From NCBI RefSeq assembly GCF_000504205.1, contig NZ_AZAJ01000001.1, forward strand, positions 1,648,879-1,712,878: a DNA stretch of 64,000 nt, given 5' to 3'. Shown here one piece after another: positions 1-64,000 of the stretch. The notes beneath the pieces were generated by a model, which was not told where the DNA came from, made no database searches, and saw only the letters and a program-made list of their open reading frames with translations. How positions within the stretch are numbered: the first letter of the stretch is position 1; the number at the start of each line of letters is the position of its first letter. Made by a program: the position numbers and the translations under genes. The stretch comes from Methanolobus tindarius DSM 2278. Its GTDB lineage: Archaea > Halobacteriota > Methanosarcinia > Methanosarcinales > Methanosarcinaceae.

Positions 1-219
1 TTCACCGATATAGGTGATGCCGTAGCAAGCGGTAAAATGACTGCAAAGGTCAAGGATATCATGACCCGTGATCTTATTACTGTTGATGCAGAAACATCCC
101 TCTACGATGCTGTGAAAATGTTTGACAATCACAATATCGGTTTCTTATTGGTGTCCTATGATGGTATGCCAAAAGGAGTTCTTTCTAAGAAGGATGTATT
201 CCATGAGCTAGTGTATTAA
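1..219 (+). CDS. CBS-domain protein, C-terminal part (partial)
   Basis: The frame is open from the first base of the window, so this is the tail of a longer gene. The visible 72 residues contain the end of one segment and then a nearly complete CBS motif (KVKDIMTRDLITVDAETSL, then the GFLLVSYDGMPKGVLSKKD strand-turn region). CBS pairs bind adenosyl nucleotides and regulate attached domains or act alone as sensors. The upstream domain is outside the window, so the full architecture is unknown. A hairpin terminator lies directly behind the stop codon. Confidence 0.85.
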   Translation, partial: FTDIGDAVASGKMTAKVKDIMTRDLITVDAETSLYDAVKMFDNHNIGFLLVSYDGMPKGVLSKKDVFHELVY

Positions 220-232
220 ATATAGTTGACTA

Positions 233-268
233 AATAGTTCAAAAGAACTATTTTCTTCTTTTCTTTAG
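233..268 (+). terminator. Intrinsic terminator after the CBS gene
   Basis: A perfect 8-bp stem, AATAGTTC (233-240) and GAACTATT (245-252) with loop AAAA, is followed by a T-rich run (TTCTTCTTTTCTTT). It sits 13 nt after the CBS-gene stop and overlaps the stop codon of the convergent hisE, so it may serve both strands. Confidence 0.7.
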
Positions 269-547
269 CTCAGTAGCAATTTCATCAAGAGTTATTCCTT
301 TAGCCACAAACATAACCATAAGATGGAACAAAAGGTCTGATGATTCGTAGATAATTTCTTCCTTGTTCTCACTCTTTACAGCAAGAATTGTTTCTATTGA
401 TTCCTCACCTACTTTTTCAAGTATCTTGTCAATACCTTTTCTGTGACTGAGTAAGGAACATACATACGAGTTTTCAGAAGGATTCTCCTTTCTGTCTTTT
501 ATTATGTCGTAAAGCTCGTTAAATATTGAGAGATCAGTTTCAGGCAT
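248..547 (-). CDS. hisE: Phosphoribosyl-ATP pyrophosphatase
   Basis: HisE hydrolyses phosphoribosyl-ATP to phosphoribosyl-AMP, the second step of histidine biosynthesis, in the cytosol. The 99-residue product has the normal size of a stand-alone HisE and shows the all-alpha MazG-like metal-binding pattern: [14 protein letters not shown] (Glu cluster) and [16 protein letters not shown] (Glu/Asp pair). It lies 254 bp downstream of the leuC-type gene on the same strand, with a potential structured leader between them. hisF is also in this window but 17 kb away, so the his genes are dispersed. Confidence 0.93.
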
Positions 548-670
548 GATTTATCCTTTCCTGATAGATGGTAATCATATTACATCTTTATGGTGTATTT
601 TAGCGCACAGTTCAAACGGGCAACCTATACGGTAAGTTTAGAAGGTATTATCCAAAAAAACAGTTATAGT

Positions 671-727
671 GACGTTGGTTGTAATCCACACACAATATGA
701 CGGGACCGTGTTGGTTATACCAACGTC
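671..727 (-). promoter_or_regulatory. Potential switching stem-loops in the leuC-hisE gap
   Basis: In the 254-bp gap before hisE, the 9-mer GACGTTGGT (671-679) is the exact inverted complement of ACCAACGTC (719-727). The latter can instead pair with GTTGGT (710-715) around a 3-nt loop. On the minus-strand RNA the first arm could therefore pair either with a near 6-nt partner or a far 9-nt partner. Mutually exclusive pairing of this kind is what attenuators use. A regulatory role is inference. No other gene was seen in 548-801. Confidence 0.4.
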
Positions 728-801
728 TGGAACTATCATTAAATTTGTTTAATATATCTTTTGTGGTCTCACAGTTAAAAAAAAGAAAGAAATAGTAGAG
801 A

Positions 802-2082
802 TCAGATCTTTCTAGGATCTGTGATTTCTCCTGTGAGTGCTGATGCTGCAGCGGTTGCTGGTGAGCTCAGGTATACGAAGGACTGTGGACTACCTTCACG
901 TCCCTTGAAGTTACGGTTGGATGTTGCAAGTCCTACTTCACCGTCTCCGAGAAGTCCGAAAGACCCTCCCATACATGGTCCACAGCATGGCGATTCTACC
1001 ATTGCACCTGCTTCCATGAACTGTTCAATGTAACCTGCCCTGAGGACCTTCATGTATTCAGTTCTTGATGCAGGTATTATGAGAAGTCTTACACCTTTTG
1101 CAACAGGTTCGTCACCCATCATCTTTGCAACAACTTCGATATCCTCAAATCTTCCGTTTGTACAGGAACCTACAAAGATCTGGTCAACCTTTGTACCTTC
1201 AACTTCTGTCACAGGCTTGACGTTGTCGACATTGTGTGGACATGCTACCTGTGGCTCAAGGTTGCTGATATCATATTTGTGAAGCTCACATTCTGCACCC
1301 TCGTCAGATTTCCAGTATGGATCGAACTCATAGTCTGGTATTCTTTCCTTGAGATATGCTTCTGTAGTTGCATCAGCTTCAATTATACCTGCTTTTCCGC
1401 CCATTTCAATAGCCATGTTGGAGATGGTCATACGCTCGGACATTGGCAGTGAGCTGATAGCTGAACCTGCGTATTCTGCTGCCTTGTATCTTGCACCTTC
1501 TGCACCTACGTCCCCAATGAGGTGGAGAATAATGTCCTTTGAGTAGACGTGCTTTGGAAGCTTTCCTTCAACTTCAAACCTGATTGTATCAGGTACTTTG
1601 AACCAGAGCTTTCCTGATGCAAAAACTGCTGCCATGTCAGTTGAGCCGATACCTGTTGAGAATGCACCGAGTGAACCGTATGCACAGGTGTGTGAGTCTG
1701 AACCTACTACAAGGTCTCCTGGCTTGACATGTCCCTTTTCAGGCATGACCTGGTGGCAGACACCTTCATAAACGTCATAGTTGATGATGCCCTGCTCCTT
1801 TGCGAACTTCCTGAGCATTATGTGGTTCTGTGCAGCGTTAAGTGAGTCTGCAGGAACCTGGTGGTCGAAGAGTATCACTATTTTACTAGGGTCCCATACC
1901 TTCTTCTCTTCCTTATCCCTCATAATCTCGTAGAATCCATCTACTGCAAGAGGTCCGGTGATGTCGTGGGTCATTGCCCTGTCTATATTAGCCAGTACGA
2001 ATTCTCCGGCTTTTACCGTCTTCCCGGCAGCCTTCGAAAAGATCTTCTCAGAGATCGTCATAGGTTCATTATTAGTGGACAT
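802..2082 (-). CDS. leuC: 3-isopropylmalate / homoaconitate dehydratase, large subunit
   Basis: Large, [4Fe-4S]-carrying subunit of an aconitase-superfamily isomerase. Methanogens use such enzymes in leucine/isoleucine synthesis and, as homoaconitase, in coenzyme B synthesis. Cluster ligands are visible as SCTNGR (Cys about 307) and the CCGPC motif (Cys about 367 and 370). The 426-residue length fits the archaeal short form, which needs a separate small subunit not found here. The start is set at ATG 2082, where AGGA lies 7 nt upstream. An ATG at 2109 would add nine residues without a better ribosome site. The substrate cannot be decided from the large subunit alone. Confidence 0.85.
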
Positions 2083-2167
2083 GTTTATTCCTGCATAATG
2101 TTTATTCATTATAAATCAATCGATAAATTGGAATTAAGTGAAATTTTAAGTCAAATTTAGGGTAAAC

Positions 2168-2878
2168 TTAGATATTTTTTACTATCCTGTAACTTCCCTC
2201 ACTATAATGGACGATGTAATTTAAGTATCCTTGCTTCAGGTAAGATTCTGCAATAATTCTGCCATTTTCCCCGGTTCTGAAACCATTGTACTTCTTATAA
2301 GTAAGAATTGTGTCTTCTAATTCCAGAATATATCTTTTCACAAGTAACTCTGCAAGTTCATAACTTTGCTGGGTTCCAATTTCTTTTCCAAGGCCTTCAC
2401 ATTCTGAAGTATTGAGTTTAAGCCCCTCCATGTAGAAGGGGTAAGTGCTGCACAAAAGAGGTCTTAATTTGTAGATATCACAACGGTGATCTGTGCTGTC
2501 ATCAGGGATAAAAGAGCAATCCTTGTTCTCCTTTCGACGAAGCATCCATCCGAATGTGTGTATATTACCGTCTTCATCGATGAGTCCGTCGGCTTCATTA
2601 ATCTCACACTCTTCTTCGGGGGTTTCGACTTCTGCGACAAATGGTTCCGCAATCTCTTCCAATCTAAGGTCGCTCTGATTCTCAATATCATGTATCTCTG
2701 AAGTGTTTATTGCAACCCTGTTATCCCCGAAATCCCTGCGGCAGCATTTCCCACAGATCATGCATTGAAATCCTATATTTTGAATCTCATTTGCAATTTG
2801 CTGCACATTGATCTTTTTAGCTGCACCAAGTTCAGATTCAAGCTCATCAATCAGGATTTCCTTCAAATTCTCATTCAT
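2168..2878 (-). CDS. YkgJ-family cysteine-cluster protein
   Basis: The 236-residue protein has the CxxCxxCC-type cluster CMICGKCC near residue 39 and further cysteines in HRCDIYKLRPLLCSTYPF, the hallmark of the YkgJ (zinc/iron-chelating) family. Members are cytosolic and bind a metal or Fe-S centre; the reaction is not known for most of them. The N-terminal 35 residues are amphipathic helix. It follows the DHH gene on the same strand after a 401-bp gap, so it probably has its own promoter. Confidence 0.8.
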   Translation of the reverse strand: MNENLKEILIDELESELGAAKKINVQQIANEIQNIGFQCMICGKCCRRDFGDNRVAINTSEIHDIENQSDLRLEEIAEPFVAEVETPEEECEINEADGLIDEDGNIHTFGWMLRRKENKDCSFIPDDSTDHRCDIYKLRPLLCSTYPFYMEGLKLNTSECEGLGKEIGTQQSYELAELLVKRYILELEDTILTYKKYNGFRTGENGRIIAESYLKQGYLNYIVHYSEGSYRIVKNI

Positions 2879-3279
2879 CTGCTTATCTGAATGTTTTGAT
2901 CATTTATCACTCATAGGGTATGACTTTTTCAGAGCTATGTGTTCAAAAACTGATTGTGTTGTGTATGTTCTTGAATTTATTTGTGATGAGTGCAGTATGA
3001 ATAAGGTAATATCCAATTTTTGTCAGTATGTTTTTGTAAACACACGCACTTTATGCAGATTAATACGTAATCTTTGTATTCGCACGTATGGTCACACATA
3101 TTATTGTCCGTATGTTTGCGAAAAGAAGTCAATTTGATTAAAATAGCTGTTATTGATTCAATAATCTACAACCATTTATTGATATTATATCATCTATTTA
3201 ATGTTATATACCTCTGATTAGGTATAATACACTACTATCTTTGCAAACGAGTATTTCCAAAAAAGCAGAATAGAAGAGA
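2879..3279. other. Intergenic region, AT-rich, no gene seen
   Basis: A 401-bp gap between two minus-strand genes. It should hold the terminator of the DHH gene (a T6 tract on the minus strand at 3264-3259) and the promoter of the YkgJ gene. Two copies of CGTATG and a few 5-bp hairpins occur around 3010-3120. No convincing coding frame or RNA gene was found; the plus-strand frame through it has no protein-like composition. Confidence 0.5.
3256..3268 (-). terminator. Oligo-T terminator after the DHH gene
   Basis: On the minus strand a T6 tract follows the DHH-gene stop by about 15 nt. Archaeal RNA polymerase terminates at such U-tracts. No stem precedes it, so the call is tentative. Confidence 0.4.
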
Positions 3280-4749
3280 TTATTCGTCGTTCTCTTCCAC
3301 ACCGACAGCTGCCAGGAATCTCTTGACGACAGCTTCATTAACAAGTCTTAACAGTGTCTGGCGGTCTTTGGACGCACTGAATACTCCCAGTGGAATTTGT
3401 GCAGCTGCAGCAGTTGCATGTCCGCCACCTGCATCTTCACCGAAAGCTCTTTTCATGACGTCTCCAAGGTTAACTCTGATATCGTTACTGCGACCAGAGA
3501 TGTATATCTTTTCTTCAGTCACTCCGAATACGATTGATGTTGAAATACCTTCAAGGTTAAGCAGGTAATCTGCTGCCTGTGGCAATGTATCCCTGTTACG
3601 GATACTTCCCACATTAGAGAGCAGATAACTTCCGATTACCTGTCTGCTGTTAATAGCTTCCCCAAGTACGTCCAGAGTTTCAATTGACATTGAAGGACGT
3701 TCCAGTTGTTCCAGTATATCGTGGTCAGATAACGGATAGAGATATGAAGCTGCAGAAAGGTCTGAAGAATCAGTATTTCTCTTAAAATCAAGGGTGTCGG
3801 TTCTTATACCATAGAGCAGTGCAGTAGCAAGCTCACTGTCAATATCTATATTGAGTTCCTGCAGGTATTTTGTGAGAATTGTAGCAGAAGCTCCTACATG
3901 TGGTCTGATATCGATGAAGTCTGCATCTATGTCAGCATCAGGAAGTGGGTGATGGTCGATTATAATATTCACATGAGTATCAAGTGGTAGCGAGTTGTTT
4001 GCGCCAGGCATTGAACAATCCACAAGTGCAAGGTTCTCGTAATTTGTAAATCCAACATCTTCGGACCTGAAAAGATCAATTCCAAGAAGGTTCACAAACG
4101 CCTTATTTTCCTGATGCCCGATTTCTCCGTGATAAATAATATCTGCAAGTACATTGAAAGATGATGCAATAGTTTTCAGTGCAAGGGCACTGGAAATAGC
4201 ATCAGGATCCGGATTATCGTGGACAACAATACCGAGTTTTTTCCCCTTATTTGTCTCAAACCACTGAGTGAGCTTGTTACCTCTGCGCATAGCTTCTGCA
4301 CGTTCAAGTGATCTTGAAAGGGATTTTGCCACCATTCTTGGAGGCATTATTACAAGGTCTGCTCCAATTGTCTCCATTTCCTGCATGTTAATTACATCAG
4401 GAGCTCTAACCACACAGTAGATATCAGGTGATACCTTTTCCCTGACATTTTTGAGGGCTATTTTGTTTGCCTTTGGATCAGAACTCAGGATTAGGATTCC
4501 TGCAAGGTTCTTGGTGTTGATCATTTCAAAAAGATTAGGATCACTTACATCACCAACCAGAGCTTCATATGCTTCCTCACGTAGTGTTTCAACCTTCTGT
4601 GAGTCCTTATCAACGATAATAAGCTCTTTGTCAAGTTCCCTGAGTTCCTTGGCTAATGCAAATCCAAAACTACCACTACCAAGAATCAGGTATGTGGGTT
4701 TGATTTTAGTTTTGTCAGTTGCGTTAATCTCCTTTGCAACGTTGTTAAT
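3280..4749 (-). CDS. TrkA-N (Rossmann) / DHH-DHHA1 phosphoesterase, non-canonical start
   Basis: A 489-residue archaeal RecJ/NrnA-like phosphoesterase with an N-terminal NAD-binding TrkA-N domain. The Rossmann loop GSGSFGFA is at about 24-31, followed by IIVDKDSQKVETL. The DHH domain shows HDNPDPDAISSALAL, then VDCSM and DHHPLPD. The C-terminal DHHA1 domain has GGGHATAAAA. The family cleaves short oligonucleotides or nucleotide second messengers with Mn2+. The first in-frame ATG (4524) would delete the Rossmann domain. Upstream the frame stays open to a stop and contains no ATG, GTG or TTG. An ATT at 4749-4747 lies 7 nt after a perfect GGAGG, so AUU initiation is the best reading; a sequencing indel is the alternative. 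Confidence 0.8.
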   Translation of the reverse strand: MNNVAKEINATDKTKIKPTYLILGSGSFGFALAKELRELDKELIIVDKDSQKVETLREEAYEALVGDVSDPNLFEMINTKNLAGILILSSDPKANKIALKNVREKVSPDIYCVVRAPDVINMQEMETIGADLVIMPPRMVAKSLSRSLERAEAMRRGNKLTQWFETNKGKKLGIVVHDNPDPDAISSALALKTIASSFNVLADIIYHGEIGHQENKAFVNLLGIDLFRSEDVGFTNYENLALVDCSMPGANNSLPLDTHVNIIIDHHPLPDADIDADFIDIRPHVGASATILTKYLQELNIDIDSELATALLYGIRTDTLDFKRNTDSSDLSAASYLYPLSDHDILEQLERPSMSIETLDVLGEAINSRQVIGSYLLSNVGSIRNRDTLPQAADYLLNLEGISTSIVFGVTEEKIYISGRSNDIRVNLGDVMKRAFGEDAGGGHATAAAAQIPLGVFSASKDRQTLLRLVNEAVVKRFLAAVGVEENDE

Positions 4750-4865
4750 AGAATAACCTCCATCTGGTTAAGGGTCATATTTGCATAAAACAATTTTGAA
4801 TAAAATAACAGAAATAATACATTAACTGATAAATAGAATGCAAACTAAGGAATAAATAGGTAACT

Positions 4866-6344
4866 ATGTTCTCTATCACTTCTTCTAAAATGCGTTCAAT
4901 TGATGCTAATTGCGCATATCTTGGCTTAAGCCCTGTGCAGCTTATGGAAAATGCCGGTGCTGCAATTGCCCGGGAAATTATGTCTAAAATAAGGTATGGT
5001 AAAGTTCTTTTTGTAGCCGGCAGGGGAAATAATGGAGGAGATACCTTTGTTGCTGCACGTCATCTGGCAATGAACAGGAACTATGAAGTAAAACTGATAC
5101 TTCTTGGTCACTCATCTCGTATAAGGACGGAAGAATCAAAACAGAACTTTTCTCTTCTCAGGTACAGCGGTCTTACAGAACTGATAGAAATTGCAGATTC
5201 AAAAGAACTTGAAAAATACCCTGGCTGGAAAAACAATGATATTATTGTTGACGGAATCCTGGGTTCCGGAATAAAAGGTGCTCCCAGAGAGCCAGAATCA
5301 ACTGCAATTGACCTGATAAATTCTTCTAATTCATACATTATTTCTGTAGATTCTCCTTCGGGATATGGTATGGATGGTGCAGAAGTTGTCAAAAGCGTGA
5401 TTGCAGATTTGACAATCACCTTCCACAGGATGAAAACAGGTCTTGAACTTCCAGATTCTGAAAAATACACCGGCCTGGTAAAAGTTGTTCCAATAGGTGT
5501 ATGCAAAGATGCTGAAGAATATGTCGGCATGGGTGATCTTATATCCCTATCACGCAGAAACAGCGAAGCTCATAAAGGTAATTCAGGCCGAGTTCTTGTT
5601 ATCGGCGGAGGTGCATATTATGGTGCTCCGGCCCTTGCAGCCATGGCAGCGCTTCGAACCGGTGCTGATATCGTAACAGTTGCTGTGCCGGAAAATGTTG
5701 CCGATACAGTTGCTTCGTTTTCACCAAATCTTATTGTAATACCACTTGAAGGTGACAGGTTAAATCCTTCAAATATTCCGGTTCTTGAAACTCTCCTTGA
5801 AACTCATGATGTTGCTGTAATTGGTCCTGGTCTTGGCAGAGACTCTGCAACTCTGGAAACGGTGGAGCAACTTCTTCCTATTTGCAGGAAAGCTGTTGTT
5901 GATGCGGATGCGCTTTTTGGATTGAAATTACCCGTAAAAAGTGAGGGTAAATTCATTCTGACACCGCATTCTGCTGAATTCTCATGTCTGTCAGGGTCCT
6001 CTGTTCCAAAAGAACTTGATTCTAAAAAGGCTGTTGTAGGCAGCTTTGCTTCTGATAAAGCCGTCACAGTTATTCTGAAAGGAAAAATTGATGTCATTTC
6101 CGATGGTTCAGTCACCCGGCTTAACAGGACAGGTAATGCCGGAATGGCGGTTGGTGGCACGGGAGATGTTCTTACCGGAATCATCGGTGCCCTCTTTGCA
6201 GTCAATGATGCGATAGATGCGGCTTTATGTGCGGTTTTCATCAGCGGCGCAGCCGGAGACCTTGCATTTCAGGAAAAAGGAAACGGTTTGCTTGCGACAG
6301 ATATAATTGATCGGATTACCGATGTTATATCAGGTGTATTATAA
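4866..6344 (+). CDS. nnr: Bifunctional NAD(P)H-hydrate epimerase / ADP-dependent dehydratase
   Basis: Repairs hydrated NADH/NADPH. The N-terminal YjeF_N domain (about 1-215) epimerises NAD(P)HX and shows GRGNNGGDTFVAARHL. The C-terminal ribokinase-like domain (about 225-490) dehydrates the S form and ends with the nucleotide-binding motif GGTGDVLTGIIGAL. At 492 residues it has the full length of fused bacterial/archaeal Nnr. It is divergent from the DHH gene and begins an apparent operon: its TAA overlaps the ATG of the next small gene (TAATG), then moaC follows. Confidence 0.92.
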   Translation: MFSITSSKMRSIDANCAYLGLSPVQLMENAGAAIAREIMSKIRYGKVLFVAGRGNNGGDTFVAARHLAMNRNYEVKLILLGHSSRIRTEESKQNFSLLRYSGLTELIEIADSKELEKYPGWKNNDIIVDGILGSGIKGAPREPESTAIDLINSSNSYIISVDSPSGYGMDGAEVVKSVIADLTITFHRMKTGLELPDSEKYTGLVKVVPIGVCKDAEEYVGMGDLISLSRRNSEAHKGNSGRVLVIGGGAYYGAPALAAMAALRTGADIVTVAVPENVADTVASFSPNLIVIPLEGDRLNPSNIPVLETLLETHDVAVIGPGLGRDSATLETVEQLLPICRKAVVDADALFGLKLPVKSEGKFILTPHSAEFSCLSGSSVPKELDSKKAVVGSFASDKAVTVILKGKIDVISDGSVTRLNRTGNAGMAVGGTGDVLTGIIGALFAVNDAIDAALCAVFISGAAGDLAFQEKGNGLLATDIIDRITDVISGVL

Positions 6345-6526
6345 TGGGGCAGGAAAGCAGAAGAATTAGTGTGGATATTGAAAGAAAGTGGATACGCATC
6401 ATTGTCAGTCATGGCAGGGATGAGGAAATACTTAAACTTTCAATTGATGAGGCTCGCAGTCTGAAAGAACAACTAAATACTACTATTGAGGATTACCTGC
6501 AGAGACAAAATATTAGAATTGATTAA
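6344..6526 (+). CDS. Small conserved-looking hypothetical protein
   Basis: A 60-residue, charged, soluble protein with no signal peptide or cysteines. It starts with an ATG overlapping the nnr stop by 1 nt (translational coupling) and ends 13 nt before moaC. The middle is strand-like (KWIRIIVSHG) and the C-terminal half is a predicted amphipathic helix. No family recognised. Position in the nnr-moaC operon and its coupled start make it likely to be real. Confidence 0.65.
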   Translation: MGQESRRISVDIERKWIRIIVSHGRDEEILKLSIDEARSLKEQLNTTIEDYLQRQNIRID

Positions 6527-6539
6527 AAACGGTGATTAA

Positions 6540-7016
6540 TTGGAAGCTACATTCACACATATCGAGAACGACCGCGCGGTCATGGTAGACATCAGTAAAA
6601 AGGATATCATTGTGAGAAAGGCAATAGCTTCCGGGGAAATAGTTCTTAATGATGCAACCATTGAGAAGATTCGCTCGGGTAGCGTTGAAAAAGGAAATGT
6701 ATTCTCCACCGCGCGCGTGGCTTCAATTCTTGCAGTAAAAAAGACACCGGAACTTATTCCTATGTGTCACCAGATTCCAATTACCAAGGTGGATGTGGAC
6801 TTTTCAATTCATGGGAATATTGTCCGTGCAACTGTAGAGGTGCGTTCCGTTGGAAAAACAGGTGTTGAGATGGAGGCGCTTACAGGTGTCTCAGTTGCCC
6901 TGCTGACTGTGTGGGATATGGTCAAGTCTGCAGAAAAAGACGAGACTGGTAATTATCCTGCTACCGGAATTCAAAATATCAAGGTTCTTGAGAAAGTCAA
7001 AATGAACCAAAACTAA
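6540..7016 (+). CDS. moaC: Cyclic pyranopterin monophosphate synthase MoaC
   Basis: Converts 3',8-cyclo-7,8-dihydro-GTP into cyclic pyranopterin monophosphate in molybdopterin/tungstopterin synthesis. The 158-residue protein carries the family motifs MCHQIPITKVDV and MEALTGVSVALLTVWDMVK and has normal length. The start codon is TTG at 6540, preceded by GGTGATTAA. The cofactor is needed for formylmethanofuran dehydrogenase and for the tungsten aldehyde oxidoreductase encoded at 39 kb. Same operon as nnr and the 60-residue protein. Confidence 0.95.
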   Translation: MEATFTHIENDRAVMVDISKKDIIVRKAIASGEIVLNDATIEKIRSGSVEKGNVFSTARVASILAVKKTPELIPMCHQIPITKVDVDFSIHGNIVRATVEVRSVGKTGVEMEALTGVSVALLTVWDMVKSAEKDETGNYPATGIQNIKVLEKVKMNQN

Positions 7017-7106
7017 TGTATTTGAGGGGTGCATTAGGAAGCATTCAAATTACACTGATCAATTATCATATTTAAAAAACAACTAAATCTTAAAGAGGTA
7101 ATTTAT

Positions 7107-7955
7107 TTGAAAATTATTGGAGGACCAGCATCCCAGGCTCTTTCATCAAGGGTTGCGAGAGAACTTAACATTGAGCCTACTGTTTGTGACTTCACAAGGT
7201 TCCCTGACGGTGAACTGTATTCACGCATACTTGATGAGGACGTGGATGAAGTTACTATTATCCAGAGTACAACAACGGATTCTGATCTTGTTGCATTATT
7301 ACAGCTTATTGACGCCTGCGAGGATTCACCTGTCATCAATGTGGTTATCCCATACATGGGATATGCCAGACAGGATAAAAAGTTCAAAACCGGTGAACCA
7401 ATAACTGCAAGGGCTATTGCAAGGACAATTAATGCAGACAGGATTTTTACAGTAAATATACATGAGGCAAGTGTTCTGAATTATTTTAATGCTGATGCAT
7501 TTGACCTTGATGCTTCACGCCTGCTGGGTTATCATATAAGATCACTGAACCTGTGCAATCCTCTCATTGTCTCACCTGATAAGGGCGCAATTAATCTTGC
7601 AGAGAACACAGCAGCCGATGTAGGACTGGAATATGATTATCTTGAAAAGACAAGGCATTCCGGTGATTCAGTTACTATCAAAGCAAAAAATGTCGATGTG
7701 ATGGACAGGGATATCATAATTATTGATGACATGATCGCAACCGGTGGAACCATGGCAGAATCTATCAAACTGCTGAAATCCCAGGGAGCAAAAGATGTCT
7801 ATCTTGCATGTGTACACCCGGTTCTTGCAAGAAATGCGGTGCTTCGCCTGTACAATGCAGGGGTAAAAGATATTATAGCTACCGACACAATAGAAAAGGT
7901 ACAGAGTTGTGTCAGTGTGGCACCCCTTATAGCCAATGCTTTAAGAAGTATCTGA
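7107..7955 (+). CDS. prs: Ribose-phosphate pyrophosphokinase
   Basis: Makes PRPP from ribose 5-phosphate and ATP for nucleotide, histidine and tryptophan synthesis. The 282-residue archaeal-size protein shows the FPDGELYSRI region, the flexible-loop region around YARQDKKF, and the PRPP-binding signature DDMIATGGTMAES near the C-terminus. It starts at TTG 7107, after AGAGG 9 nt upstream. A 90-bp gap separates it from moaC, so it may have its own promoter. Confidence 0.95.
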   Translation: MKIIGGPASQALSSRVARELNIEPTVCDFTRFPDGELYSRILDEDVDEVTIIQSTTTDSDLVALLQLIDACEDSPVINVVIPYMGYARQDKKFKTGEPITARAIARTINADRIFTVNIHEASVLNYFNADAFDLDASRLLGYHIRSLNLCNPLIVSPDKGAINLAENTAADVGLEYDYLEKTRHSGDSVTIKAKNVDVMDRDIIIIDDMIATGGTMAESIKLLKSQGAKDVYLACVHPVLARNAVLRLYNAGVKDIIATDTIEKVQSCVSVAPLIANALRSI

Positions 7956-7979
7956 ACATTAATATATTGAGGTATTATA

Positions 7980-8465
7980 ATGACGTTGCCCGATGTTTGT
8001 CCCAAAGACGGAGTTTCCCAGTGTAAGAAAAAAGCCTGCCATCTTTACGTAGTAGAGTGGCGTACAGGGGACGAGCAGTGCGTTATCGGGTACAGTTCAA
8101 CTCACAAAGAGTTTTCAAGATCAACTCCAATGGAAGATACTTATGCCGAAAGTACGCGCATGAGGCTCCAAAAGAAAGCTCCGGAAGAAAGAAAAGCCTG
8201 GCCTGAATCGGGACAAAGTGCTGAAAAGCGTCAACATCTTCAGCGCCAGTCAGTTCCTGAAGAAGCTCTTACAGAGATTGCCGGGCTTCCACCAAAAGAA
8301 CCGATGTCTCCTGTGGGCCGCGAGGAAGTTGTGGTAAATAATAAGGACACAACGGTCTTTGAGGCTCGCAAAGAAAGACCAGAGGAAGAAAACAAAAGCA
8401 AAAAATCTCTGGATAAATTAATGGACGATCTTCCGGAAGATTACGAAGAAAAGTTCTGGGACTAA
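7980..8465 (+). CDS. Hypothetical protein with N-terminal cysteine cluster
   Basis: The 161-residue protein is in two parts. The first 40 residues contain four cysteines (CPKDGVSQCKKKACHL, then DEQC), suggesting a small zinc or Fe-S fold. The rest is highly charged, Pro/Glu/Lys-rich and probably disordered, ending in an acidic tail (LMDDLPEDYEEKFWD). No family recognised. It lies 24 nt after prs and 15 nt before the glycosylase gene, so probably shares their operon. Confidence 0.7.
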   Translation: MTLPDVCPKDGVSQCKKKACHLYVVEWRTGDEQCVIGYSSTHKEFSRSTPMEDTYAESTRMRLQKKAPEERKAWPESGQSAEKRQHLQRQSVPEEALTEIAGLPPKEPMSPVGREEVVVNNKDTTVFEARKERPEEENKSKKSLDKLMDDLPEDYEEKFWD

Positions 8466-8480
8466 CTCTTCTTAAATGTC

Positions 8481-9113
8481 ATGACGTCTGGAATACTCTG
8501 CAGGGTATATGGCCTGCTTCTGGATGAACTGGGACCTCAATACTGGTGGCCTGCTGATACGGCTTTTGAAGTTGTTATTGGGGCTATGCTTACGCAGCAG
8601 ACAAAATGGACTAATGTGGAAAAAGCCATAGAAGGCCTGAAGGAACATAGTCTTCTGGAAATAGTGCCTCTTGCTGAAGCTGATACCGGGCTTATTGAGG
8701 AACTTGTCAGATGTTGCGGTTTCTACCGGCAAAAAGCTTCCCGTTTAAAGGGAATTGCAGTTTTTTTTGCAGAAAATGGTATGGAAAATGTATTTTCCCT
8801 GCCTGTGGTGGAACTCAGGAAAACCATGCTGTCTTTGAAAGGAGTTGGCAATGAAACTGCTGACAGCATCGTGCTCTATGCTGCCAACAAGCCCAAGTTT
8901 GTAATAGATGCATACACCACACGCATGATGAAATGTATTGGAATTGAAGGTAACTACATGCAGCTGCAGCAAAGGTTTGAAGAAGAACTTCCAAAAGACG
9001 TAGATACCTATAAGGAATACCACGCTCTCATAGTTGAATATTCAAAAGCCTATTGTGGCAGAAAAAGATGTAATGAATGTATTCTGAAGGATTTGAATGA
9101 GAATGGATATTGA
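8481..9113 (+). CDS. Endonuclease III-like HhH-GPD DNA glycosylase (probably monofunctional)
   Basis: Base-excision repair glycosylase of the HhH-GPD superfamily, 210 residues. The N-terminus PADTAFEVVIGAMLTQQTKW matches the Nth/MagIII core. The hairpin reads LKGVGNETADS, with Glu in place of the beta-elimination Lys of bifunctional endonuclease III. The catalytic Asp is kept in FVIDAYTTR. The C-terminus has only three closely spaced cysteines (CGRKRCNEC), so a standard four-Cys [4Fe-4S] loop is incomplete. This resembles MagIII-type 3-methyladenine or similar glycosylases; the substrate is not predictable. Overlaps the next gene by 17 nt. Confidence 0.82.
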   Translation: MTSGILCRVYGLLLDELGPQYWWPADTAFEVVIGAMLTQQTKWTNVEKAIEGLKEHSLLEIVPLAEADTGLIEELVRCCGFYRQKASRLKGIAVFFAENGMENVFSLPVVELRKTMLSLKGVGNETADSIVLYAANKPKFVIDAYTTRMMKCIGIEGNYMQLQQRFEEELPKDVDTYKEYHALIVEYSKAYCGRKRCNECILKDLNENGY

Positions 9114-9882
9114 GACTTATAACAAGATATACGAAAACCTGGAAAGCGTAGATGATGTGAAGAAATTATCGCAGCAGTTCTCACAGCCTATAGGTACTAT
9201 CCATTCCATATTGAATCAGAAAACCGTCACAAAGGTAAAGAGAAATTTTTCCCGGGTAAAAAGTAAGTCTCCAAGGCACCTGAGGCAATGGAAAAAAGGA
9301 AAAAGCATCATTGAGATTGCAAAAAAGAATGATATTCCTGCAACTCTTATTGTTTCCATGCTGCTCAAGGAAATGGGTATTCCTAAGAAAGGTTTTATCA
9401 GAAATCTTGATGAACAGCCCGAAGGACGTCTTAAAAGAGAAGTAATTGCAGCTATGGAATCAGATTTTTTCTTCTCCCCGAAAGCTCATGAGTTACATGC
9501 TGAAAAAGGTGACATGGGGGAATCCATTCTTGCTGAGTGGCTTGCTGAGCACGAAATAACATACAGGTCAGAGAATGACCTGAGGGATGAAGGTTTTTCA
9601 AAAACTCCTGACTTTTTGCTGGATTCGGAGATTGTAATCGATGGTATCGACATTTTCTGGATAGAAAGCAAAGCTCTTTTCGGTGATGAGAAAGAGCATG
9701 AATATTACATTAAAAAACAGTTCAGGGAGTATGAAGAGAATTACGGTACCGGTATGATCGTTTACTGGTACGGTTATATAGATACTCTCAGTTACAATGG
9801 AAACCTGATAAAAGATTACAGGTTCTTCGATAAGGATCGTGATACGATAGAAGAACTCCTGAACTTCAAGACTTACTGGTAA
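9097..9882 (+). CDS. TPD-domain nuclease-like protein (archaeal CDIN1/C15orf41 homologue)
   Basis: The 261-residue protein has two helix-turn-helix-like segments at the N-terminus (SVDDVKKLSQQFSQPIGTIH and GKSIIEIAKKNDIPATLIV). A PD-(D/E)XK-like TPD domain follows, with the name-giving motif SKTPDFLL, then the downstream acidic/Lys motif FWIESKALFGD. The family includes human CDIN1, mutated in congenital dyserythropoietic anaemia; its archaeal role is unknown. Start ATG 9097 overlaps the glycosylase gene and has AAGGA upstream; ATG 9103 is an alternative. Coupling to a repair glycosylase fits a DNA-processing role (inference). Confidence 0.78.
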   Translation: MRMDIETYNKIYENLESVDDVKKLSQQFSQPIGTIHSILNQKTVTKVKRNFSRVKSKSPRHLRQWKKGKSIIEIAKKNDIPATLIVSMLLKEMGIPKKGFIRNLDEQPEGRLKREVIAAMESDFFFSPKAHELHAEKGDMGESILAEWLAEHEITYRSENDLRDEGFSKTPDFLLDSEIVIDGIDIFWIESKALFGDEKEHEYYIKKQFREYEENYGTGMIVYWYGYIDTLSYNGNLIKDYRFFDKDRDTIEELLNFKTYW

Positions 9883-9903
9883 CGCACTGGTGCCAGTTCC
9901 AGA

Positions 9904-10137
9904 TTATTTATTATCTTGTAGTTTTTCCAGTTCTGACATGACTTTTTTTGTATATACCTGATACACACCTTCATCATCATATACGACAACTTCCTTGTTG
10001 ATGGTGGCATGATTTGCATGGACTACCAGAAATGGCCAGAGTTCGTTGCTCTCCGGGTCCCGCTGGTTTTTCATATTGAAAATATCCTCAGAGGTGCTTA
10101 ATGAAATCCTGTGCATATTTTCGGTTATACGGGTCAT
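9904..10137 (-). CDS. Hypothetical protein
   Basis: A 77-residue soluble protein convergent with the TPD gene, with no recognised family. The middle, WPFLVVHANHATINKEVVVYDD, is strand-rich and the C-terminus is a charged helix. No cysteines or signal peptide. Codon use is ordinary for the neighbourhood, and no frame on the other strand competes well. Its promoter would lie in the 208-bp gap shared with lysS, which is transcribed in the opposite direction. Confidence 0.6.
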   Translation of the reverse strand: MTRITENMHRISLSTSEDIFNMKNQRDPESNELWPFLVVHANHATINKEVVVYDDEGVYQVYTKKVMSELEKLQDNK

Positions 10138-10200
10138 ATTAAACTGAACAGTAAATTTTTATTAATACCTTTCGTGTTGCAATTATATGAGGTGGGAATC

Positions 10201-10313
10201 TGTCCGCAAACGGACAAAAAACTCTTATAAGATCCCTTTCAGGAATTTTGTCTTAAGCAAAGATTATAATAGTAACAATCATCTAAGGTTACTGACTCCG
10301 GAGCATCCGGACA
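10201..10313 (+). promoter_or_regulatory. Structured leader/promoter region upstream of lysS
   Basis: TGTCCG (10201-10206), loop CAAA, CGGACA (10211-10216) is a perfect hairpin. A second hairpin CCGGA-GCA-TCCGG lies at 10298-10310, and its 3' side contains another CGGACA (10308-10313) that could pair with the first TGTCCG. Between them is the 10-bp palindrome TCTTATAAGA (10223-10232), which could also be the TATA box. Whether the first hairpin is transcribed depends on the unknown start site. lysS begins at 10346. Confidence 0.4.
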
Positions 10314-10345
10314 TTACTATATTCTCATCATAAATCGGTGAAATC

Positions 10346-11944
10346 ATGGCAGATATTACACATTGGGCAGATGTCATCGCAGACGAGGTGCTGGCAAAAG
10401 GCAAGAAGCACCTTGTTGCAACAGGTATCACACCCTCAGGTCACATTCATATTGGTAACATGCGCGAGGTCGTAACTGCAGATGTAGCATTCAGGGCTCT
10501 TGAAGATAAAGATGCTGATGTCGAGTTCATCTACATTGCAGACACATACGACCCATTAAGAAAGGTCTATCCTTTCCTGGACGAAAGTTATGCGCCCCAC
10601 GTTGGCAAACCACTTTCTGAAATTCCATGCCCATGCGGCAAACACAAGAATTATTCCGAACACTTCCTTGAGCCTTTCCTCACAGCCCTTGAACACCTGG
10701 GAATACACCCAAAGGTCTACAGGGCAGATGAGCTCTACAAAGAAGGTGTCTACGTAGAAGCTATCAAGCAGGCTCTTGTGAAAAAGGATGAGATCGCAGA
10801 AATCCTGCAGAAGAAATCTGGCAAGACTCCGGTAGATACATGGAACCCGTTCAATCCTATATGCAATGACTGTGGAAAGGTAAACACCACCACTGTAAAA
10901 GGCTTTGATATCGATGCTGAGACTGTGGACTATGAATGCTCATGTGGAAGCAAGGGTACAGTCCCGATGAAAGGCGGTGGAAAACTTACCTGGCGTGTTG
11001 ACTGGCCTGCAAGGTGGAAGGCACTTGGAGTTACAGTTGAGCCATTCGGTAAGGACCATGCTTCAAGAGGTGGTTCATATGATACCGGTGTTGCTATTGC
11101 CAAAGAGATATTTGGTTATGAGGCACCACATCCGATAGTCTATGAATGGATTATGCTGGGTAAGAAAGGTGCAATGTCATCGTCTACAGGTGTTGTAGTT
11201 TCAATTGCAGATATGCTCAAGGTGGTGCCACCTGAAGTATTGCGTTACCTTATCATCCGTACAAAACCTGAAAAGCATATCAGGTTCGATCCTGCATTAC
11301 CCCTGCTCACACTTGTGGATGAGTTTGAACGCCTGCACTCAAGCGAGAAGGCAACAGATTATGACAGGAGAATGATTGAGCTTTCACACGCAGCAGGACT
11401 TTGCCACACAGATATTCCATTCAAGCACATGACAACAATCTACCAGGTTGCTGCAGGTGACTTTGATAAGATAATGAATATCGTAAAGAGAGCAGGATAC
11501 GACACCAGCAACGAGAAATGCATACGCGAACTTACTGACAATGTCGGCAACTGGCTTGAGATGTACGCTCCTGATAATGCAAAGTTCAGTGTCCAGGAAG
11601 AGCTTCCTGTAAGTACTGCACAGCTTAACGATCTCCAGAGAGCTTTCCTCAGTTCATTGTCATCCATTCTTGACAAAAGCGATGAGCTTAACGGTGAGGA
11701 CTACCACAATCTTGTATACTCTGCAAAGGAAGCAGGTTCTGAACTGAATACAATGATGGCTGAGTCACTAAATGTTGATGCAGAATCACTTGAAGTAAAT
11801 CCAAAGGAACTATTTAAGGCGATATATGTTTCAGTGCTGGGGCAGCCTTCAGGTCCAAAGGCAGGCTGGTTCCTTTCATCACTTGAAAAGGATTTCCTCG
11901 CAATGCGCTTTAAGGAAGCAGCAGAGTATAAGCCCTCATCCTGA
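10346..11944 (+). CDS. lysS: Class I lysyl-tRNA synthetase
   Basis: Charges tRNA-Lys with lysine. This is the class I (Rossmann-fold) type found in many archaea, not the class II enzyme of most organisms. HIGH is seen as GHIHIGN (about 31-37) and KMSKS as AMSSSTG (about 279). A Zn-ribbon-like set of cysteines (CPCGKH; CNDCGK; CSCGSKG) occurs between about 94 and 200. The 532-residue length is normal. Some Methanosarcina carry both classes plus pyrrolysyl-tRNA synthetase, so a second LysRS may exist elsewhere. The methyltransferase gene starts 2 nt after the stop. Confidence 0.95.
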
Positions 11945-11946
11945 TT

Positions 11947-12615
11947 ATGCCAAACAATTCTTTCCCGGGCAAAGACCTTCAGGGCAAGTCTCATTTTCTT
12001 GCCTGGGATGAAGAATACAAACATGTGACCTGGGGTGGTCCCCGGTCGATATCAATGCTGGAGGGATTAATTTCTTCCAGTTCATTAATTCTTGATCTTG
12101 GTTGCGGGAACGGCAGATTCCTTTTACCACTTTCCCGTAAATACAATGCTATCGGTACTGATGTCTCACCAACTGCGGTTAAGAGAGCCAGGGAATATCT
12201 CATAAAAAGCAATGTTGAAATTGACAAAAGAGCTGAATGCCTTGCTTCAAGTATCACTTCAATTCCATTTTCTGGGAATTCATTTGATGCAATTCTTTGT
12301 CTTGGAGTTTTGCAGCACCTGCTTGAAGGTGAAAGAAAACAGGCTATTTTTGAGATCAAAAGGGTGATGAGAAGCGGCGCTGTTTTTGTGCTGGAAGTCT
12401 TTGGAACTGAAGATATGAGGTATGGAGGCGAGTCCGTAGAAAAAGATACTTTCATCAGAAAAAACGGTATAATATATCATTATTTCACACGTGATGAACT
12501 GGTATCACTGCTCGAAGGATTTGAAATAATAGAAATGAAAGACATTGTATCAGAAAAAAAGTTTCATGGCGAACCTCAAAGGCGCCATCAAATAAGAGTA
12601 ATTGCGCGTCTTTAG
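11947..12615 (+). CDS. Class I SAM-dependent methyltransferase
   Basis: The 222-residue protein has the Rossmann SAM motif I LILDLGCGNGRFLLPL (about residue 48), the acidic motif II AIGTDVSPTAVKRA, and post-I motif FDAILCLGVLQHL. The substrate is not predictable. It follows lysS by 2 nt, so it is almost certainly co-transcribed. Its last four bases overlap the convergent BofA-like gene. Confidence 0.85.
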   Translation: MPNNSFPGKDLQGKSHFLAWDEEYKHVTWGGPRSISMLEGLISSSSLILDLGCGNGRFLLPLSRKYNAIGTDVSPTAVKRAREYLIKSNVEIDKRAECLASSITSIPFSGNSFDAILCLGVLQHLLEGERKQAIFEIKRVMRSGAVFVLEVFGTEDMRYGGESVEKDTFIRKNGIIYHYFTRDELVSLLEGFEIIEMKDIVSEKKFHGEPQRRHQIRVIARL

Positions 12616-12857
12616 AATGCGATTCCCAGATAGTTCAGCGCAATAATAAGAAGTGCTCCTACTACTCCACCAATTGCACACACAAGAACAACTATCCATG
12701 TGTAAGCTATATTGAGGCCAAGTACAAGATTTGCAACAACCAGTATTACAAGACCCAAAACTGTGTTGATAACCATGCTCTTTATTGTCTTCAATACCTT
12801 CCAGAGGATAACAGCGACTATTATAGCCACTATAAGAGTTATTATTTCAACTGCCAT
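12612..12857 (-). CDS. BofA-like small membrane protein
   Basis: An 81-residue, very hydrophobic protein with three apparent membrane spans, matching the archaeal relatives of the sporulation factor BofA (pro-sigmaK processing inhibitor family). The archaeal function is unknown. ATG 12857 is preferred, with GGTGA immediately upstream; an in-frame GTG at 12866 adds three residues. It overlaps the convergent methyltransferase gene by 4 nt at its 3' end. Confidence 0.72.
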   Translation of the reverse strand: MAVEIITLIVAIIVAVILWKVLKTIKSMVINTVLGLVILVVANLVLGLNIAYTWIVVLVCAIGGVVGALLIIALNYLGIAF

Positions 12858-12907
12858 AATCACCACTTTTATATTGTTATGATAAGTATTTAATCGTTGC
12901 TAAAAAA

Positions 12908-13327
12908 TTAGAGTTTGTTTGCATCACTCAGAAAATTAGTCATCTCTCTTTTCAATTCATCAATTGTTTGATACTCTTTGCAGATTATCCTCTTATCACC
13001 AAGAAGCATTGCAGAAACGTTAGCTTCAGGAACATGCATGCAAAGCACTGGAATTTCTCTCTGAAGCGCGCTGCAGATCTCATAACCAACACCAATTGAA
13101 GGTGTACTTACTTCTGCTATCAGGCACTCACTTTTTTCAAGAAAATCCATGTCCCTTATGTATATTTCTTCTTCTGAAAGTAAGGACTCTGTTTTTTCAA
13201 GTTCAGGGTCAGCAACATGCCAGCTAAGAACTTCATGTCTGCTATCCTGAAGGAAACTGCACATCTCCATGTAAGTGGAAAGCATCTGCCTGCCACCCCT
13301 GATAGATGCTGAAAGGAACACTCTCAT
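12908..13327 (-). CDS. Nucleoside 2-deoxyribosyltransferase-like / dNMP N-hydrolase (DNPH1-like)
   Basis: The 139-residue protein begins MRVFLSASIRGG, the typical N-terminal strand and phosphate loop of the family. It has IRDMDFLEKSECLIAEVS with the Asp and then TPSIGVGYEICSAL, where the Glu is the expected nucleophile. Relatives hydrolyse the glycosidic bond of 2'-deoxynucleoside 5'-monophosphates or transfer deoxyribose. The start overlaps the end of the U32 gene by 4 nt (ATGA), so the two are translationally coupled on one mRNA. Confidence 0.82.
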   Translation of the reverse strand: MRVFLSASIRGGRQMLSTYMEMCSFLQDSRHEVLSWHVADPELEKTESLLSEEEIYIRDMDFLEKSECLIAEVSTPSIGVGYEICSALQREIPVLCMHVPEANVSAMLLGDKRIICKEYQTIDELKREMTNFLSDANKL

Positions 13328-15804
13328 TGCACACCTCTGTGATAATGTCCTCTGGTGTGGAACTCGCTGACATCACTTCCCTGCCAGATGTGTTTTGTGT
13401 CACCTGAGTAGTAAGCATCAATATTAGCCCGGTATGCCCTTGTGACCATGCCAACGTTATAATCATCCATATTCCTTGCATCGATCCTGAGTCTGGAAAG
13501 ACCTGCTTTGATAAGCTGGGGAATATCATCCAGAAGGCAGAGCTCCCTCGAATTGAAGATGTGCGTTCTGCACTGGGAATCTGTTTTGACAGGAAACTCA
13601 AATCCTTTTTCATCGATTATTTCAAAACTACCACTCTTACACTGGGAAGCACAGTTGAAACCATTCTCATCCTTTTCCCCAAGCACACCGCCTATAAGAC
13701 AGTGTTCAGACTCCATTATCTGAATCTGTCCATGAGTAATGTATTCGCAATTACCATATTTTGCGATATCAGTAATCTGTCCAAGATTCATTTCAGTTGA
13801 GAGTGTGACAGTGTCTGCTCCTTTTTCTTCAAGTACATGAAGGCTGTGTTTGTTGAATACATTCAGGGGACTGTCGGTTAGTATTTTCATACCGGAACTG
13901 CGAGCAATTTTGAGGACACCGAGGTTTGCTGCAATAATTCCTTCAAATCCCAGTTCCTTTGCAAGTTTAATAGTTTCTTTCACATTCTGGAATTCTGAAT
14001 CTTTTGTAATGATTGGAGTGTGCAAATAAGCAGGAATGTTCTTTTCAACAGCAAGCTCTGTCATCACTTTCCATTCCATATTTTGAAGCTCTTTAAGTGA
14101 AACATCAATGTAAACAATATCTGCACCGCTTTTTAGTGCTGAATTAAGATTTTCAGAATTATTTACACTAACTGAAAGCAGTATTTTATTCTCTTCTATC
14201 TCAATAGCTGCTTCATTTTCTGGTTCATCTTCCTGGATTTCAGGACTTCTGTCATGTGCCGGTCTTCTGAACTTTTCAATTCTGGTTTTTTCCAGTTCAG
14301 TGGTTGCTTCGGTTCTTGCGTTGTTCAGTTCTTTTATAGGGATAAATGCATCATCCGGCATGTCAACTTCAATTTCCTGAGCTTCAAAAACAGTATTTCC
14401 TGTTTTGGCAAGCTGCTTTCTGACGTTCTCTTCTGTAGTGGGCCTTTTCTGCGACTTCTCTACAATGTAGTCTGAAACAGCAGTTAATGTGTTATTTTCA
14501 TTATCAGAAATTGAGAGTTCGAGTCTCTCTCCAATATGAGCTTTGAATTTTATGGAAACAGGAACCTTGCGTATTGGCGAAGGTGAACTGTATGATGCCT
14601 GCGATTCTTTCATAAGGGACTCATCAAGTGTCCTGTAAACAGGCGTTCCATTTTTTGGAGGCTGGTCAAAATTGATTGTTATGATATCTCCGTTAGCTGC
14701 CTTCTTCTCAAGTCTGTCTCCAATGAAGATTCCTCTTACTATTGTTCCAGCATCTCTTTTTCCTTCAAAGCCGATGCCATCTCCTACCTCAAGTTCTCCG
14801 GCTAGTGTGATCTCCATTCTTTTGAGCTTATTGTTAAATCCACTGACCTTTCCAACCATGATTCCCTGGTTGTGTGGCCTCTCACGGCTCATCAGGTCTC
14901 CAGCAGGATCGCCTTTGAAGTATCCGGTCGTGAACTCACGGTTGAACAACTGTTCCAGATTCTCTTTTTCTTCATCGGTAACAAAATAGTTGTCCGGGTC
15001 TTCTGTAAACCTGTCAATTAGATTGCGATAAATCCTTACAACACCTGCAACATATTCAGGCCTCTTCATCCTGCCTTCTATCTTGAAAGAATCTATTCCT
15101 GCTTTTATGAGTTCAGGTATAATCTCAGATGTATTCAGGTCTTTAGGACTCAGAAGGTAGCTACCTTCTGTTTTGATTTCTTTTCCATTCCTTCGTAATC
15201 TGTATTGTTTGCGGCATGGCTGGGCACAATATCCACGATTGCCGCTTCTGCCACCTATCATGCTGCTCATGAGGCACTGGCCTGAGTAGCAGATGCAGAG
15301 TGCACCGTGAACAAAAGCCTCGATTTCCACTCCCGTCTCGTTTTTAATCCTTGCAATCTCTTCAAGTGAGAGTTCCCTTGCAAGCACAATTCTCTTAACT
15401 CCCATTTCTTTCAGAGCCAGCACAGCTTCTGTGTTGTGAATCGTCATCTGTGTGCTTGCATGGATTGGAAGTGTCGGAACTTTTTCCCTTGCAAGTTCCA
15501 GAAGTCCCATGTCCTGCACAATGATGGCATCAGTTCCCAGTTCATCAAGGGTGTACATGAGTTCAAGTGCTTCTTCTATTTCACTGTCCTTGATAAGAGT
15601 ATTCATGGTGACGTAGACTTTGACGCCTCTAAGGTGAGCAAAGTCAAGAGCTTCGCTGAATTCTTCTATTGTAAAATTGCCTGCATATGCCCTGGCACTG
15701 AAATCCTTTATTCCAAGATATACTGCATCTGCACCGTTTTCTACGGCAGCTATCAGGGATTCCATATTTCCGGCAGGAGCTAAAAGTTCGGGAGTTTTAA
15801 GCAT
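13324..15804 (-). CDS. U32-family protein, RlhA-like (U32 plus DUF3656)
   Basis: The 826-residue protein starts with the U32 TIM-barrel signature ELLAPAGNMESLIAAVENGADAVYLG-type motif (residues 5-31). It carries the four-cysteine block GALCICYSGQCLMSS...GYCAQPCRKQY (about 168-203) and then a long DUF3656-type region. A second, degenerate U32-like barrel near the C-terminus includes DENGFNCASQCKSG. E. coli RlhA uses prephenate to hydroxylate C2501 of 23S rRNA, and other U32 proteins hydroxylate tRNA; an RNA-hydroxylation role is inferred. The promoter region carries an inverted repeat around a TATA box, and the coupled downstream gene is the nucleotide hydrolase. Confidence 0.85.
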   Translation of the reverse strand: MLKTPELLAPAGNMESLIAAVENGADAVYLGIKDFSARAYAGNFTIEEFSEALDFAHLRGVKVYVTMNTLIKDSEIEEALELMYTLDELGTDAIIVQDMGLLELAREKVPTLPIHASTQMTIHNTEAVLALKEMGVKRIVLARELSLEEIARIKNETGVEIEAFVHGALCICYSGQCLMSSMIGGRSGNRGYCAQPCRKQYRLRRNGKEIKTEGSYLLSPKDLNTSEIIPELIKAGIDSFKIEGRMKRPEYVAGVVRIYRNLIDRFTEDPDNYFVTDEEKENLEQLFNREFTTGYFKGDPAGDLMSRERPHNQGIMVGKVSGFNNKLKRMEITLAGELEVGDGIGFEGKRDAGTIVRGIFIGDRLEKKAANGDIITINFDQPPKNGTPVYRTLDESLMKESQASYSSPSPIRKVPVSIKFKAHIGERLELSISDNENNTLTAVSDYIVEKSQKRPTTEENVRKQLAKTGNTVFEAQEIEVDMPDDAFIPIKELNNARTEATTELEKTRIEKFRRPAHDRSPEIQEDEPENEAAIEIEENKILLSVSVNNSENLNSALKSGADIVYIDVSLKELQNMEWKVMTELAVEKNIPAYLHTPIITKDSEFQNVKETIKLAKELGFEGIIAANLGVLKIARSSGMKILTDSPLNVFNKHSLHVLEEKGADTVTLSTEMNLGQITDIAKYGNCEYITHGQIQIMESEHCLIGGVLGEKDENGFNCASQCKSGSFEIIDEKGFEFPVKTDSQCRTHIFNSRELCLLDDIPQLIKAGLSRLRIDARNMDDYNVGMVTRAYRANIDAYYSGDTKHIWQGSDVSEFHTRGHYHRGVQ

Positions 15805-15821
15805 GATAATCGCTCAGATGA

Positions 15822-15850
15822 GGTGAGAGTATATAAATGCCCCTCTCACC
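15822..15850 (-). promoter_or_regulatory. Palindromic operator bracketing the TATA box of the U32 gene
   Basis: GGTGAGAG (15822-15829) and CTCTCACC (15843-15850) are exact inverted copies separated by 13 nt. On the minus strand the spacer contains TTTATATA (15837-15830), which is about 29 nt before the U32 ATG at 15804. That puts initiation almost at the start codon. A dimeric repressor on these arms would block TBP. Alternatively the repeat is an RNA hairpin 3' of the methyltransferase gene, but no U-tract follows it. Confidence 0.55.
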
Positions 15851-15867
15851 GTAAGCACAGAAAAATC

Positions 15868-16581
15868 TTATTGTTTTATGCAAAGGTAGCTTGCCATGAA
15901 ACCATTCTTATGGTCATGTTCCTGAATCTGGAAACCTGCCTGTTCGATGAGTCCTTTCATAGTCCAGTCAAAGGTTGAGTACTCTTCCTTGATGTGAAGT
16001 TTCATTTCTTCAACAACCTTATCATCTGCTTCATCTGGGATATTGCGGAATAGCTGTGGAAAAAATGTATCAAAATCAGGAGTATCTGATGAAAAAACCA
16101 CATCTTTCAGGAAGAACTTTCCACCGCTTTTGAGCATTGAATTGATGTTTTTCAGGGCTATGAATTTCCAGAAATCAGGCAGATGATGCAATACCAGTTG
16201 CGTGACAACAGCATCGTATTTTGTTTCCTCTGAATCAAATGTCAGAAATCCTGCCTTGATAAATCTGATATTATCTCTCTGTCTTGACCTTGCTTTCTTC
16301 TCCGCAAAATCAAGCATCTTCTGTGATATATCCAGTGCAGTTACCTGTTTGCAATGCTTTGAAAGCTCAATGGAAAACTCTCCCGTTCCGCACCCGACTT
16401 CCAGAATCTCATTATCCGGCTGGATACTGATGAGTTTACACATAGTTTCAGCTTCCTTTGGTATGTTGCGGATGCTTCCCATTTTTCTGTCATATTGCAT
16501 GACTTCTTCTTCACTTTCGTAATCTGTTCCAATCTGGATCAGTTCATCGTAATACCATTCAGGCAATTCTTTCATATGCAT
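15868..16581 (-). CDS. Class I SAM-dependent methyltransferase
   Basis: The 237-residue protein has motif I EILEVGCGTGEFSIEL (about 57-72), motif II VTALDISQKMLDFAEKKA, and the post-motif block YDAVVTQLVLHHLPDFWK, typical of UbiE/ArsM-like small-molecule methyltransferases. The substrate cannot be predicted. An N-terminal helix (WYYDELIQIGTDYESEEEV) precedes the fold. It is separated from the following U32 gene by the palindromic promoter element and stands as a single gene. Confidence 0.85.
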   Translation of the reverse strand: MHMKELPEWYYDELIQIGTDYESEEEVMQYDRKMGSIRNIPKEAETMCKLISIQPDNEILEVGCGTGEFSIELSKHCKQVTALDISQKMLDFAEKKARSRQRDNIRFIKAGFLTFDSEETKYDAVVTQLVLHHLPDFWKFIALKNINSMLKSGGKFFLKDVVFSSDTPDFDTFFPQLFRNIPDEADDKVVEEMKLHIKEEYSTFDWTMKGLIEQAGFQIQEHDHKNGFMASYLCIKQ

Positions 16582-16708
16582 TCCTTCTGTATCCTCTTAT
16601 ATTTTTTAAATAAATAAGGGATTGTTGGTAGACTGAAATGATTGGTGGCTTTGAGTAAAAAGTAGCAGGAAAGTAAGAAGAATCAAAAGTTCAAATCAAA
16701 ATAAAAAT

Positions 16709-16996
16709 TTAATCCGTACAGATGCACGGATTTTGTTTGCATGTAGGACAATGATCAGGATATTTTTCCATAAATGCAGCTTCAAGGTCGATATCATAAA
16801 GGTTTGCCAGAGCTCCTATCCATGCAAAACAATCTGCAAGCTCCTCCCTGATATTCTCCATGTCTTCTCTGCGGATAGCTTCTGCAAGTTCGCCTATCTC
16901 TTCCACAAGCCAGAGTGTTGTTGCAGCTGCACCTCTTCTCCTGTCGTTGTGTGCATAGAGGTCGTACATGCGTTTCTGAAACTCGGAGATTTCCAT
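16709..16996 (-). CDS. MazG-type nucleotide pyrophosphohydrolase
   Basis: A 95-residue single-domain MazG protein. The Mg2+-binding pattern EEIGELAEAIRRED followed by EELADCFAWIGAL is complete. Such enzymes hydrolyse NTPs or dNTPs to monophosphates for nucleotide-pool cleaning. The extra C-terminal CPTCKQNPCIC, three to four cysteines, looks like a short metal-binding tail and is common in archaeal homologues. It follows hisF by about 30 nt in the reverse-strand order, so may be co-transcribed with it. Confidence 0.85.
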   Translation of the reverse strand: MEISEFQKRMYDLYAHNDRRRGAAATTLWLVEEIGELAEAIRREDMENIREELADCFAWIGALANLYDIDLEAAFMEKYPDHCPTCKQNPCICTD

Positions 16997-17026
16997 TTCT
17001 TAGCCTCCTGAAAATTTAGCTGGATT

Positions 17027-17848
17027 TTAGAGTCTTACAGGAATATTCTTTTCCTTAAGATGTTCCTTGACATCGTTGACAGTGTATTTCCCAAAGTGGA
17101 AAATACTTGCAGCGAGTGCTGCATCGGCTTTTCCTTTTGTGAATCCTTCGTACATGTGCTCAGGATTGCCAACTCCGCCGGATGCGATAATTGGAATTTC
17201 CAGTTCCTCGGAAAGCTTCTTTGTGATTGGAATGTCAAAACCGTCATAGGTTCCATCCCTGTCCATGCTGGTAAGGAGAATCTCTCCGGAACCAAGTTCC
17301 TCGACTTTCTTTGCCCACTGGACAGCATCTATTCCGGTTGGCTGCCTGCCGCCATAGATAACAACCTCATACCATGCAGGTGTGCCGTCTTCAAGTTCAA
17401 TTATTGTCTTGTCAGGATTATTTTCGACATCAAGGTTGCGTTTGCAGTCGATGGCTGTGACGATACATTGTGCACCGAATATCTCAGATGATTCCTTAAT
17501 GAGTTCCGGATTCTTCACTGCTGCTGTGTTGATGGAAACTTTGTCAGCACCTGCCCTGAGAATCTGGCGTATGTCCTCGATGGAGTTTATTCCGCCACCT
17601 ACTGTAAGTGGAATGAAAACCTCATCAGCGGTCCTTTCGATGACTTTAACCATTGTTCCTCTTCCCTCATGGGATGCGGTAATATCAAGGAATACAAGTT
17701 CATCAGCTCCTTGTTCGTTGTATCTCTTGGCGAGTTCAACAGGATCTCCTGCTTTTCTCAGGTCTACGAATTCTATTCCTTTAACAACTGTTCCGCCTTC
17801 CTCATCAAGCGTAACATCAAGACATGGTATGATCCTTTTTGTAAGCAT
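17027..17848 (-). CDS. hisF: Imidazole glycerol phosphate synthase, cyclase subunit
   Basis: HisF forms imidazole glycerol phosphate and AICAR from PRFAR using ammonia from HisH. The 273-residue TIM barrel has both catalytic aspartates (PCLDVT, Asp about 11, and VTAIDCKRN, Asp about 131) and the phosphate-binding motifs LTVGGGINS and IASGGVGN. It is slightly longer than bacterial HisF, as usual in archaea. The minus-strand order is hisF, then mazG; hisH is not in the window. Confidence 0.95.
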
Positions 17849-18089
17849 TATGACTTTGTCCCTTTCACTGCATTTGATTATTTGTTTCTGCCAGAAGATG
17901 GCAGAGGCTGTATTTAATAAGAAGATATCGAGTTTTTATTTAATACTTCTTGTTGTGTATTTATACCCTATAACTTAGATGGACATGAATAAATAGCATT
18001 TTCTCCTTTTATTCACGGGGCAGGTAAATTACTATAAAATGTCATACATGCTTTCAGATGCGTGATGACATAGGAACAAGGTGTATGAA

Positions 18090-18719
18090 ATGTATTTTCC
18101 CTTTACAAAAGAACAATTCATGGATATGTTTGGAAGCTACAATACGGATGTTTTTCCCTTCCAAATACTCTTCTATCTGCTTGCAGGGGTAGTGTTGTAT
18201 CTGGTTTTCAGTAAAAAAGAATACTCTGATAAGGTTATATCCGGTATACTTGCTTTCTTCTGGGTCTGGATGGGAGCTGTTTTTCATCTCCTCTATTTTG
18301 CCCCAATAAACAAGTCATCTTACCTGTTTGGTATCCTGTTCATCATTCAGGGTGTCATGTTCCTGAAATTTGGAGTTCTTGACAAAAAACTCTCCTTCAG
18401 TTTCAGTAAGGATATATGCGGATTGGTAGGACTGATAATGGTCATGTATGGATTGGTTCTCTATCCGGTGTTCGGATATTTCATCGGGCATATTTATCCG
18501 TACCAGCCAACTTTCGGTGTCCCATGCCCTACCACAATATTCACTTTTGGTCTTCTGTTGTGGACTTCTCCAAAAATACCAAAAATCATTCTTGTAGTTC
18601 CTCTGCTCTGGTCGTTCATGGGTTCCACGGCTGCCCTTGGATTTGGAATACTGGAAGATGTACTGTTACTGGTATCAGGTATAGTTGGGGTTGTTTTAAT
18701 CTGGTACAAGAATAAGTGA
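18090..18719 (+). CDS. DUF6064-family membrane protein
   Basis: A 209-residue protein with about six hydrophobic membrane segments. The N-terminus (FPFTKEQFMDMFGSYN) and the later segment around YPYQPTFGVPCPTTIFTFG match DUF6064, a family of unknown function. AAGGTG lies six nt upstream of ATG 18090, which is preferred to the in-frame GTG at 18081. It is flanked by a divergent hisF and the convergent CotH gene and appears monocistronic. Confidence 0.75.
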   Translation: MYFPFTKEQFMDMFGSYNTDVFPFQILFYLLAGVVLYLVFSKKEYSDKVISGILAFFWVWMGAVFHLLYFAPINKSSYLFGILFIIQGVMFLKFGVLDKKLSFSFSKDICGLVGLIMVMYGLVLYPVFGYFIGHIYPYQPTFGVPCPTTIFTFGLLLWTSPKIPKIILVVPLLWSFMGSTAALGFGILEDVLLLVSGIVGVVLIWYKNK

Positions 18720-18792
18720 ATGCAAAATAACCAGTGTGCAGGACATAAGCGGGAATATCAGTTGTTTGAAAATAAAAAGAATTGAAGAGAAA

Positions 18793-20385
18793 TCAATCAT
18801 CGCAGTTTTCTGCCTGTTTCTCTTCAATATAATTTCTCATGTCTTCAACTTCGGAGTCATAGGTTTCCTGATCCATAATACTATATTCTGAATTATATTC
18901 AGTAAATGTTTCTGCAATCAGGTCCAGCTTCTCAAGTAGCAGGTCATTGCAGTAGATTCCGTTTGCTATTTCCTCATAACGCTCTTTATAAAGTGCGCTG
19001 AAGTTCTCGTTTGCAAAGAACCTGTCTTTCAAGGCATTTTCAGCACTGTTTTGGCTGTTCATTTCCCCTCTTTCAACTCCTTCCCCGAGGTTACCATAAC
19101 CCTGCATTTCTCCGGGGAAGTTTCCACCAGCCATATCGCCCATATCGGGCATGTCTCCTATTTCACTCATTCTTTCAGGTCTGGTCAGATTCCCAAAATC
19201 TCCGTCTGGGGGAGTGAATTTGCTCTTGTTGTCCTGTTGCATCATGGATGCATTCATGTTCATACCTTCAGTTGGTGTGAAATTGATCATGTTCTCCATG
19301 TTCATTTCCTGCATGTCTCCCGGAGGAATACCTGTATTGTTTCCTCTGTCATCCATATTACCAAATGCACCGCCTCTTTGCATGTCACCCTGTCCCATCA
19401 TGGCACCAAAAGCAAGGTTCATATCCCACGCAAGGATCAGGAATTTTTCAGTACGCTGATCGTAATACAGGTAGTAATTACTGTTCATTCCAGAGAAAGA
19501 ATCTGAGTTCTCAACAAGGTCATTCACTGCCATCATGGTAATAAGCGCATCAATGTCAACCCAGTCACCCAGTTGTTCCTCAAATTCATCATCACTTGAT
19601 TCATCAATGAATTTCAGGAATGCAATAAAAGGTGCAAAGTCTTCTTCGTTCTTTTTTGTCTTTTGTTCGAAGTCTTCCATGTATTCTGTCTGGTCCTCAC
19701 CTTTATATGCAAATGTAACAGAATTGCCTGCTTTGTAAAGCACTCCTTCATAGTCATCGAAGTAATTTATAAGATAACTTTCATCTATATTTTCACAGAT
19801 AACATAATAGGCAGGATCAAGTTCTGAGATTTTTACACTTGCATAAGCCCATTCTGGCACTACTGCTCCGCTGATACTGTGTGTATAAAGTGCAAGCGGC
19901 TCTTCCAGGAGTGCATAACTGCTTCCTATACGAATGCACAGTTCCGTGATTCCCTGATAGCATTGACCATCAACGTACTCGTCAAATTTCACAAGGAAAG
20001 GGAGCTGCATACTATCCATCTGGTTGCTGCCTTGAAATGTGGTTTGAAGTGTTAATTGTCCTTTAAGGCGAATTCCTACATCTTCTACAGTGACACCGTC
20101 GATGGTAATGTCGGTTTTGAAATAGTCTTTCTCTCCTGTTTCTTCATAAGTTTTAAGCAGCGACTCATAGTCATCCCAGTCCATATCTACATCGATCTCG
20201 TGTATCATATTTTCACTGAAAAGATCCACATTATTTTCGATGTTGAATCTGGTCATTTTTGTCACATAACCTGAGTCTGTGGTGTAGGGGATTATCATTT
20301 CATCCCCGAAAAAATAGAGTGTGGAGGAGATAGATACGATTATCAGTATGATTATCCAGTAATTCCTCCGGAGTCTAATGTCCAT
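18793..20385 (-). CDS. CotH-kinase family exported protein with Met-rich insert
   Basis: The 530-residue protein has an N-terminal membrane anchor (about residues 8-26) and an extracytoplasmic CotH domain (about 55-330). The domain includes VGIRLKGQ and the signature FLILAWDMNLAFG, expected to bind ATP-Mg and phosphorylate protein. Residues 322-442 form a low-complexity Gly/Asp/Asn insert with 19 methionines. CotH then resumes to a helical C-terminus. It follows the DUF4956 gene by 18 nt on the same strand, a pairing common in bacteria, where a VTC-type polyphosphate polymerase gene often accompanies them; none is visible here. Confidence 0.83.
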   Translation of the reverse strand: MDIRLRRNYWIIILIIVSISSTLYFFGDEMIIPYTTDSGYVTKMTRFNIENNVDLFSENMIHEIDVDMDWDDYESLLKTYEETGEKDYFKTDITIDGVTVEDVGIRLKGQLTLQTTFQGSNQMDSMQLPFLVKFDEYVDGQCYQGITELCIRIGSSYALLEEPLALYTHSISGAVVPEWAYASVKISELDPAYYVICENIDESYLINYFDDYEGVLYKAGNSVTFAYKGEDQTEYMEDFEQKTKKNEEDFAPFIAFLKFIDESSDDEFEEQLGDWVDIDALITMMAVNDLVENSDSFSGMNSNYYLYYDQRTEKFLILAWDMNLAFGAMMGQGDMQRGGAFGNMDDRGNNTGIPPGDMQEMNMENMINFTPTEGMNMNASMMQQDNKSKFTPPDGDFGNLTRPERMSEIGDMPDMGDMAGGNFPGEMQGYGNLGEGVERGEMNSQNSAENALKDRFFANENFSALYKERYEEIANGIYCNDLLLEKLDLIAETFTEYNSEYSIMDQETYDSEVEDMRNYIEEKQAENCDD

Positions 20386-20403
20386 CTTCTCACCTCTTTG
20401 TGA

Positions 20404-21099
20404 TTAGAGGTCAGTGGTGTTGTATCCTGTAATCAGGAACACCTTCTGGTTTCCGTTCAGACTTTTGATGGATTCAATGAACTCGTGCTTGTTTATGTTT
20501 TTCTTGAGTATAACACTGTAGACAAGTTCAGTCACTGTTCCTGAGCGGACTGAATCTATTCCTATGAGATCCGCTGACTGTGTATATTTGACAAATATCT
20601 TGTCAAACAATTCCTCGAAATCAACGTTCTTGTCAAGCTGAATTTTCAGGACCTGGCTCATGGCCGGTCTTGCAAACCAATCAAATTCATACATGATAAA
20701 GATCATGGCGCCTATAACGCCGGTTGCGATGATTCCAAGCGTGTAGAATCTGGTACCCATTGCCATGCCGATTGCCATTGCAAAAAATATGAAACCGACA
20801 TCACGGGTTTCTTTTACTGCATTCCTGAAACGTATGATTGACAGTGCACCTACAAGTGAGAATGCGCGTGCAATGTTTGAGCCCACAATTAGCATGATAA
20901 CGTCTACTATCAGTCCCATCATGATGAGGGTGTGGACGTAACTCTGGGTGTAAGATGTTCCTTTGTGTGTGCGTTTGTACAGCCATCCTATAGCTGCCAA
21001 CAATATGAAACCTAAAACAAGACCCACAACAACGTCTGTGATTGTGAAGGTCCCGCTCAGGTCTTCAAAATTGAATAGACTTTCAATATCTATTGCCAT
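20404..21099 (-). CDS. DUF4956-family membrane protein
   Basis: The 231-residue protein has four hydrophobic membrane segments in the first 135 residues. The family core ARAFSLVGALSIIRFRNAVKETRDVGFIF-type region (about 78-106) is present, followed by a cytosolic ACT-like domain. DUF4956 proteins occur with CotH kinases and VTC polymerases; their molecular role is unknown. This is the first gene of the two-gene unit with CotH, and the 424-bp upstream region contains several inverted repeats. Confidence 0.83.
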   Translation of the reverse strand: MAIDIESLFNFEDLSGTFTITDVVVGLVLGFILLAAIGWLYKRTHKGTSYTQSYVHTLIMMGLIVDVIMLIVGSNIARAFSLVGALSIIRFRNAVKETRDVGFIFFAMAIGMAMGTRFYTLGIIATGVIGAMIFIMYEFDWFARPAMSQVLKIQLDKNVDFEELFDKIFVKYTQSADLIGIDSVRSGTVTELVYSVILKKNINKHEFIESIKSLNGNQKVFLITGYNTTDL

Positions 21100-21523
21100 T
21101 TAATAAACCTCAATTTTTCGGGGGAACTTATTCTCCACATCCAGCCTGTACAGTATTTGCGAACTCTAAGCTTTTTCCGGAATTTTACCCCATCAACCTT
21201 TTCCCAATATCATTGAAGATCCGGACTGTGACTGTCATAGTACAGACTTGAGATAACGTGGTCTCCTGTATCCTATCCTTACTTATCAGGAAGCATATAA
21301 TGCTCAAGTTGCTGTTTTAATTCGCATGCCTGCTCTATTGTGAGCAGATATTTCAATTTGAACCAATTGAACTTTCGGATTGGTTCCATTCCTGTTTGGA
21401 ATAGATAAATAGTAATATATATTTTGTGCTGAGGTATTTATTCTATATATCTGGTAAAATGAGCTGGATGTATTCTTTTAGTAAGAATTTAAATGAAGTT
21501 TTTCAAAAGCACCTTCCAACTCA
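21100..21523. other. Intergenic region upstream of DUF4956/CotH, no gene seen
   Basis: A 424-bp non-coding gap. It holds the promoter of the DUF4956-CotH unit and the structured segment at 21330-21402 described separately. The rest is AT-rich with no convincing open frame or RNA gene. Confidence 0.5.
21330..21402 (-). promoter_or_regulatory. Cluster of three inverted repeats
   Basis: Three hairpin-capable repeats lie within 73 bp: CTGCTC/GAGCAG (21330-21335, 21342-21347), GAACCAAT/ATTGGTTC (21360-21367, 21379-21386) and ATTCC/GGAAT (21388-21392, 21398-21402). A near-direct repeat CAATTTGAAC/CAATTGAAC overlaps the second. They sit 230-300 bp before the DUF4956 start, so could be operators or a structured long leader. 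Confidence 0.4.
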
Positions 21524-21943
21524 TCAATAGTGTGTTCTACCCATCTCTATTTCATACTCTCCACTTTCATTTTTCAGTTCAAAGAAAAAACAAGTTGAAA
21601 TTGCAGGCTGAACAGATATATAGACTTTTTTTCCTTCAGATGAGATATAATATTCGTAGTCGGATGATGAGTAAAAAATGTCTGTTTCTCTGAAAGGATT
21701 GATCCATCTTATTACAAGGCTGAGAGGTTTTCTAACTTCTATTGTTTCTCCCGGTGAAAGATCGTAATATCTCTGCCATGAATACTCTCCATTTTCACTG
21801 GAAATGCTTGTGCTAAATTCATGTGCGTATTGGTCAGTATTGGTAATGGTGTAAAATGGTTCGATTGTTGGGAAAAAGGACAAAGTTATCACCAATAGGA
21901 AACAGAGTACTATGATCACCTTAGTTATTTTGTCTTGTTTCAC
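21524..21943 (-). CDS. Membrane-anchored hypothetical protein
   Basis: The 139-residue protein has one N-terminal hydrophobic segment (IIVLCFLLVITLSFFPTI, about 9-26) acting as a signal anchor. A beta-rich extracytoplasmic part follows, with many Ser, Tyr and Glu residues. No family recognised and no catalytic motif visible. It stands alone between non-coding gaps at the edge of the AT-rich accessory stretch. Confidence 0.65.
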   Translation of the reverse strand: MKQDKITKVIIVLCFLLVITLSFFPTIEPFYTITNTDQYAHEFSTSISSENGEYSWQRYYDLSPGETIEVRKPLSLVIRWINPFRETDIFYSSSDYEYYISSEGKKVYISVQPAISTCFFFELKNESGEYEIEMGRTHY

Positions 21944-22273
21944 TTTTTCACCTTAACGCAGGATATACATTTCATTGACCCATAACATATAAAATATTAA
22001 TTGTTATTGTGTATATTTAATTGTAATGTGTGTTTTGTCTCTGACGATATTATTAGATTAATACAAGAATTAGTAATCAGAAATAAACCAGGCATGATTG
22101 AAAACATAACAAACGATACTTTGTATAGAGATTAGGTGCCAGTGTCGGTGTAAACCTCATCCCTAATCAAGAATTGTTTTAACCAGGGTTAAGGTTCCTT
22201 CTAGGTTTCAGGAGAATAAAACAGTTTAATCCGTTGGAGTAGTCAGCAGAAGGCTTTAGGAACTTTTTTCGAG
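21944..22273. other. Intergenic region, no gene seen
   Basis: A 330-bp gap. GATTAGG (22130-22136) and CCTAATC (22162-22168) form a 7-bp inverted repeat with a 25-nt spacer. TTAACC-AG-GGTTAA follows near 22190. No open frame with protein-like composition was seen. It could hold a small RNA or eroded mobile DNA, but nothing decisive is visible. Confidence 0.4.
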
Positions 22274-22930
22274 CTAGGATTGTATCATATGACTACTCGT
22301 ATTGCTTTCAAGACTACACAGGGAATTTTGACAGGTTCCGAAATTAAATCCCACAAGGAAACTTCCTATGTGATCCTTACTCTTGATGCCCAGTTTTGAT
22401 TTAATGTATTCATCAGTCAATTTAGATGGTGATGCTATCATAGCTTCAGAAACAAATGCCAGTTTTTCAACTTCAGGGCATGGTTTTGCATCGATTACTA
22501 TTTCCGGGGCCCTAAATGAATACTTAATATCTTTGAATTTTTTACGATCAATAACTATGTTTCCAAATACCCGATATTTGCCGGACTTTTTCAGCCTTTC
22601 AATTTCAGCGGCATCAGTGATGTCTTCTCCTATAACTTCTCCCCGATGGACAATTTTCAAGTTATTTTCAGGCCATTCGTAATCCCGGTTTGTTATGAAA
22701 GATATCAAAAAGTCTGATCCAAGAGCCTGTTTCATGCCTACGTTGTTCTTTATACCAAAACAACATGAACTATTCTGCTCATCTTTTTCCTCAAGTCCAA
22801 TGATCTCTTTTCTATCATATTCAGTAATCAAAAGCGCTTTTTCGATACCTTTTTTGTTGTAGATGGCAGAAATGGCTTTTTCGACAACATCTTGCTTTGA
22901 AAATTGTATCCCACTGTCAAATATATTCAT
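22274..22930 (-). CDS. Hypothetical protein
   Basis: A 218-residue soluble protein with no recognised family. The first half reads as an alpha/beta fold (KALLITEYDRKEIIGLEE; DFLISFITNRDYEW; LKIVHRGEVIGEDI). The second half is basic, and the tail (GTCQNSLCSLESNTSSHM) is low in structure. Cysteines occur as a CC pair and two near the end, without a standard metal motif. It lies beside the IS-split hydrolase gene but is separated by 520 bp of non-coding DNA. Confidence 0.65.
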   Translation of the reverse strand: MNIFDSGIQFSKQDVVEKAISAIYNKKGIEKALLITEYDRKEIIGLEEKDEQNSSCCFGIKNNVGMKQALGSDFLISFITNRDYEWPENNLKIVHRGEVIGEDITDAAEIERLKKSGKYRVFGNIVIDRKKFKDIKYSFRAPEIVIDAKPCPEVEKLAFVSEAMIASPSKLTDEYIKSKLGIKSKDHIGSFLVGFNFGTCQNSLCSLESNTSSHMIQS

Positions 22931-23349
22931 TTTCCCACCAAGTCAAGTAAAGTTGTTTTGATGATGAATGTTTAGTATTGGATATAAATATATTGGATAT
23001 GCATAATGTGTCTATGTAAATTGGGTAATGACACAGGTGTTTACAAGTTTACTTGTTCAGTGGTTGGATAAACTCACGTAAGCCTGTAGGGGGAAAGTGA
23101 TTCTTTGAGTATATTTTTTGAAAATACAGTCGTCTTTCTTTTTCTTACGTATATGATTACGGCAAACATTCCTTTCATTTCAGATTTATGGGCGCTGGGC
23201 TGAAAATGTCAACACTGGAGATTACGTTTCTTCAGAGAACAAAGAACTCTTGAAATCTCTATTAATTAATAGAAACGTTGAAAGAAGCTGTGAATAATTA
23301 TATCATATATACTCTTTTATTTATGGTGATGTCTACTAATTAAATTTTC

Positions 23350-23371
23350 ATTTATGAAGTACTTCATAAAT
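23350..23371. promoter_or_regulatory. Perfect 22-bp palindrome
   Basis: The half-site ATTTATGAAGT is followed without spacer by its exact inverted copy. Perfect symmetry with no loop favours a protein-binding site over an RNA hairpin. It lies 420 bp upstream of the hypothetical gene starting at 22930. Confidence 0.5.
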
Positions 23372-23413
23372 TACTCTTATTAATACTCTCAGCCTTTCTT
23401 TTAATTAAAATAG

Positions 23414-23439
23414 TACAGGTCCCTTATGAGGGACACTGT
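23414..23439 (-). terminator. Terminator hairpin after the Ntn-hydrolase / small-gene unit
   Basis: GTCCCT (23419-23424), loop TATG, AGGGAC (23429-23434); with one bulged base the stem extends by four more pairs (ACAG/CTGT). It lies about 16 nt after the stop of the 50-codon minus-strand gene and is followed on that strand by a T/A-rich run, consistent with termination of that transcript. Confidence 0.6.
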
Positions 23440-23454
23440 TACTAATGCCAGTTA

Positions 23455-23607
23455 TCAAACATTTTTCATCAATTTCTGAGCAACAGCTTCACCTGCTTCT
23501 TTTGGTTTATCCAATAATTGCTCAAAATGTCTTTTTTCGTATGACTTCGGGAAATAATTTCTTTCAATTTCTGATAATGTCCTATAGTTTCTTTTATTCT
23601 TTGCCAT
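23455..23607 (-). CDS. Small basic protein, partner of the Ntn-hydrolase gene
   Basis: A 50-residue basic protein with no recognised family. It begins MAKNKRNYRTLSEIERNYF and is predicted mainly helical, rich in Lys, Arg and Glu. The ATG at 23607 is preceded by a strong GGAGG with 8-nt spacing. The start overlaps the last 14 nt of the Ntn-hydrolase gene, so the two were translationally coupled. A terminator hairpin directly after its stop supports its status as the last gene of the unit. With the insertion upstream, its expression is probably reduced or depends on a new promoter. Confidence 0.65.
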   Translation of the reverse strand: MAKNKRNYRTLSEIERNYFPKSYEKRHFEQLLDKPKEAGEAVAQKLMKNV

Positions 23608-23999
23608 TTTCTTTCCCTCCATTGTATTTATTGATGAAGTATTTTGGATTTAATTCTGATTTAAAGTAATGTTTCCTCTTTATCCAGATGAAACCATCAC
23701 CTTTCGAAATAACAACAACATCTATGGGTCCACCCACAGTTTCTGCATCGAATGAAATTTTTCTTTTAAATGAAGTCAGGTTCACAAGAGACTCTGCCAT
23801 TGAAGCAAGTTCATCTTTAGGTAACACAGAAACAACATTTGTTATAGGACTCACATAATGTTCCTGTTGTATTCCATTTAAACTGGAGACAAATCCCCCT
23901 ATTATTTTTTCAACATGATTATTTAGTTCTTCCCGGTATTTATCTGTTTCAGAAGTATGCTGCTTTTTCTCTATAATAGTTTCTGTGAAATCTTTTAGA

Positions 24000-24007
24000 G
24001 AATTATC
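24000..24007. repeat. 8-bp target-site duplication, left copy
   Basis: GAATTATC directly left of the element; the identical octamer flanks the right end at 25282-25289. Eight bp is the usual duplication size for ISL3-family insertion. Confidence 0.9.
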
Positions 24008-24033
24008 GGATCTCCTCAAGATTGAGTGGGTAA
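24008..24033. repeat. Left terminal inverted repeat of the IS
   Basis: Begins GGATCTCCTCAAG and ends GTGGGTAA. Compared with the inverted right end, 20 of 26 positions match. Confidence 0.88.
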
Positions 24034-24064
24034 TTTAATATTCTGTTCATCCAATCCATATTGG

Positions 24065-25273
24065 ATGGACGATAAACTCTTGATTCAAATGGCTCTGGGA
24101 ATAACCCCTCCATGGTATGTGAAAGACATTGATCTTAATGTTTCTAAGAAAAGAATGGATATTTATCTAGATTTTACCAAGGGAACGAAGTTCCCTTGCC
24201 CAGTTTGCAACAAACTGTGTGATCTCCATGATACCAAAGAAAAAGTATGGAGACACCTTGATTTCTTCCATCATGAAACATACATTCATGCACGAGTTCC
24301 CCGAACAAAGTGTGATGGAGATGATGTAAAACTTGTTGAAGTTCCATGGACAAGACAAAATACTGGATTTACATTATTTTTCGAAGCACTAATCGTTGCA
24401 ATGTCCAAAGAAATGAGTGTTTCTTCAATTGCTGAATTGATCAATATTCATGAAAATTCTGTATGGATAATTCTAGCTCATTATGTTGAAGAAGCCAGAG
24501 CAAAGATGGATCTCTCTGAGTTAGATACTATTGGAGTAGATGAAATATCTGTCAAAAAAGGTCACAGCTATGTGACCTTGTTCTATGATCTACATCAATC
24601 AAGAGTAATTCATATTGAAAATGGAAAGAAAAGAAGTGTTTTCAAGAACTTCAGGGAAGTTCTTTCCAGAAAAATAGACCCTGATAATATCAAGTATATT
24701 TCAATGGACATGTATCCTGCTTTTAGGGGTGGAGCAAGGGAATATTTCCCAAATGCTAAGATCGTTTACGATAAGTTCCATATTGTCAAAATGATGAATG
24801 ATGCAATTGATAAGGTTCGAAGAAAGGAGTATCAAACAAATAAAGATCTGGGTAAAACGAGATTCATGTGGTTGAAAAATCCTGAAAATCTATCGGATAG
24901 GGAAATAGCTAAGATTCGATCAATCAAAGATTTGGATACTAAAACAGCAAAAGCTTACAGATTTAAGCTTGGACTTCAACGTCTGTGGGATATAAAAAAT
25001 ATAGAGGTAGCGAGGGAATATCTTGACAAATGGCATTATTGGGGAACACATAGCAACATCAAGGAAATTATCACATTGGCCAAGATGATTAAAAGAAATT
25101 CTCATGGGATATTGGAATCAATCAAACAAGGTATCAGCAACGGTGTTGTTGAAGGATTGAACAACAAAATTAAAACTGCTTTTAAGAGATCATATGGATT
25201 GAAGACTGAGAAGTGTAGGAATACAATGATATTCTTGATGGCGGGTAAACTTCGTTTACCCACACGATGTTAA
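24065..25273 (+). CDS. ISL3-family transposase
   Basis: A 402-residue DDE transposase. The N-terminus has a zinc-finger-like CPVCNKLCDLHD, then a helix-turn-helix (VSSIAELINIHENSVWIIL). The DDE catalytic set is visible in GVDEISVKKGHSYVT, YISMDMYPAFRGGAREYFP and NGVVEGLNNKIKTAFKRSYG. ATG 24065 is chosen because the in-frame GTG at 24026 lies inside the terminal repeat. The ATG is buried in a perfect hairpin, CATCCAAT-CCAT-ATTGGATG (24048-24067), which could limit expression. The stop codon lies inside the right repeat. Confidence 0.93.
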   Translation: MDDKLLIQMALGITPPWYVKDIDLNVSKKRMDIYLDFTKGTKFPCPVCNKLCDLHDTKEKVWRHLDFFHHETYIHARVPRTKCDGDDVKLVEVPWTRQNTGFTLFFEALIVAMSKEMSVSSIAELINIHENSVWIILAHYVEEARAKMDLSELDTIGVDEISVKKGHSYVTLFYDLHQSRVIHIENGKKRSVFKNFREVLSRKIDPDNIKYISMDMYPAFRGGAREYFPNAKIVYDKFHIVKMMNDAIDKVRRKEYQTNKDLGKTRFMWLKNPENLSDREIAKIRSIKDLDTKTAKAYRFKLGLQRLWDIKNIEVAREYLDKWHYWGTHSNIKEIITLAKMIKRNSHGILESIKQGISNGVVEGLNNKIKTAFKRSYGLKTEKCRNTMIFLMAGKLRLPTRC

Positions 25274-25281
25274 AGAGAACC
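25256..25281. repeat. Right terminal inverted repeat of the IS
   Basis: Its reverse complement begins GGTTCTCTTTAAC and ends GTGGGTAA, matching the left end at 20 of 26 positions. It contains the transposase stop codon. Confidence 0.88.
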
Positions 25282-25289
25282 GAATTATC
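25282..25289. repeat. 8-bp target-site duplication, right copy
   Basis: GAATTATC, identical to 24000-24007. Deleting one copy plus the element restores the host reading frame. Confidence 0.9.
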
Positions 25290-26278
25290 TAAAAAAGACA
25301 CACTAAATTCAAACATTGAAGGATCAATTCCTCTCATGAAAATATCTACCATTTCTCTTTGTGCAAATGGTGCAACAACACTATTATTTTCAAGAGAAAT
25401 CTTTTCTTGACGTTCAACTTCATACTTTAGTTTGTTGCATATTATGCACTCAATAAAAAAGGATTTGAAAGAAGGAAATATCTCTTCTTCTCCAAAACCT
25501 GCTACAACTATACCAGAATATGAGTTATTTTTAATCTCAGGAAACTTTGAAAATACCCACGGAACAATTTCTTCCATTATTCCTATAGTTTCTTCATCAA
25601 GAGGAAACTCTTCAAAAACATCAGATATTATTTCTTTAATACTTGCTTCATATCTTTCAAGTATCATTTCTTCCAGATTGTCTGGAAATCCCGGACATTT
25701 TTTAGCCACTTCCCATAATTCATATTGAGAGTCCACAATTTCTGTCATAAGATCCATAAGCACATCTTCATCAACAACTTCTTCTTCATTGATTTTTTTC
25801 TGAATCTCAGCGAAGAGTTCTCCTTTGATTGAATTGAAATAGGCGTAAAGTTGAGCTTTAAACATTTGTTCCTGGATTTCTTGTGTAAACAGCATTTCAT
25901 TTTCATCCAAAAAATCAATGAAGTCATCTGCATACTCTTCCAGTGTATTGTATGTTTTATTTCCATTCTTTGCCCTGTATATTTTGATTATAGTCTCCCA
26001 GGGAATCCCCATAAAACTCGCATTTCCATAAATCATTATTCCAACAGGACATTTATCCGACAATGAGAACAGCTTGTTAGCTGATGCAAATATTTTGTCA
26101 CGAGAAAAGCCAGAAATAGTGACAGCACTATCAGCAGCTAGTGCAATCGCATCTTTATTCATTATTACTATTTCAGAAGTCATTTTTACTCTACAGTTAT
26201 CTTAAATTAAACAACTATAAATGTTTTTTTAATTAACTTCATCAAAAGAAATATAAGTCTTACCTTGATTTCTCATCA

Positions 26279-26986
26279 TCAAACCAACAACACCGCAATA
26301 ACCCCGGCCAGAAACACACCATCAAAAGTTCCCGCGCCACCAATACTAACCACAGGCGCTCCCAGTTTTGTAATAGCACGCATGTTCAGCAGGTCCGCCC
26401 CTATCAGAGTACCTAAAGTGCCGCTGATGTAGGCTACTGCGAAGATGAGGTCATGCTGAATGCCGGTGGTGTAGACCACAATAATGGAGCTCAAAGCAGC
26501 CGCAACTGGTGGCAGGAGTGCGGGAGAAACGATTCCCACACCTTTAACAGGTCTTGCAACTGATTTTGTGATAATGGCAACCATCAGGGTTGCGTAGAGA
26601 ACGTAAACTGCAGAATCCGGGAAAAGTCCAAGCAGGTATACCGAAACAATAGTTGGTATCAGGGCACCGCCTACGTTGATAGCTACTGTTGTTCTGGTTT
26701 TGTGAGTTTCCTTGAAAGGCACCCGATATGAAACTCCAAAAATCTTCACATATTTGTTATTCTCAATCGGGACTTCAGTTTCAAGAGTTCTGAGAGGGAT
26801 ATTGATACTGCTTCCAATAAGGGATGCGAGAAGCAGGATAAGAGCATCGTTCCATGAGAATCCGATTTTGCTGAAAGCGCTGCTAACCAGCCCGTAAAAG
26901 AGCACGGAAATACTAAACGCCAGCACAAAGGCTAATATGATGGTGAAAACCAATTTTAAAGGATTATAGAATATCCGATGCCTCAT
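26279..26986 (-). CDS. DUF1614-family membrane protein
   Basis: A 235-residue polytopic protein with about seven membrane spans. Family features are SSINIPLRTLE after the second span and the glycine-rich C-terminus GADLLNMRAITKLGAPVVSI-GGAGTFDGVF. DUF1614 is widespread in archaea and some bacteria; function unknown. It is the first gene beyond the AT-rich accessory stretch, where base composition returns to normal. Confidence 0.83.
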   Translation of the reverse strand: MRHRIFYNPLKLVFTIILAFVLAFSISVLFYGLVSSAFSKIGFSWNDALILLLASLIGSSINIPLRTLETEVPIENNKYVKIFGVSYRVPFKETHKTRTTVAINVGGALIPTIVSVYLLGLFPDSAVYVLYATLMVAIITKSVARPVKGVGIVSPALLPPVAAALSSIIVVYTTGIQHDLIFAVAYISGTLGTLIGADLLNMRAITKLGAPVVSIGGAGTFDGVFLAGVIAVLLV

Positions 26987-27068
26987 AGCATAGTGTCCTA
27001 ATTATCAGTATATACTTTTTGTGGGTCTTGATTACAAAAGCAAAAGATATTCAAAGGCAAATAAAAGA

Positions 27069-27557
27069 TCAGGTAAATCCTGTGATCGCCTTAGAACCAG
27101 TGAAATTCTCCTTACTGATAGCATCCTCATTAAACACATCTTCACTAATCAGGATAGGAGCATCATTTCGGAGTGCAATTGCGATACAATCACTTGGTCT
27201 TGCATCGAATTCCATCCTGTTTCCTTCTTTAATCAAGGTCATTCTGGCATAATAGATATTGTCCTTTTTCTCATCTATCAGTATTCTCTCAACCTCGGCC
27301 TCTAGTCTTGAAAGCACAGAAACAATAAGATCATGTGTCATGGGTCTTGGCATCGTCTCATTCTTCAAAACCGAATTGATAGACAGGGCTTCAGACTGCC
27401 CGATATGAATCGGCATAATCATTCCATCATCATCCTCAAGCATCACAGCAGGCACAGCTCGCCCAAAGATGTTGATCATGTAAACTCCCTTTACGGTAAC
27501 TTCCTTAATATTGGTTGCAGTGTCCATGTTATTTACAACAGCCTTCCCTTTTAGCAA
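27069..27557 (-). CDS. Bifunctional-nuclease-domain (DUF151) protein
   Basis: The 162-residue protein has the BFN domain: VPAVMLEDDDGMIMPIHIGQ, then RPMTHDLIVSVLSRLEAEVE, and the conserved RPSDCIAIALRNDAPI. A plant member has been assigned DNase/RNase activity; archaeal members are uncharacterised. The frame opens with TTG 27557, with AGGG just upstream; an ATG 30 nt later is the alternative start. It follows the oxoprolinase gene by 40 nt on the same strand. Confidence 0.83.
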   Translation of the reverse strand: MLKGKAVVNNMDTATNIKEVTVKGVYMINIFGRAVPAVMLEDDDGMIMPIHIGQSEALSINSVLKNETMPRPMTHDLIVSVLSRLEAEVERILIDEKKDNIYYARMTLIKEGNRMEFDARPSDCIAIALRNDAPILISEDVFNEDAISKENFTGSKAITGFT

Positions 27558-27597
27558 TATATCCCTAATTCCACAGATGTTTAATAAGTATCCTTAC

Positions 27598-30500
27598 TTA
27601 ACTCTTTCTTTTTGTTTGTACTCCAAAACCACCTGCGCCGGGAGTTTCAATAACAAAAACATCATCTTCTTTCATCTCCGTGATATCCCTGTCATCAAGT
27701 TCTTCAATCTGCAAATTCCCGCTTCTGACAACATAATTCCTTCCAACCTTCCCATCCTCACCACCACACAGGCCACGAGGTGCAAACTTCCTGTGACTGG
27801 AAATAATAGCAGCTCTCATAGATTTCAGGAACCTTATCTTCCTGAGAACACCATCTCCTCCATGATATTCTCCATCACCACCGCTGCCATTACGGATAGA
27901 GAATTCCTCAAGCCTCACCGGGAATCTCCATTCCAGAACCTCCGGGTCAGTGATTCTGGAATTCGTCATATGGGTCTGCACAGCACTGGTTCCATCAAAT
28001 CCTTCTCCTGCACCGGAACCACCACATATTGTTTCATAATATTGGAACTCTTCATCTCCAAAAGTAAAATTATTCATGGTTCCCTGCGAGCCTGCCATAA
28101 CTCCCAGCGCACCGAAAAGAGTATCGACAATATACTGCGAAGTCTCAACATTTCCAGCCACCACAGCCGCAGGATATTCAGGATTCAGGATGCTGCCTTC
28201 AGGAATAGTTATCCTGAGCGGTCTCATGCAGCCTTCATTGAGTGGAATATCCCTGTCAACAAGTGACCTGAAAACATAAAGCACAGCAGCCTTGCAAACT
28301 GCAACAGGAGCATTCAGGTTTCCGGGATGCTGTCCTGAAGTACCAGTAAAGTCAATATGAACTTCCCTGTTCTCATGGTCAATACTAACTTTAACTGATA
28401 CAATAGTCCCGTCATCAAAGGCAAGTGAGTATTCCCCGTCTTTTAATATCTCAATTACTCTCTTGACAGATTCCTCGGCATTATTCATCACATGCTGCAT
28501 GTATGCTTGTACAGTCTCCATTGAAAAATGCTCGACAAGCTTTAAAAGTTCCCTTACGCCTTTTTCATTTGCAGCAACCTGTGCCTTCAGGTCAGCGATA
28601 TTCTGGAACGGGTTTCGTGCCGGATATTTTCCCGAATTCAGCCACTCTGCAACCTCATCTTCAAGGAATTTCCCATCAGCAACAATACGCTGCCCTCCGG
28701 TAATCACACCTTCCTCTTCAATGTGCCTGCTCTCAGGAGGTATCGACCCCGGCGTCACTCCGCCAATATCGGCGTGATGTCCCCTTGAAGCAACATAGAA
28801 CTCAACATCTCCATCATGGAATACAGGAGTTATAACCGTAATATCCGGCAGATGCGTTCCTCCCTCAAACGGGGAGTTCAGCATGAAAACATCGCCTTCT
28901 TCCATATCAGGAAACTTCCGGATTATCGCCTTAACACTCTCTCCCATGGAGCCAAGATGCACAGGTATGTGAGGTGCATTGGCAATCAGGTCTCCGTTCC
29001 TGTTAAAAACAGCACACGAAAAATCAAGTCTCTCTTTGATGTTAACAGAATAAGCAGTGTTCTGAAGAGTATACCCCATCTGTTGTGCAATGGACATGAA
29101 CCTGTTATTGAATATCTCAAGCATCACAGGGTCAGCCTCAGTCCCTATTGATTCTCTTTTTGGCAATGGATCAACTCTTTCAAGTATCAATTCCTGACCT
29201 TTTCTTAGTTCTGCTTTCCATCCGGGTTCAATAACTACAGTTGTATTAGTTTCAACAATCACAGCCGGCCCAATAACTCCTTCTTCACCTTTCTTCAGTT
29301 CCTCTCGCCTGTAAACCGGTGTTTCATGGATTTTTCCGCATGTGTACATTGTAGTTTCAGGCAACCTTGTATTTTCTTTCTCTCCTGAAGGCGAACTGTC
29401 AGAAAGAGAACCTCCATGCATTTTCTCCCCTGAACCGATTATTTCCGTAGAGACTGCTTCTATGAAAAGTTCTTTGTTTTCCATCACAAAACCAAAACGT
29501 TTTTTATGCTCCTCTTCAAATGTGCTTTTAATCTCACTTTCAGCGCCAAAATCAACAATAATAGAAGTTCCTGCATCCTTATACTTAACATGAACCTTGT
29601 GCAGTGCGCTTATATATTCATCTGCAACGCCCTGAATTCTCATTTCTTCCCTGCCGATTGTTTCAAGTTCAGCAACAAAACCTTGCAGCTCTTCAATCAG
29701 GCTGCTTTCAAGTTTTTTCTCAATAGCCTGTTCCTTCATAATTCTCTGGTCCGCAAGTCCCATTCCGTAAGCTGAAAGCACGCCTGCCAGAGGATGTATC
29801 AATATCCTGCTGATTCCCAGTGCATCTGCAACACCGCAGGCATGTTGTGCCCCTGCTCCTCCAAAACAGCAAAGCGCGTATTCTTTTGTATCATAGCCAC
29901 GCTGGATTGATATTTTCTTGATGGCGTTTGCCATGTTCTCAATAGCGATTTTCAGGAAACCTTCGGCAACCTGCTCAGCACTTGTTTTCTCTCCGGTAAA
30001 TTCACTAACCTCTTCCGCAAGAGCTGCAAACTTCTCTCTAACAACATCCGCATCAAGTGGCATGTCTGCGTTATGTCCGAAAACATGAGGAAAATGCTTC
30101 GGGTCTATTTTTCCAAGCATCAGGTTACAGTCTGTAATTGTGAGAGGTCCACCTTTTCTGTAACATGCAGGTCCGGGTTCAGAACCTGCAGAATCCGGTC
30201 CAACTCTGAATCTTCCTGCATCAAAATGTAGTATCGAACCTCCACCTGCTGCAACAGTATGAATGTAAAGCATGGGAGAACGCAGGTGAACACCGGCAAT
30301 CTCTGTCTCAAAACTCCTCTCGTATTCTCCGTTGTAGTGAGCTACATCTGTTGAAGTCCCACCCATATCAAAAGTGACAATTTTATCAAAACCTGCTTTT
30401 CTGGAAGTTTCCACAGCTCCTACAATACCACCTGCTGGTCCTGAAAGGATACAGTCCTTGCCCCTAAAATGGCTTGCTTCCACAAGTCCACCGCTTGACT

Positions 30501-31236
30501 GCATGAACATGAGTTTTGTATTGTTGCCACCCGCTTCAAGAGTTGAAGATATCATGCTGATGTATCTTTTGAGCACCGGGGAAAGATATGCATCGACAAC
30601 CGTGGTTTCACCACTGCTGATAAATTTCATTAGCGGGCTGACTTCGTGTGAAAGTGATATCTGGGCAAATCCAATTTCCTCTGCAATTTCACGAAGCTGA
30701 ATTTCATGTTTCGGATATCGGTACGCGTGCATCAGTACAATAGCAACAGAGCGTATCCCCGATTGGTATATTCTTTCAAGTTCCACTCGTGAATTTTCGA
30801 TATCAAGGGCTTCTAATTCTTCACCGGATGCACTGTATCGCTCATTTATCTCGATGACTTCATCATGAAGCAAATCAGGAAGCTCAATTTTCAGGGCAAA
30901 TATATCAGGACGGTTCTGGTATCCTATTCGCAGCGCATCTCTGAAACCTCTGGTAATTACAAGTGCTGTAGGCTCACCTTTGCGTTCAAGGAGTGCATTT
31001 GTTCCTACAGTGGTTCCCATTTTGATGGAAGCTATATTCTCAGTTGGAAGTACATCTTCAGAACCCAGGCCAAGAATAGTTCTGATTCCATGTATTGCAG
31101 CATCTGTATAATGTTCCGGGTCAACTGAAAGTAGTTTGTGGGCAATCAATTGTCCGTCAGGTTTTCGGGCAACAATATCAGTGAACGTGCCTCCTCTGTC
31201 TATCCAGAATTGCCATTTATTGTTGATAGGATCCAT
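27598..31236 (-). CDS. 5-oxoprolinase / hydantoinase, fused HyuA-HyuB type
   Basis: A 1,212-residue ATP-dependent amidohydrolase. The N-terminal HyuA half (about 1-690) shows [13 protein letters not shown], the actin-like phosphate motif [15 protein letters not shown] and [18 protein letters not shown]. The C-terminal HyuB half (about 700-1205) shows [23 protein letters not shown]-type sequence (here [13 protein letters not shown]), and the end motif PGAGGFG. The likely reaction is ATP-driven hydrolysis of 5-oxoproline to glutamate. The single-chain form resembles bacterial and eukaryotic 5-oxoprolinases, whereas many archaea have separate subunits. Confidence 0.9.
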
Positions 31237-31333
31237 AATGTATCCACCAGTGAGCGATTTGTATTATTATAAAATATGCTACGCTAAATGAACCCGCAAA
31301 TAAAAGTATTTTTGCCATGCTTGATGCATTGTA

Positions 31334-31993
31334 TTATCTGTCACCACAAAGCATGTTGAAACCATGGTCTCCTACAAGAGGTACGAATATCACACCACCA
31401 TGATCTTCTTTTGTGATATTTCCATCCATGTCCTTATTGATACGATAGAGACGCTGGTACCTTTTACCTTCAGGAATTGCCATAATTCCTCCGGGTTTAA
31501 GCTGCTCTATCAAAGGTAGTGGAGTGCACGGTGCAGAGGCAGTCACACAAATACGGTCATAAGGCGCATGTTCGGGAAGACCCAGAGAACCGTCTGTGCA
31601 TATGATTTCAACATTAGTGTAACCTGCTTTTTTCAGATTTCCCCGTGCAAAAACAGAAAGCTTTTCAAGCCTTTCAATAGAATAGATCTCTCCCTTTGAA
31701 CCGATTATCTCCGCCATTACCGCAGCATTGTAACCGGAGCCGGCACCAATCTCAAGTATTTTTAATCCTTCCTGAAGGTCAAGAAGGTCACACATCATAG
31801 CTACCATATGTGGCGCTGATATTGTCTGTGCGTAGCCTATGGGTAAAGGGTGGTCAACATAGGCATTCGCTATTTGAATAGAAGGTACGAAAAGGTGTCT
31901 GGGCACCTTTTTCATTGCTTTAAGTGTTTTTTCAGATATATTGTATTCTCGTAGAGAATTTACCAGCTTCTTCCTTTCCCTTTCATACTCCAT
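31334..31993 (-). CDS. pcm: Protein-L-isoaspartate O-methyltransferase
   Basis: Repairs isoaspartyl residues in aged proteins using SAM. The 219-residue protein has normal length and shows [24 protein letters not shown], motif [17 protein letters not shown] and GDHGFNML near the end. It overlaps the upstream HVO_0476-like gene by 34 nt on the same strand, so the two are translationally coupled. Confidence 0.95.
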
Positions 31994-32613
31994 TGGGTTT
32001 TTCCATCTCCCCAGCTTTTTCTGACAATTTCTTCTGCAAATATCCTTTTAATGAATTTTGCGGGAATTGCAATGCCAGTTTTAGATTCAAGGGTTCCGTC
32101 CCGTATCTTTATCTTTTTGATACGGATCTTTGTTTTATCCACAGTTTCTTCCTGGCCAATAACAAACTCATATCCGCCTGGCACTCTTTTATGAAGTGGT
32201 TCGGTTTTTTTTCCTCTGTGAACTGCGATTTTCACTACCACTTCATCAATGGCTCTGCCCCATATAGTAGATATCTCAGAAGCATTGGCTTTTTTGAGTC
32301 TTTTTTCACCGGATTCGATTGCGGTTATAAGTATAGGATAAACCTCGTCAGATTCTCCATCATCTACAATAATCTCATCTTCTACCATCAAGTCTTCTTC
32401 AGATGTCAGGAGGGTTGTCTGAGTGAAAGACTCATCACCTTTACTGATTATCACTTTGACATTGAAGGTTTTGACCTTCTCTATTTTAGCAGGATGGACA
32501 TTTTCACATTCCTGGCACTGGACGACAGGATTCTGTCCTCCTTTTAAAACATCATGTGGCACTGCTATTTTTGGTGAACATGCCGGACATACAACTTCAA
32601 CTTCGTCGTTCAT
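31960..32613 (-). CDS. HVO_0476-family zinc-finger protein
   Basis: The 217-residue archaeal protein has an N-terminal Zn ribbon (CPAC near residue 9 and CQEC near 33). A beta-rich middle and a basic C-terminus ([31 protein letters not shown]) follow. This matches the archaeal HVO_0476 family, of unknown function, often predicted to act in nucleic-acid or translation-related processes. It overlaps pcm, the downstream gene. It is divergent from the PAS kinase pair, with a 218-bp gap. Confidence 0.8.
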
Positions 32614-32757
32614 ACTCTCTAGTTATGTCATAGTCAGGGGTATGTAAATAATTATCTGTGTCTGTATCTGTAAAATAGGTTAAGTGTTAAAAATATGATA
32701 AATTTTATCACTACCACAGAAAATAATATATTGAGTATCTCTTATTATGAATGAGTA

Positions 32758-32774
32758 TCAATTGCATTTTTATA
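32758..32774 (+). repeat. Shared upstream 17-mer, first copy
   Basis: TCAATTGCATTTTTATA lies 58 nt before the first kinase start. The identical 17-mer occurs before the second kinase at 35162-35178, and may be a shared promoter (A/T-rich TATA part) kept in the tandem duplication. Confidence 0.6.
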
Positions 32775-32831
32775 GGTGTATGGTGCATAAATATATTATC
32801 TCTGTGTATAGATGGCATGGAAGTATGATCA

Positions 32832-35129
32832 TTGAACTCAGTTATATTCATAGCCAGTAATGGCTCCTGCGAAAATAGTCAATTTAAAAGTATGATCGAA
32901 AATGATTTCGATATAATAGAGGTCAATCCATGCAAATCTCTTTTAACAAAGCTTGAAACTTTGATTCCGGATGCTATTGTTATTCAGGAATCCATCGATG
33001 ATCCGGATACATATCAGGCATGCCAGCAGATAAATTTCTCAGATAAATATCACTTTATTCCAGTTATCTTTACAGGTTCACCTCTGCCCGGTGATAAAAA
33101 AGTGAGACTATTAGAATCCGGTGCAGATGATTATTTAGAAGAACCTTATGACTCGGATATTACAGTTGCCTATTTGAGAGCCCTTATTAATAAAAGGCAG
33201 AATTTTTCCTGTCTTGCTGAAAAGTATGATGCACTCAAAAAAGAAGTTTCCGGGGCAAAAGTCATATCTGCGGGATGTCTTGATCCGGATGATGAGGAAT
33301 TATTCAAGGCAACTCTCCAGCAATCGGCAGTAGGTATTGCCCAGATGTCCATAGAGGGCAGGTTCCTGAAGGTTAATGATCGTTTTTGCGATATTGTGGG
33401 TTACACCCGGGAAGAACTACTTTCTTTAAATTACATGGATATCACCTATCCTGACAAGGACGGAACTGAACTTAAAATGGTGAAAATGATTCTTGATGGG
33501 AATGCTGATTCATTTGAAATTGAAAAGAGATACATTCACAAAAAAGGACATCCTGTATGGGTTAAGTTATACACCAATGTAAGCCGCGATGAATCCGGAA
33601 ATATTAGAAATGCGTTTTCCATTGTGGCAGACATTTCTGCACAAAAAGAAGCAGAAGCAAGGCTTCATGAAAGTGAGGCATTTTTCAGGACAATGTACGA
33701 ATCCAGTAGTATCGGTATTGTAAGAATGTCTGTTCATGATAAAAGAATTGAGCAGGCAAATGCTGCTTTTTGTGATATGCTGGGTTATGAAGAGCACGAA
33801 CTTAAAGGCAAACATCTGCGTGACATAAGTTTTCTTGAAGACATGGCTGAGAATGTTGTGCAACATAACAAACTGGAATCTGGTGAAATTCCCGCTATTA
33901 AAATGGAAAAAAGGTATATTCATAAGTCCGGCTATCTTGTACATGCCCTTCTTCATGCAAATCTAATTTTTGACGAAAATGGGAATCCACTTTACTATAT
34001 GGGCAATGTTCTTGATATAACAGATATCAGGACATCCCAGCAACGCCTGAAGGAAAGTGAGGAAAAGTATCGCGCTTATGTTGATAACTCTCCTCATCCT
34101 ATTTTTGTAACAGATGTATTTGGTATGCTTCTTGATGTAAATCCTGCCGGATGCAGTCTTACAGGCTATGCCCTTGAAGAACTAATGGACATGAATATCA
34201 TAGACCTGTGCAGTCCAAAATCTGTAGATGCTGCAACTGAACACTTCCTGAGTGTTAAGAAGAATGCTAAGGTTTCTGCTGAGCTTTTGTTCCTGAAAAA
34301 AGATGGGACTGAATTCTATATGCAGGTAGAAGCTGTCATGATTGACAAGAAGACGCTTCTGGCACTCTGTGTAGATACAACAGAACGCAAGCTTACAGAG
34401 AAACTGCTCATTGAAGCAAAAATGCTTGCAGAAACTGCTTCTAACTCTAAAAGTGAGTTCCTTGCTAATATTAGTCACGAGCTGCGAACGCCATTAAATA
34501 TTGTGATAGGTTATTCTGATGTTCTTTTAAGTGAAGTATCGGGTGAATTAAATGAGAAGCAGATGAAGTATTCTTCCAGTATCAAGGATGCGGGTTCGAA
34601 CCTTCTTGAGATTGTTAATTCCCTTATTTATATTGCAGAGATAGAAGGTGGAAGCCGCGAACTCAACATTATGAAATTCGATCTTAAACCAATGGTGGCT
34701 GATCTTGAAAAAATATTCAGGTCTATGGCTTCTAAATATAATTTGATTATGGAATTTGATGTTGATATTAATATCAAGTATGTACTTGCAGACGAATCTA
34801 AATTTAAGACCATCCTTCATCATTTGATTGGAAACGCTATAAAATTCAACAAAGAGGGAGGTACAGTACATGTTGTTTTTGGCAGGGATGACGATGATAT
34901 CAAGGTGCAGGTAATTGATACCGGAATAGGTATTCCGGAAGATAAGCAGGATGAACTTTTTGATCCTTTTGTCCAGCTTGACTGGTCACACGCACGCAGG
35001 TACAGTGGCGTAGGCATCGGTCTTTCTCTTGTAAAAGGCCTTGTTGAAATGCATGGTGGCAAAATTTCCCTTGTAAGTAAGGTTGGAGAAGGGACAACTG
35101 TTACTTTTACTATTCCCCAAAAGATCTAA
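32832..35129 (+). CDS. PAS-domain sensor histidine kinase with pseudo-receiver (kinase 1)
   Basis: A 765-residue soluble sensor kinase. Residues 1-120 form a receiver-like domain. The phospho-acceptor position (about 52) is Gln and the conserved Lys is Glu (YLEEPY), so it is probably not phosphorylated. Three PAS domains follow (about 155-275, 283-400, 410-520). Next come HisKA with H549 in NISHELRTP and an HATPase domain with NAIKFNKEGG, DTGIGIP and GVGIGLSLVKGLVEMHGG. No membrane segment. Start is TTG 32832, with GGAAG upstream. Output and ligand are unknown. Confidence 0.9.
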   Translation: MNSVIFIASNGSCENSQFKSMIENDFDIIEVNPCKSLLTKLETLIPDAIVIQESIDDPDTYQACQQINFSDKYHFIPVIFTGSPLPGDKKVRLLESGADDYLEEPYDSDITVAYLRALINKRQNFSCLAEKYDALKKEVSGAKVISAGCLDPDDEELFKATLQQSAVGIAQMSIEGRFLKVNDRFCDIVGYTREELLSLNYMDITYPDKDGTELKMVKMILDGNADSFEIEKRYIHKKGHPVWVKLYTNVSRDESGNIRNAFSIVADISAQKEAEARLHESEAFFRTMYESSSIGIVRMSVHDKRIEQANAAFCDMLGYEEHELKGKHLRDISFLEDMAENVVQHNKLESGEIPAIKMEKRYIHKSGYLVHALLHANLIFDENGNPLYYMGNVLDITDIRTSQQRLKESEEKYRAYVDNSPHPIFVTDVFGMLLDVNPAGCSLTGYALEELMDMNIIDLCSPKSVDAATEHFLSVKKNAKVSAELLFLKKDGTEFYMQVEAVMIDKKTLLALCVDTTERKLTEKLLIEAKMLAETASNSKSEFLANISHELRTPLNIVIGYSDVLLSEVSGELNEKQMKYSSSIKDAGSNLLEIVNSLIYIAEIEGGSRELNIMKFDLKPMVADLEKIFRSMASKYNLIMEFDVDINIKYVLADESKFKTILHHLIGNAIKFNKEGGTVHVVFGRDDDDIKVQVIDTGIGIPEDKQDELFDPFVQLDWSHARRYSGVGIGLSLVKGLVEMHGGKISLVSKVGEGTTVTFTIPQKI

Positions 35130-35140
35130 TTTTTTTAAAT
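35127..35140 (+). terminator. U-tract terminator after kinase 1
   Basis: The stop codon TAA is directly followed by T7, typical for archaeal termination. Kinase 2 then has its own copy of the upstream 17-mer. Confidence 0.5.
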
Positions 35141-35161
35141 AATGTCATATAATATCAGCTT

Positions 35162-35178
35162 TCAATTGCATTTTTATA
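35162..35178 (+). repeat. Shared upstream 17-mer, second copy
   Basis: Identical to 32758-32774 and located 62 nt before the kinase 2 start. It supports independent but similar transcription of the two paralogues. Confidence 0.6.
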
Positions 35179-35239
35179 TATGTTCTATACATAAAACATA
35201 CTTGTTCTTTATTATAATTTTATATGGACTGATATTTCT

Positions 35240-37150
35240 TTGAAACATGTAATATTTAATATCAGGAATGGGTCTGATAAAAGAAGCTCATTCACTAATA
35301 TTATTAAAAAATATTTCGATGTGGTTGAAGTAAATCCATGTAATTCCATTATGGCAGAACTTGATACATTAATACCAGACCTTATTGCAATTGATGTATC
35401 TTCCTGTAAACAGGATGCTTATCAGATATCTCAGCAGGTAAAGTTCTCCGGCAAATATTACTTTATACCATTGGTATTTGTTGATTCTGATTTCTCTATT
35501 GAAGATAAAGCGAGACTCATTGAGTCAGGAGCAGATGGTTATTTAGAAGAGCCATTTTATATGGATACTACAATTTCCTATCTGGAAGCTCTTATCAGCA
35601 AGGGACAGAGCCAAAAAAAATTGTTTTCAAGTCAGGCAAAAAATCAGGTACAAAAATCCAATTTTGCTATTCATGAACCTGAATCCTTTTATTGTGATGA
35701 TGATTCTCTTTTCAAAGATACTTCTCAACAATCGGCAGTAGGTATTTTCTATACGACCATGGAAGGAGATCTCCTGAAAGTAAACGCCCGTTTTTGTGAG
35801 ATCGTAGGTTATACACAGGAAGAACTTCTCTCAATAAAATCTATGGATATCACATACCCTGATGAGAGTGAAACCGAAGCTAAAATGCTAAAAAAAATGC
35901 TTGACGGGGATATTGATTCATTTGAGATCGAAAAAAGATACATTCACAAGTCCGGATACTTTGTGCATGCTTTGGTTCACGTAGATATCGTCTACAATAG
36001 TAAAGATGTTCCATATTACATTAGCAGTGTGCTTGATATAACCGATATACGAACATCTCAGCAACGTCTTAAGAGAAGTGAGGAAAAATACCGTACATAT
36101 GTTGACAATTCACCACATCCTATTTTTGTAACTGATATATTTGGTATGGTTCTTGATGTGAATCCAGCTGCATGTTCTCATACAGAATATTCTGCTGAAG
36201 AACTCATGGGTATGAACATCCTTGATCTATGTAATCAAGAATCTATGTCTGAAACTACAGATTATTTTTTGAGGGTGGAGACAGAAGGTGAAGCTTCTGG
36301 TGAGTTTTTATTCACAAAAAAGGATGGTACTGATTTCTATATGCAGATAGAAGCGGTAATGCTGAATGGCAATAAACTTCTGGCACTTTGTGTGGATACA
36401 ACTGTGCGCAATCTTTCTGAGAAAATGTTAATGGATGCAAAAGTACTTGCAGAATACGCTTCAAATTCAAAAAGTGAATTTTTGGCTAATATCAGCCATG
36501 AGCTGCGCACTCCTCTTGATATAATAATTGGTTATACTGATGTATTGTTAAATGAGCTCTCTGATAAATTAAACGAAGAACAACTAAAATATTTTTGCCG
36601 GATTAATGAAGCAGGTTCTAACCTTCTTGAAACAGTAAACTCTTTGATATATGTTGCAGAGATTGAAGCTGGAAACTGCGAACTCGATATTATAAATTTT
36701 GATTTGAAGCCAATGGTCGCTGAACTTGAAAATATATTTCGTCCAATGGCTTCCAAAAAGAACGTTATGATTGAATTTGAGATCGGGACGGGTCTTGAAT
36801 GTATCTTTGCAGATGACTCTAAATTCAATGCTATTCTTCATAATTTGATTGAAAATGCCATTAAATTCAATAGGGAAGGAGGATCTGTAAAAATCATTTT
36901 TGAAGATGCCGGCAATGATATTCGTGTTCAGGTAATTGATACCGGCATCGGTATTTTGGAAGATAAGCAGGAAATATTTTTTGAACCATTTGTCCAGCTT
37001 GACTGGTCACACGCACGCAGATACAGTGGCGTAGGCATCGGTCTTTCTCTTGTAAAAGGACTTGTTGAAATGCATGGTGGTAAGATTTCTCTTGTAAGTA
37101 AGGTTGGAGAAGGAACCACAGTTACTTTTACAATTCCACAAAAATTGTAA
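35240..37150 (+). CDS. PAS-domain sensor histidine kinase with receiver-like N-terminus (kinase 2)
   Basis: A 636-residue tandem paralogue of kinase 1. The receiver-like domain keeps Asp at about 52 (LIAIDVSS) but has Glu for the conserved Lys (YLEEPF). There are two PAS domains instead of three. Residues 1-237 align without gaps to kinase 1 residues 1-237, and what follows aligns to kinase 1 from 366. The first PAS is therefore a chimera joined at the repeated motif EKRYIHK. HisKA (NISHELRTP) and HATPase (DTGIGI; GVGIGLSLVKGLVEMHGG) are complete. Start is TTG 35240. Confidence 0.9.
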   Translation: MKHVIFNIRNGSDKRSSFTNIIKKYFDVVEVNPCNSIMAELDTLIPDLIAIDVSSCKQDAYQISQQVKFSGKYYFIPLVFVDSDFSIEDKARLIESGADGYLEEPFYMDTTISYLEALISKGQSQKKLFSSQAKNQVQKSNFAIHEPESFYCDDDSLFKDTSQQSAVGIFYTTMEGDLLKVNARFCEIVGYTQEELLSIKSMDITYPDESETEAKMLKKMLDGDIDSFEIEKRYIHKSGYFVHALVHVDIVYNSKDVPYYISSVLDITDIRTSQQRLKRSEEKYRTYVDNSPHPIFVTDIFGMVLDVNPAACSHTEYSAEELMGMNILDLCNQESMSETTDYFLRVETEGEASGEFLFTKKDGTDFYMQIEAVMLNGNKLLALCVDTTVRNLSEKMLMDAKVLAEYASNSKSEFLANISHELRTPLDIIIGYTDVLLNELSDKLNEEQLKYFCRINEAGSNLLETVNSLIYVAEIEAGNCELDIINFDLKPMVAELENIFRPMASKKNVMIEFEIGTGLECIFADDSKFNAILHNLIENAIKFNREGGSVKIIFEDAGNDIRVQVIDTGIGILEDKQEIFFEPFVQLDWSHARRYSGVGIGLSLVKGLVEMHGGKISLVSKVGEGTTVTFTIPQKL

Positions 37151-37171
37151 TTTTACTTTTAATTTTGAAAT

Positions 37172-37696
37172 TCATATTTGTTTTCTCATGACGATTGCAT
37201 CTGACTTTTCATCGTCATCAAAAAAGCATTTTATTATCTGAATTTCGTGGAATCCACTTTTTTCATAGATTCTTTTTGCAGCATGCCAGTTTTCTGATAC
37301 AATAAGGACAATGCTTGATATTTCATATTTGCTGCAAATTCTGCTTACAAGTTCTGAGAAAAGAGTATTTCCATAACCTCTTCCACGATATTTTTCCAGA
37401 ACTCCGATGGAAGATATGTAAAGTTCTTTCCCGTCATTTTTGTGAGTTTCAGTAATGCTGTGTCCAAGTTTAAATTTTTCAATGTTGATGTTTTCAGAAT
37501 AATCCCAGAGTTCTGAGGAAATATATCCCGCAATTTCTTCGTTTATCTCCATAACCAGAAATCCATTAGGTAATGTTTCTATTCTTTCAAGGAAAGTATC
37601 AGCGTTTTCAGCGATATTAGAATGGAATGAGTCATGCTCAACACACATTATTCCTTCAATATCCTCTTTTTCAGCATTCCTTATTGAAATCTTCAC
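37172..37696 (-). CDS. GNAT-family N-acetyltransferase
   Basis: The 174-residue protein has the acetyl-CoA-binding motif A, LYISSIGVLEKYRGRGYGN (R/Q-x-x-G-x-G/A), and a C-terminal NWHAAKRIYEKSGFHEI, typical of RimI-like GNAT enzymes. It starts MKISIRNAEKEDIEGIM. The substrate may be a protein N-terminus or a small amine; not decidable here. A 16-bp palindrome lies 37 bp upstream. Confidence 0.88.
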   Translation of the reverse strand: MKISIRNAEKEDIEGIMCVEHDSFHSNIAENADTFLERIETLPNGFLVMEINEEIAGYISSELWDYSENINIEKFKLGHSITETHKNDGKELYISSIGVLEKYRGRGYGNTLFSELVSRICSKYEISSIVLIVSENWHAAKRIYEKSGFHEIQIIKCFFDDDEKSDAIVMRKQI

Positions 37697-37732
37697 TGGA
37701 CCACCGGAATTGATAGTAAAAATGAGTTCAAA

Positions 37733-37748
37733 GGCATGAATTCATGCC
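37733..37748. promoter_or_regulatory. Perfect 16-bp palindrome upstream of the GNAT gene
   Basis: GGCATGAATTCATGCC is fully self-complementary with no loop. It lies between the agmatinase stop (37765) and the GNAT start (37696), both minus strand. It fits a dimeric regulator's binding site in the GNAT promoter. Confidence 0.45.
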
Positions 37749-37764
37749 ATGTCTTATGCAGGAT

Positions 37765-38634
37765 TTATTTCTCACTTGCAGCGTGAGCAGCAATGAATTC
37801 CCTGAGAAGTTTCGTTCCCAGAAGTGCGCTTATCCCGTTATCATATTCCGGAGCAATTTCCATAACATCAAAACCAATAGAAATTGGTGCAAGTGCACGT
37901 ATAACTTCGCGAACATCGATATCTGTCAGTCCGAAAGGTTCAGGTGTGCCAAGACCGGGTGCATACGCGGGGTCAATTGCATCCATATCAAGTGAAAGGT
38001 AGATTTTCTTACAACCGAGGTATTCCTTGACTTCTGAAATGACCTGTTTAATTCCAGTTTCACGGACATCGTCTGCAGTGTAGTATTTGATGCCATTTTC
38101 TTTGGCATAGACCCATTCTTCCTTTGGTCCGCTGCGAACACCTATTGTCACGTAGGTGTCTGTGATATCATCGCGAACGTGCCTTGAAACACATGCATGG
38201 TTATTCCTGATACCTCCGTACTCTTCCCGGAGGTCAAAATGTGCGTCCAGTACCACAAAGCCAATTTCTTCTCCTGCTTCCTCTGCACATGCTTTAACAC
38301 AGGGATAGGTAAGTGAGTGTTCTCCTCCCATCATAATAGGAATCTTACCGTCTTTTACAATTGGCCTGACTGCATGGTAAAGATCCTCAAGTGTTTCGTC
38401 AACTGAAGAATAAGGCTCAAGGTTTCCGATATCGTGTATTAGCAGGTCTTCAAAATCAATGTCAAAATGCTGGTTATAGGTTTCAAAATTCACTGAGGCT
38501 TTTCTCATTGCATCAGGAGCCCAGCGACTTCCAGGCCTGAATGAGGATGTAGCATCAAAAGGGACACCGAATATAACATACTTTGCAGAATCATAGTCTG
38601 CAAACGCATCCATCATATCAGGTTTGTAGAACAT
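37765..38634 (-). CDS. speB: Agmatinase (ureohydrolase)
   Basis: Hydrolyses agmatine to putrescine and urea with a binuclear Mn2+ centre. The 289-residue protein shows all metal motifs: GGEHSLTYP, VLDAHFDLREEYGG, and SLDMDAIDPAYAPGLGTPEP. The short N-terminal part (FGVPFDATSSFRPGSRWAP) matches archaeal agmatinases. It lies 42 nt after the aIF5A gene on the same strand. The putrescine/spermidine made by this pathway supplies the aminobutyl group for deoxyhypusine on aIF5A, so the pairing is functionally sensible. Confidence 0.92.
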   Translation of the reverse strand: MFYKPDMMDAFADYDSAKYVIFGVPFDATSSFRPGSRWAPDAMRKASVNFETYNQHFDIDFEDLLIHDIGNLEPYSSVDETLEDLYHAVRPIVKDGKIPIMMGGEHSLTYPCVKACAEEAGEEIGFVVLDAHFDLREEYGGIRNNHACVSRHVRDDITDTYVTIGVRSGPKEEWVYAKENGIKYYTADDVRETGIKQVISEVKEYLGCKKIYLSLDMDAIDPAYAPGLGTPEPFGLTDIDVREVIRALAPISIGFDVMEIAPEYDNGISALLGTKLLREFIAAHAASEK

Positions 38635-38676
38635 AAATTCAGAAATTAAAAAAAGATAAGAAAAGTTAGGGTTCGA

Positions 38677-39060
38677 TCATCTGAGATCGAACTTCATCTT
38701 GCCCATTGCGGTGAGGTAGGAAACCTCTTCTCCCTCAACGATTCTCTCCTTGTATTCCTCAGGAACAGTCATTTCGAATGTTGAGAAGTCGCCCATGTCC
38801 ATGAGCTGTGCAATATTACCTGAAAGTGATAGTACCTGTGCGTTCTTTCTTTCGACAACAGGGACGTATGTCTTGTCAGATACCGGACCGATAATTGACC
38901 TCTTCTGTCCGTCAAAAAGTCCGATTACATCGATTCTTGCCTTTGCTGAACCGTGTTTTCCTGGTTTTGATTTGGATATGCTTTTAATGACACAGGGTTC
39001 GTCATCTACAATGACGTACTTACCCTCTTTGAGTTCTTTAATTTCAACTTGTATTTTCAC
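38677..39060 (-). CDS. Translation factor aIF5A
   Basis: Hypusine-containing elongation/termination factor that helps ribosomes at stalling sequences. The 127-residue protein has the modification loop SKSKPGKHGSAKAR, in which the Lys after PG is the residue converted to (deoxy)hypusine, and a C-terminal OB fold. Length is normal for archaea. It is followed on the same strand by agmatinase. Confidence 0.95.
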   Translation of the reverse strand: MKIQVEIKELKEGKYVIVDDEPCVIKSISKSKPGKHGSAKARIDVIGLFDGQKRSIIGPVSDKTYVPVVERKNAQVLSLSGNIAQLMDMGDFSTFEMTVPEEYKERIVEGEEVSYLTAMGKMKFDLR

Positions 39061-39210
39061 TTAAAATCCTCCATAATCGTAACAATTAGTTATGAGCTTA
39101 AAAGGTATAAGGGTATAATTCTTAATGCTATATATGAACTTAACCTTTGATTCCGCATTAATCGGAGGTAATAATAAGAGGAATCTAATATATATGTATT
39201 TATATCCTCT

Positions 39211-40944
39211 TCATTCTGCAGAACTATCTTTTCTATCTTTTTCTTCACAAATGTCGAGTTCTTTTAGTTTCTCTTCTTCCGGTATACCCTCAACATTCCA
39301 TCCTCTGAAATGGTAATAGTCCAGAATAGTCTTTTCAAACTCGTTTTTCTCAATGTCACCATCATCAAAGAAAATATCGGGAAGTGTATCGTCTTTTGAT
39401 TTAATTCCTGCTTTCAGGTTGAACATCCTTTCCATGTTGAATATTCTTTCACCTGCCTTGAGCAGTTCTTCAGCAGAATAGTTCTCACCGGTAAGATTAT
39501 TCAGCAGAGCGGCAAAATCAACCTCTCCTACCGCAAGCATTGTAAACGGACACAGAACCAGTGAATCAATAACAGCCGTAAGGTCCTGGAAATATAGTAC
39601 AAGAGCAGCTTTTCCATCAAATTTGTCTCTCTCAAGAAGCATGGGTTTGCCCATTATCTCCGGGCCAACCATAAATGCGCTTAGATGAGAGCCACCTGTG
39701 TTTGATGTCGCATAAGCAATTGCCATTCCTTTTATTTCCCTGGGGTCATATCCCGGAATCTCAAGACCTTTCACTGCAGTGTCACACTCTTCTTTTCCAA
39801 TGGACTGCAGGTAATCATGGGTACCTTTGCAAACGTAATGTGTTCCTTCTCCAATTTCTGTGGCAATTTCTTTGACTTCATCCATTGTGATCCATGGCTT
39901 AATTTCCATGTAGGCTGCGATTGCAGATCCTACTGAAATGGGGTCCAGTCCATAATCTAGACAGAGGCTGTCAAGTTCCCTGACAAGTATAATGTCATCA
40001 TTTCCGATGTTCGGTCCGAATGCCCATATTGAATCATAATCCGGCACAGGCTTTCCATCCGGGTCTGTTCGTTTGCAGCCAATGGGGCAGGCGTAGCATG
40101 GTGCCTCTTTTAAATGGAATGTATTGTTTAGCTCTTCTCCTGAAAGCTTCTCTGAATTCTGGAACTTCTTTTCACGGAAGTTCATGGCTGGCAAAGTTCC
40201 CATATAGTCCAGAAGGTCAATAATCACGGAACTGCCGTACTTTTTAAGTCCCTTGGAAGCAGGAGGGCTTGCAGTCAGAAGTTTCTTTGCTTTTTCTATA
40301 CCTTTTTCAAACTCATCAGGCTTTGCAACTTCTATCTTATTAGTGCCTTTGACAACGATAGCTTTGAGATTCTTTGAACCTGCAATGGCACCATGCCCGC
40401 CACGGCCGCTTGAATATATGTGATCATTAACGATGTTTGCCATGCTGACTAACGTTTCACCGGCTTTGCCTATACAGGCAACCTTTCCTTTTTCCTCAAG
40501 AAGATTAGTTGTTTCAGCAGTATTTTTTCCCCAGAGATGTTCCGCAGGCAATATTTCCACTTCTTCGTCAAAGATTTTGATATACACCGGTTTTTCAGCT
40601 TTGCCTGTTATCACAAGGGCATCAATGCCTGCAAATTTGAGCTCGGCTCCAAAATAGCCACCCACATTTGTGCTGAATAATGTTGACGTAAGCGAAGACT
40701 TACATGTGATAGAAAAATGTCCGGACATCGGGACAGAGGTTCCTGTGAGTGGTCCGGTTGTGATTATAAGGGGGTTTTCAGGGCTCAGCGGGTCAAGTTC
40801 AGGGTCGGCAAAATCCTGCATAAACCTGCATGCAAGACCACGTCCACCTATAAATTGCTCAACATAATTTTTTTCAGTTTTAGTTTCTGTTACTGAGTTG
40901 TTGCCCAGATCTACGATAACTGTTCTTCCAGTCCATCCGTACAT
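39211..40944 (-). CDS. aor: Tungsten-dependent aldehyde:ferredoxin oxidoreductase
   Basis: A 577-residue AOR-family enzyme oxidising aldehydes to acids with ferredoxin as acceptor. Visible are GWTGRTVIVDLG at the N-terminus, GGRGLACRF, SSGRGGHGAIAGSKNLKAIVVKG, and the [4Fe-4S] motif CYACPIGCKR with a later single cysteine (LVLCPFT). The bis-tungstopterin cofactor depends on the MoaC pathway encoded at 6.5 kb. The aldehyde substrate is not predictable. The gene appears to be transcribed alone. Confidence 0.92.
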   Translation of the reverse strand: MYGWTGRTVIVDLGNNSVTETKTEKNYVEQFIGGRGLACRFMQDFADPELDPLSPENPLIITTGPLTGTSVPMSGHFSITCKSSLTSTLFSTNVGGYFGAELKFAGIDALVITGKAEKPVYIKIFDEEVEILPAEHLWGKNTAETTNLLEEKGKVACIGKAGETLVSMANIVNDHIYSSGRGGHGAIAGSKNLKAIVVKGTNKIEVAKPDEFEKGIEKAKKLLTASPPASKGLKKYGSSVIIDLLDYMGTLPAMNFREKKFQNSEKLSGEELNNTFHLKEAPCYACPIGCKRTDPDGKPVPDYDSIWAFGPNIGNDDIILVRELDSLCLDYGLDPISVGSAIAAYMEIKPWITMDEVKEIATEIGEGTHYVCKGTHDYLQSIGKEECDTAVKGLEIPGYDPREIKGMAIAYATSNTGGSHLSAFMVGPEIMGKPMLLERDKFDGKAALVLYFQDLTAVIDSLVLCPFTMLAVGEVDFAALLNNLTGENYSAEELLKAGERIFNMERMFNLKAGIKSKDDTLPDIFFDDGDIEKNEFEKTILDYYHFRGWNVEGIPEEEKLKELDICEEKDRKDSSAE

Positions 40945-41004
40945 ATTTTACCCCATATGTTTCTCTTTTTCCCCACCATCAATACATATTATCTTTTTCA
41001 TCAT

Positions 41005-41370
41005 TTATTTTCTTTTGCAGTTCGCTTCCATTTCAAGCATTTGTCTTTTAAGCTCGACCTTTTCTCCACAGGTCTCACCACAAAACCCTCCAATGCCGGA
41101 AGACGAAACTACACGGTGGCAGGGAATGATTATTGGATAAGGATTTTTGGCAACAGCAGAGCCAACAGCTCTGGCCGCCCTTTCTCTTCCAACTCTGCAA
41201 GCCAGTTCCCTGTAAGTTACTGTTTCACCATAGGGTATTTTTCTGACTTCTTCAAGGACTTCACGCTGGAATTGTGTGAGTTCCGAAAGGTCAACTTCAT
41301 AATCTGAAAAATCAATTATCTCTCCGCCAAAATATCTCAGTATGGCTTGAAAGATGGTCATGTCACTCAT
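41005..41370 (-). CDS. ogt: Methylated-DNA--protein-cysteine methyltransferase
   Basis: Suicide repair of O6-alkylguanine. The 121-residue protein is essentially the C-terminal MGMT domain, with the helix-turn-helix and active-site motif IIIPCHRVV, preceded by PYGETVTYRELA and GRERAARAVGSAVAKNP. ATG 41370, preceded by GGAAGAG, is preferred to the ATG at 41412, which would lie well inside the upstream gene. With this start the overlap with the matrixin gene is 8 nt. Confidence 0.9.
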   Translation of the reverse strand: MSDMTIFQAILRYFGGEIIDFSDYEVDLSELTQFQREVLEEVRKIPYGETVTYRELACRVGRERAARAVGSAVAKNPYPIIIPCHRVVSSSGIGGFCGETCGEKVELKRQMLEMEANCKRK

Positions 41371-42088
41371 TTTTCTCTTCCCCGCCAGTATCTTTGAATA
41401 CATCATCTTCAAGCTTTTTTCTCTGTTTCTTATATCGAAGCCATCCTGTTCCGTGATATGAAACTAAAATCGCTGCTCCGATCAACAGAGCCAGAAGCAG
41501 ATAACGAGTAGAATTGAAGAGCAGTGGATTAAGATTTTCACTGCGGTCATATTTTGGGTACATAATGTCATTTCTGTCGTCACTGTGCCCAAGTCCAAGT
41601 GCGTGTCCAAGTTCATGTGCGGCTATATCTTCCATGGAACTGTCGCCGTATTGTCTCCATGCATAACCTTCATAGTTTCCGGTTTCAAGGACAATATCCA
41701 CTCTTTCATATTGACCGTTTGCGATGTATGGCCTTGTAAATCCTGCGATTCCATTTGCTGAACCTGCATCCTTTTCGAGATTATCTACCCACATAATCAA
41801 TATGTCAGCATTATCTACTTCAACAACCTGGAATTCGGGCTGGAAATCAAGCTGTCCGTTTCCTCCATTTTCCCAGTATGCAAGGGCATTCAGTACGTCT
41901 TCCCTGTAACTGGGGCTGTAATGCTCCGGTAAATCGGTGTCGTCAATGTAAACTGTAATGGGGCTGTGGTCCCACGGTTGTGACGCTATAACAGGTTCGT
42001 TATAATCTGTATGTCGCATACCCTCAAAAGCAAGAGCCAGCAAAACAGTAACTATGAGTATTTTTATGATCAGGTTCGTTCTGCTCAT
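41363..42088 (-). CDS. Membrane-anchored matrixin-type zinc metalloprotease
   Basis: The 241-residue protein has an N-terminal hydrophobic segment (about 6-22) and an extracytoplasmic metzincin domain with the full zinc motif HELGHALGLGHSD and Met-turn NDIMYPKY. A C-terminal membrane span (YLLLALLIGAAILVSY) precedes a basic cytosolic tail. This puts the protease outside the membrane, probably acting on S-layer or cell-envelope proteins (inference). It overlaps the MGMT gene by 8 nt, suggesting one transcript for two unrelated functions. Confidence 0.87.
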   Translation of the reverse strand: MSRTNLIIKILIVTVLLALAFEGMRHTDYNEPVIASQPWDHSPITVYIDDTDLPEHYSPSYREDVLNALAYWENGGNGQLDFQPEFQVVEVDNADILIMWVDNLEKDAGSANGIAGFTRPYIANGQYERVDIVLETGNYEGYAWRQYGDSSMEDIAAHELGHALGLGHSDDRNDIMYPKYDRSENLNPLLFNSTRYLLLALLIGAAILVSYHGTGWLRYKKQRKKLEDDVFKDTGGEEKNE

Positions 42089-42197
42089 TGGTATTCTGAA
42101 ATTGTTTCTGTTTGCTTATTAGTTATTTGGCAGTCAGTATTGCTGTGAATTTGCAGCAAAGGAGTAAACGTATATTTGATAAGTCCTATCACAATTT

Positions 42198-43016
42198 ATG
42201 AAAAAACGTGTTGCTGTTGTCTTTGACAGTGCCGGGACACTGTTGCATATGTATCGTGTTGCAAAGGACATGAGCGATGGCTCTGTGCTGGAAGACATAC
42301 AGACAACTCTTCTTGTTGCTGAAAAAGCTAACAGGGCACTTGTGGTTATGCGCACCCGCTTTGATGATTTGTGGCAATGTTCACCCGACCTTGAGCTCAG
42401 GGAATTCATTGAGATGTATGATGTTTCTCTGGGAATAAGCTGTTCAAGCAGTCCTTTTGAGCTTGAAGATGTTTACAGTATAATTCGTGACAATACTGTG
42501 AAAATCAAAGACATCTATGACGTAGTTTCTCACGTAAAAGGGCGTTGTCCTGAGATTTCATATCTGGCAGCAGGTCTTGTTGTGGATTCTCAGGAGAGTC
42601 TGATTCCTTATGTTCTTAGCACCGGTGGAAAAATGTATTCCAGTACCCTGGAAACCATTCGGACTGTAAGAGAACTTGGTGTTGATATTTTCATAGCTTC
42701 AGGAGACGACTCCCAAAATCTTCAGGTACTTGCGTCTTCACTCTCAATCCCCATGAAAGATGTTTTTGCAGTTGCCACAACACATGATAAAGAACGTATT
42801 GTGAAAAACCTGAAAAATAACCACGATATTGTTGTCATGGTGGGCGACGGAATGAACGATATACTTGCATTGAGGGCTGCTGATATTGGAATCCTTACGT
42901 CGCAGCAGGGAGATGAACGCCCCCAGGTGTTGAAGGATTCTGCAGACATTATCATAGGCAATATCATTGATGTAGTGAACATTATAAAGAATGTGGATGG
43001 TTACGTCACTTCATAA
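42198..43016 (+). CDS. HAD-family phosphatase, soluble P-type-ATPase-like
   Basis: The 272-residue protein begins with motif I VVFDSAGTLL (Asp-Ser-Ala-Gly-Thr, like DKTGT of P-type ATPases with the +2 Asp replaced). It ends with motif III/IV VMVGDGMNDILALRAADIGI. The section STLETIRTVRELGVDIFIASGDD resembles the P-domain of metal ATPases. No membrane segments. Similar proteins occur in methanogens; substrate unknown. It lies 250 bp upstream of the marker-protein operon on the same strand. Confidence 0.8.
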   Translation: MKKRVAVVFDSAGTLLHMYRVAKDMSDGSVLEDIQTTLLVAEKANRALVVMRTRFDDLWQCSPDLELREFIEMYDVSLGISCSSSPFELEDVYSIIRDNTVKIKDIYDVVSHVKGRCPEISYLAAGLVVDSQESLIPYVLSTGGKMYSSTLETIRTVRELGVDIFIASGDDSQNLQVLASSLSIPMKDVFAVATTHDKERIVKNLKNNHDIVVMVGDGMNDILALRAADIGILTSQQGDERPQVLKDSADIIIGNIIDVVNIIKNVDGYVTS

Positions 43017-43265
43017 AATCAACATGTGCATCCCTTTTTTAGAAGTTAACACCGCGAAGCAGATGCGTTATGTTTATGTATTGAGTTCAATAATCCAACA
43101 GTAATTCTTTAAAAAAGACGCTAAAAACTTGTTATCAGGTCTGCATGGGTTCCAGCAGAACTAGTTTTGTATGTAGTCTGCAAAACCGTTAAGTAATTTG
43201 AGTAGATATGCATATCATTATTAGTGAAACAGGACTCCTATGCACCCCTGGGCGGAGGAAATCAA

Positions 43266-44876
43266 ATGGCATTATTCATTGAAGTCAAAAACCTGACACT
43301 TGAATTTGATGGTGTCAAAGTTCTCAAAGATATAAATCTAACCATAAACGAGGGAGAAGTTCTCGGAATCCTCGGTAGAAGTGGTTCTGGTAAAACAGTA
43401 TTGATGCACGTCCTGCGTGGTGTTGAAGAGTACGAAGGCATTAGTGGAGAAGTAATATACCATCTTGCAAGATGCGAGAAGTGCGGACACATGGAGCCGC
43501 CAAGCAAAGCGGGACAGCAGTGTCCTGAATGTGGTGAAACTCTCAAACCTTTCGAAGCTGATTTCATTAAACTTTCCTTACACGATGGTGACAGACGTGA
43601 GATCACCAAAAGGATTGCTATCATGCTCCAGCGTACTTTCGCGCTTTATGGTGATGACAGGGTTATTACCAATGTGGTAAACTCACTTACAGAGGTCGGT
43701 GTTAACAGTGAAACTGCTGTTTCCCGCGCGGTGGAGTTACTGGAAAAGGTTCAGCTCTCACACCGTATGATGCACGTGGCACGTGATCTTAGTGGTGGAG
43801 AAAAGCAGAGAGTAGTACTCGCCCGTCAGCTTGTAAGAGACCCAATGCTTCTCATTGCAGACGAGCCAACCGGTACACTTGACCCAAGGACTGCTGATGT
43901 GGTCCATGATGTTATTGCAAAGGCAGTAAAAGACTACAACATGACAATGGTCATTACTTCCCACTGGTCAGAAGTAGTTGAAGACCTTGCAGACAAGGCT
44001 ATCATTCTTGAAGATGGTGCAATTGTAAAGGAAGGTGAACCTTCCGAAGTTGCTAAAGACTTCATGCAGATGATCTGCACTATTGAAAAGAAATGTGATG
44101 TTCCTGTAGGTGACCCGCTTATTAAAGTGGACAACCTTGTCAAGAAATATATTTCCGTAAGCAGGGGTGTTGTTTACGCCGTTAATGATATCTCCTTTGA
44201 TGTAAAAGAAGGAGAAATATTCGGTCTTGCAGGTACAAGTGGTGCCGGAAAGACAACAACATCTGAAGTACTAATGGGCATTGTGTCCCCAACCAGCGGT
44301 GATGTACAGGTACGCGTTGGTGAGGAATGGGTCGACATGAGAAAACCGGGTCCTGAATGCAGGGGTCGTGCTGTCAAGTACATGGGAATACTGCACCAGG
44401 AATATGGTCTTTACATTCACAGGACTATCATCGACAACCTTACTGAATCCATAGGTATTGACCTTCCATACGAGCTTGCTGTCAGAAAGGCCATCAACAC
44501 ACTGATTGCAACCGGATTTACTGAGGAGAAGGCAAAATCTATATTATCAAAGATGTCAGATGAGATTAGTGAAGGTGAAAGGCACAGGGTTGCACTTGCC
44601 CAGATCCTGATGAAGGAACCTAATATCATTATAATGGATGAACCAACGGGAACAATGGACCCGTTCACAAAGAAAGAGGTTACAAAATCTATTCTGGAAG
44701 CACGTGAGAAAATGGGTGATACATTCGTTATCGTATCTCACGATATGGACTTCCTAGAAGAGATATGTGACCGCGTAGCTCTTATGAGGCATGGCAAGAT
44801 AGTCAGTGTCGGTGATCCAAAGACCGTTCTGGCAGAGCTTACCGAAGAAGAGCGTATGGAAGCAGCAGAAACATGA
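43266..44876 (+). CDS. atwA: Methyl-coenzyme M reductase system component A2
   Basis: ATPase of the MCR activation complex, which reductively restores Ni(I) in F430. The 536-residue protein is a tandem ABC ATPase. Domain 1 has GRSGSGKT, a zinc-ribbon insert (CEKCGHMEPP...CPECGE), signature LSGGEKQR and LLIADEPTG. Domain 2 has GTSGAGKT, a divergent signature ISEGERHR and IIIMDEPTG. No membrane segments. ATG 43266 follows GGAGGAAATCAA; the earlier in-frame start at 43224 lacks a ribosome site. It is the first gene of the marker operon. Confidence 0.95.
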   Translation: MALFIEVKNLTLEFDGVKVLKDINLTINEGEVLGILGRSGSGKTVLMHVLRGVEEYEGISGEVIYHLARCEKCGHMEPPSKAGQQCPECGETLKPFEADFIKLSLHDGDRREITKRIAIMLQRTFALYGDDRVITNVVNSLTEVGVNSETAVSRAVELLEKVQLSHRMMHVARDLSGGEKQRVVLARQLVRDPMLLIADEPTGTLDPRTADVVHDVIAKAVKDYNMTMVITSHWSEVVEDLADKAIILEDGAIVKEGEPSEVAKDFMQMICTIEKKCDVPVGDPLIKVDNLVKKYISVSRGVVYAVNDISFDVKEGEIFGLAGTSGAGKTTTSEVLMGIVSPTSGDVQVRVGEEWVDMRKPGPECRGRAVKYMGILHQEYGLYIHRTIIDNLTESIGIDLPYELAVRKAINTLIATGFTEEKAKSILSKMSDEISEGERHRVALAQILMKEPNIIIMDEPTGTMDPFTKKEVTKSILEAREKMGDTFVIVSHDMDFLEEICDRVALMRHGKIVSVGDPKTVLAELTEEERMEAAET

Positions 44877-44905
44877 TATTTTAGATATACACGGAGGAGT
44901 TTGGC

Positions 44906-46453
44906 ACGAGTGGCGAAATAACGGTAGAGATTAACGGACAGGAACTTAAATTACCCGAAAGTTCAACTCTTGAGGACGCCATCAAGGTGTCAAACGCCCC
45001 CTATAAAAAGGGTACAGCAATTGGTATACTTATTGAGAAGGAAGACCAGAAGTCACAGGCTTCAAAAGAATATCTTGTGAAGACTTCTAAAGGTGAGTTC
45101 AAAATAGAGCTCATCGATGAATCTTCTCCTTCTTCCAAACGCTGGATTTCCATTTTTAAAGAGCTTACAGAACTTCCTGTGCGCTGGACAAACAAAGACG
45201 TACTTGCATTTGGTCCTTTCAGCACTGAAATGGAACCGTCACGTGAAAAATCCGATATGGAACGGTTCACACTGCTTTTTGGTGCAGGTGGTGGCGATGC
45301 TGCAAACACTCACATTATTGTAAGCAAAACACGTCACTCAGCAGAATATGGCGCACCAGAGGAAGGTGTGTTTGCAAGACTAATAAGCGGAAAACATGTA
45401 ATTTCTGATCTTGATAGAGGAGACAGAATATTATCTGTCGAACCGGTTGTTGAATGGGAAAAAGTTGGAGAACACATCTCTACTACAGATCTTTCAACAA
45501 AACTTGAAGACGGTTATCGCATTTTTACTTATATTAAGATTGAGATAGACCCTCTGGCTCCCGAAGGTGCAGAGTTCTTCTTCTCAGTAACAAGGGATGG
45601 AACTTTCCATATTGATTATCTTTCAACTTCATTTATATCCGATCATCGTTTCCAGGGTGAACTTGTAACCTATGAGAATTTCGAGGCAAGATCCACTGGT
45701 TCAGTATTTGTAAGGACCGTGGGATACGGTGCCGGAAAACTTTTCATTTCAACCGACGCCCGCACTTCATCTATCATGCATTCTGTGATAGGTCATGTTG
45801 TGCAGGGAATCGAACTTGCAAGGATTGCAGAAAAAGGCCAGAAAGTCATGCTTGAATCAGTTCCGGACCAGGTTATGCTTCTTGGAATGACTAATGCGGA
45901 AGCAGAAGCTGAAATGTCAGAGCAGGGAATTGAACTTACAAGGGAAGGCTATACCGGTGATGATGGGTTTATTGTAAAACAGTCTCCATCAACCACAATT
46001 GAGATTCTGGATGAAAAGAAAGTAACAGTACAGGGTGTTGATCCTGAGATGCTTGTAGAGATCGAACTTTATGATGATCTTGCTCCAAAGACTCTTGATT
46101 TCTTCAGGCATGCAGTGGGTCTGCAGTATAATCCGGTTGGTGAGCTTCCGGTAATGATGACTTATGAAAATACCTATATTTTCAAGGCTGAAAAGCCTGC
46201 AGAATCTTATAAGGAGATTTTCCCGGAAAACACTCCGTCCAAGACAATTGCAGGTGAGATAGGTGTTACAAACCAGGCTGCAAAGAGAGCCGGAATGATA
46301 GGTGTAAAATTAGCTGATGATGACCTTTTCGGTCCGACAGGTGAGAGATTTGGAAATACCAATATTATCGGTAAGATACTGAATCCTGAAAAACTCAAAC
46401 ATTTCAAGGATAACGATCTAATGTATGTCTTAGAGAGCAGCAAGGAGGAATGA
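44906..46453 (+). CDS. mmp3: Methanogenesis marker protein 3, non-canonical start
   Basis: A 515-residue UPF0288 family protein, a methanogen-specific component associated with MCR activation. The N-terminus ITVEINGQELKLPESSTLED looks like a beta-grasp/TGS fold; a cyclophilin-like C-terminal region ends near FGNTNIIGKI. The first canonical in-frame start is GTG 44987, but the conserved-looking 27 codons before it are open and preceded by GGAGGAG (44893-44899). Six nt after that is ACG (44906). No ATG, GTG or TTG lies in this frame between them. ACG initiation, or a sequencing indel near the GTG at 44910, are the two explanations. Its stop is 2 nt before mmp6. Confidence 0.85.
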   Translation, partial: TSGEITVEINGQELKLPESSTLEDAIKVSNAPYKKGTAIGILIEKEDQKSQASKEYLVKTSKGEFKIELIDESSPSSKRWISIFKELTELPVRWTNKDVLAFGPFSTEMEPSREKSDMERFTLLFGAGGGDAANTHIIVSKTRHSAEYGAPEEGVFARLISGKHVISDLDRGDRILSVEPVVEWEKVGEHISTTDLSTKLEDGYRIFTYIKIEIDPLAPEGAEFFFSVTRDGTFHIDYLSTSFISDHRFQGELVTYENFEARSTGSVFVRTVGYGAGKLFISTDARTSSIMHSVIGHVVQGIELARIAEKGQKVMLESVPDQVMLLGMTNAEAEAEMSEQGIELTREGYTGDDGFIVKQSPSTTIEILDEKKVTVQGVDPEMLVEIELYDDLAPKTLDFFRHAVGLQYNPVGELPVMMTYENTYIFKAEKPAESYKEIFPENTPSKTIAGEIGVTNQAAKRAGMIGVKLADDDLFGPTGERFGNTNIIGKILNPEKLKHFKDNDLMYVLESSKEE

Positions 46454-46455
46454 AA

Positions 46456-46890
46456 ATGGCCGAAGATAATATTGATGTCATAACAAAGCTTGTTGTTACA
46501 AGTTCTGACAGTGTGCTGCCTATCGATGCCGCCATGAAGATATACGAATCCAGCACAGATATTGTGATTAAGGAGACATGTTTTGGGACAATGGTCACCG
46601 GGCCGAGAGAGGCCGTCAACAAAGTAGTAAAAGAGATTGTTGATCTTGATAAAAATCATATTTTCGTAAAAGAGAGAGGTTTCCCTCCAGGTGATGACAG
46701 GCGATGCCGTGCTTCCCGTGGAGGAGGTTCCAGACCTGGTTTCTATTTCCTCAAGGAAGAGGCAATGATGCTCCCGGTGATAGGAAATGCGCTTGACAAA
46801 TACGATGAACATGTTCCGCTTAAAGAGAAAGAACACAAGAAAAAACTTGGAGTGAAAGATCTTCAGGATATACTTGAATCCAGCTTATGA
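46456..46890 (+). CDS. mmp6: Methanogenesis marker protein 6
   Basis: A 144-residue soluble protein of the methanogenesis-marker 6 family: VITKLVVTSSDSVLPIDAAM, KETCFGTMVTGPREAV, and FPPGDDRRCRASRGGGSRPG with the conserved Cys and Gly-rich loop. The biochemical role is unknown; it is restricted to methanogens and relatives with MCR. ATG 46456 is chosen because AAGGAGGA is 7 nt upstream, whereas ATG 46450 falls in the ribosome site. The stop is 9 nt before mmp5. Confidence 0.92.
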   Translation: MAEDNIDVITKLVVTSSDSVLPIDAAMKIYESSTDIVIKETCFGTMVTGPREAVNKVVKEIVDLDKNHIFVKERGFPPGDDRRCRASRGGGSRPGFYFLKEEAMMLPVIGNALDKYDEHVPLKEKEHKKKLGVKDLQDILESSL

Positions 46891-46899
46891 GGCAATACC

Positions 46900-47364
46900 A
46901 TGGCTAAAGTTATCATATACCCTACAAACAGTCTGATCCTTTCTGACCTGGTGCAGAGGTTCGGTCACACACCACTGGCAATGATGGAAAAGATAAAGGA
47001 AAAGGTCACGACCGTTGGTGTTGATTCACCACCTATGAATATTACAGCAGAGGAACCAAAGCATGGTCTGAAGTACGCTGCTGTTGAAGTTCCTGCAGGT
47101 GTCAGGGGCAGGATGGCCATCGTAGGCCCCATGATAGAGGAGGCAGAAGCTGGCATCATTGTAGGAGAATCCCCAATGGCTTTTGGTTGCATGGGATGTG
47201 CCCGTACCAACGAACTCACCAAGTATCTCATAAGAAGCCGCGAAATGCCAATTCTTGAACTGGAGTTCCCAAAAGACGATGATGAAGGGCAGGAATTTGT
47301 CTACAAGATTGCAGAGTTTTTGAAATCACTGGATGAAGTCAAATCAGAGGAGGCAACAGAATGA
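46900..47364 (+). CDS. mmp5: Methanogenesis marker protein 5
   Basis: The 154-residue marker-5 protein has the characteristic block [22 protein letters not shown] (CxxC, about 93-105), preceded by [16 protein letters not shown]. The paired cysteines suggest metal or Fe-S binding. Function unknown. Its stop codon overlaps the ATG of mmp15 by 4 nt (ATGA), showing translational coupling within the operon. Confidence 0.92.
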
Positions 47365-48602
47365 ATGATGAAGCTGTTGTAAAAGTGGCACTCGTATCAT
47401 GCGGTTCCGAATATGCAGGTGTTCACGGAGAATTGGAGTCTGTGGCTTCAAGTGTTAATGCTAAACTTGTCTATCCTGAAATTGAGATCGATATCCTTGA
47501 TGATATCGGTAAGGATTTTGGAATAGAGGCAGCAAGTCCTGATCTTCGTCTTATGATGGCAAGGGCAAAAGCTGTTGTAGAAGGCATCACGGACGTAGAT
47601 GGTGTTTTTATCACATCATGTTTCAGATGTGCAGAAGCAGCAATCGTCAGAAATGAAATCCGCCGTTACATCAACAAACATTCAGAACTTCCTGTTATCA
47701 GTTATTCATTTACAGAGCGTACGACTGCAGCAACATTGCTGACACGTATGGAAGCTCTCACAACTATCGCAAGACGCAGACATCTGCTTGCAAGGGAAAA
47801 GCAGAGTGGTCTAACAGCAGGACTTGACTCAGGTTCAACAACTACCAAGGCTGTTATCATGAAGGACAATAAGATAATTGGTTCCGGGTGGGTGCCTACT
47901 ATCAAAGTTATTGACAGTGCAAGGGAAGCTTTTGATCAGGCTCTTGAAGAAGCCGGAGTTAAAGAAGAGGATATCCAGGCGATCGGCACTACAGGTTACG
48001 GACGTTTCCTTATCGGTGAACACTTTGGTGCCAAACTGGTACAGGAAGAGATCACTGTCAACTCAAAGGGTGCAGTTTACCTTGCAGATTCCCAAAAAGG
48101 TCATGCAACTGTAATTGATATTGGTGGGATGGACAACAAAGCCATATCGGTCGACGACGGAATCCCAGGAATGTTTACCATGGGAGGTATCTGTGCAGGT
48201 GCATCAGGTCGTTTCCTTGATATGACTGCAAAAAGGCTTGGTGTCGATATTACAGAACTGGGTGCACTTGCGGTTAAGGGTATGGAACAGAATGTTGACA
48301 TGAACAGTTACTGTATCGTTTTCGGTATTCAGTCACTTGTCAACTCCCTTGCGAAGGGTTCAACACCTGAGGATGTTGCAGCGGCAGCATGTCACAGTGT
48401 TGTAGAGCAAATTTTTGAACAGCAGCTTCAGGAAGTCGATGTTAAGGAACCGCTTATCCTTGTAGGAGGTTCATCTCTTATCGAAGGAGTTCCAAAAGCT
48501 CTTGGTGAGCTGCTCAAGATCAATGTTCTCGTACCACCGAACTCCCACCTTATTGGTGCTGTAGGAAGTGCTTTACTGGCTTCAGGATACGTGGAGGAGT
48601 AA
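47361..48602 (+). CDS. mmp15: Methanogenesis marker protein 15 (ASKHA/BcrAD-type ATPase)
   Basis: A 413-residue protein related to the ATP-dependent activators of 2-hydroxyacyl-CoA dehydratases and benzoyl-CoA reductase. The ASKHA phosphate motif [15 protein letters not shown] is at about 153-167. The bridging [4Fe-4S] Cys is in [13 protein letters not shown], and a second phosphate motif is [11 protein letters not shown]. An extra N-terminal domain has SCFRC. Such proteins couple ATP hydrolysis to low-potential electron transfer, which fits activation of MCR, but that role is inferred. Confidence 0.93.
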
Positions 48603-48606
48603 TTCT

Positions 48607-49203
48607 ATGGAACCTCTTGAGACTTTCGTTGTAGAGTCCACGATACCGGAGGAGGGAGATGCCTACAAAAGCATAGTTGCGGATATAATCACTGAACTGG
48701 TTCTTGGCGGTGCAATCGGAAGAATAAAAGTGAGAGTAAGACCTGAGGATTCCCTTTTTATGATGGCTATAATCCTCAGAGGCACACAGCCAACAGTAAA
48801 AGTATCTGATATGGGCAGCGTGGATGTTACTAACCATCTTACTAAAGAAGTCACAATTTCAATTGAGCAGGAAAAATATCTTCCTCAATTACTTGAACAA
48901 CTCTGGGCAAAATACGGACGTGCAGGTGTACGCCAGCCTGAAAGGAAGACCCTTATCCTTACAGCAGAGAATCTTGATGAAGAAGTAGAATTCCTTAGGA
49001 ATCTCGTTGTTGCAGATCCTCAGAAGACTCTCCAGTCCAGACTTGTAGAAATGGCTATCCGTGCAACTCCCGAAGGTTTCAGGGTGCGCTACCATTCAAT
49101 GGATAAGCATGTTTTTGTTTTTGCTGCAACAGAGGATATTCTCAAGAAAGAGTGGATACAGGAAGCACAGGATATTGCAACAGAACTCCAGGAGGATGAA
49201 TAA
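48607..49203 (+). CDS. mmp17: Methanogenesis marker protein 17
   Basis: A 198-residue marker-17 protein with no cysteine motif. Typical blocks are ESTIPEEGDAYKSIVADIITE, VGGAIGRIKVRVRPEDSLF-like sequence, and KHVFVFAATEDILKKEW. It has been reported as part of the MCR activation complex with A2 and markers 3 and 7. ATG 48607, 4 nt after mmp15, is the start. Its TAA overlaps the ATG of mmp7 (TAATG). Confidence 0.92.
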   Translation: MEPLETFVVESTIPEEGDAYKSIVADIITELVLGGAIGRIKVRVRPEDSLFMMAIILRGTQPTVKVSDMGSVDVTNHLTKEVTISIEQEKYLPQLLEQLWAKYGRAGVRQPERKTLILTAENLDEEVEFLRNLVVADPQKTLQSRLVEMAIRATPEGFRVRYHSMDKHVFVFAATEDILKKEWIQEAQDIATELQEDE

Positions 49204-50141
49204 TGGCAGCAGTTCTTGAACCTTACATTTACGAAGGTGGAATTCACCAGCATACTCTCATCACCGAACTTCTGGAAGATCTAGGAGGCTATCTGATCCA
49301 GAAAGTTCCGGCAGCTACAGAAGTTACTCTTGTGATGCTTATCCCAAGAGACGATGTTCATCTCATTGAAGAACTTGGAAAGAAACTTCTCGGCAAGCTG
49401 GAACGTGCACCTCTCACAGGAACTGAGATCGCTGTAGTTTCTCCTACTCTTGCATCCCATCACCTACCACATTCTGCCTGTGATGTTGCAGAATTTATGC
49501 GCAGAGGTGGTGCAAACACCAATATGCTCGGTCTTGCAAGAGGCATGGGCAGAAGGGTCTCACTTTCTGATAACTACGAGAGGAAACTCATTAATGAGCA
49601 CGACCTTGCTGTATTCTCATTTGGTACTTTTGCAGATTGTATCAAGAACAAAAAACCAAAGCTTCTTGAAGGTGTAACAGTTCCAAAGATCGTTGCCGGA
49701 GGTCCTCTCAACGTAAAGACCGAGGAGGTAGCTGGTGCTGATCTCTATGTTGGCGGTATCGGCAGGGTTGCCCATCGTCTGAGAAAACCGGGAGAACTTG
49801 GTTCACTTGACAACCTGCTTGAGAAGGTTGTGGAAGTCGTTGAAAAGATGCGTGAGGATCTTGCAAAGGATCCGCTTGCAGTGCTCCCCCCAAGGGTTAT
49901 GAAAGAAATACATGAACAGATACCTGAGATATTTGATGTATTCTCTCCTGCACCGGTGACACTTCAGCTTGATGGATTGCGTGTGAAACTTCCATATGAT
50001 GAGTTCCATGAAAGAGTGGAGAATCTTGAATTTGATGAAGGTGTGAGACTTTCTGATATGGCAAGTATCACAAAATCCCGTATGAAAAATTATATATTGG
50101 TCAAGATCAAACGTGAATCTGAGGTCGGATTCACGGCTTAA
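49203..50141 (+). CDS. mmp7: Methanogenesis marker protein 7
   Basis: The 312-residue marker-7 protein has conserved stretches SHHLPHSACDVAEFMRRGGA, NMLGLARGMGR, IVAGGPLNVKTEEVAGADLY and YVGGIGRVAHRLRKPGEL. Methanogen-specific; reported in the ATP-driven MCR activation complex together with A2, McrC and markers 3 and 17, which carries complex iron-sulfur clusters. It is the last marker gene of this operon, ending 48 nt before the AhpD-like gene. Confidence 0.92.
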   Translation: MAAVLEPYIYEGGIHQHTLITELLEDLGGYLIQKVPAATEVTLVMLIPRDDVHLIEELGKKLLGKLERAPLTGTEIAVVSPTLASHHLPHSACDVAEFMRRGGANTNMLGLARGMGRRVSLSDNYERKLINEHDLAVFSFGTFADCIKNKKPKLLEGVTVPKIVAGGPLNVKTEEVAGADLYVGGIGRVAHRLRKPGELGSLDNLLEKVVEVVEKMREDLAKDPLAVLPPRVMKEIHEQIPEIFDVFSPAPVTLQLDGLRVKLPYDEFHERVENLEFDEGVRLSDMASITKSRMKNYILVKIKRESEVGFTA

Positions 50142-50189
50142 ATTTTGATTAAAAACGTTTGTGATGTTTGAAACTTATCCGGGGTTATT

Positions 50190-50657
50190 ATGGAACTTGA
50201 AAAAATCAAAGAGCTTCTTGACAAAGAGCCAGAAGATGCTGTAGATGAAATTCTGGCTGATGTTGAGAAAAGGTATGGAGAAATTCCCTATATTACTAAT
50301 TTTATGAAGGATATGCCGGAAATTTTCATATCAAGAATGATCTACGAGAACAGTGTTATGCGTGAATTCAAACGTATGGACCCTAAGACCGTGGAACTTA
50401 TCAGCATTGCAGTGGCATCGGCACTTCGTTGTGAGCACTGCCTGAAGACCCATGTAAGAGTTGCAAAAAGACTTGGCGTTTCTAAAGAGGAAATATTTGA
50501 TTCTGTCCTCATAGCCAGTAGTGTTTCAACAGCAGCTGTCCTTGCAGAAGGAACTCGTTCTGTAGACAATGCTTTTGCTGACGAGGAACAAGGTGTGCCC
50601 TCATCTGCAAACTGTTCAATATGTAATATTAATTCAGAACTTCCTGAGGAAGACTGA
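50190..50657 (+). CDS. AhpD-like carboxymuconolactone decarboxylase-family protein
   Basis: A 155-residue all-alpha protein with the redox motif CEHCLKTH (CxxC plus His), as in AhpD disulfide reductases, and the family context VELISIAVASALRCEH. A further CSIC pair sits in the C-terminal tail. It could be a thiol-disulfide protein. It follows mmp7 by 48 nt on the same strand and ends in a U-tract, so it may be the last gene of the marker operon. Confidence 0.85.
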   Translation: MELEKIKELLDKEPEDAVDEILADVEKRYGEIPYITNFMKDMPEIFISRMIYENSVMREFKRMDPKTVELISIAVASALRCEHCLKTHVRVAKRLGVSKEEIFDSVLIASSVSTAAVLAEGTRSVDNAFADEEQGVPSSANCSICNINSELPEED

Positions 50658-50658
50658 G

Positions 50659-50692
50659 TTATTTTTTTCTCTAAATAAATCTAAAAATAAGA
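50659..50692 (+). terminator. Terminator between convergent AhpD-like and presenilin genes
   Basis: TTATTTTTTTCTC directly follows the AhpD-like stop. A short AATCT/AGATT stem then abuts the end of the convergent gene. A U-tract on each strand suggests bidirectional termination. Confidence 0.55.
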
Positions 50693-51640
50693 TTAGTAGA
50701 GCGGTGCTCCGCTGAGCAGCACTCCAGCTAAATATCCCAGTATGACTCCACTGTTAAGGAATGGAAGACCAGCCTGTGGTTTTCCTTTCATGACCAGTAT
50801 TGTCAGAGCCATGAATCCTATGATTGTTCCTATCATTGCACCAAGGGCAGGATAGGATATGAATCCAATTGATGCAATGGTAGCTTTCTGCACAAGGAAC
50901 ACATTTGCAGAAACAACCAGGATTGTTGGCATTATAGCATCCCCAAGTCCCATGAAGAATGCTTCTTTTTCCTTTCCTTCTTCCTTGTTGAGTGAATCCT
51001 CAATGAATGAGTACTTCAAGTGTTTTGGAATCACAAAAAGGATTGGAAGGTGAAGGTCCATTACTCCTTCTGCAAGGTCTATCATATGCTTTGTCTTGTA
51101 AACGGAAATTGCGTCATAGACCGCAAGCAGCGTCAGAAGTACAATAACCGGCAGGATTGACAGTGATATTCCAAATATAGCACTTGCTCCGGCTCCGATG
51201 ATAAGTCCTACTATGTCAATGACATACCATTCCGGGAATTTGTAGAGTAGTATCGTGAGTATGGCAGCCACAAGACCTGATACAATGTTGTTTGTCATGA
51301 CTGATATATCAACAAGTGACAGCAGTGCATAGAAGACATAGTACATAGTGGCTCCTACAGCCAGCAGAATTACTAACTGTATCACCCATTCCATATTCTT
51401 TTTGATAGCCAGTAGCAAAAAGCCAGTGAATACAAGAATTAATCCTATGTAATAAATGGCATTTGAAGTCGAGTCTGGGTCTTCAAAAGCCTGCATGTCA
51501 TTTGCATTCATTGGCGCAGCCAGAAGCAGCGCCGTAATCTGTACTACCAGTATAATCCCCGCCATTACAAGCATTGGAACGTAATCTTTGATTACCGTCT
51601 TTTCAGAACTCAACTCAGCAACTCCAAATATATAAATCAT
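50693..51640 (-). CDS. Presenilin/SPP-family intramembrane aspartyl protease
   Basis: A 315-residue protein with nine hydrophobic spans. Both catalytic motifs are present: AVYDAISVYK (YD) and GLGDAIMP (GxGD), and the C-terminal PAL-like motif is KPQAGLPFL. It belongs to the archaeal presenilin homologues such as PSH from Methanoculleus, which cleave transmembrane helices. Length fits that family. Substrates here are unknown. The gene is convergent with the marker operon and apparently monocistronic. Confidence 0.9.
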   Translation of the reverse strand: MIYIFGVAELSSEKTVIKDYVPMLVMAGIILVVQITALLLAAPMNANDMQAFEDPDSTSNAIYYIGLILVFTGFLLLAIKKNMEWVIQLVILLAVGATMYYVFYALLSLVDISVMTNNIVSGLVAAILTILLYKFPEWYVIDIVGLIIGAGASAIFGISLSILPVIVLLTLLAVYDAISVYKTKHMIDLAEGVMDLHLPILFVIPKHLKYSFIEDSLNKEEGKEKEAFFMGLGDAIMPTILVVSANVFLVQKATIASIGFISYPALGAMIGTIIGFMALTILVMKGKPQAGLPFLNSGVILGYLAGVLLSGAPLY

Positions 51641-51761
51641 TGAATATTATATAATTATGTATAGTAAATACTCTGTTCAGTATTTAAGTAATTCTCTTTA
51701 AAAAAGTAAAGTTAAATAATATAAATAGCAAAACAGCCCATATTAAGAATGAGGGAACAGA

Positions 51762-52085
51762 ATGGAAACCAGAGATCTAATATTCTCAGTTGTAATGGTT
51801 GTGTCTTCGTTTGTACTTACTTACGAATGGCTTGGCAGATTTAAATACAGTCCTGCAAATGCTTTGATTATACTTTCTGCAATGGTAATGGTTGGTGCGC
51901 TGGCGGGCATGATCCTTTTAGTAGATATGCGTCTGCGTAAGATCGATAATATGCTTGAAGCAAAAGAGCGCTCTTTAAGGATCAATGTTCAGAGTGTTGA
52001 AAATAACCTTGACGCACGTATGAATGAAGTTCTTATCAAGATGGATGATGTAATGGATTCAATGGACAGGAGAAGGTACAGGTAA
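51762..52085 (+). CDS. Small membrane protein with coiled coil
   Basis: The 107-residue protein has two membrane spans (about 7-24 and 34-54). A cytosolic coiled-coil-like helix follows (residues about 58-105, KIDNMLEAKERSLRINVQ onward, heptad pattern). No family recognised. ATG 51762 has GAGGGAACAGA upstream. The architecture suggests a membrane scaffold, but no function can be assigned. Confidence 0.7.
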   Translation: METRDLIFSVVMVVSSFVLTYEWLGRFKYSPANALIILSAMVMVGALAGMILLVDMRLRKIDNMLEAKERSLRINVQSVENNLDARMNEVLIKMDDVMDSMDRRRYR

Positions 52086-52187
52086 TTTACTATCATTATG
52101 ATGATACTATTTTAAGTTCCGAAAACCATATTAACTAGGTTGTAGTAGATTGATGAGAAATATTTTCTATCTATAAGAGGTGCGTAT

Positions 52188-52502
52188 ATGCGCATTAATT
52201 TAGAACCTATTGGTATTATCAAAAAAGCCGGGAAATGTTCTGAGATTCTTATCTACTCTGACTTTGAGCAGCTTGTGAAGAACATGATGTCAAAGTTAAG
52301 CAAGGATGAGACTGATCAGCACAGTCTTGTGGTGGTACACAAAAACAGAGATACAAACGATATCCACCAGGTACAGATTACTAAAACACATCTAATTGAC
52401 AGGGTAGGAAATATCCTTAAAGTCGGAAAGATCGATGCAAATGATGATTCTGTTATCGATGTAAGACTTGAATGCAATGGATTTATAACAACTGAAGCCT
52501 GA
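52188..52502 (+). CDS. Hypothetical protein
   Basis: A 104-residue soluble, beta-rich protein beginning [13 protein letters not shown]. The EPIGIIK start recalls TrmO-type proteins, but the rest ([37 protein letters not shown]) does not support that family. Ribosome site AGAGGTG lies 8 nt before the ATG. It is 32 nt upstream of fen on the same strand and may be co-transcribed. Confidence 0.7.
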
Positions 52503-52534
52503 AAGGTTTCAATTTCAAAATTATACGATTCTTC

Positions 52535-53551
52535 ATGGGTGTTGATATAGGAGATCTCCTTCAGAGGAGAACGATCGAAGTATCTGACCTTTCATTAAAT
52601 ACAGTGGCTATAGACGCCTTTAACACACTTTATCAATTCTTAAGTATCATCCGGCAGAGGGATGGAACTCCCCTGAAAGATTCTCAGGGCAATGTTACAT
52701 CGCACCTGTCTGGTATTCTTTACAGGATGACCAACATAGTTGAAGCTGGAGTGAAACCTGTTTTTGTTTTCGATGGAAAGCCACCTGAGTTCAAATCTTC
52801 AACTATTCAGAAGCGTACTGAAGTCCGTGAGAATGCTAAGGCAAAATGGGCTGAAGCAAAGGAAAAAGGACTCGCTGAAGAAGCATACAAATATGCCCAG
52901 GCATCTGCCAAAGTTGATGCGACAATTGTTGAGGACTCAAAGAAACTACTGGCTGCAATGGGTATTCCTTATGTTGATGCTCCTTCAGAAGGTGAAGCAC
53001 AGGCAGCTTACATGGTTAAAAAAGGAGATGCAGACAGGATAGCGTCTCAGGATTATGATTCACTGCTTTTTGGTTCCCCTAAAGTTGTCAGGAACCTTAC
53101 AGTTTCAGGTAAGCGAAAACTCCCAAAGAAGAACATCTACGTGGATGTTAAACCTGAACTCATTGACCTTCAGGAAAATCTGGATGAACTGGGAATTGAC
53201 CAGTCACAACTTATTGATATTGCTCTTTGTGTAGGTACCGATTATAATGATGGTATCGAGGGAGTTGGTCCGAAGACTGCTCTTAAGCTTGTAAAAGAAC
53301 ACGGAAATATAGAGAGAATTCTTCAGGAAAAAGGTCTGGAAATCGAGAATCTTGATGGGATAAAAGAGTTTTTCAAATCCCCTCCGGTGACCAATGATTA
53401 TTCCCTCAAATGGAACAAACCGAATTCTTCAGAGGTAATTAATTTTCTCTGCACAGAACACGATTTCTCAGAGGATAGGGTTACAAAGGCTCTGGAACGC
53501 CTCGAAGCTTCATCAGGAAGCGGCCAGAGCACCCTTGATAAATGGTTCTAG
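52535..53551 (+). CDS. fen: Flap endonuclease 1
   Basis: Structure-specific nuclease removing 5' flaps in Okazaki-fragment maturation and repair. The 338-residue protein has the XPG-N domain ([24 protein letters not shown]), the XPG-I motif [15 protein letters not shown], the acidic metal sites [12 protein letters not shown] and [20 protein letters not shown] (H2TH), and a C-terminal PCNA-binding box QSTLDKWF. Normal archaeal length. Confidence 0.96.
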
Positions 53552-53597
53552 ATTTTTATTTAGAATCCAGAGCACAATTTTAGCCTGGTTTTTAGAT

Positions 53598-55145
53598 TCA
53601 GTTGCTTTTAGAGATAAGTGAAACTCCTGTCATCTCGGCAGGCTGTTCTATTTTCATAATCTCAAGCATTGTTGGTGCAAGGTCGGAAAGCTTTCCATCC
53701 TTAAGTTTTGCTCCTTCCGGACCATTTACAAGAAGACATCTTACAGGATTTGATGTGTGTGCAGTGTGTGGCTTGCCGGTATTGTAATCTATCATCTTCT
53801 CAGCATTACCGTGGTCTGCTGTTATAAGTGCAGCTCCATTTTGTTCGATAATTGCATTGATGATCTTGCCAACACATTCATCCACAGCTTCAATTGCTTT
53901 AATGGCTGCATCCACAATTCCGGTGTGACCAACCATATCCATGTTGGCAAAGTTGAGAATTATGGCATCATACTTGCCGGACTGTATCTTTTCCACAAGT
54001 TTCTCTGTAACTTCGTGTGCACTCATTTCAGGTTTGAGATCGTATGTTGCAACATCGGGTGAAGATACAAGACATCTGTCCTCTCCTTCATTCTCCTTTT
54101 CCACACCGCCGTTGAAGAAGAATGTAACGTGAGCATACTTTTCAGTTTCAGCTATACGGAGCTGTTTTTTATTATTCTTGCTGAGGACTTCACCAAGTGT
54201 GTTAGTAATGGTCTCTGGTGGGTATGCTATTGGAATATCCAGATTCTCATCATATTCAGCCATGCAGACGTAGTGAACTTCAGGCTTTACTTTTCTCTCA
54301 AAACCATCAAAATCATCGTTCACAAATGCATATGTCATCTGTCTTGCCCTGTCCGGACGGAAATTGAAAAAGATAACTGAATCTCCATCCTTAACAGTTG
54401 CAACAGGCTTACCATCTTCATCGGTAACAACAGTGGGCTTTACAAACTCGTCATTTTCGCCCCTTTCGTAAGCCATACTTACTGCTGAAACAGCGTCATC
54501 TGCAAGGATTCCTTCCCCAAGTGTTAGTGCATCGTATGCCAGTTGTATACGGTCCCAGCGTTTGTCACGGTCCATTGCATAATATCTGCCGCTTACAGTT
54601 GCAGTCTTTGCAATGCCTGTGCTCTTGCAGAATTCCTCATGAGCTTTCATGTCTTCAAGTGCAGTCTGAGGTGGCACGTCTCTGCCATCAAGGAATGTGT
54701 GAATGTAAACTCTTTCAACACCTTCTTTCTTTGCCATTTCCACAAGTGCTCTCATGTGGTCCATGTGACTGTGAACGCCTCCGTATGAGAAAAGTCCCAT
54801 AAGGTGCAGTGCAGAGTTGTTTTTCTTCACGTTTCCCATAGATTCAAGCAAAACCTGATTTTTGAAAAAAGAACCTTCTTTTATGTCTTTGTTAATGCGT
54901 GTAAGATCCTGGTAGATTATTCTTCCAGCTCCAATGTTCAGGTGTCCAACTTCTGAGTTTCCCATCTGTCCTTCAGGAAGTCCAACGCCCTCTCCTGAAA
55001 CCTGTAGTAAGCATGAAGGATATTTTTCCACAAGAGAATCAAGCACCGGGGTATTTGCAGTCATTACTGCATTTCCTTTCTCTTCGGTAGTGTAGCCCCA
55101 GCCATCAAGTATCATAAGTAAAAGCGGTCCATTCTCATATGACAT
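53598..55145 (-). CDS. gpmI: 2,3-bisphosphoglycerate-independent phosphoglycerate mutase
   Basis: Interconverts 3- and 2-phosphoglycerate in gluconeogenesis/glycolysis. At 515 residues it is the long bacterial-type iPGM (GpmI), not the short archaeal ApgM. Metal-binding and catalytic motifs are [23 protein letters not shown] (nucleophile Ser), [33 protein letters not shown] and [11 protein letters not shown]. It is convergent with fen and followed at 47 nt by the MATE gene upstream on the same strand. Confidence 0.95.
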
Positions 55146-55192
55146 GAATTCTGAATTGTTCCGATTACTTTTAAATGCATTGTATCGGCTAA

Positions 55193-56629
55193 TCAGGAGC
55201 CATTTTCAAGCCTTGTAAGGATCTTAAATTCTCTCAACACCAGCATGAATGTGAGCAAAAATGAAAGGCTGTCTGATAGTGGAAATGCCAGCCATACACC
55301 TGTAAGCTGAAAGAAGTGTGGAAGAATAATCACCAGTGGAATAAGGAACAACAACTGTCTGCTCATGGCAAGGAAGAAGGATGGTAATGCTTTTCCTATG
55401 GCCTGGTAGAGTGAAGCTCCTACAACCTGAAAACCCACCAGTGGAAGTGCAAGTATCATTATTCTGGTGGCAGATGCTCCTGATGATATCAGTTGCTGAT
55501 CTGAAGTAAATATGCCAAAAAGCTGTCCCGGAAAAACAAGGAGTACAATGAAACCAGCCACAGCAATTGTGGTAGTTACCATCATGGAGAGTTTTACTGA
55601 TTCCATTACCCTGGAAAAGTTTCTGGCTCCATAGTTGAAACCAACGATTGGTTGCAGTCCCTGAACTATACCGTACATCGGCATGAATGTGAACATGAAA
55701 AGACGGTTTACAACACCAAAAATTGCAATTGCAACATCTCCTCCACCATATATCAGTAGTATATTATTCAGCACAATAACCACAAGACTGCTTGATGCGT
55801 TTCTTGCAAGAGGTCCCATTCCTATGGAAATACTTTCAAAGGCAATATCAAATCTCGGTATGAGATTCTTCAAACGGAAACGAAGACTGGAGTTTCCCGA
55901 AGCAAAATACCATATAAGGAATAAGGCTCCTGTAGCCTGTGCAAGAATTGTTGCAATAGCTGCACCTTTTACTCCAAGTCCGAAACCATGCAGGTATAAT
56001 GGCTGGACTGTGGTTCCCAGTTTATCTGCAAGGAAATTAAATTCAATGTATCCTGACTTGAAAATAAACAACGGATCAAGTATGACATTTACAAGGGCCG
56101 AGATAAGCATTGTGTACATTGCAACTTTGGCATTTCCCTCGGAACGCACAACATTGTTCATGGCGAGTGCAAACATGAAAAACCCTGATCCATGCAATAT
56201 CACTGTCATGTATTCGGTGGCATAAGGTAAAATAGTGTCAGTTGCTCCGAATAATTTCAGAAGCGGCGTAAGATAAATACTACCTGCAATTATGATAAAT
56301 AAACTCATAATAAGGACAAGTGAGAGTACGTTTCCCATTACGTTCTCTGCTCTTTCCTGATTTCCTTCACCAAGACTTCGGGATATCATAGAAGCTCCGC
56401 CAATTCCAATGGCAAGTGCAATAGCCATGATGACCATCATTATCGGGAAAGCTATGGATATTCCGGCAATTCCCTGAACACTGTTCTCTCCAAGGGCCTG
56501 ACCTACAAAAACAGTATCCACAATGTTGTAAAGGGCCTGTACCAGCATTCCCACTGTGGCAGGTGCGGATAATTTGAAAAGGAGTTTACCTATGCTTTCA
56601 TCAGCTAAGAGTTTACTTCGTTCGTGCAA
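55193..56629 (-). CDS. MATE-family multidrug/sodium efflux transporter
   Basis: The 478-residue protein has twelve hydrophobic spans in two repeated halves. The N-terminus fits the family ([25 protein letters not shown]), with [21 protein letters not shown] and [11 protein letters not shown] in the second half. Likely Na+- or H+-coupled export of organic cations or metabolites; substrate unknown. Confidence 0.9.
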
Positions 56630-56754
56630 TGAGCATGCCTTCTTCCCGAAAAGGGATGCAACTAATAGGTGAAATAGGTGTATTTATCCCTTTTCTTACG
56701 CTTTTTCTGATGATTTTATTTCAGATTTATTGGGAAGATCATCCTTAAAATGGC

Positions 56755-57084
56755 TTATGCAGTCCTTATGTGTTTGAGCATCAGATTAAACATAAGCAAG
56801 AGGTTGCTTTCAAAGAAAATGATTTCACCGTTTCTTCTATCCCTGTTATTTGCCCTGAGAACAGTAAATTCAAGATCCTTTTCTGCTTCCATACGAATTC
56901 TTGAAAAGGGATCCAGATTTTCTTTTCTCTCCTCAGAGATTGCTCTTGCAACTGAAAAAGGATCGAGGTATTTGTTTACCCAGCAGTTGAGTTCACGGCT
57001 GTAACCAGTGGAAAGAGCCATGTTATTTATTCTCATTAATGCTGTCTGCTTGTTGTCTTCATAGTAGTTAATCCAATCCGACAT
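56755..57084 (-). CDS. Hypothetical protein
   Basis: A 109-residue soluble, mainly helical protein, rich in Arg, Glu and Asn, beginning MSDWINYYEDNKQTALMRI. It has no recognised family, no signal peptide and one cysteine (ELNCWVNKYLD). A repeated phrase, LDPFSVARAISEERKEN then LDPFSRIRMEAEKDLE, indicates an internal duplication. Flanked by the MATE gene and the divergent msrB. Confidence 0.62.
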   Translation of the reverse strand: MSDWINYYEDNKQTALMRINNMALSTGYSRELNCWVNKYLDPFSVARAISEERKENLDPFSRIRMEAEKDLEFTVLRANNRDRRNGEIIFFESNLLLMFNLMLKHIRTA

Positions 57085-57268
57085 GTAATTTCCCCTGTGA
57101 GTTTACCCAAATATTGAACTCTAATTTGTGATCTTGTTCAACAGTATTTATTTTCTCAAAAATAATATTTATATTTATCTGCGAAATCTACACTTTCTCT
57201 TCTTATTGCCTTCTTCACCACGATATCTTTTTATCTGATATCTACTCCATTTAAATGGGAGTTTAAAT

Positions 57269-57688
57269 ATGGCAGATAAGACGGCAGATGTGTCAGATAC
57301 TATTGAAAAATCGGACGAGCAATGGAAAGAAATACTGACAAAAGATCAGTTCATAGTATTAAGACAAAAAGGCACAGAAGTAGCTTTTACTGGAAAATAT
57401 TATGCGAATAAGGAAAAGGGTACCTATTTGTGTGCAGCCTGCGGTCAGGAACTGTTCAGTTCAGATGCAAAATACGATTCAGGTACCGGCTGGCCAAGTT
57501 ATTTCAAACCGATTTCAGAGGATAAAGTCTCACTGAAAGAAGATAACAGTCATTTCATGAAAAGAACAGAAGTTGTCTGCAGCCGTTGTGGAAGTCACCT
57601 TGGTCATGTTTTTGATGACGGACCCGCACCCACCGGAAAAAGATACTGCATGAATTCCATTTCACTGGATTTTAAAAAAGAGGAGTAA
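57269..57688 (+). CDS. msrB: Peptide-methionine (R)-S-oxide reductase
   Basis: Reduces methionine-R-sulfoxide in proteins. The 139-residue protein has two zinc CxxC pairs (CAACGQELF and [12 protein letters not shown]), the conserved [11 protein letters not shown], and the catalytic Cys in [11 protein letters not shown]. Full length and intact. A bidirectional hairpin terminator separates it from the convergent lipoprotein gene. Confidence 0.95.
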
Positions 57689-57696
57689 AGTAATGT

Positions 57697-57716
57697 TCAG
57701 AGGTTTGCACCTCTGA
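57697..57716. terminator. Bidirectional hairpin terminator
   Basis: TCAGAGGT, loop TTGC, ACCTCTGA: a perfect 8-bp stem exactly filling the gap between the msrB stop and the end of the convergent lipoprotein gene. Confidence 0.65.
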
Positions 57717-58133
57717 TTAGTTTACTGTTACTGTAAGAGTCATATCAGGAACATCAACAACACTGAATGTGTAAGTGCCGGTGTTCATGAAAGTGTAATC
57801 ATATGTGTCGTGGACATACATTTCCTGGTCTTCAAAGAGCCCATCATCGCTTACAAGCACAAAAGTATTCTGTGGTTTGTAATTTGTCCATACAAGTGTG
57901 TCCCCTCTGTTTATTTCTATTTCAGAAGGTTTCATCATCCCATAGTATTCCATTCTGATACCATGGTCTACACCGTCCCCAACCACAGCAACTTCTTCAA
58001 CATCATCTGCTGTTGTTTCCTCAGCATTTTCTTCTTCCATTGCAGTATCATCATCTGCAGTGTCGGCACATCCGCTGACAAGCACACCTGCAAGCATAAG
58101 TATTGTAATTAATATCAGCCACTTTTTTGTCAT
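57717..58133 (-). CDS. Lipoprotein with cupredoxin-like domain lacking copper ligands
   Basis: The 138-residue protein has a signal peptide and lipobox LVSGCAD (Cys about 22). An acidic linker follows (about 24-50), then a C-terminal plastocyanin-like beta domain: KPSEIEINRGDTLVWTNYKP and TFMNTGTYTFSVVDVPDMTLTV. In true blue-copper proteins that last segment holds Cys, His and Met ligands; here Ser and Val/Asp replace the Cys and His. A type I copper site is therefore unlikely. Probably a structural or binding domain outside the membrane. Confidence 0.82.
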   Translation of the reverse strand: MTKKWLILITILMLAGVLVSGCADTADDDTAMEEENAEETTADDVEEVAVVGDGVDHGIRMEYYGMMKPSEIEINRGDTLVWTNYKPQNTFVLVSDDGLFEDQEMYVHDTYDYTFMNTGTYTFSVVDVPDMTLTVTVN

Positions 58134-58250
58134 ATTATACCACCCAGTTTCTGAGTTTTAGTTTAATTAAAAAAGCCGCCTTTTATCTCAGGCAGCGATT
58201 TTATATCCTGTTCCCGGAAAATTTATACGGCTTATAGTGAAATAAAGGCT

Positions 58251-58538
58251 ATGGAAACATCCTTTATAATCCTTATGTATTTGCTGCTGGTAAATCTAAT
58301 AGGATTTTACCTTATGTGGGCTGATAAAAGAAAAGCAAAAAAAGATGCTTTCAGGATTCCTGAAAAAACCCTGTTTACAATTGCGGTAATCGGTGGCAGT
58401 ATAGGTTCTATTGCAGGGATGTATCGTTTTCGTCATAAGACAAAGCATAGCTCCTTTACAATAGGAATGCCTCTTATACTGCTAATTCAAATCTATGTTT
58501 TGATACGCTTTCTGCTTCCATTATACGCCTTAAATTGA
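58251..58538 (+). CDS. DUF1294-family small membrane protein
   Basis: The 95-residue protein has three membrane spans. The family motif MWADKRKAKKDAFRIPEKTL follows the first span, with GGSIGSIAGMYRFRHKTKH in the loop before the last. DUF1294 is widespread and of unknown function. The stop is 9 nt from the convergent AhpD-like gene. Confidence 0.87.
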   Translation: METSFIILMYLLLVNLIGFYLMWADKRKAKKDAFRIPEKTLFTIAVIGGSIGSIAGMYRFRHKTKHSSFTIGMPLILLIQIYVLIRFLLPLYALN

Positions 58539-58547
58539 GACGAAAGC

Positions 58548-58907
58548 TCAGAATTCCAGTCTCTCCATTTCTTTAAGGACTTCGGGGCTTAAATTAGTGA
58601 AATTCTGAATACCGCTGGTCCAGGCTGCTATCATCATGACGTCCTTTATTTCCTGTGCGGTTACTCCATATTTCTTCAGTCTCTGGAGGATCTTCACAGC
58701 ACTTTTTGTTTTCTGATTTGAGCATGCAATTGCAAATACCAGAAGATGTTTCTGTTTCTTGGAGAGTCCACCTTCTTTTTCTTCCCAGACAGAACTATAT
58801 AATCCGGCTACAGCTTCTGAGAAATCGTCATCCATCTTTTTTGCATAGGTCACAGCCCTTGGCTGGAAACCTTTCACATCTTTTGCTTCCTTTATTTCAT
58901 CTGGCAT
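58548..58907 (-). CDS. Carboxymuconolactone decarboxylase-family protein without CxxC
   Basis: A 119-residue all-alpha CMD-fold protein: VAGLYSSVWEEKEGGLSKKQ, HLLVFAIACSNQKTKSAV, then YGVTAQEIKDVMMIAAWTSG. The AhpD-type CxxC is replaced by ACSNQK, with a single cysteine, so a disulfide reductase role is unlikely. Distinct from the AhpD-like protein at 50.2 kb. Function unknown. Confidence 0.8.
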   Translation of the reverse strand: MPDEIKEAKDVKGFQPRAVTYAKKMDDDFSEAVAGLYSSVWEEKEGGLSKKQKHLLVFAIACSNQKTKSAVKILQRLKKYGVTAQEIKDVMMIAAWTSGIQNFTNLSPEVLKEMERLEF

Positions 58908-59016
58908 TTATTCTTCCCTTCTTTTGATTTTGAATCTATGTTTTTTATAACCTCTAGATTTATCAATGAAGGTTTGGCAGGAAACAATTTAATGCTTTCT
59001 TTGCTCTTTCTTTAAT

Positions 59017-59487
59017 ATGCAGGATAAAAGGAATTTTCCGGATATTTCTGAAAAAGGTGTTTATTGTCTCATATTCAGAACTAGAAACTGCATTCTGGAT
59101 GCAGGTAGCCTTAAAAAGATTGGATTTTCAAAAGGTTACTATATATATGTTGGTTCTGCACTTGGAAGTGGAGGTCTTAAAAGACTGAAACGACATGTGC
59201 TGCTATCATTAGATAAAAACAAAAAACCACGCTGGCATGTGGATTATCTTTCGGTTTCACAGGAATTTGAACTAATATCTGTGGTATATGCAATTACTGA
59301 CAAACCGATTGAATGTGAACTTGCAGGAAAACTAAAATCCGTTTTTAACAATTCTATCCAGGGTTTTGGAGCAGGCGATTGCAGCTGTTCTTCTCATCTT
59401 TTTTACAGTAAAAAACGTCCTTTGTCTTTAATCAAAGATTCATTTAATAAACCTGGATTGAAATTCAAAGTTGCACATTTTGTCTAG
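59017..59487 (+). CDS. GIY-YIG nuclease-fold protein (DUF123)
   Basis: A 156-residue archaeal DUF123 protein with a GIY-YIG-like core: KGVYCLIFR, then FSKGYYIYVGSALGSGGLKRLKRH, RWHVDYLS, and the C-terminal CSSHLFY. Cys in FGAGDCSCSSHLF is typical of the family. Nuclease activity has not been shown for most members. It lies 64 nt upstream of the DUF2278 gene; an inverted repeat and TATA-like box are in that gap, so they are probably transcribed separately. Confidence 0.85.
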   Translation: MQDKRNFPDISEKGVYCLIFRTRNCILDAGSLKKIGFSKGYYIYVGSALGSGGLKRLKRHVLLSLDKNKKPRWHVDYLSVSQEFELISVVYAITDKPIECELAGKLKSVFNNSIQGFGAGDCSCSSHLFYSKKRPLSLIKDSFNKPGLKFKVAHFV

Positions 59488-59490
59488 TGG

Positions 59491-59540
59491 TTCTGCAATC
59501 AGGAAATATTATGCGGAAAACTTTTAAATCAGTTGCAGAA
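59491..59540 (+). promoter_or_regulatory. Inverted repeat flanking the DUF2278 promoter
   Basis: TTCTGCAA (59491-59498) and TTGCAGAA (59533-59540) are exact inverted copies 34 nt apart. Between them is CTTTTAAAT (59521-59529), a TATA-like box placed about 27 nt before the DUF2278 start. Operator function is inferred. Confidence 0.42.
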
Positions 59541-59551
59541 TAAGTTCCATT

Positions 59552-60592
59552 ATGTCTCTTGAAAATTATGGGATATTGAAAGCTAAGCCAAAAGACTGCA
59601 AACGAGGAAAAGGAAAAAGTGCTCATTACCAGATTCTTGTTGATGATGGAAAAAATGAACACCGCATAGCTGTGAATATTAATTCGAAAGTTGCACCTTC
59701 TGAATTGCTTTATTTTGCAGATGATAACTTCAGTCATCCTATAATTGAAAAGCTTGGTTCTCTTGAAATGGGTTACAAAAGCCTTGACCGTTCATCAAGG
59801 GACCTGCGTTTAGATTATGTCCGTGGAGGACTTTTTGATACATCAAAAATGGTGCCGCTGGAATGTGATGTTCCTGGTCCGTCCAATGACCTAAATGAAC
59901 TTATCCAGAAATATGTTGAGAAAGCTGCTGCTATGGATAACGGTATGCTCTATGCATTTGGAGAAAGATGGGGTCCGGAATCCTTTTTACCAGACAGTTT
60001 CTTTGGTTTCAGGCCAGGCAGTGGAATTCATGATATTCATATGAACCAGGGTAATTCTGAAAAGTGGCAGGATGATGATGCACCGTGCCAGGACGGAGGT
60101 CTGCTCATTCACTTACCGGAAGAAAACCGTTGGGTTGCTATTTTCCTGGCTTTCCAGTCACAGTGTTTCAATACGGATGACACGACCGGGCACTGTTTGC
60201 CTGATGTTCCTCAAAAAGTACCTGAAACCTCATCACAAACATGTGAGGTTGAAGAACCCGAGTCTACAGAGGCAGGTTCTGTACTGATAGTAGGGGCTCT
60301 TGTTAATCCGGAGGGAGTTGATTCCGGTAAAGAATCCGTGACACTTTTCAATGCTTCTCCAAAAACAATTGATCTTGCAGGATGGTCACTTAAAGATGCA
60401 TCAGGTCGTAAGTCAAACATTAAAGGCAAGATACGAGCAGGTTCGGGGACAAGAATATTGTTCTCCGGGAAGGGAGTTATTCTCTCAAACGGCGGTGGAA
60501 CCATCAGCCTTTATGATAATCAGGGAACGCTCATGCATGAAGTGAAGTACAGCAGTAGAGAAGTCAGGTCCGGCTGGACTATTGTGTTCTGA
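59552..60592 (+). CDS. DUF2278 (YukJ-like) protein with C-terminal lamin-tail domain
   Basis: A 346-residue protein in two parts. Residues about 1-215 match DUF2278: ENYGILKAKPKDCKRG, LDYVRGGLFD, and RPGSGIHDIHMNQGN. After a Ser/Glu-rich linker, residues about 245-345 form a lamin-tail (Ig-like) domain: GALVNPEGVDSGKESVTLFN, IDLAGWSLKDASGR, ILFSGKGVILSNGGGTISLY. No signal peptide, so likely cytosolic. The pairing of these domains is known in bacteria; the role is unknown. Confidence 0.85.
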   Translation: MSLENYGILKAKPKDCKRGKGKSAHYQILVDDGKNEHRIAVNINSKVAPSELLYFADDNFSHPIIEKLGSLEMGYKSLDRSSRDLRLDYVRGGLFDTSKMVPLECDVPGPSNDLNELIQKYVEKAAAMDNGMLYAFGERWGPESFLPDSFFGFRPGSGIHDIHMNQGNSEKWQDDDAPCQDGGLLIHLPEENRWVAIFLAFQSQCFNTDDTTGHCLPDVPQKVPETSSQTCEVEEPESTEAGSVLIVGALVNPEGVDSGKESVTLFNASPKTIDLAGWSLKDASGRKSNIKGKIRAGSGTRILFSGKGVILSNGGGTISLYDNQGTLMHEVKYSSREVRSGWTIVF

Positions 60593-60777
60593 CCATTGCT
60601 ATTCATTTTTCCGTTCCTCTTTTCTTATTTTATTTTTCTATTGTTCTTCTGGTTTATCTCCAATTTATATTTTTATGTCCAATTAAAAATATCCAACACT
60701 GTTTTATATTAAGCAACATATATTCAGAAAGTACAATCAAATTTACTTTCCTTGCTTTGATAAAATGAGAGTACATT

Positions 60778-60820
60778 TGTTTGAATGGAATTCCGATGCA
60801 GCTGGTAAAAGGTTCAAACA
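60778..60820 (+). promoter_or_regulatory. Inverted repeat adjoining the ribosome site at 60821
   Basis: TGTTTGAA (60778-60785) pairs exactly with TTCAAACA (60813-60820), which abuts the Shine-Dalgarno GGAGAG (60821-60826) of the following gene. A TATA-like TTTTATATTA lies at about 60701-60710, so the repeat would be in the leader RNA and could limit ribosome access. Confidence 0.42.
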
Positions 60821-60834
60821 GGAGAGATACAAAA

Positions 60835-61275
60835 ATGACAGGACAATTAGAAAATACAGAACTTGCCGGAACAATGACTGCTGTACATAATGATATTATG
60901 GCACATATTGGTATTACTGATGCCCAGTTAGAGAAACTGATGAAGCTGTCCCAGGAAGAAGTGATTCTTGGAGCAAGTAAAGATATCACTTTCAAGCTTA
61001 ATGTCAAAAATGGAAAAGGCCATCAGTCAGTTTCCCAGACAACAGCATGGGTTACAATTTCCGGTAGTTTTGAGATCACATCTCCTGACGAAGGCACCTG
61101 GGATATTGTTGTTAAAGACGGCAGTCATACTATCCTGAATAAAAAAGGTGTAAAGAAAGGTGACAAAATAAGTTTCAAGCACAAGACCGGTTTTAAAGCA
61201 AATATCTCACTCGATGTAACGTGGAGTGAAGCCAAAGACACAACTCTTGAAGCTAAGATCCACGCATCTTACTGA
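60835..61275 (+). CDS. Hypothetical soluble protein
   Basis: A 146-residue protein. The N-terminal third is helical (MTAVHNDIMAHIGITDAQLE) and the rest is beta-rich with repeating Lys/Thr/Ser strands (DITFKLNVKNGKG; WVTISGSFEITSPDEGTWD). No family recognised and no signal peptide or cysteines. ATG 60835, 8 nt after GGAGAG, is preferred to the in-frame upstream start at 60781, which falls in the inverted repeat. Confidence 0.68.
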   Translation: MTGQLENTELAGTMTAVHNDIMAHIGITDAQLEKLMKLSQEEVILGASKDITFKLNVKNGKGHQSVSQTTAWVTISGSFEITSPDEGTWDIVVKDGSHTILNKKGVKKGDKISFKHKTGFKANISLDVTWSEAKDTTLEAKIHASY

Positions 61276-61515
61276 AGATGTTATTTTGGATATGTGGTAT
61301 TTCCACATATCATTTTACTTCCTCTCTGTTTTTTGATGAAAAGATAATTTTTCAGTGTTTTATCCATAAGTTAACCTCTTATGGCAGATACGTTTCATTT
61401 TTTTATTCACATATATTTCAGGGTTTTTATTAAATCTGTTCAAAAAATTGTAGATTCCAGAAAAACTTTATATTAATAGTTCTTTATTTTCTCTATCTTC
61501 AATAATGGTGGTACA

Positions 61516-64000
61516 GTGGTTAATTTTAAAATAATATTTATAGATTTAATGCTAATTTTAGCATTCCTGAGCACTGGTGTTGCAAATGCGACTGACGATG
61601 GGATCGATGATTATAGTGAAATTAGAAGTCCTGTAATTTCAGGCTCATCTAATATAGTTATAACACCGGAGAATTTTTCGGGATTCTGGTATGATATTGA
61701 TGATAATATAGTTTCTGAATCCCTTACAATATACAATATTTATGGAAGAACAATTGAAGAAGATTTCCTTGCTTATAGGTCATCAATTGTACAGGTAGAA
61801 TATGAGGCTGACTTTGCAAGTGAAGTTTCATCATCCACAGCTGATACCTACCCTGTAATCAGTCTTTTTGGAGACAAATATATTCCTACATCTGATGATG
61901 ATGCAGGAGAACTTGTAAATCTTCTTCTTGACACAGATGACAAGTACACACTCCGTGTTAGTTCCCCTCTCGAGCTTTCAAATGGATATGAATTGACTGC
62001 AGTGGATATTGATGTAGAAGGCGACAAAGTATTGTTGGAGTTAACCAAGAATGGTAAGTTTATTGATGATGAATTTATTGATATCACATCTGGCGAAGCA
62101 ACCTGGGATTATGATATAGATGTTGGAAATCAGGATGATGTAATTGTCTTTAGAGCACTTATTACTGATATCTTCCAGGGTCAGGTCGATAATCTTGTAG
62201 TTATTGAAGGTCTCTGGCTTATGGATTATGAGACCATCATGGAAGTAGGGACATCTGATGAATTTGGTAAACTTGAAGTTGACAGTGTTTCCGATAGTAT
62301 CGTAATGCTGAACCACAAACCTTTAGCTTTGAGTAAAGGCGAGACGGTTGATCTGGCAGAGAGTCTGAAATTCAAAGTGGCAGACGATGATGACCTACGT
62401 TTCTATCTTATGAAAGAATGTACAGAATCAGGAACTTATGAGTTAAGAGGAAATGTTGTTACTGGTCCGTCTTCTTGGACGGCCCAGAACTTTGCAGGAT
62501 TTATGTATAATCTTGATGATAATGTTGGTTCTGAAACTCTTACAATATCCAATATTTATGAAAGAACAATTGATGAAGGTTTCCTCATTTACAATACTTC
62601 AATTGTACAGGTGGACTACGAAGCTAATTTTGAAAGTGAAAATTCCTCTCTTTATACTGACACTTACCCTGTTCTGAGTTTTTTCGGTGAAATATACGTA
62701 TCCCTCTCAGATGCAACTCCAAGTGAGCTTGTGAGGCTGCTTGTTGATAGCAGTGACGTTCATATTCTCAGGACCAGTTCCTCCCTTGATCTTTCAAATG
62801 GGTATAAATTGACTGTAAAACAAATTGATTTGGCAGCTGACAAGGTCTATATGGAACTTTCTAGGGACGGTGCCTTCATTGAAAATGAAGTAGTCAATGT
62901 CACCGCCGGTGAAGCAACTTGGGACTATGGTACAGATGTTGGAAACCAGGATGGTGTCATTGTTTCCAGAGTACACGTCACTGGAGTTTCAGAAGATGAT
63001 GAAGGTGGTTTTGTTATTGTGGATGGTCTCTATCTTATCGACTATCAGGATATATTTTCAATAGGACCAAGTGATGAATTTGGAGAACTTATAGTTGACA
63101 CAATGTGGGATGCTGGTATTCAGATGTATAACTCAGGTCCAATTGTTCTCAATGAGAGAGATATAATTGAACTTGCTCCTACTATCAATTTATGGGTAGC
63201 AGATAACTCTGATTTGAGATACTATCCATTTGTTGAAGTGGACATGGGGCAGAATCGGTTGGAGATCGAATCCTTCAGTCCGTCAACTAGTATCACAGGT
63301 TACGAAAGTGAATCTAAGCTTTTAGAAATAAGTCTGAATCAAATAGCAAATATTAACTGGTTCATTGATGGTATCTACTCGCAGTCTAATTTATCTTCAA
63401 TATGTGCTTCATACTGCACTTTACCACCTTCATACGGAGAACACACTGTAAAGATGGTTGCTTCAAATGAGAACAATAGTGTTGTTCAGGAATGGGAATG
63501 GATCGTTCAAAAGGATCCTGTGGTTGCTGGTGGTCTGGACTTCCGAAGTCCTGTTATCTCAGGCTTATCTGGTATAGTGATAGCACCTGAGAATTTCTCA
63601 GCGTTCTGGTATGATTTTGATGATAATTTTGGTTCTGAAGTTCTTACAATTTCCAGCATAGAAGGAAGAACCATTCCAGAAGGTGAACTTAGGTATGAAC
63701 CTGTAATTGTGCAGGTAGAATATGAAGCTGATTTTGTAAGCGAAGATTCATCTCCCACAGGGGATACTTACCCTATCATCGGTTTTTTTGGAGATAAATA
63801 TGTTCCAATATCTGATGATGACGCAGGAGAATTCACATGTCTTCTTGTTGACACAGATGACAAATACACCCTTAGAGCAGGCTCTATTCTTGAGCTTCCA
63901 AATGGATATGAATTGACTGTGACTCAGATTGATATTGACTGTGACAAAGTTTATTTGGAGTTATCCAGGAATGGTGAGCTTATTGGGGATGAAATTATTG
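61516..64000 (+). CDS. Secreted S-layer-related protein with tandem duplication domains (partial)
   Basis: The frame is open from GTG 61516 to the end of the window, at least 828 codons. A signal peptide (IIFIDLMLILAFLSTGVANA) ends about residue 24. It contains the Methanosarcinales S-layer duplication domain. Copy 1 is at about 61620-62440 (IRSPVISG, then FSGFWYDIDDN). Copy 2 is at 62446-63240 (FAGFMYNLDDN). An Ig/PKD-like spacer covers 63256-63520, with two cysteines. Copy 3 starts at 63535 (FRSPVISGLSGIVIAPENF) and runs off the window. These domains tile the methanogen envelope, so this is probably a surface protein, minor S-layer component or adhesin. Confidence 0.85.
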   Translation, partial: MVNFKIIFIDLMLILAFLSTGVANATDDGIDDYSEIRSPVISGSSNIVITPENFSGFWYDIDDNIVSESLTIYNIYGRTIEEDFLAYRSSIVQVEYEADFASEVSSSTADTYPVISLFGDKYIPTSDDDAGELVNLLLDTDDKYTLRVSSPLELSNGYELTAVDIDVEGDKVLLELTKNGKFIDDEFIDITSGEATWDYDIDVGNQDDVIVFRALITDIFQGQVDNLVVIEGLWLMDYETIMEVGTSDEFGKLEVDSVSDSIVMLNHKPLALSKGETVDLAESLKFKVADDDDLRFYLMKECTESGTYELRGNVVTGPSSWTAQNFAGFMYNLDDNVGSETLTISNIYERTIDEGFLIYNTSIVQVDYEANFESENSSLYTDTYPVLSFFGEIYVSLSDATPSELVRLLVDSSDVHILRTSSSLDLSNGYKLTVKQIDLAADKVYMELSRDGAFIENEVVNVTAGEATWDYGTDVGNQDGVIVSRVHVTGVSEDDEGGFVIVDGLYLIDYQDIFSIGPSDEFGELIVDTMWDAGIQMYNSGPIVLNERDIIELAPTINLWVADNSDLRYYPFVEVDMGQNRLEIESFSPSTSITGYESESKLLEISLNQIANINWFIDGIYSQSNLSSICASYCTLPPSYGEHTVKMVASNENNSVVQEWEWIVQKDPVVAGGLDFRSPVISGLSGIVIAPENFSAFWYDFDDNFGSEVLTISSIEGRTIPEGELRYEPVIVQVEYEADFVSEDSSPTGDTYPIIGFFGDKYVPISDDDAGEFTCLLVDTDDKYTLRAGSILELPNGYELTVTQIDIDCDKVYLELSRNGELIGDEII

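Follow-up and report, generated by a model that had tools for sequence, protein, structure and literature searches.

The 64,000-nucleotide stretch of Methanolobus tindarius DSM 2278 DNA analysed here (the window) carries, cut in two by an insertion sequence, the gene of a proteasome-like Ntn-hydrolase together with a small basic partner gene. The explanation that we favour, with a confidence falling just short of even, is that the pair is a mobile two-component Ntn-protease (or ligase) module for virus defence or inter-virus competition, in which the partner serves as a docking regulator. What the analysis shows is the fold class, the conservation of residues, the obligate pairing, the selection acting on the genes, their mobility and their genomic contexts; the function is proposed from these. 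The features of the window on which the argument draws are the following:

26183-23594, minus strand: Ntn-hydrolase gene, whole split span, two open halves around an ISL3 element
25282-26183, minus strand: 5' part of the Ntn-hydrolase gene, 98% identity to residues 1-302 of the M. bombayensis protein
24008-25281, plus strand: ISL3-family insertion sequence of 1,274 bp with exact ends, interrupting the Ntn-hydrolase gene
24026-25273, plus strand: ISL3 transposase ORF (Pfam DDE_Tnp_ISL3, 9e-67; NCBIfam transpos_ISL3)
23594-24007, minus strand: 3' part of the Ntn-hydrolase gene, with the end of insertion 2, helix H4, the ETVGGPIDV strand and the last core strands
23455-23607, minus strand: small basic partner gene of 50 codons, its start overlapping the last 14 nt of the enzyme gene
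23119-26265: segment missing at the syntenic site of the same-genus genome G022 (L150), which takes in both genes with a tail, and the insertion sequence that came later
26279-26986, minus strand: conserved anchor gene for a 235-aa membrane protein, found in all 26 same-genus genomes of sufficient completeness
22274-22930, minus strand: 218-aa gene on the far side of the insertion spot, adjoining the anchor in G022

The sequence-only reading had joined the two halves into one restored protein of 435 residues, and an intact relative bears this out. The enzyme of M. bombayensis DSM 7082, the nearest named relative found, is a 435-aa ORF that starts with Met-Thr (6001-7308 of locus L014), is 98% identical to the first half in the window, and has a small ORF overlapping its end. 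The 5' part in the window contains the Met-Thr start, the catalytic residues, helical insertion 1 and one of the two 8-bp target duplications, GATAATTC, which bound the ISL3 element at 25282-25289 and 24000-24007. Eight near-identical full-length copies of this element, the window copy included, and two more at 91-93% are found in the genome, which suggests recent transposition activity. Because of these eight copies the breakage of the enzyme gene also looks recent, in agreement with both of its halves still being open. Against M. bombayensis, whose enzyme gene is 90-93% identical to the window copy at the DNA level, dN/dS is 0.041 and 0.045 for the two enzyme halves and 0.11-0.15 for the small gene, with 0.087 and 0.11 for two flanking genes. 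As far as sequence can tell, the enzyme and the small gene were both under purifying selection until recently, and the module of this genome is inactivated by the ISL3 insertion. Copies that are frameshifted, truncated or devoid of a start were also seen in other archaea (L008/L012, L011/L013, L015, L004, L010 and L006), part of which may be draft-assembly errors; repeated inactivation, if real, would point to a gene that is costly or of use only under certain conditions.

A proteasome-like Ntn fold had been proposed for the protein, with structure prediction set beforehand as a test. All fold work used the natural intact M. bombayensis protein, for which AlphaFold (43 sequences) gave a model with a pLDDT of 88.5 and a pTM of 0.85. 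When this model was compared with the PDB using Foldseek, each of the top matches was either a proteasome subunit, as in the case of 1ryp_K (E 7.9e-5, probability 1.00), or Anbu, and the best viral structural match was a phage protein named proteasome beta. The overall TM-scores are modest (mostly 0.23-0.28 by query length, about 0.4-0.56 by target length), as is expected when insertions make up about 40% of the query. A single-sequence search of the PDB with the enzyme returned nothing, a 43-sequence profile gave weak proteasome matches mixed with helical-bundle noise, and residues 2-34 of the family profile align, with a weak E, to residues 1-33 of mature yeast beta1. We consider the Ntn/proteasome-like fold of the enzyme, as modelled, to be well supported.

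The predicted elements run in the order S1-S4, H1 (62-73), H2 (81-94), four inserted helices (101-134, 139-158, 170-189 and 197-212, all before the strand at 223), strands between 223 and 274, H3 (276-312), an inserted helix (319-359), H4 (362-382) and the strands 393-399 and 403-408. The acidic middle of the enzyme is modelled as a helical insertion; this insertion 1 (about residues 95-215) has a mean net charge of -9.6 and is negative in 50 of 52 copies. The C-terminal part, earlier described as a region of unknown nature, was rejected as an extra domain, given that in the AlphaFold model the last two strands complete the Ntn core. Residues 387-413 of the L014 protein, ETVGGPxDV...G..W..RK.YF, are among the most conserved stretches of the family and offer an easy search handle.

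The proposed active site, a Met-Thr start with Asp at 17 and Lys at 36 (18 and 37 when Met is counted), is conserved across homologues. Thr2 follows Met in 106 of 107 full starts, with Ser in the remaining one, a count that leaves out one mis-parsed fragment frame. An alignment of 52 sequences shows no variation at Asp18 and Lys37, nor at Ser19, Gly224, Gly229, Gly231, Asp394 and Trp406. At position 53, the putative counterpart of the oxyanion-hole glycine (Gly47), 39 of the 52 sequences have Gly and 9 have Asn. The absence of a propeptide, read from the Met-Thr start, stands as an observation but not as a peculiarity, because, proteasome beta and HslV apart, members of the superfamily have none (Fuchs, Alva and Lupas, 2021; PMC8665760).

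In 2021 some 22 proteasome-like subfamilies entered the literature with hardly a hint of what they do. Six PMI subfamilies were reported (PMC8665760). PMI-4 (Proteasome homolog with Multiple Insertions 4) has its insertions after H1/H2, at the pore-loop site, and between H3 and H4, and occurs in phages, Firmicutes, Proteobacteria, Bacteroidetes and Euryarchaeota, an occurrence that sets it apart from PMI-3 (PMC8665760). In the AlphaFold model our enzyme has both insertions, and the distribution found here covers the same phages, Firmicutes, Proteobacteria, Bacteroidetes and Euryarchaeota. The enzyme fits PMI-4 by these features and by distribution rather than through a comparison with the reference sequence HDY66466.1. 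Both share the proteasome-like core, the N-terminal nucleophile, the lack of a propeptide and the long insertions; PMI-4 as published has neither a partner gene nor an informative context, genomic contexts suggestive of PMI function having not been found (PMC8665760), whereas the enzyme described here has a partner. PHROG 5990, of unknown function, matches the enzyme over its full length (residues 1-424, E 2.7e-126). The family is therefore already known, as PMI-4 by features and as PHROG 5990, though uncharacterised. An alignment query retrieved 164 relatives from viral contigs and a single-protein query none. Searches of Pfam, NCBIfam and PADLOC found a family for neither the enzyme nor the partner; in PADLOC the first half, the second half and the small protein of the window all lacked a match, and against PHROG the small partner has no family of its own (best E 0.09). 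Neither a function of the enzyme nor anything on PHROG 5990 came out of the literature searches, and the obligate partner and the mobile-element habitat (beyond phage occurrence) appear to be new, no earlier report having been found within an incomplete coverage of the literature.

Among better known relatives, the proteasome beta subunit and HslV have the fold and the Thr1-Asp17-Lys33-type residues in common with the enzyme, which differs from them in being about twice as long, lacking a propeptide, being carried by mobile elements and having a small partner, and in insertions likely to hinder ring stacking. A compact 20S proteasome or HslV subunit with a propeptide was considered and rejected on the 435-aa length, the Met-Thr start and the two long insertions; the host genome also encodes ordinary proteasome subunits (two PF00227 matches). 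Anbu (5nyw), among the best structural matches and also free of a propeptide, is compact, with a coiled-coil helix at its C-terminus and neither of the two insertions. Connectase, a proteasome-like ligase of methanogens (PMC8665760), is likewise archaeal and carries an insertion, and is monomeric, as the enzyme may be; but its two-helix insertion lies at S3/S4 and it has no H1/H2. Membership of the connectases was rejected, since the model of our enzyme contains both H1 and H2, with the insertion beyond them.

The partner had been described as a 50-codon gene that starts within the last 14 nt of the enzyme gene behind a ribosome site, and its ATG at 23607 is indeed preceded by GGAGG; a longer, 55-codon start is open at 23622. 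The same overlap of 14 nt was found in other archaeal copies. A terminator had also been placed after the small gene, where a terminator scan found none. The expectation that the small gene would stand beside homologues was confirmed by inspection in 55 of 56 non-redundant loci from archaea, bacteria and phages (enzymes less than 80% identical). An ORF of 45-85 aa lies within 40 nt of the enzyme stop in 52 of these 56 loci, compared with 74 of 214 other long ORFs of the same loci taken as controls (Fisher p 4e-16, spurious ORFs being counted too, which leaves the exact odds rough). The four exceptions comprise two loci with a 34-35-aa ORF, one in which the partner overlaps further into the enzyme gene, and Mesorhizobium L023, the sole locus without an obvious partner, where the enzyme has a longer basic C-terminus. 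A search of 394 genomes from the phylum gave seven strong partner matches, each directly beside the enzyme gene and none standing alone. When 10,403 small ORFs were ranked with a profile of archaeal and similar partners, further partners came out on top (best new E 9e-4). The pairing is well supported by these sequence comparisons, and we regard the small gene as a genuine partner; since the two genes are usually closely spaced or overlapping, they are probably translationally coupled. A divergent enzyme without a clear ATG-Thr start (L121/L140, G379) is followed by a different, 115-aa gene. That a chance small ORF merely sits next to a decaying large homologue of no particular function is scarcely credible: the broken window copy and the several broken copies in archaeal draft genomes would suit such a view, which is contradicted by the conserved position in 55 of 56 loci, the purifying selection on both genes and their strict co-occurrence.

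Partners are 34-85 aa long (median 58) and basic in 54 of 65 cases, and where the enzymes share less than about 40% identity, that of their partners drops close to what shuffled sequences give. The partner evolves very fast; what persists is chiefly a Phe-Pro motif and the helices at the C-terminus. The motif, an aromatic residue, a hydrophobic residue or Asn, and Pro, occurs in 26 of 59 partners compared with 8.2 ± 2.7 in shuffles, a significance that is overstated because the motif was picked after viewing the sequences. Conserved islands in the drifting sequence are FPKS and, in archaeal copies, D/N-P-x3-G. AlphaFold predicted the 55-aa partner alone as three helices with moderate confidence (pLDDT 76.8, pTM 0.43), a model uninformative on binding. 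An obligate, short partner with such islands would also suit a role as substrate or modifier, a connectase-like enzyme cutting the partner at its motif and passing all or part of the partner on to another protein. Connectase provides the precedent of a methanogen proteasome-like ligase (PMC8665760), and the helical insertion after H1/H2 might act as a specificity cover. We hold this explanation to be unlikely, considering that the connectase insertion lies elsewhere in a protein lacking H1/H2, that the partner motifs vary across bacteria, and that a target protein has not been identified.

The opposite charges of insertion 1 and the partner hold on average, and no correlation was found when covariation of the two charges was looked for. 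A fast-evolving basic partner next to a strongly acidic insertion, in a two-gene unit sporadically distributed on mobile elements, would be compatible with an addiction module of the toxin-antitoxin type, in which a harmful Ntn protease is inhibited by the partner and the pair stabilises prophages or plasmids, with no specific anti-phage role. This seems to us rather improbable: constraint on the enzyme gene is strong (dN/dS 0.04), the copy at L023 lacks a clear partner and no toxicity is known. As toxin-antitoxin modules can also serve defence, there is overlap with the defence or inter-virus competition reading that we prefer.

Two of 27 same-genus genomes carry the module. The spot downstream of the anchor gene is variable in Methanolobus relatives (L147-L161), where HTH-peptidase, HsdS-like, nucleotidyltransferase-like and other genes were recognised from translations judged by eye. 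PADLOC identified a complete type I R-M system beside the M. bombayensis module, a type II R-M pair at L136 and a PDC-S37/Hhe-like gene at L139, with an HmaB match also among the archaeal neighbours. As a control, 55 other window genes gave only a few generic matches and none to R-M models, a small comparison. Many of the archaeal neighbours are housekeeping genes. A DUF3800 protein lies within about 2 kb of the module both in the archaeal locus L137 (3179-3928, judged by eye) and in Ruegeria L025 (10255-10950, annotated).

The bacterial carriers of the module are temperate phages, streptococcal satellites and plasmids. It lies directly after an HTH repressor and before recE, recT or integrase genes at L110, L111 and L113, on the opposite strand between Q and the lysis genes at L109 and L112, after the lysin at the prophage end at L018, and at or near satellite ends at L016, L017 and L028. 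In E. coli the enzyme was found in 22 of 5,426 complete genomes, always on the chromosome, and the five regions examined are all prophages. L109, with the enzyme gene at 10001-11284 and a small ORF downstream of it, and L110 each hold an intact pair of E. coli. PHROG scans of the neighbours showed CI-like repressors to be the commonest upstream and Q antiterminators among the commonest downstream. This frequent position, along with HTH-plus-peptidase regulators nearby, would agree with a protease of lysogeny control or phage development that degrades, for example, a repressor, an antirepressor or a structural protein of its own element. We give little credence to that role, since unrelated phages carry the module as separate cargo, at many positions that bear no relation to one another, and the archaeal chromosomal sites have no phage genes among their listed neighbours. 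The prophage, satellite, plasmid and restriction-system contexts fit the proposal of an accessory-region module for conflict or defence, as far as gene neighbourhoods can indicate. Defence reservoirs have been described in prophage and satellite hotspots, one of them between cI and integrase (Rousset et al., 2022; PMC9122126). Both that cargo and our module occupy variable prophage or satellite cargo spots; a proteasome-like component is present in the module and in none of the defence systems described in the literature compared, PMC9122126 included.

If the defence or inter-virus competition reading is right, removal of Met would expose Thr1, which with Asp17 and Lys36 would form the active site on the alpha-beta-beta-alpha core. 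The helical insertions (about 95-215, strongly acidic, and 319-359) would replace the ring-stacking surfaces of the proteasome; PMI insertions have been argued to prevent proteasome-style stacked rings (PMC8665760), and those of the enzyme probably do so too. We infer the binding of the partner, the choice between proteolysis and ligation, the trigger and the target as follows. The partner would dock on the enzyme through its Phe-Pro segment and C-terminal amphipathic helices, and once docked would hold, aim or release the enzyme's activity. Infection might be sensed via the variable small protein or the enzyme insertions, after which the enzyme would cut (or join) a protein of the phage or of the host inside the infected cell. 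Prophages, phage satellites and plasmids carry the pair as cargo, as do archaeal hotspots, and it would most likely help its carrier against other viruses. Counted against this reading are the lack of a PADLOC match to the enzyme, the lack of an informative context in the published survey (PMC8665760), the housekeeping archaeal neighbours, the small size of the PADLOC comparison, the partner and insertion charges that do not covary, and the non-strict glycine at position 53. It also counts against the reading that genes for virulence, fitness and lysogeny control travel in prophages as well.

One of the larger proteasome-like subfamilies gains an obligate partner gene and a mobile-element habitat that includes E. 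coli prophages; that habitat and the partner make a direct test possible in a laboratory strain. A bolder version, in which a proteasome-derived immune enzyme, a Thr1 Ntn hydrolase or ligase set by an obligate fast-evolving docking peptide and spread across Bacteria and Archaea by prophages, satellites and plasmids, constitutes an unrecognised anti-virus or inter-virus system and the first role for the PMI class, is conceivable but doubtful in our judgement. Were the anti-phage role true, proteasome relatives would join the enzymes of prokaryotic immunity and a small partner may switch or aim them; were the enzyme a ligase, it would provide a new protein-modifying tool.

On several rhizobial plasmids the enzyme gene lies near genes of ubiquitin-like systems: multiubiquitin and ThiF (E1-like) in Mesorhizobium L023 (4733-9437), and multiubiquitin, ThiF (E1-like), DUF6527 and a ClpP-like protease in the Rhizobium plasmids L026 (5267-11423) and L027 (8001-14210). 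The proximity to multiubiquitin and ThiF possibly means that these genes and the enzyme gene share an accessory locus, or that the enzyme is linked in function to the ubiquitin-like systems of bacteria.

Follow-up and report, generated by a model that had tools for sequence, protein, structure and literature searches.

Members of the ISL3 family of insertion sequences share a GG..TCT consensus at their tips, and copy-out paste-in transposition is assumed for the family. One described member, ISAeme19, is 1304 nt long, has 19-bp imperfect ends, and is flanked by 8-bp direct repeats (PMC12554700). Searching the literature for such elements in Methanosarcina or Methanolobus yielded nothing of direct use. 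A second point of reference is provided by the proteasome-like homologues with multiple insertions (PMI) described by Fuchs, Alva and Lupas in 2021 (PMC8665760). In the portion of that article available to us, PPH and AAH are named as phage-borne proteasome homologues, and PMI are not.

Here we describe a window of 64,000 nucleotides from the genome of Methanolobus tindarius DSM 2278 (G000; 3,151,883 bases, one contig). We conclude, with a probability of about 0.97, that a complete ISL3-family element was recently inserted into, and presumably inactivated, a 435-codon gene encoding a proteasome-like protein, and that the element is probably still mobile. The features are listed in Table 1.

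Table 1. Features of the insertion, the interrupted gene, and the related loci.
Feature	Position	Strand	Basis or remark
Complete ISL3-family insertion sequence, 1274 bp	24008..25281	+	nine further genome copies with the same boundaries
Left terminal inverted repeat, 26 bp	24008..24033	+	20/26 versus the right end; kept in other copies
Right terminal inverted repeat, 26 bp	25256..25281	-	the transposase frame ends within it
Target duplication, left copy GAATTATC	24000..24007	.	read directly; equals 25282-25289
Target duplication, right copy GAATTATC	25282..25289	.	read directly; equals 24000-24007
ISL3 transposase, 402 aa from ATG	24065..25273	+	PF01610, PF13542, PF14690; NF033550
Host gene, 5' part, codons 1-301, proteasome-like PHROG 5990	25282..26183	-	435-aa orthologue in G010; PHROG 5990 E 1.9e-74
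Host gene, 3' part, conserved C-terminal motif and stop codon	23594..24007	-	comparison with the G010 orthologue
Element copies at putative rearrangement breakpoints, L032, L033, L034, L036, L037	G000 at 3.8 kb, 2.736, 2.698, 3.142 Mb, 240.6 kb		
Host-family loci	L111-L175, L176-L178		

The element was flanked by a perfect pair of octamers, exactly in the range given by the first-pass annotation, and a recount of its ends, GGATCTCCTCAAGATTGAGTGGGTAA and GGTTCTCTTTAACATCGTGTGGGTAA, returned the same 20 matches in 26 positions. The flanking pair is beyond chance, as two random octamers in the G000 genome would agree with a probability of about 3e-5, and an A/T-rich pair with 1.7e-4. A search with the element as query retrieved ten full-length copies in G000, of which eight are 99.6-100% identical and the other two 91-93%. 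As the nine other copies begin and stop at identical positions, more than the duplication alone supports these boundaries. The ends are imperfect inverted repeats with tips of the GG..TCT type, and both were found at all ten copies. The target octamers (n=12, observed or reconstructed) contained 87.5% A/T, compared with 60% for the window. Two smaller symmetries were also noted. A perfect hairpin, GGGTAAAC-TTC-GTTTACCC at 25243-25261, overlaps the right end inside the coding frame; its stem is largely retained in most of the diverged copies, while the loop varies. A second inverted repeat, 8 bp long and perfect, spans the likely start codon (CATCCAAT-CCAT-ATTGGATG, 24048-24067); it had been considered as a block to translation, and was dropped as a family feature because it is absent from copies with 90-91% identity.

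The transposase frame is open from GTG 24026 to the stop codon at 25273 (415 aa), and the ATG at 24065 is the more likely start. The protein contained, in this order, a zinc ribbon, a helix-turn-helix, and a DDE domain (Pfam E values 3e-9, 7e-13, and 9e-67). The assignment to ISL3 was borne out by PF01610 (DDE_Tnp_ISL3, 9.1e-67), by PF13542 (HTH_Tnp_ISL3) and PF14690 (Zn_ribbon_ISL3), both above cut-off, and by the NCBIfam equivalog model NF033550 (transpos_ISL3; 1.6e-100, 336.7 bits versus a cut-off of 180). The residues D159, D215, and E363 (402-aa numbering), in the motifs GVDE, SMDM, and VVEGLN, were invariant in four relatives and likely represent the putative catalytic set, in agreement with the earlier description of one intact frame with a DDE set. 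A search for relatives of the transposase in viral contigs found none, and the comparison with solved structures by sequence gave nothing significant.

When the element and one octamer were removed in silico, the two flanks joined to a frame of 435 aa, as had been claimed from the window. The sister species G010 carries the same gene uninterrupted, and the two sequences aligned with 91% DNA identity straight through the junction, without a gap or frame change; the gap or frame change that the first-pass annotation had named as refuting its reading was thus not seen. The empty site in G010 contains a single octamer, GAGTTATC, and its one-base difference from GAATTATC is as expected for a divergence of 9%. 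Upstream, the gene neighbourhoods of G010 and the window are collinear for more than 8 kb; the stretch 18793-21099 beside the host gene differs between the two genomes. The host protein's relatives from viral contigs also align through the junction residue.

The host gene was given no name by Pfam or PADLOC, and of 27 genomes searched within the genus, only G000 and G010 contained it. A profile scan of viral contigs yielded 65 relatives, nearly all of full length and 29-42% identical, and PHROG 5990, a family of unknown function, was assigned to the G010 protein and to the two viral relatives tested. An AlphaFold model of a 42%-identical relative (40 sequences, pLDDT 88, pTM 0.84) showed a proteasome-beta fold with two helical insertions at about residues 101-210 and 289-362. 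Its alignment to proteasome beta with VIA-align gave a Z of 17.2 over 184 residues at 3.3 A, and put the second residue of the model opposite the first of the proteasome chain. D18 and K37 were invariant in the 40 sequences, and T2 was conserved in at least 90% of them. By fold and by the Thr/Asp/Lys set, the family is predicted to be of the proteasome-like Ntn hydrolase type, and may have protease or ligase activity. In another relative, from G058 (L053), the gene is broken where the frame shifts at about residue 307, not far from the insertion site, and its C-terminal motif continues in another frame.

The element lies after base 902 of the host gene and enters the second helical insertion, leaving a stump of 301 native residues and 32 residues read from the element. 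The C-terminal strands (397-412 in the model) are thereby removed, which makes a loss of function very likely as judged from the model. It is unlikely that the insertion is regulatory or neutral and that this stump of 333 aa retains function: its minus-strand frame does stay open through the end of the element, and Thr2, Asp18, and Lys37 are kept, but the stretch best conserved across the family, GGPIDVAVISKGDGFIW included, is gone, and in the relative's model this stretch makes up the final strands of the proteasome-like sandwich.

Next, we considered the age of the insertion. Against G010, the 5' part of the host gene has a dN/dS of 0.04 and the 3' part one of 0.047, and neither half shows a further lesion, as a young insertion would predict. 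The gene was thus under strong constraint for almost the entire period since the split from G010. The eight near-identical copies vary at five sites only, and the element in the window is identical over 1274 bp to three others (289 kb, 2.698 Mb, and 2.736 Mb), which places it in the youngest group. With four identical copies, and with strong purifying selection still visible in each half of the host gene, the insertion is judged to be young, as the first-pass annotation had proposed. These comparisons support an insertion that is recent relative to the split of the sister species. It is very improbable that the insertion is instead old, fixed, and immobile, and owes its youthful look to gene conversion that kept the copies alike. 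Conversion is made plausible by octamers that are shared crosswise between other copies (see below) and imply that copies recombine; on the other hand, the octamers of the window copy are perfect, its frame and ends are intact, the constraint is not relaxed in either half of the host gene, and a genome with 91% identity has the empty site. The element is probably still mobile, and the insertion is possibly polymorphic in the population.

The proposed course of events is as follows. The putative DDE transposase would have recognised both 26-bp ends and joined the element to a staggered cut of 8 bp in an A/T-rich target, and gap repair would have produced the duplication of GAATTATC. The element would thereby have landed in codon 301 of the 435-codon gene on the opposite strand, and the gene would have been inactivated when the C-terminal strands that complete the fold were severed. 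The insertion itself is an ordinary, textbook event, and represents a recent natural knock-out and a strain-typing marker.

Further copies were compared within the genome and the genus. Clean 8-bp duplications flank four other copies in G000 (L035, L038, L039, and L040). Copies with 90-93% identity were found in two relatives of the genus, five in G001 and two in G003, together with fragments, and 8-bp target duplications were seen in these genomes as well (L042, L045, and L046). In addition, G000 contains a 216-bp element with ISL3-like ends and a perfect 8-bp duplication, ATGATTTT (L110:593-808; G000:C1:2246592-2246807); it is too short for a transposase and is a MITE-like relative. An element of about 100 bp with both ISL3-like ends, another MITE-like derivative, was observed in G010 (L107; G010:C1 around 465394).

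With respect to REARRANGEMENTS at the other copies, the left and right octamers differ at 5 of the 10 copies in G000, and several of these octamers recur crosswise. The right octamer of the 2.736-Mb copy equals the left octamer of the 240.6-kb copy (AAAAATGT), the right octamer of the latter equals the left octamer of the 2.698-Mb copy (GTTTTGCT), and the left octamer of the 3.8-kb copy equals the right octamer of the 3.142-Mb copy (TTATTATT); by chance, 90 pairs would be expected to yield about 0.015 matches of this kind. The older arrangement at these sites is confirmed by relatives. In G001, G005, G010, G022, and G040, the left flank of the 2.698-Mb copy lies next to the right flank of the 240.6-kb copy, and the alignment with G005 passes through their junction. 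In G022, the left flank of the 240.6-kb copy is continuous with the 2.736-Mb copy's right flank, via an apparent terminator hairpin of the gene adjoining the insertion. A distance of 34-35 kb separates the latter flank from the homologue of the 289-kb site in G004, G005, G017, and G024. When the TTATTATT flanks are rejoined, a frame regains its start immediately behind another gene. The same sign was seen in G001, in which two copies have the octamer TTAATTGT in common (L041/L043).

These results suggest that copies of the element served as breakpoints of chromosome rearrangement. The simplest reading is that homologous recombination between inverted copies led to a large inversion and to one or more smaller ones; a crosswise misassembly of the identical repeats, which would look much the same, is less likely. 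The left octamer of the 3.142-Mb copy, the right octamer of the 3.8-kb copy, and both inner ends of a 36.7-kb segment are without a clear partner, and therefore the full history of rearrangement must be longer. The window copy, which has matching octamers and flanks collinear with G010, is not part of the rearrangement. That the element was joined to the window flanks by an assembly artefact has a negligible chance of being true: eight near-identical repeats of 1274 bp do assemble poorly, and misjoins could partly explain the crosswise octamers at five other copies, but the agreement of the window octamers and the collinearity of both flanks with G010 are not expected from a misjoin. The sister copies thus appear as a record of large rearrangements of a methanogen chromosome.

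The 36.7-kb segment (G000:C1:2698997-2735710; L096-L098) is situated between two identical copies in direct orientation, and could therefore be lost by one recombination. Truncated frames lie at its ends, by eye a caspase-like protein and a membrane protein, and the likeness of its end octamers, AAAAAGAA and AAAAAGAG, may be due to chance. A captured plasmid was considered and rejected, as many frames look chromosomal by eye and the genes cut at the ends do not rejoin. Also by eye, a near-copy of the membrane-protein frame at 20404-21099, which is part of the variable stretch next to the host gene, adjoins the 2.736-Mb copy (L098, chromosome around 2738429-2739872).

The phage context of the host family was also inspected. 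In the Javan85 prophage record, the PHROG 5990 gene is the last gene and lies beside the lysis genes; in a Stenotrophomonas phage, it adjoins the lysis genes on the opposite strand; and in a Streptococcus satellite phage, it is the second-last gene. Cargo genes for lysogenic conversion or defence typically occupy positions of this kind. By analogy of position, the family is a candidate for a defence or lysogenic-conversion enzyme. A broader proposal, that large proteasome-like enzymes with an N-terminal nucleophile are carried by phages as lysogenic-conversion or anti-phage cargo, and that the archaeal copy was recently switched off by the element, is tentative and rather doubtful. The disrupted gene family, phage-borne and unstudied, is a more interesting lead than the insertion, and the natural knock-out together with the intact gene of the sister species offers a ready-made comparison.

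In comparison with known systems, the sister copies resemble cases of IS-mediated chromosome rearrangement in their crosswise octamers and in breaks of gene order exactly at the element ends; unlike in established cases, the events were reconstructed here from sequence alone, and an assembly error is possible. The host family resembles PMI in its proteasome-beta fold and the conserved Thr2, Asp18, and Lys37, and, going by the description in the available portion of the article, the placing of its helical insertions is similar to that in PMI-3 and PMI-4 (PMC8665760). In contrast to PMI as described there, the PHROG 5990 family was found in prophages and satellite phages. The element itself shares with the ISL3 family a single transposase with zinc ribbon, helix-turn-helix, and ISL3 DDE domain, imperfect inverted ends, a duplication of 8 bp, and a length of about 1.3 kb, whereas it differs in that it resides in an archaeal lineage, with its nearest copies, at 90-93% DNA identity, in other genomes of the genus.
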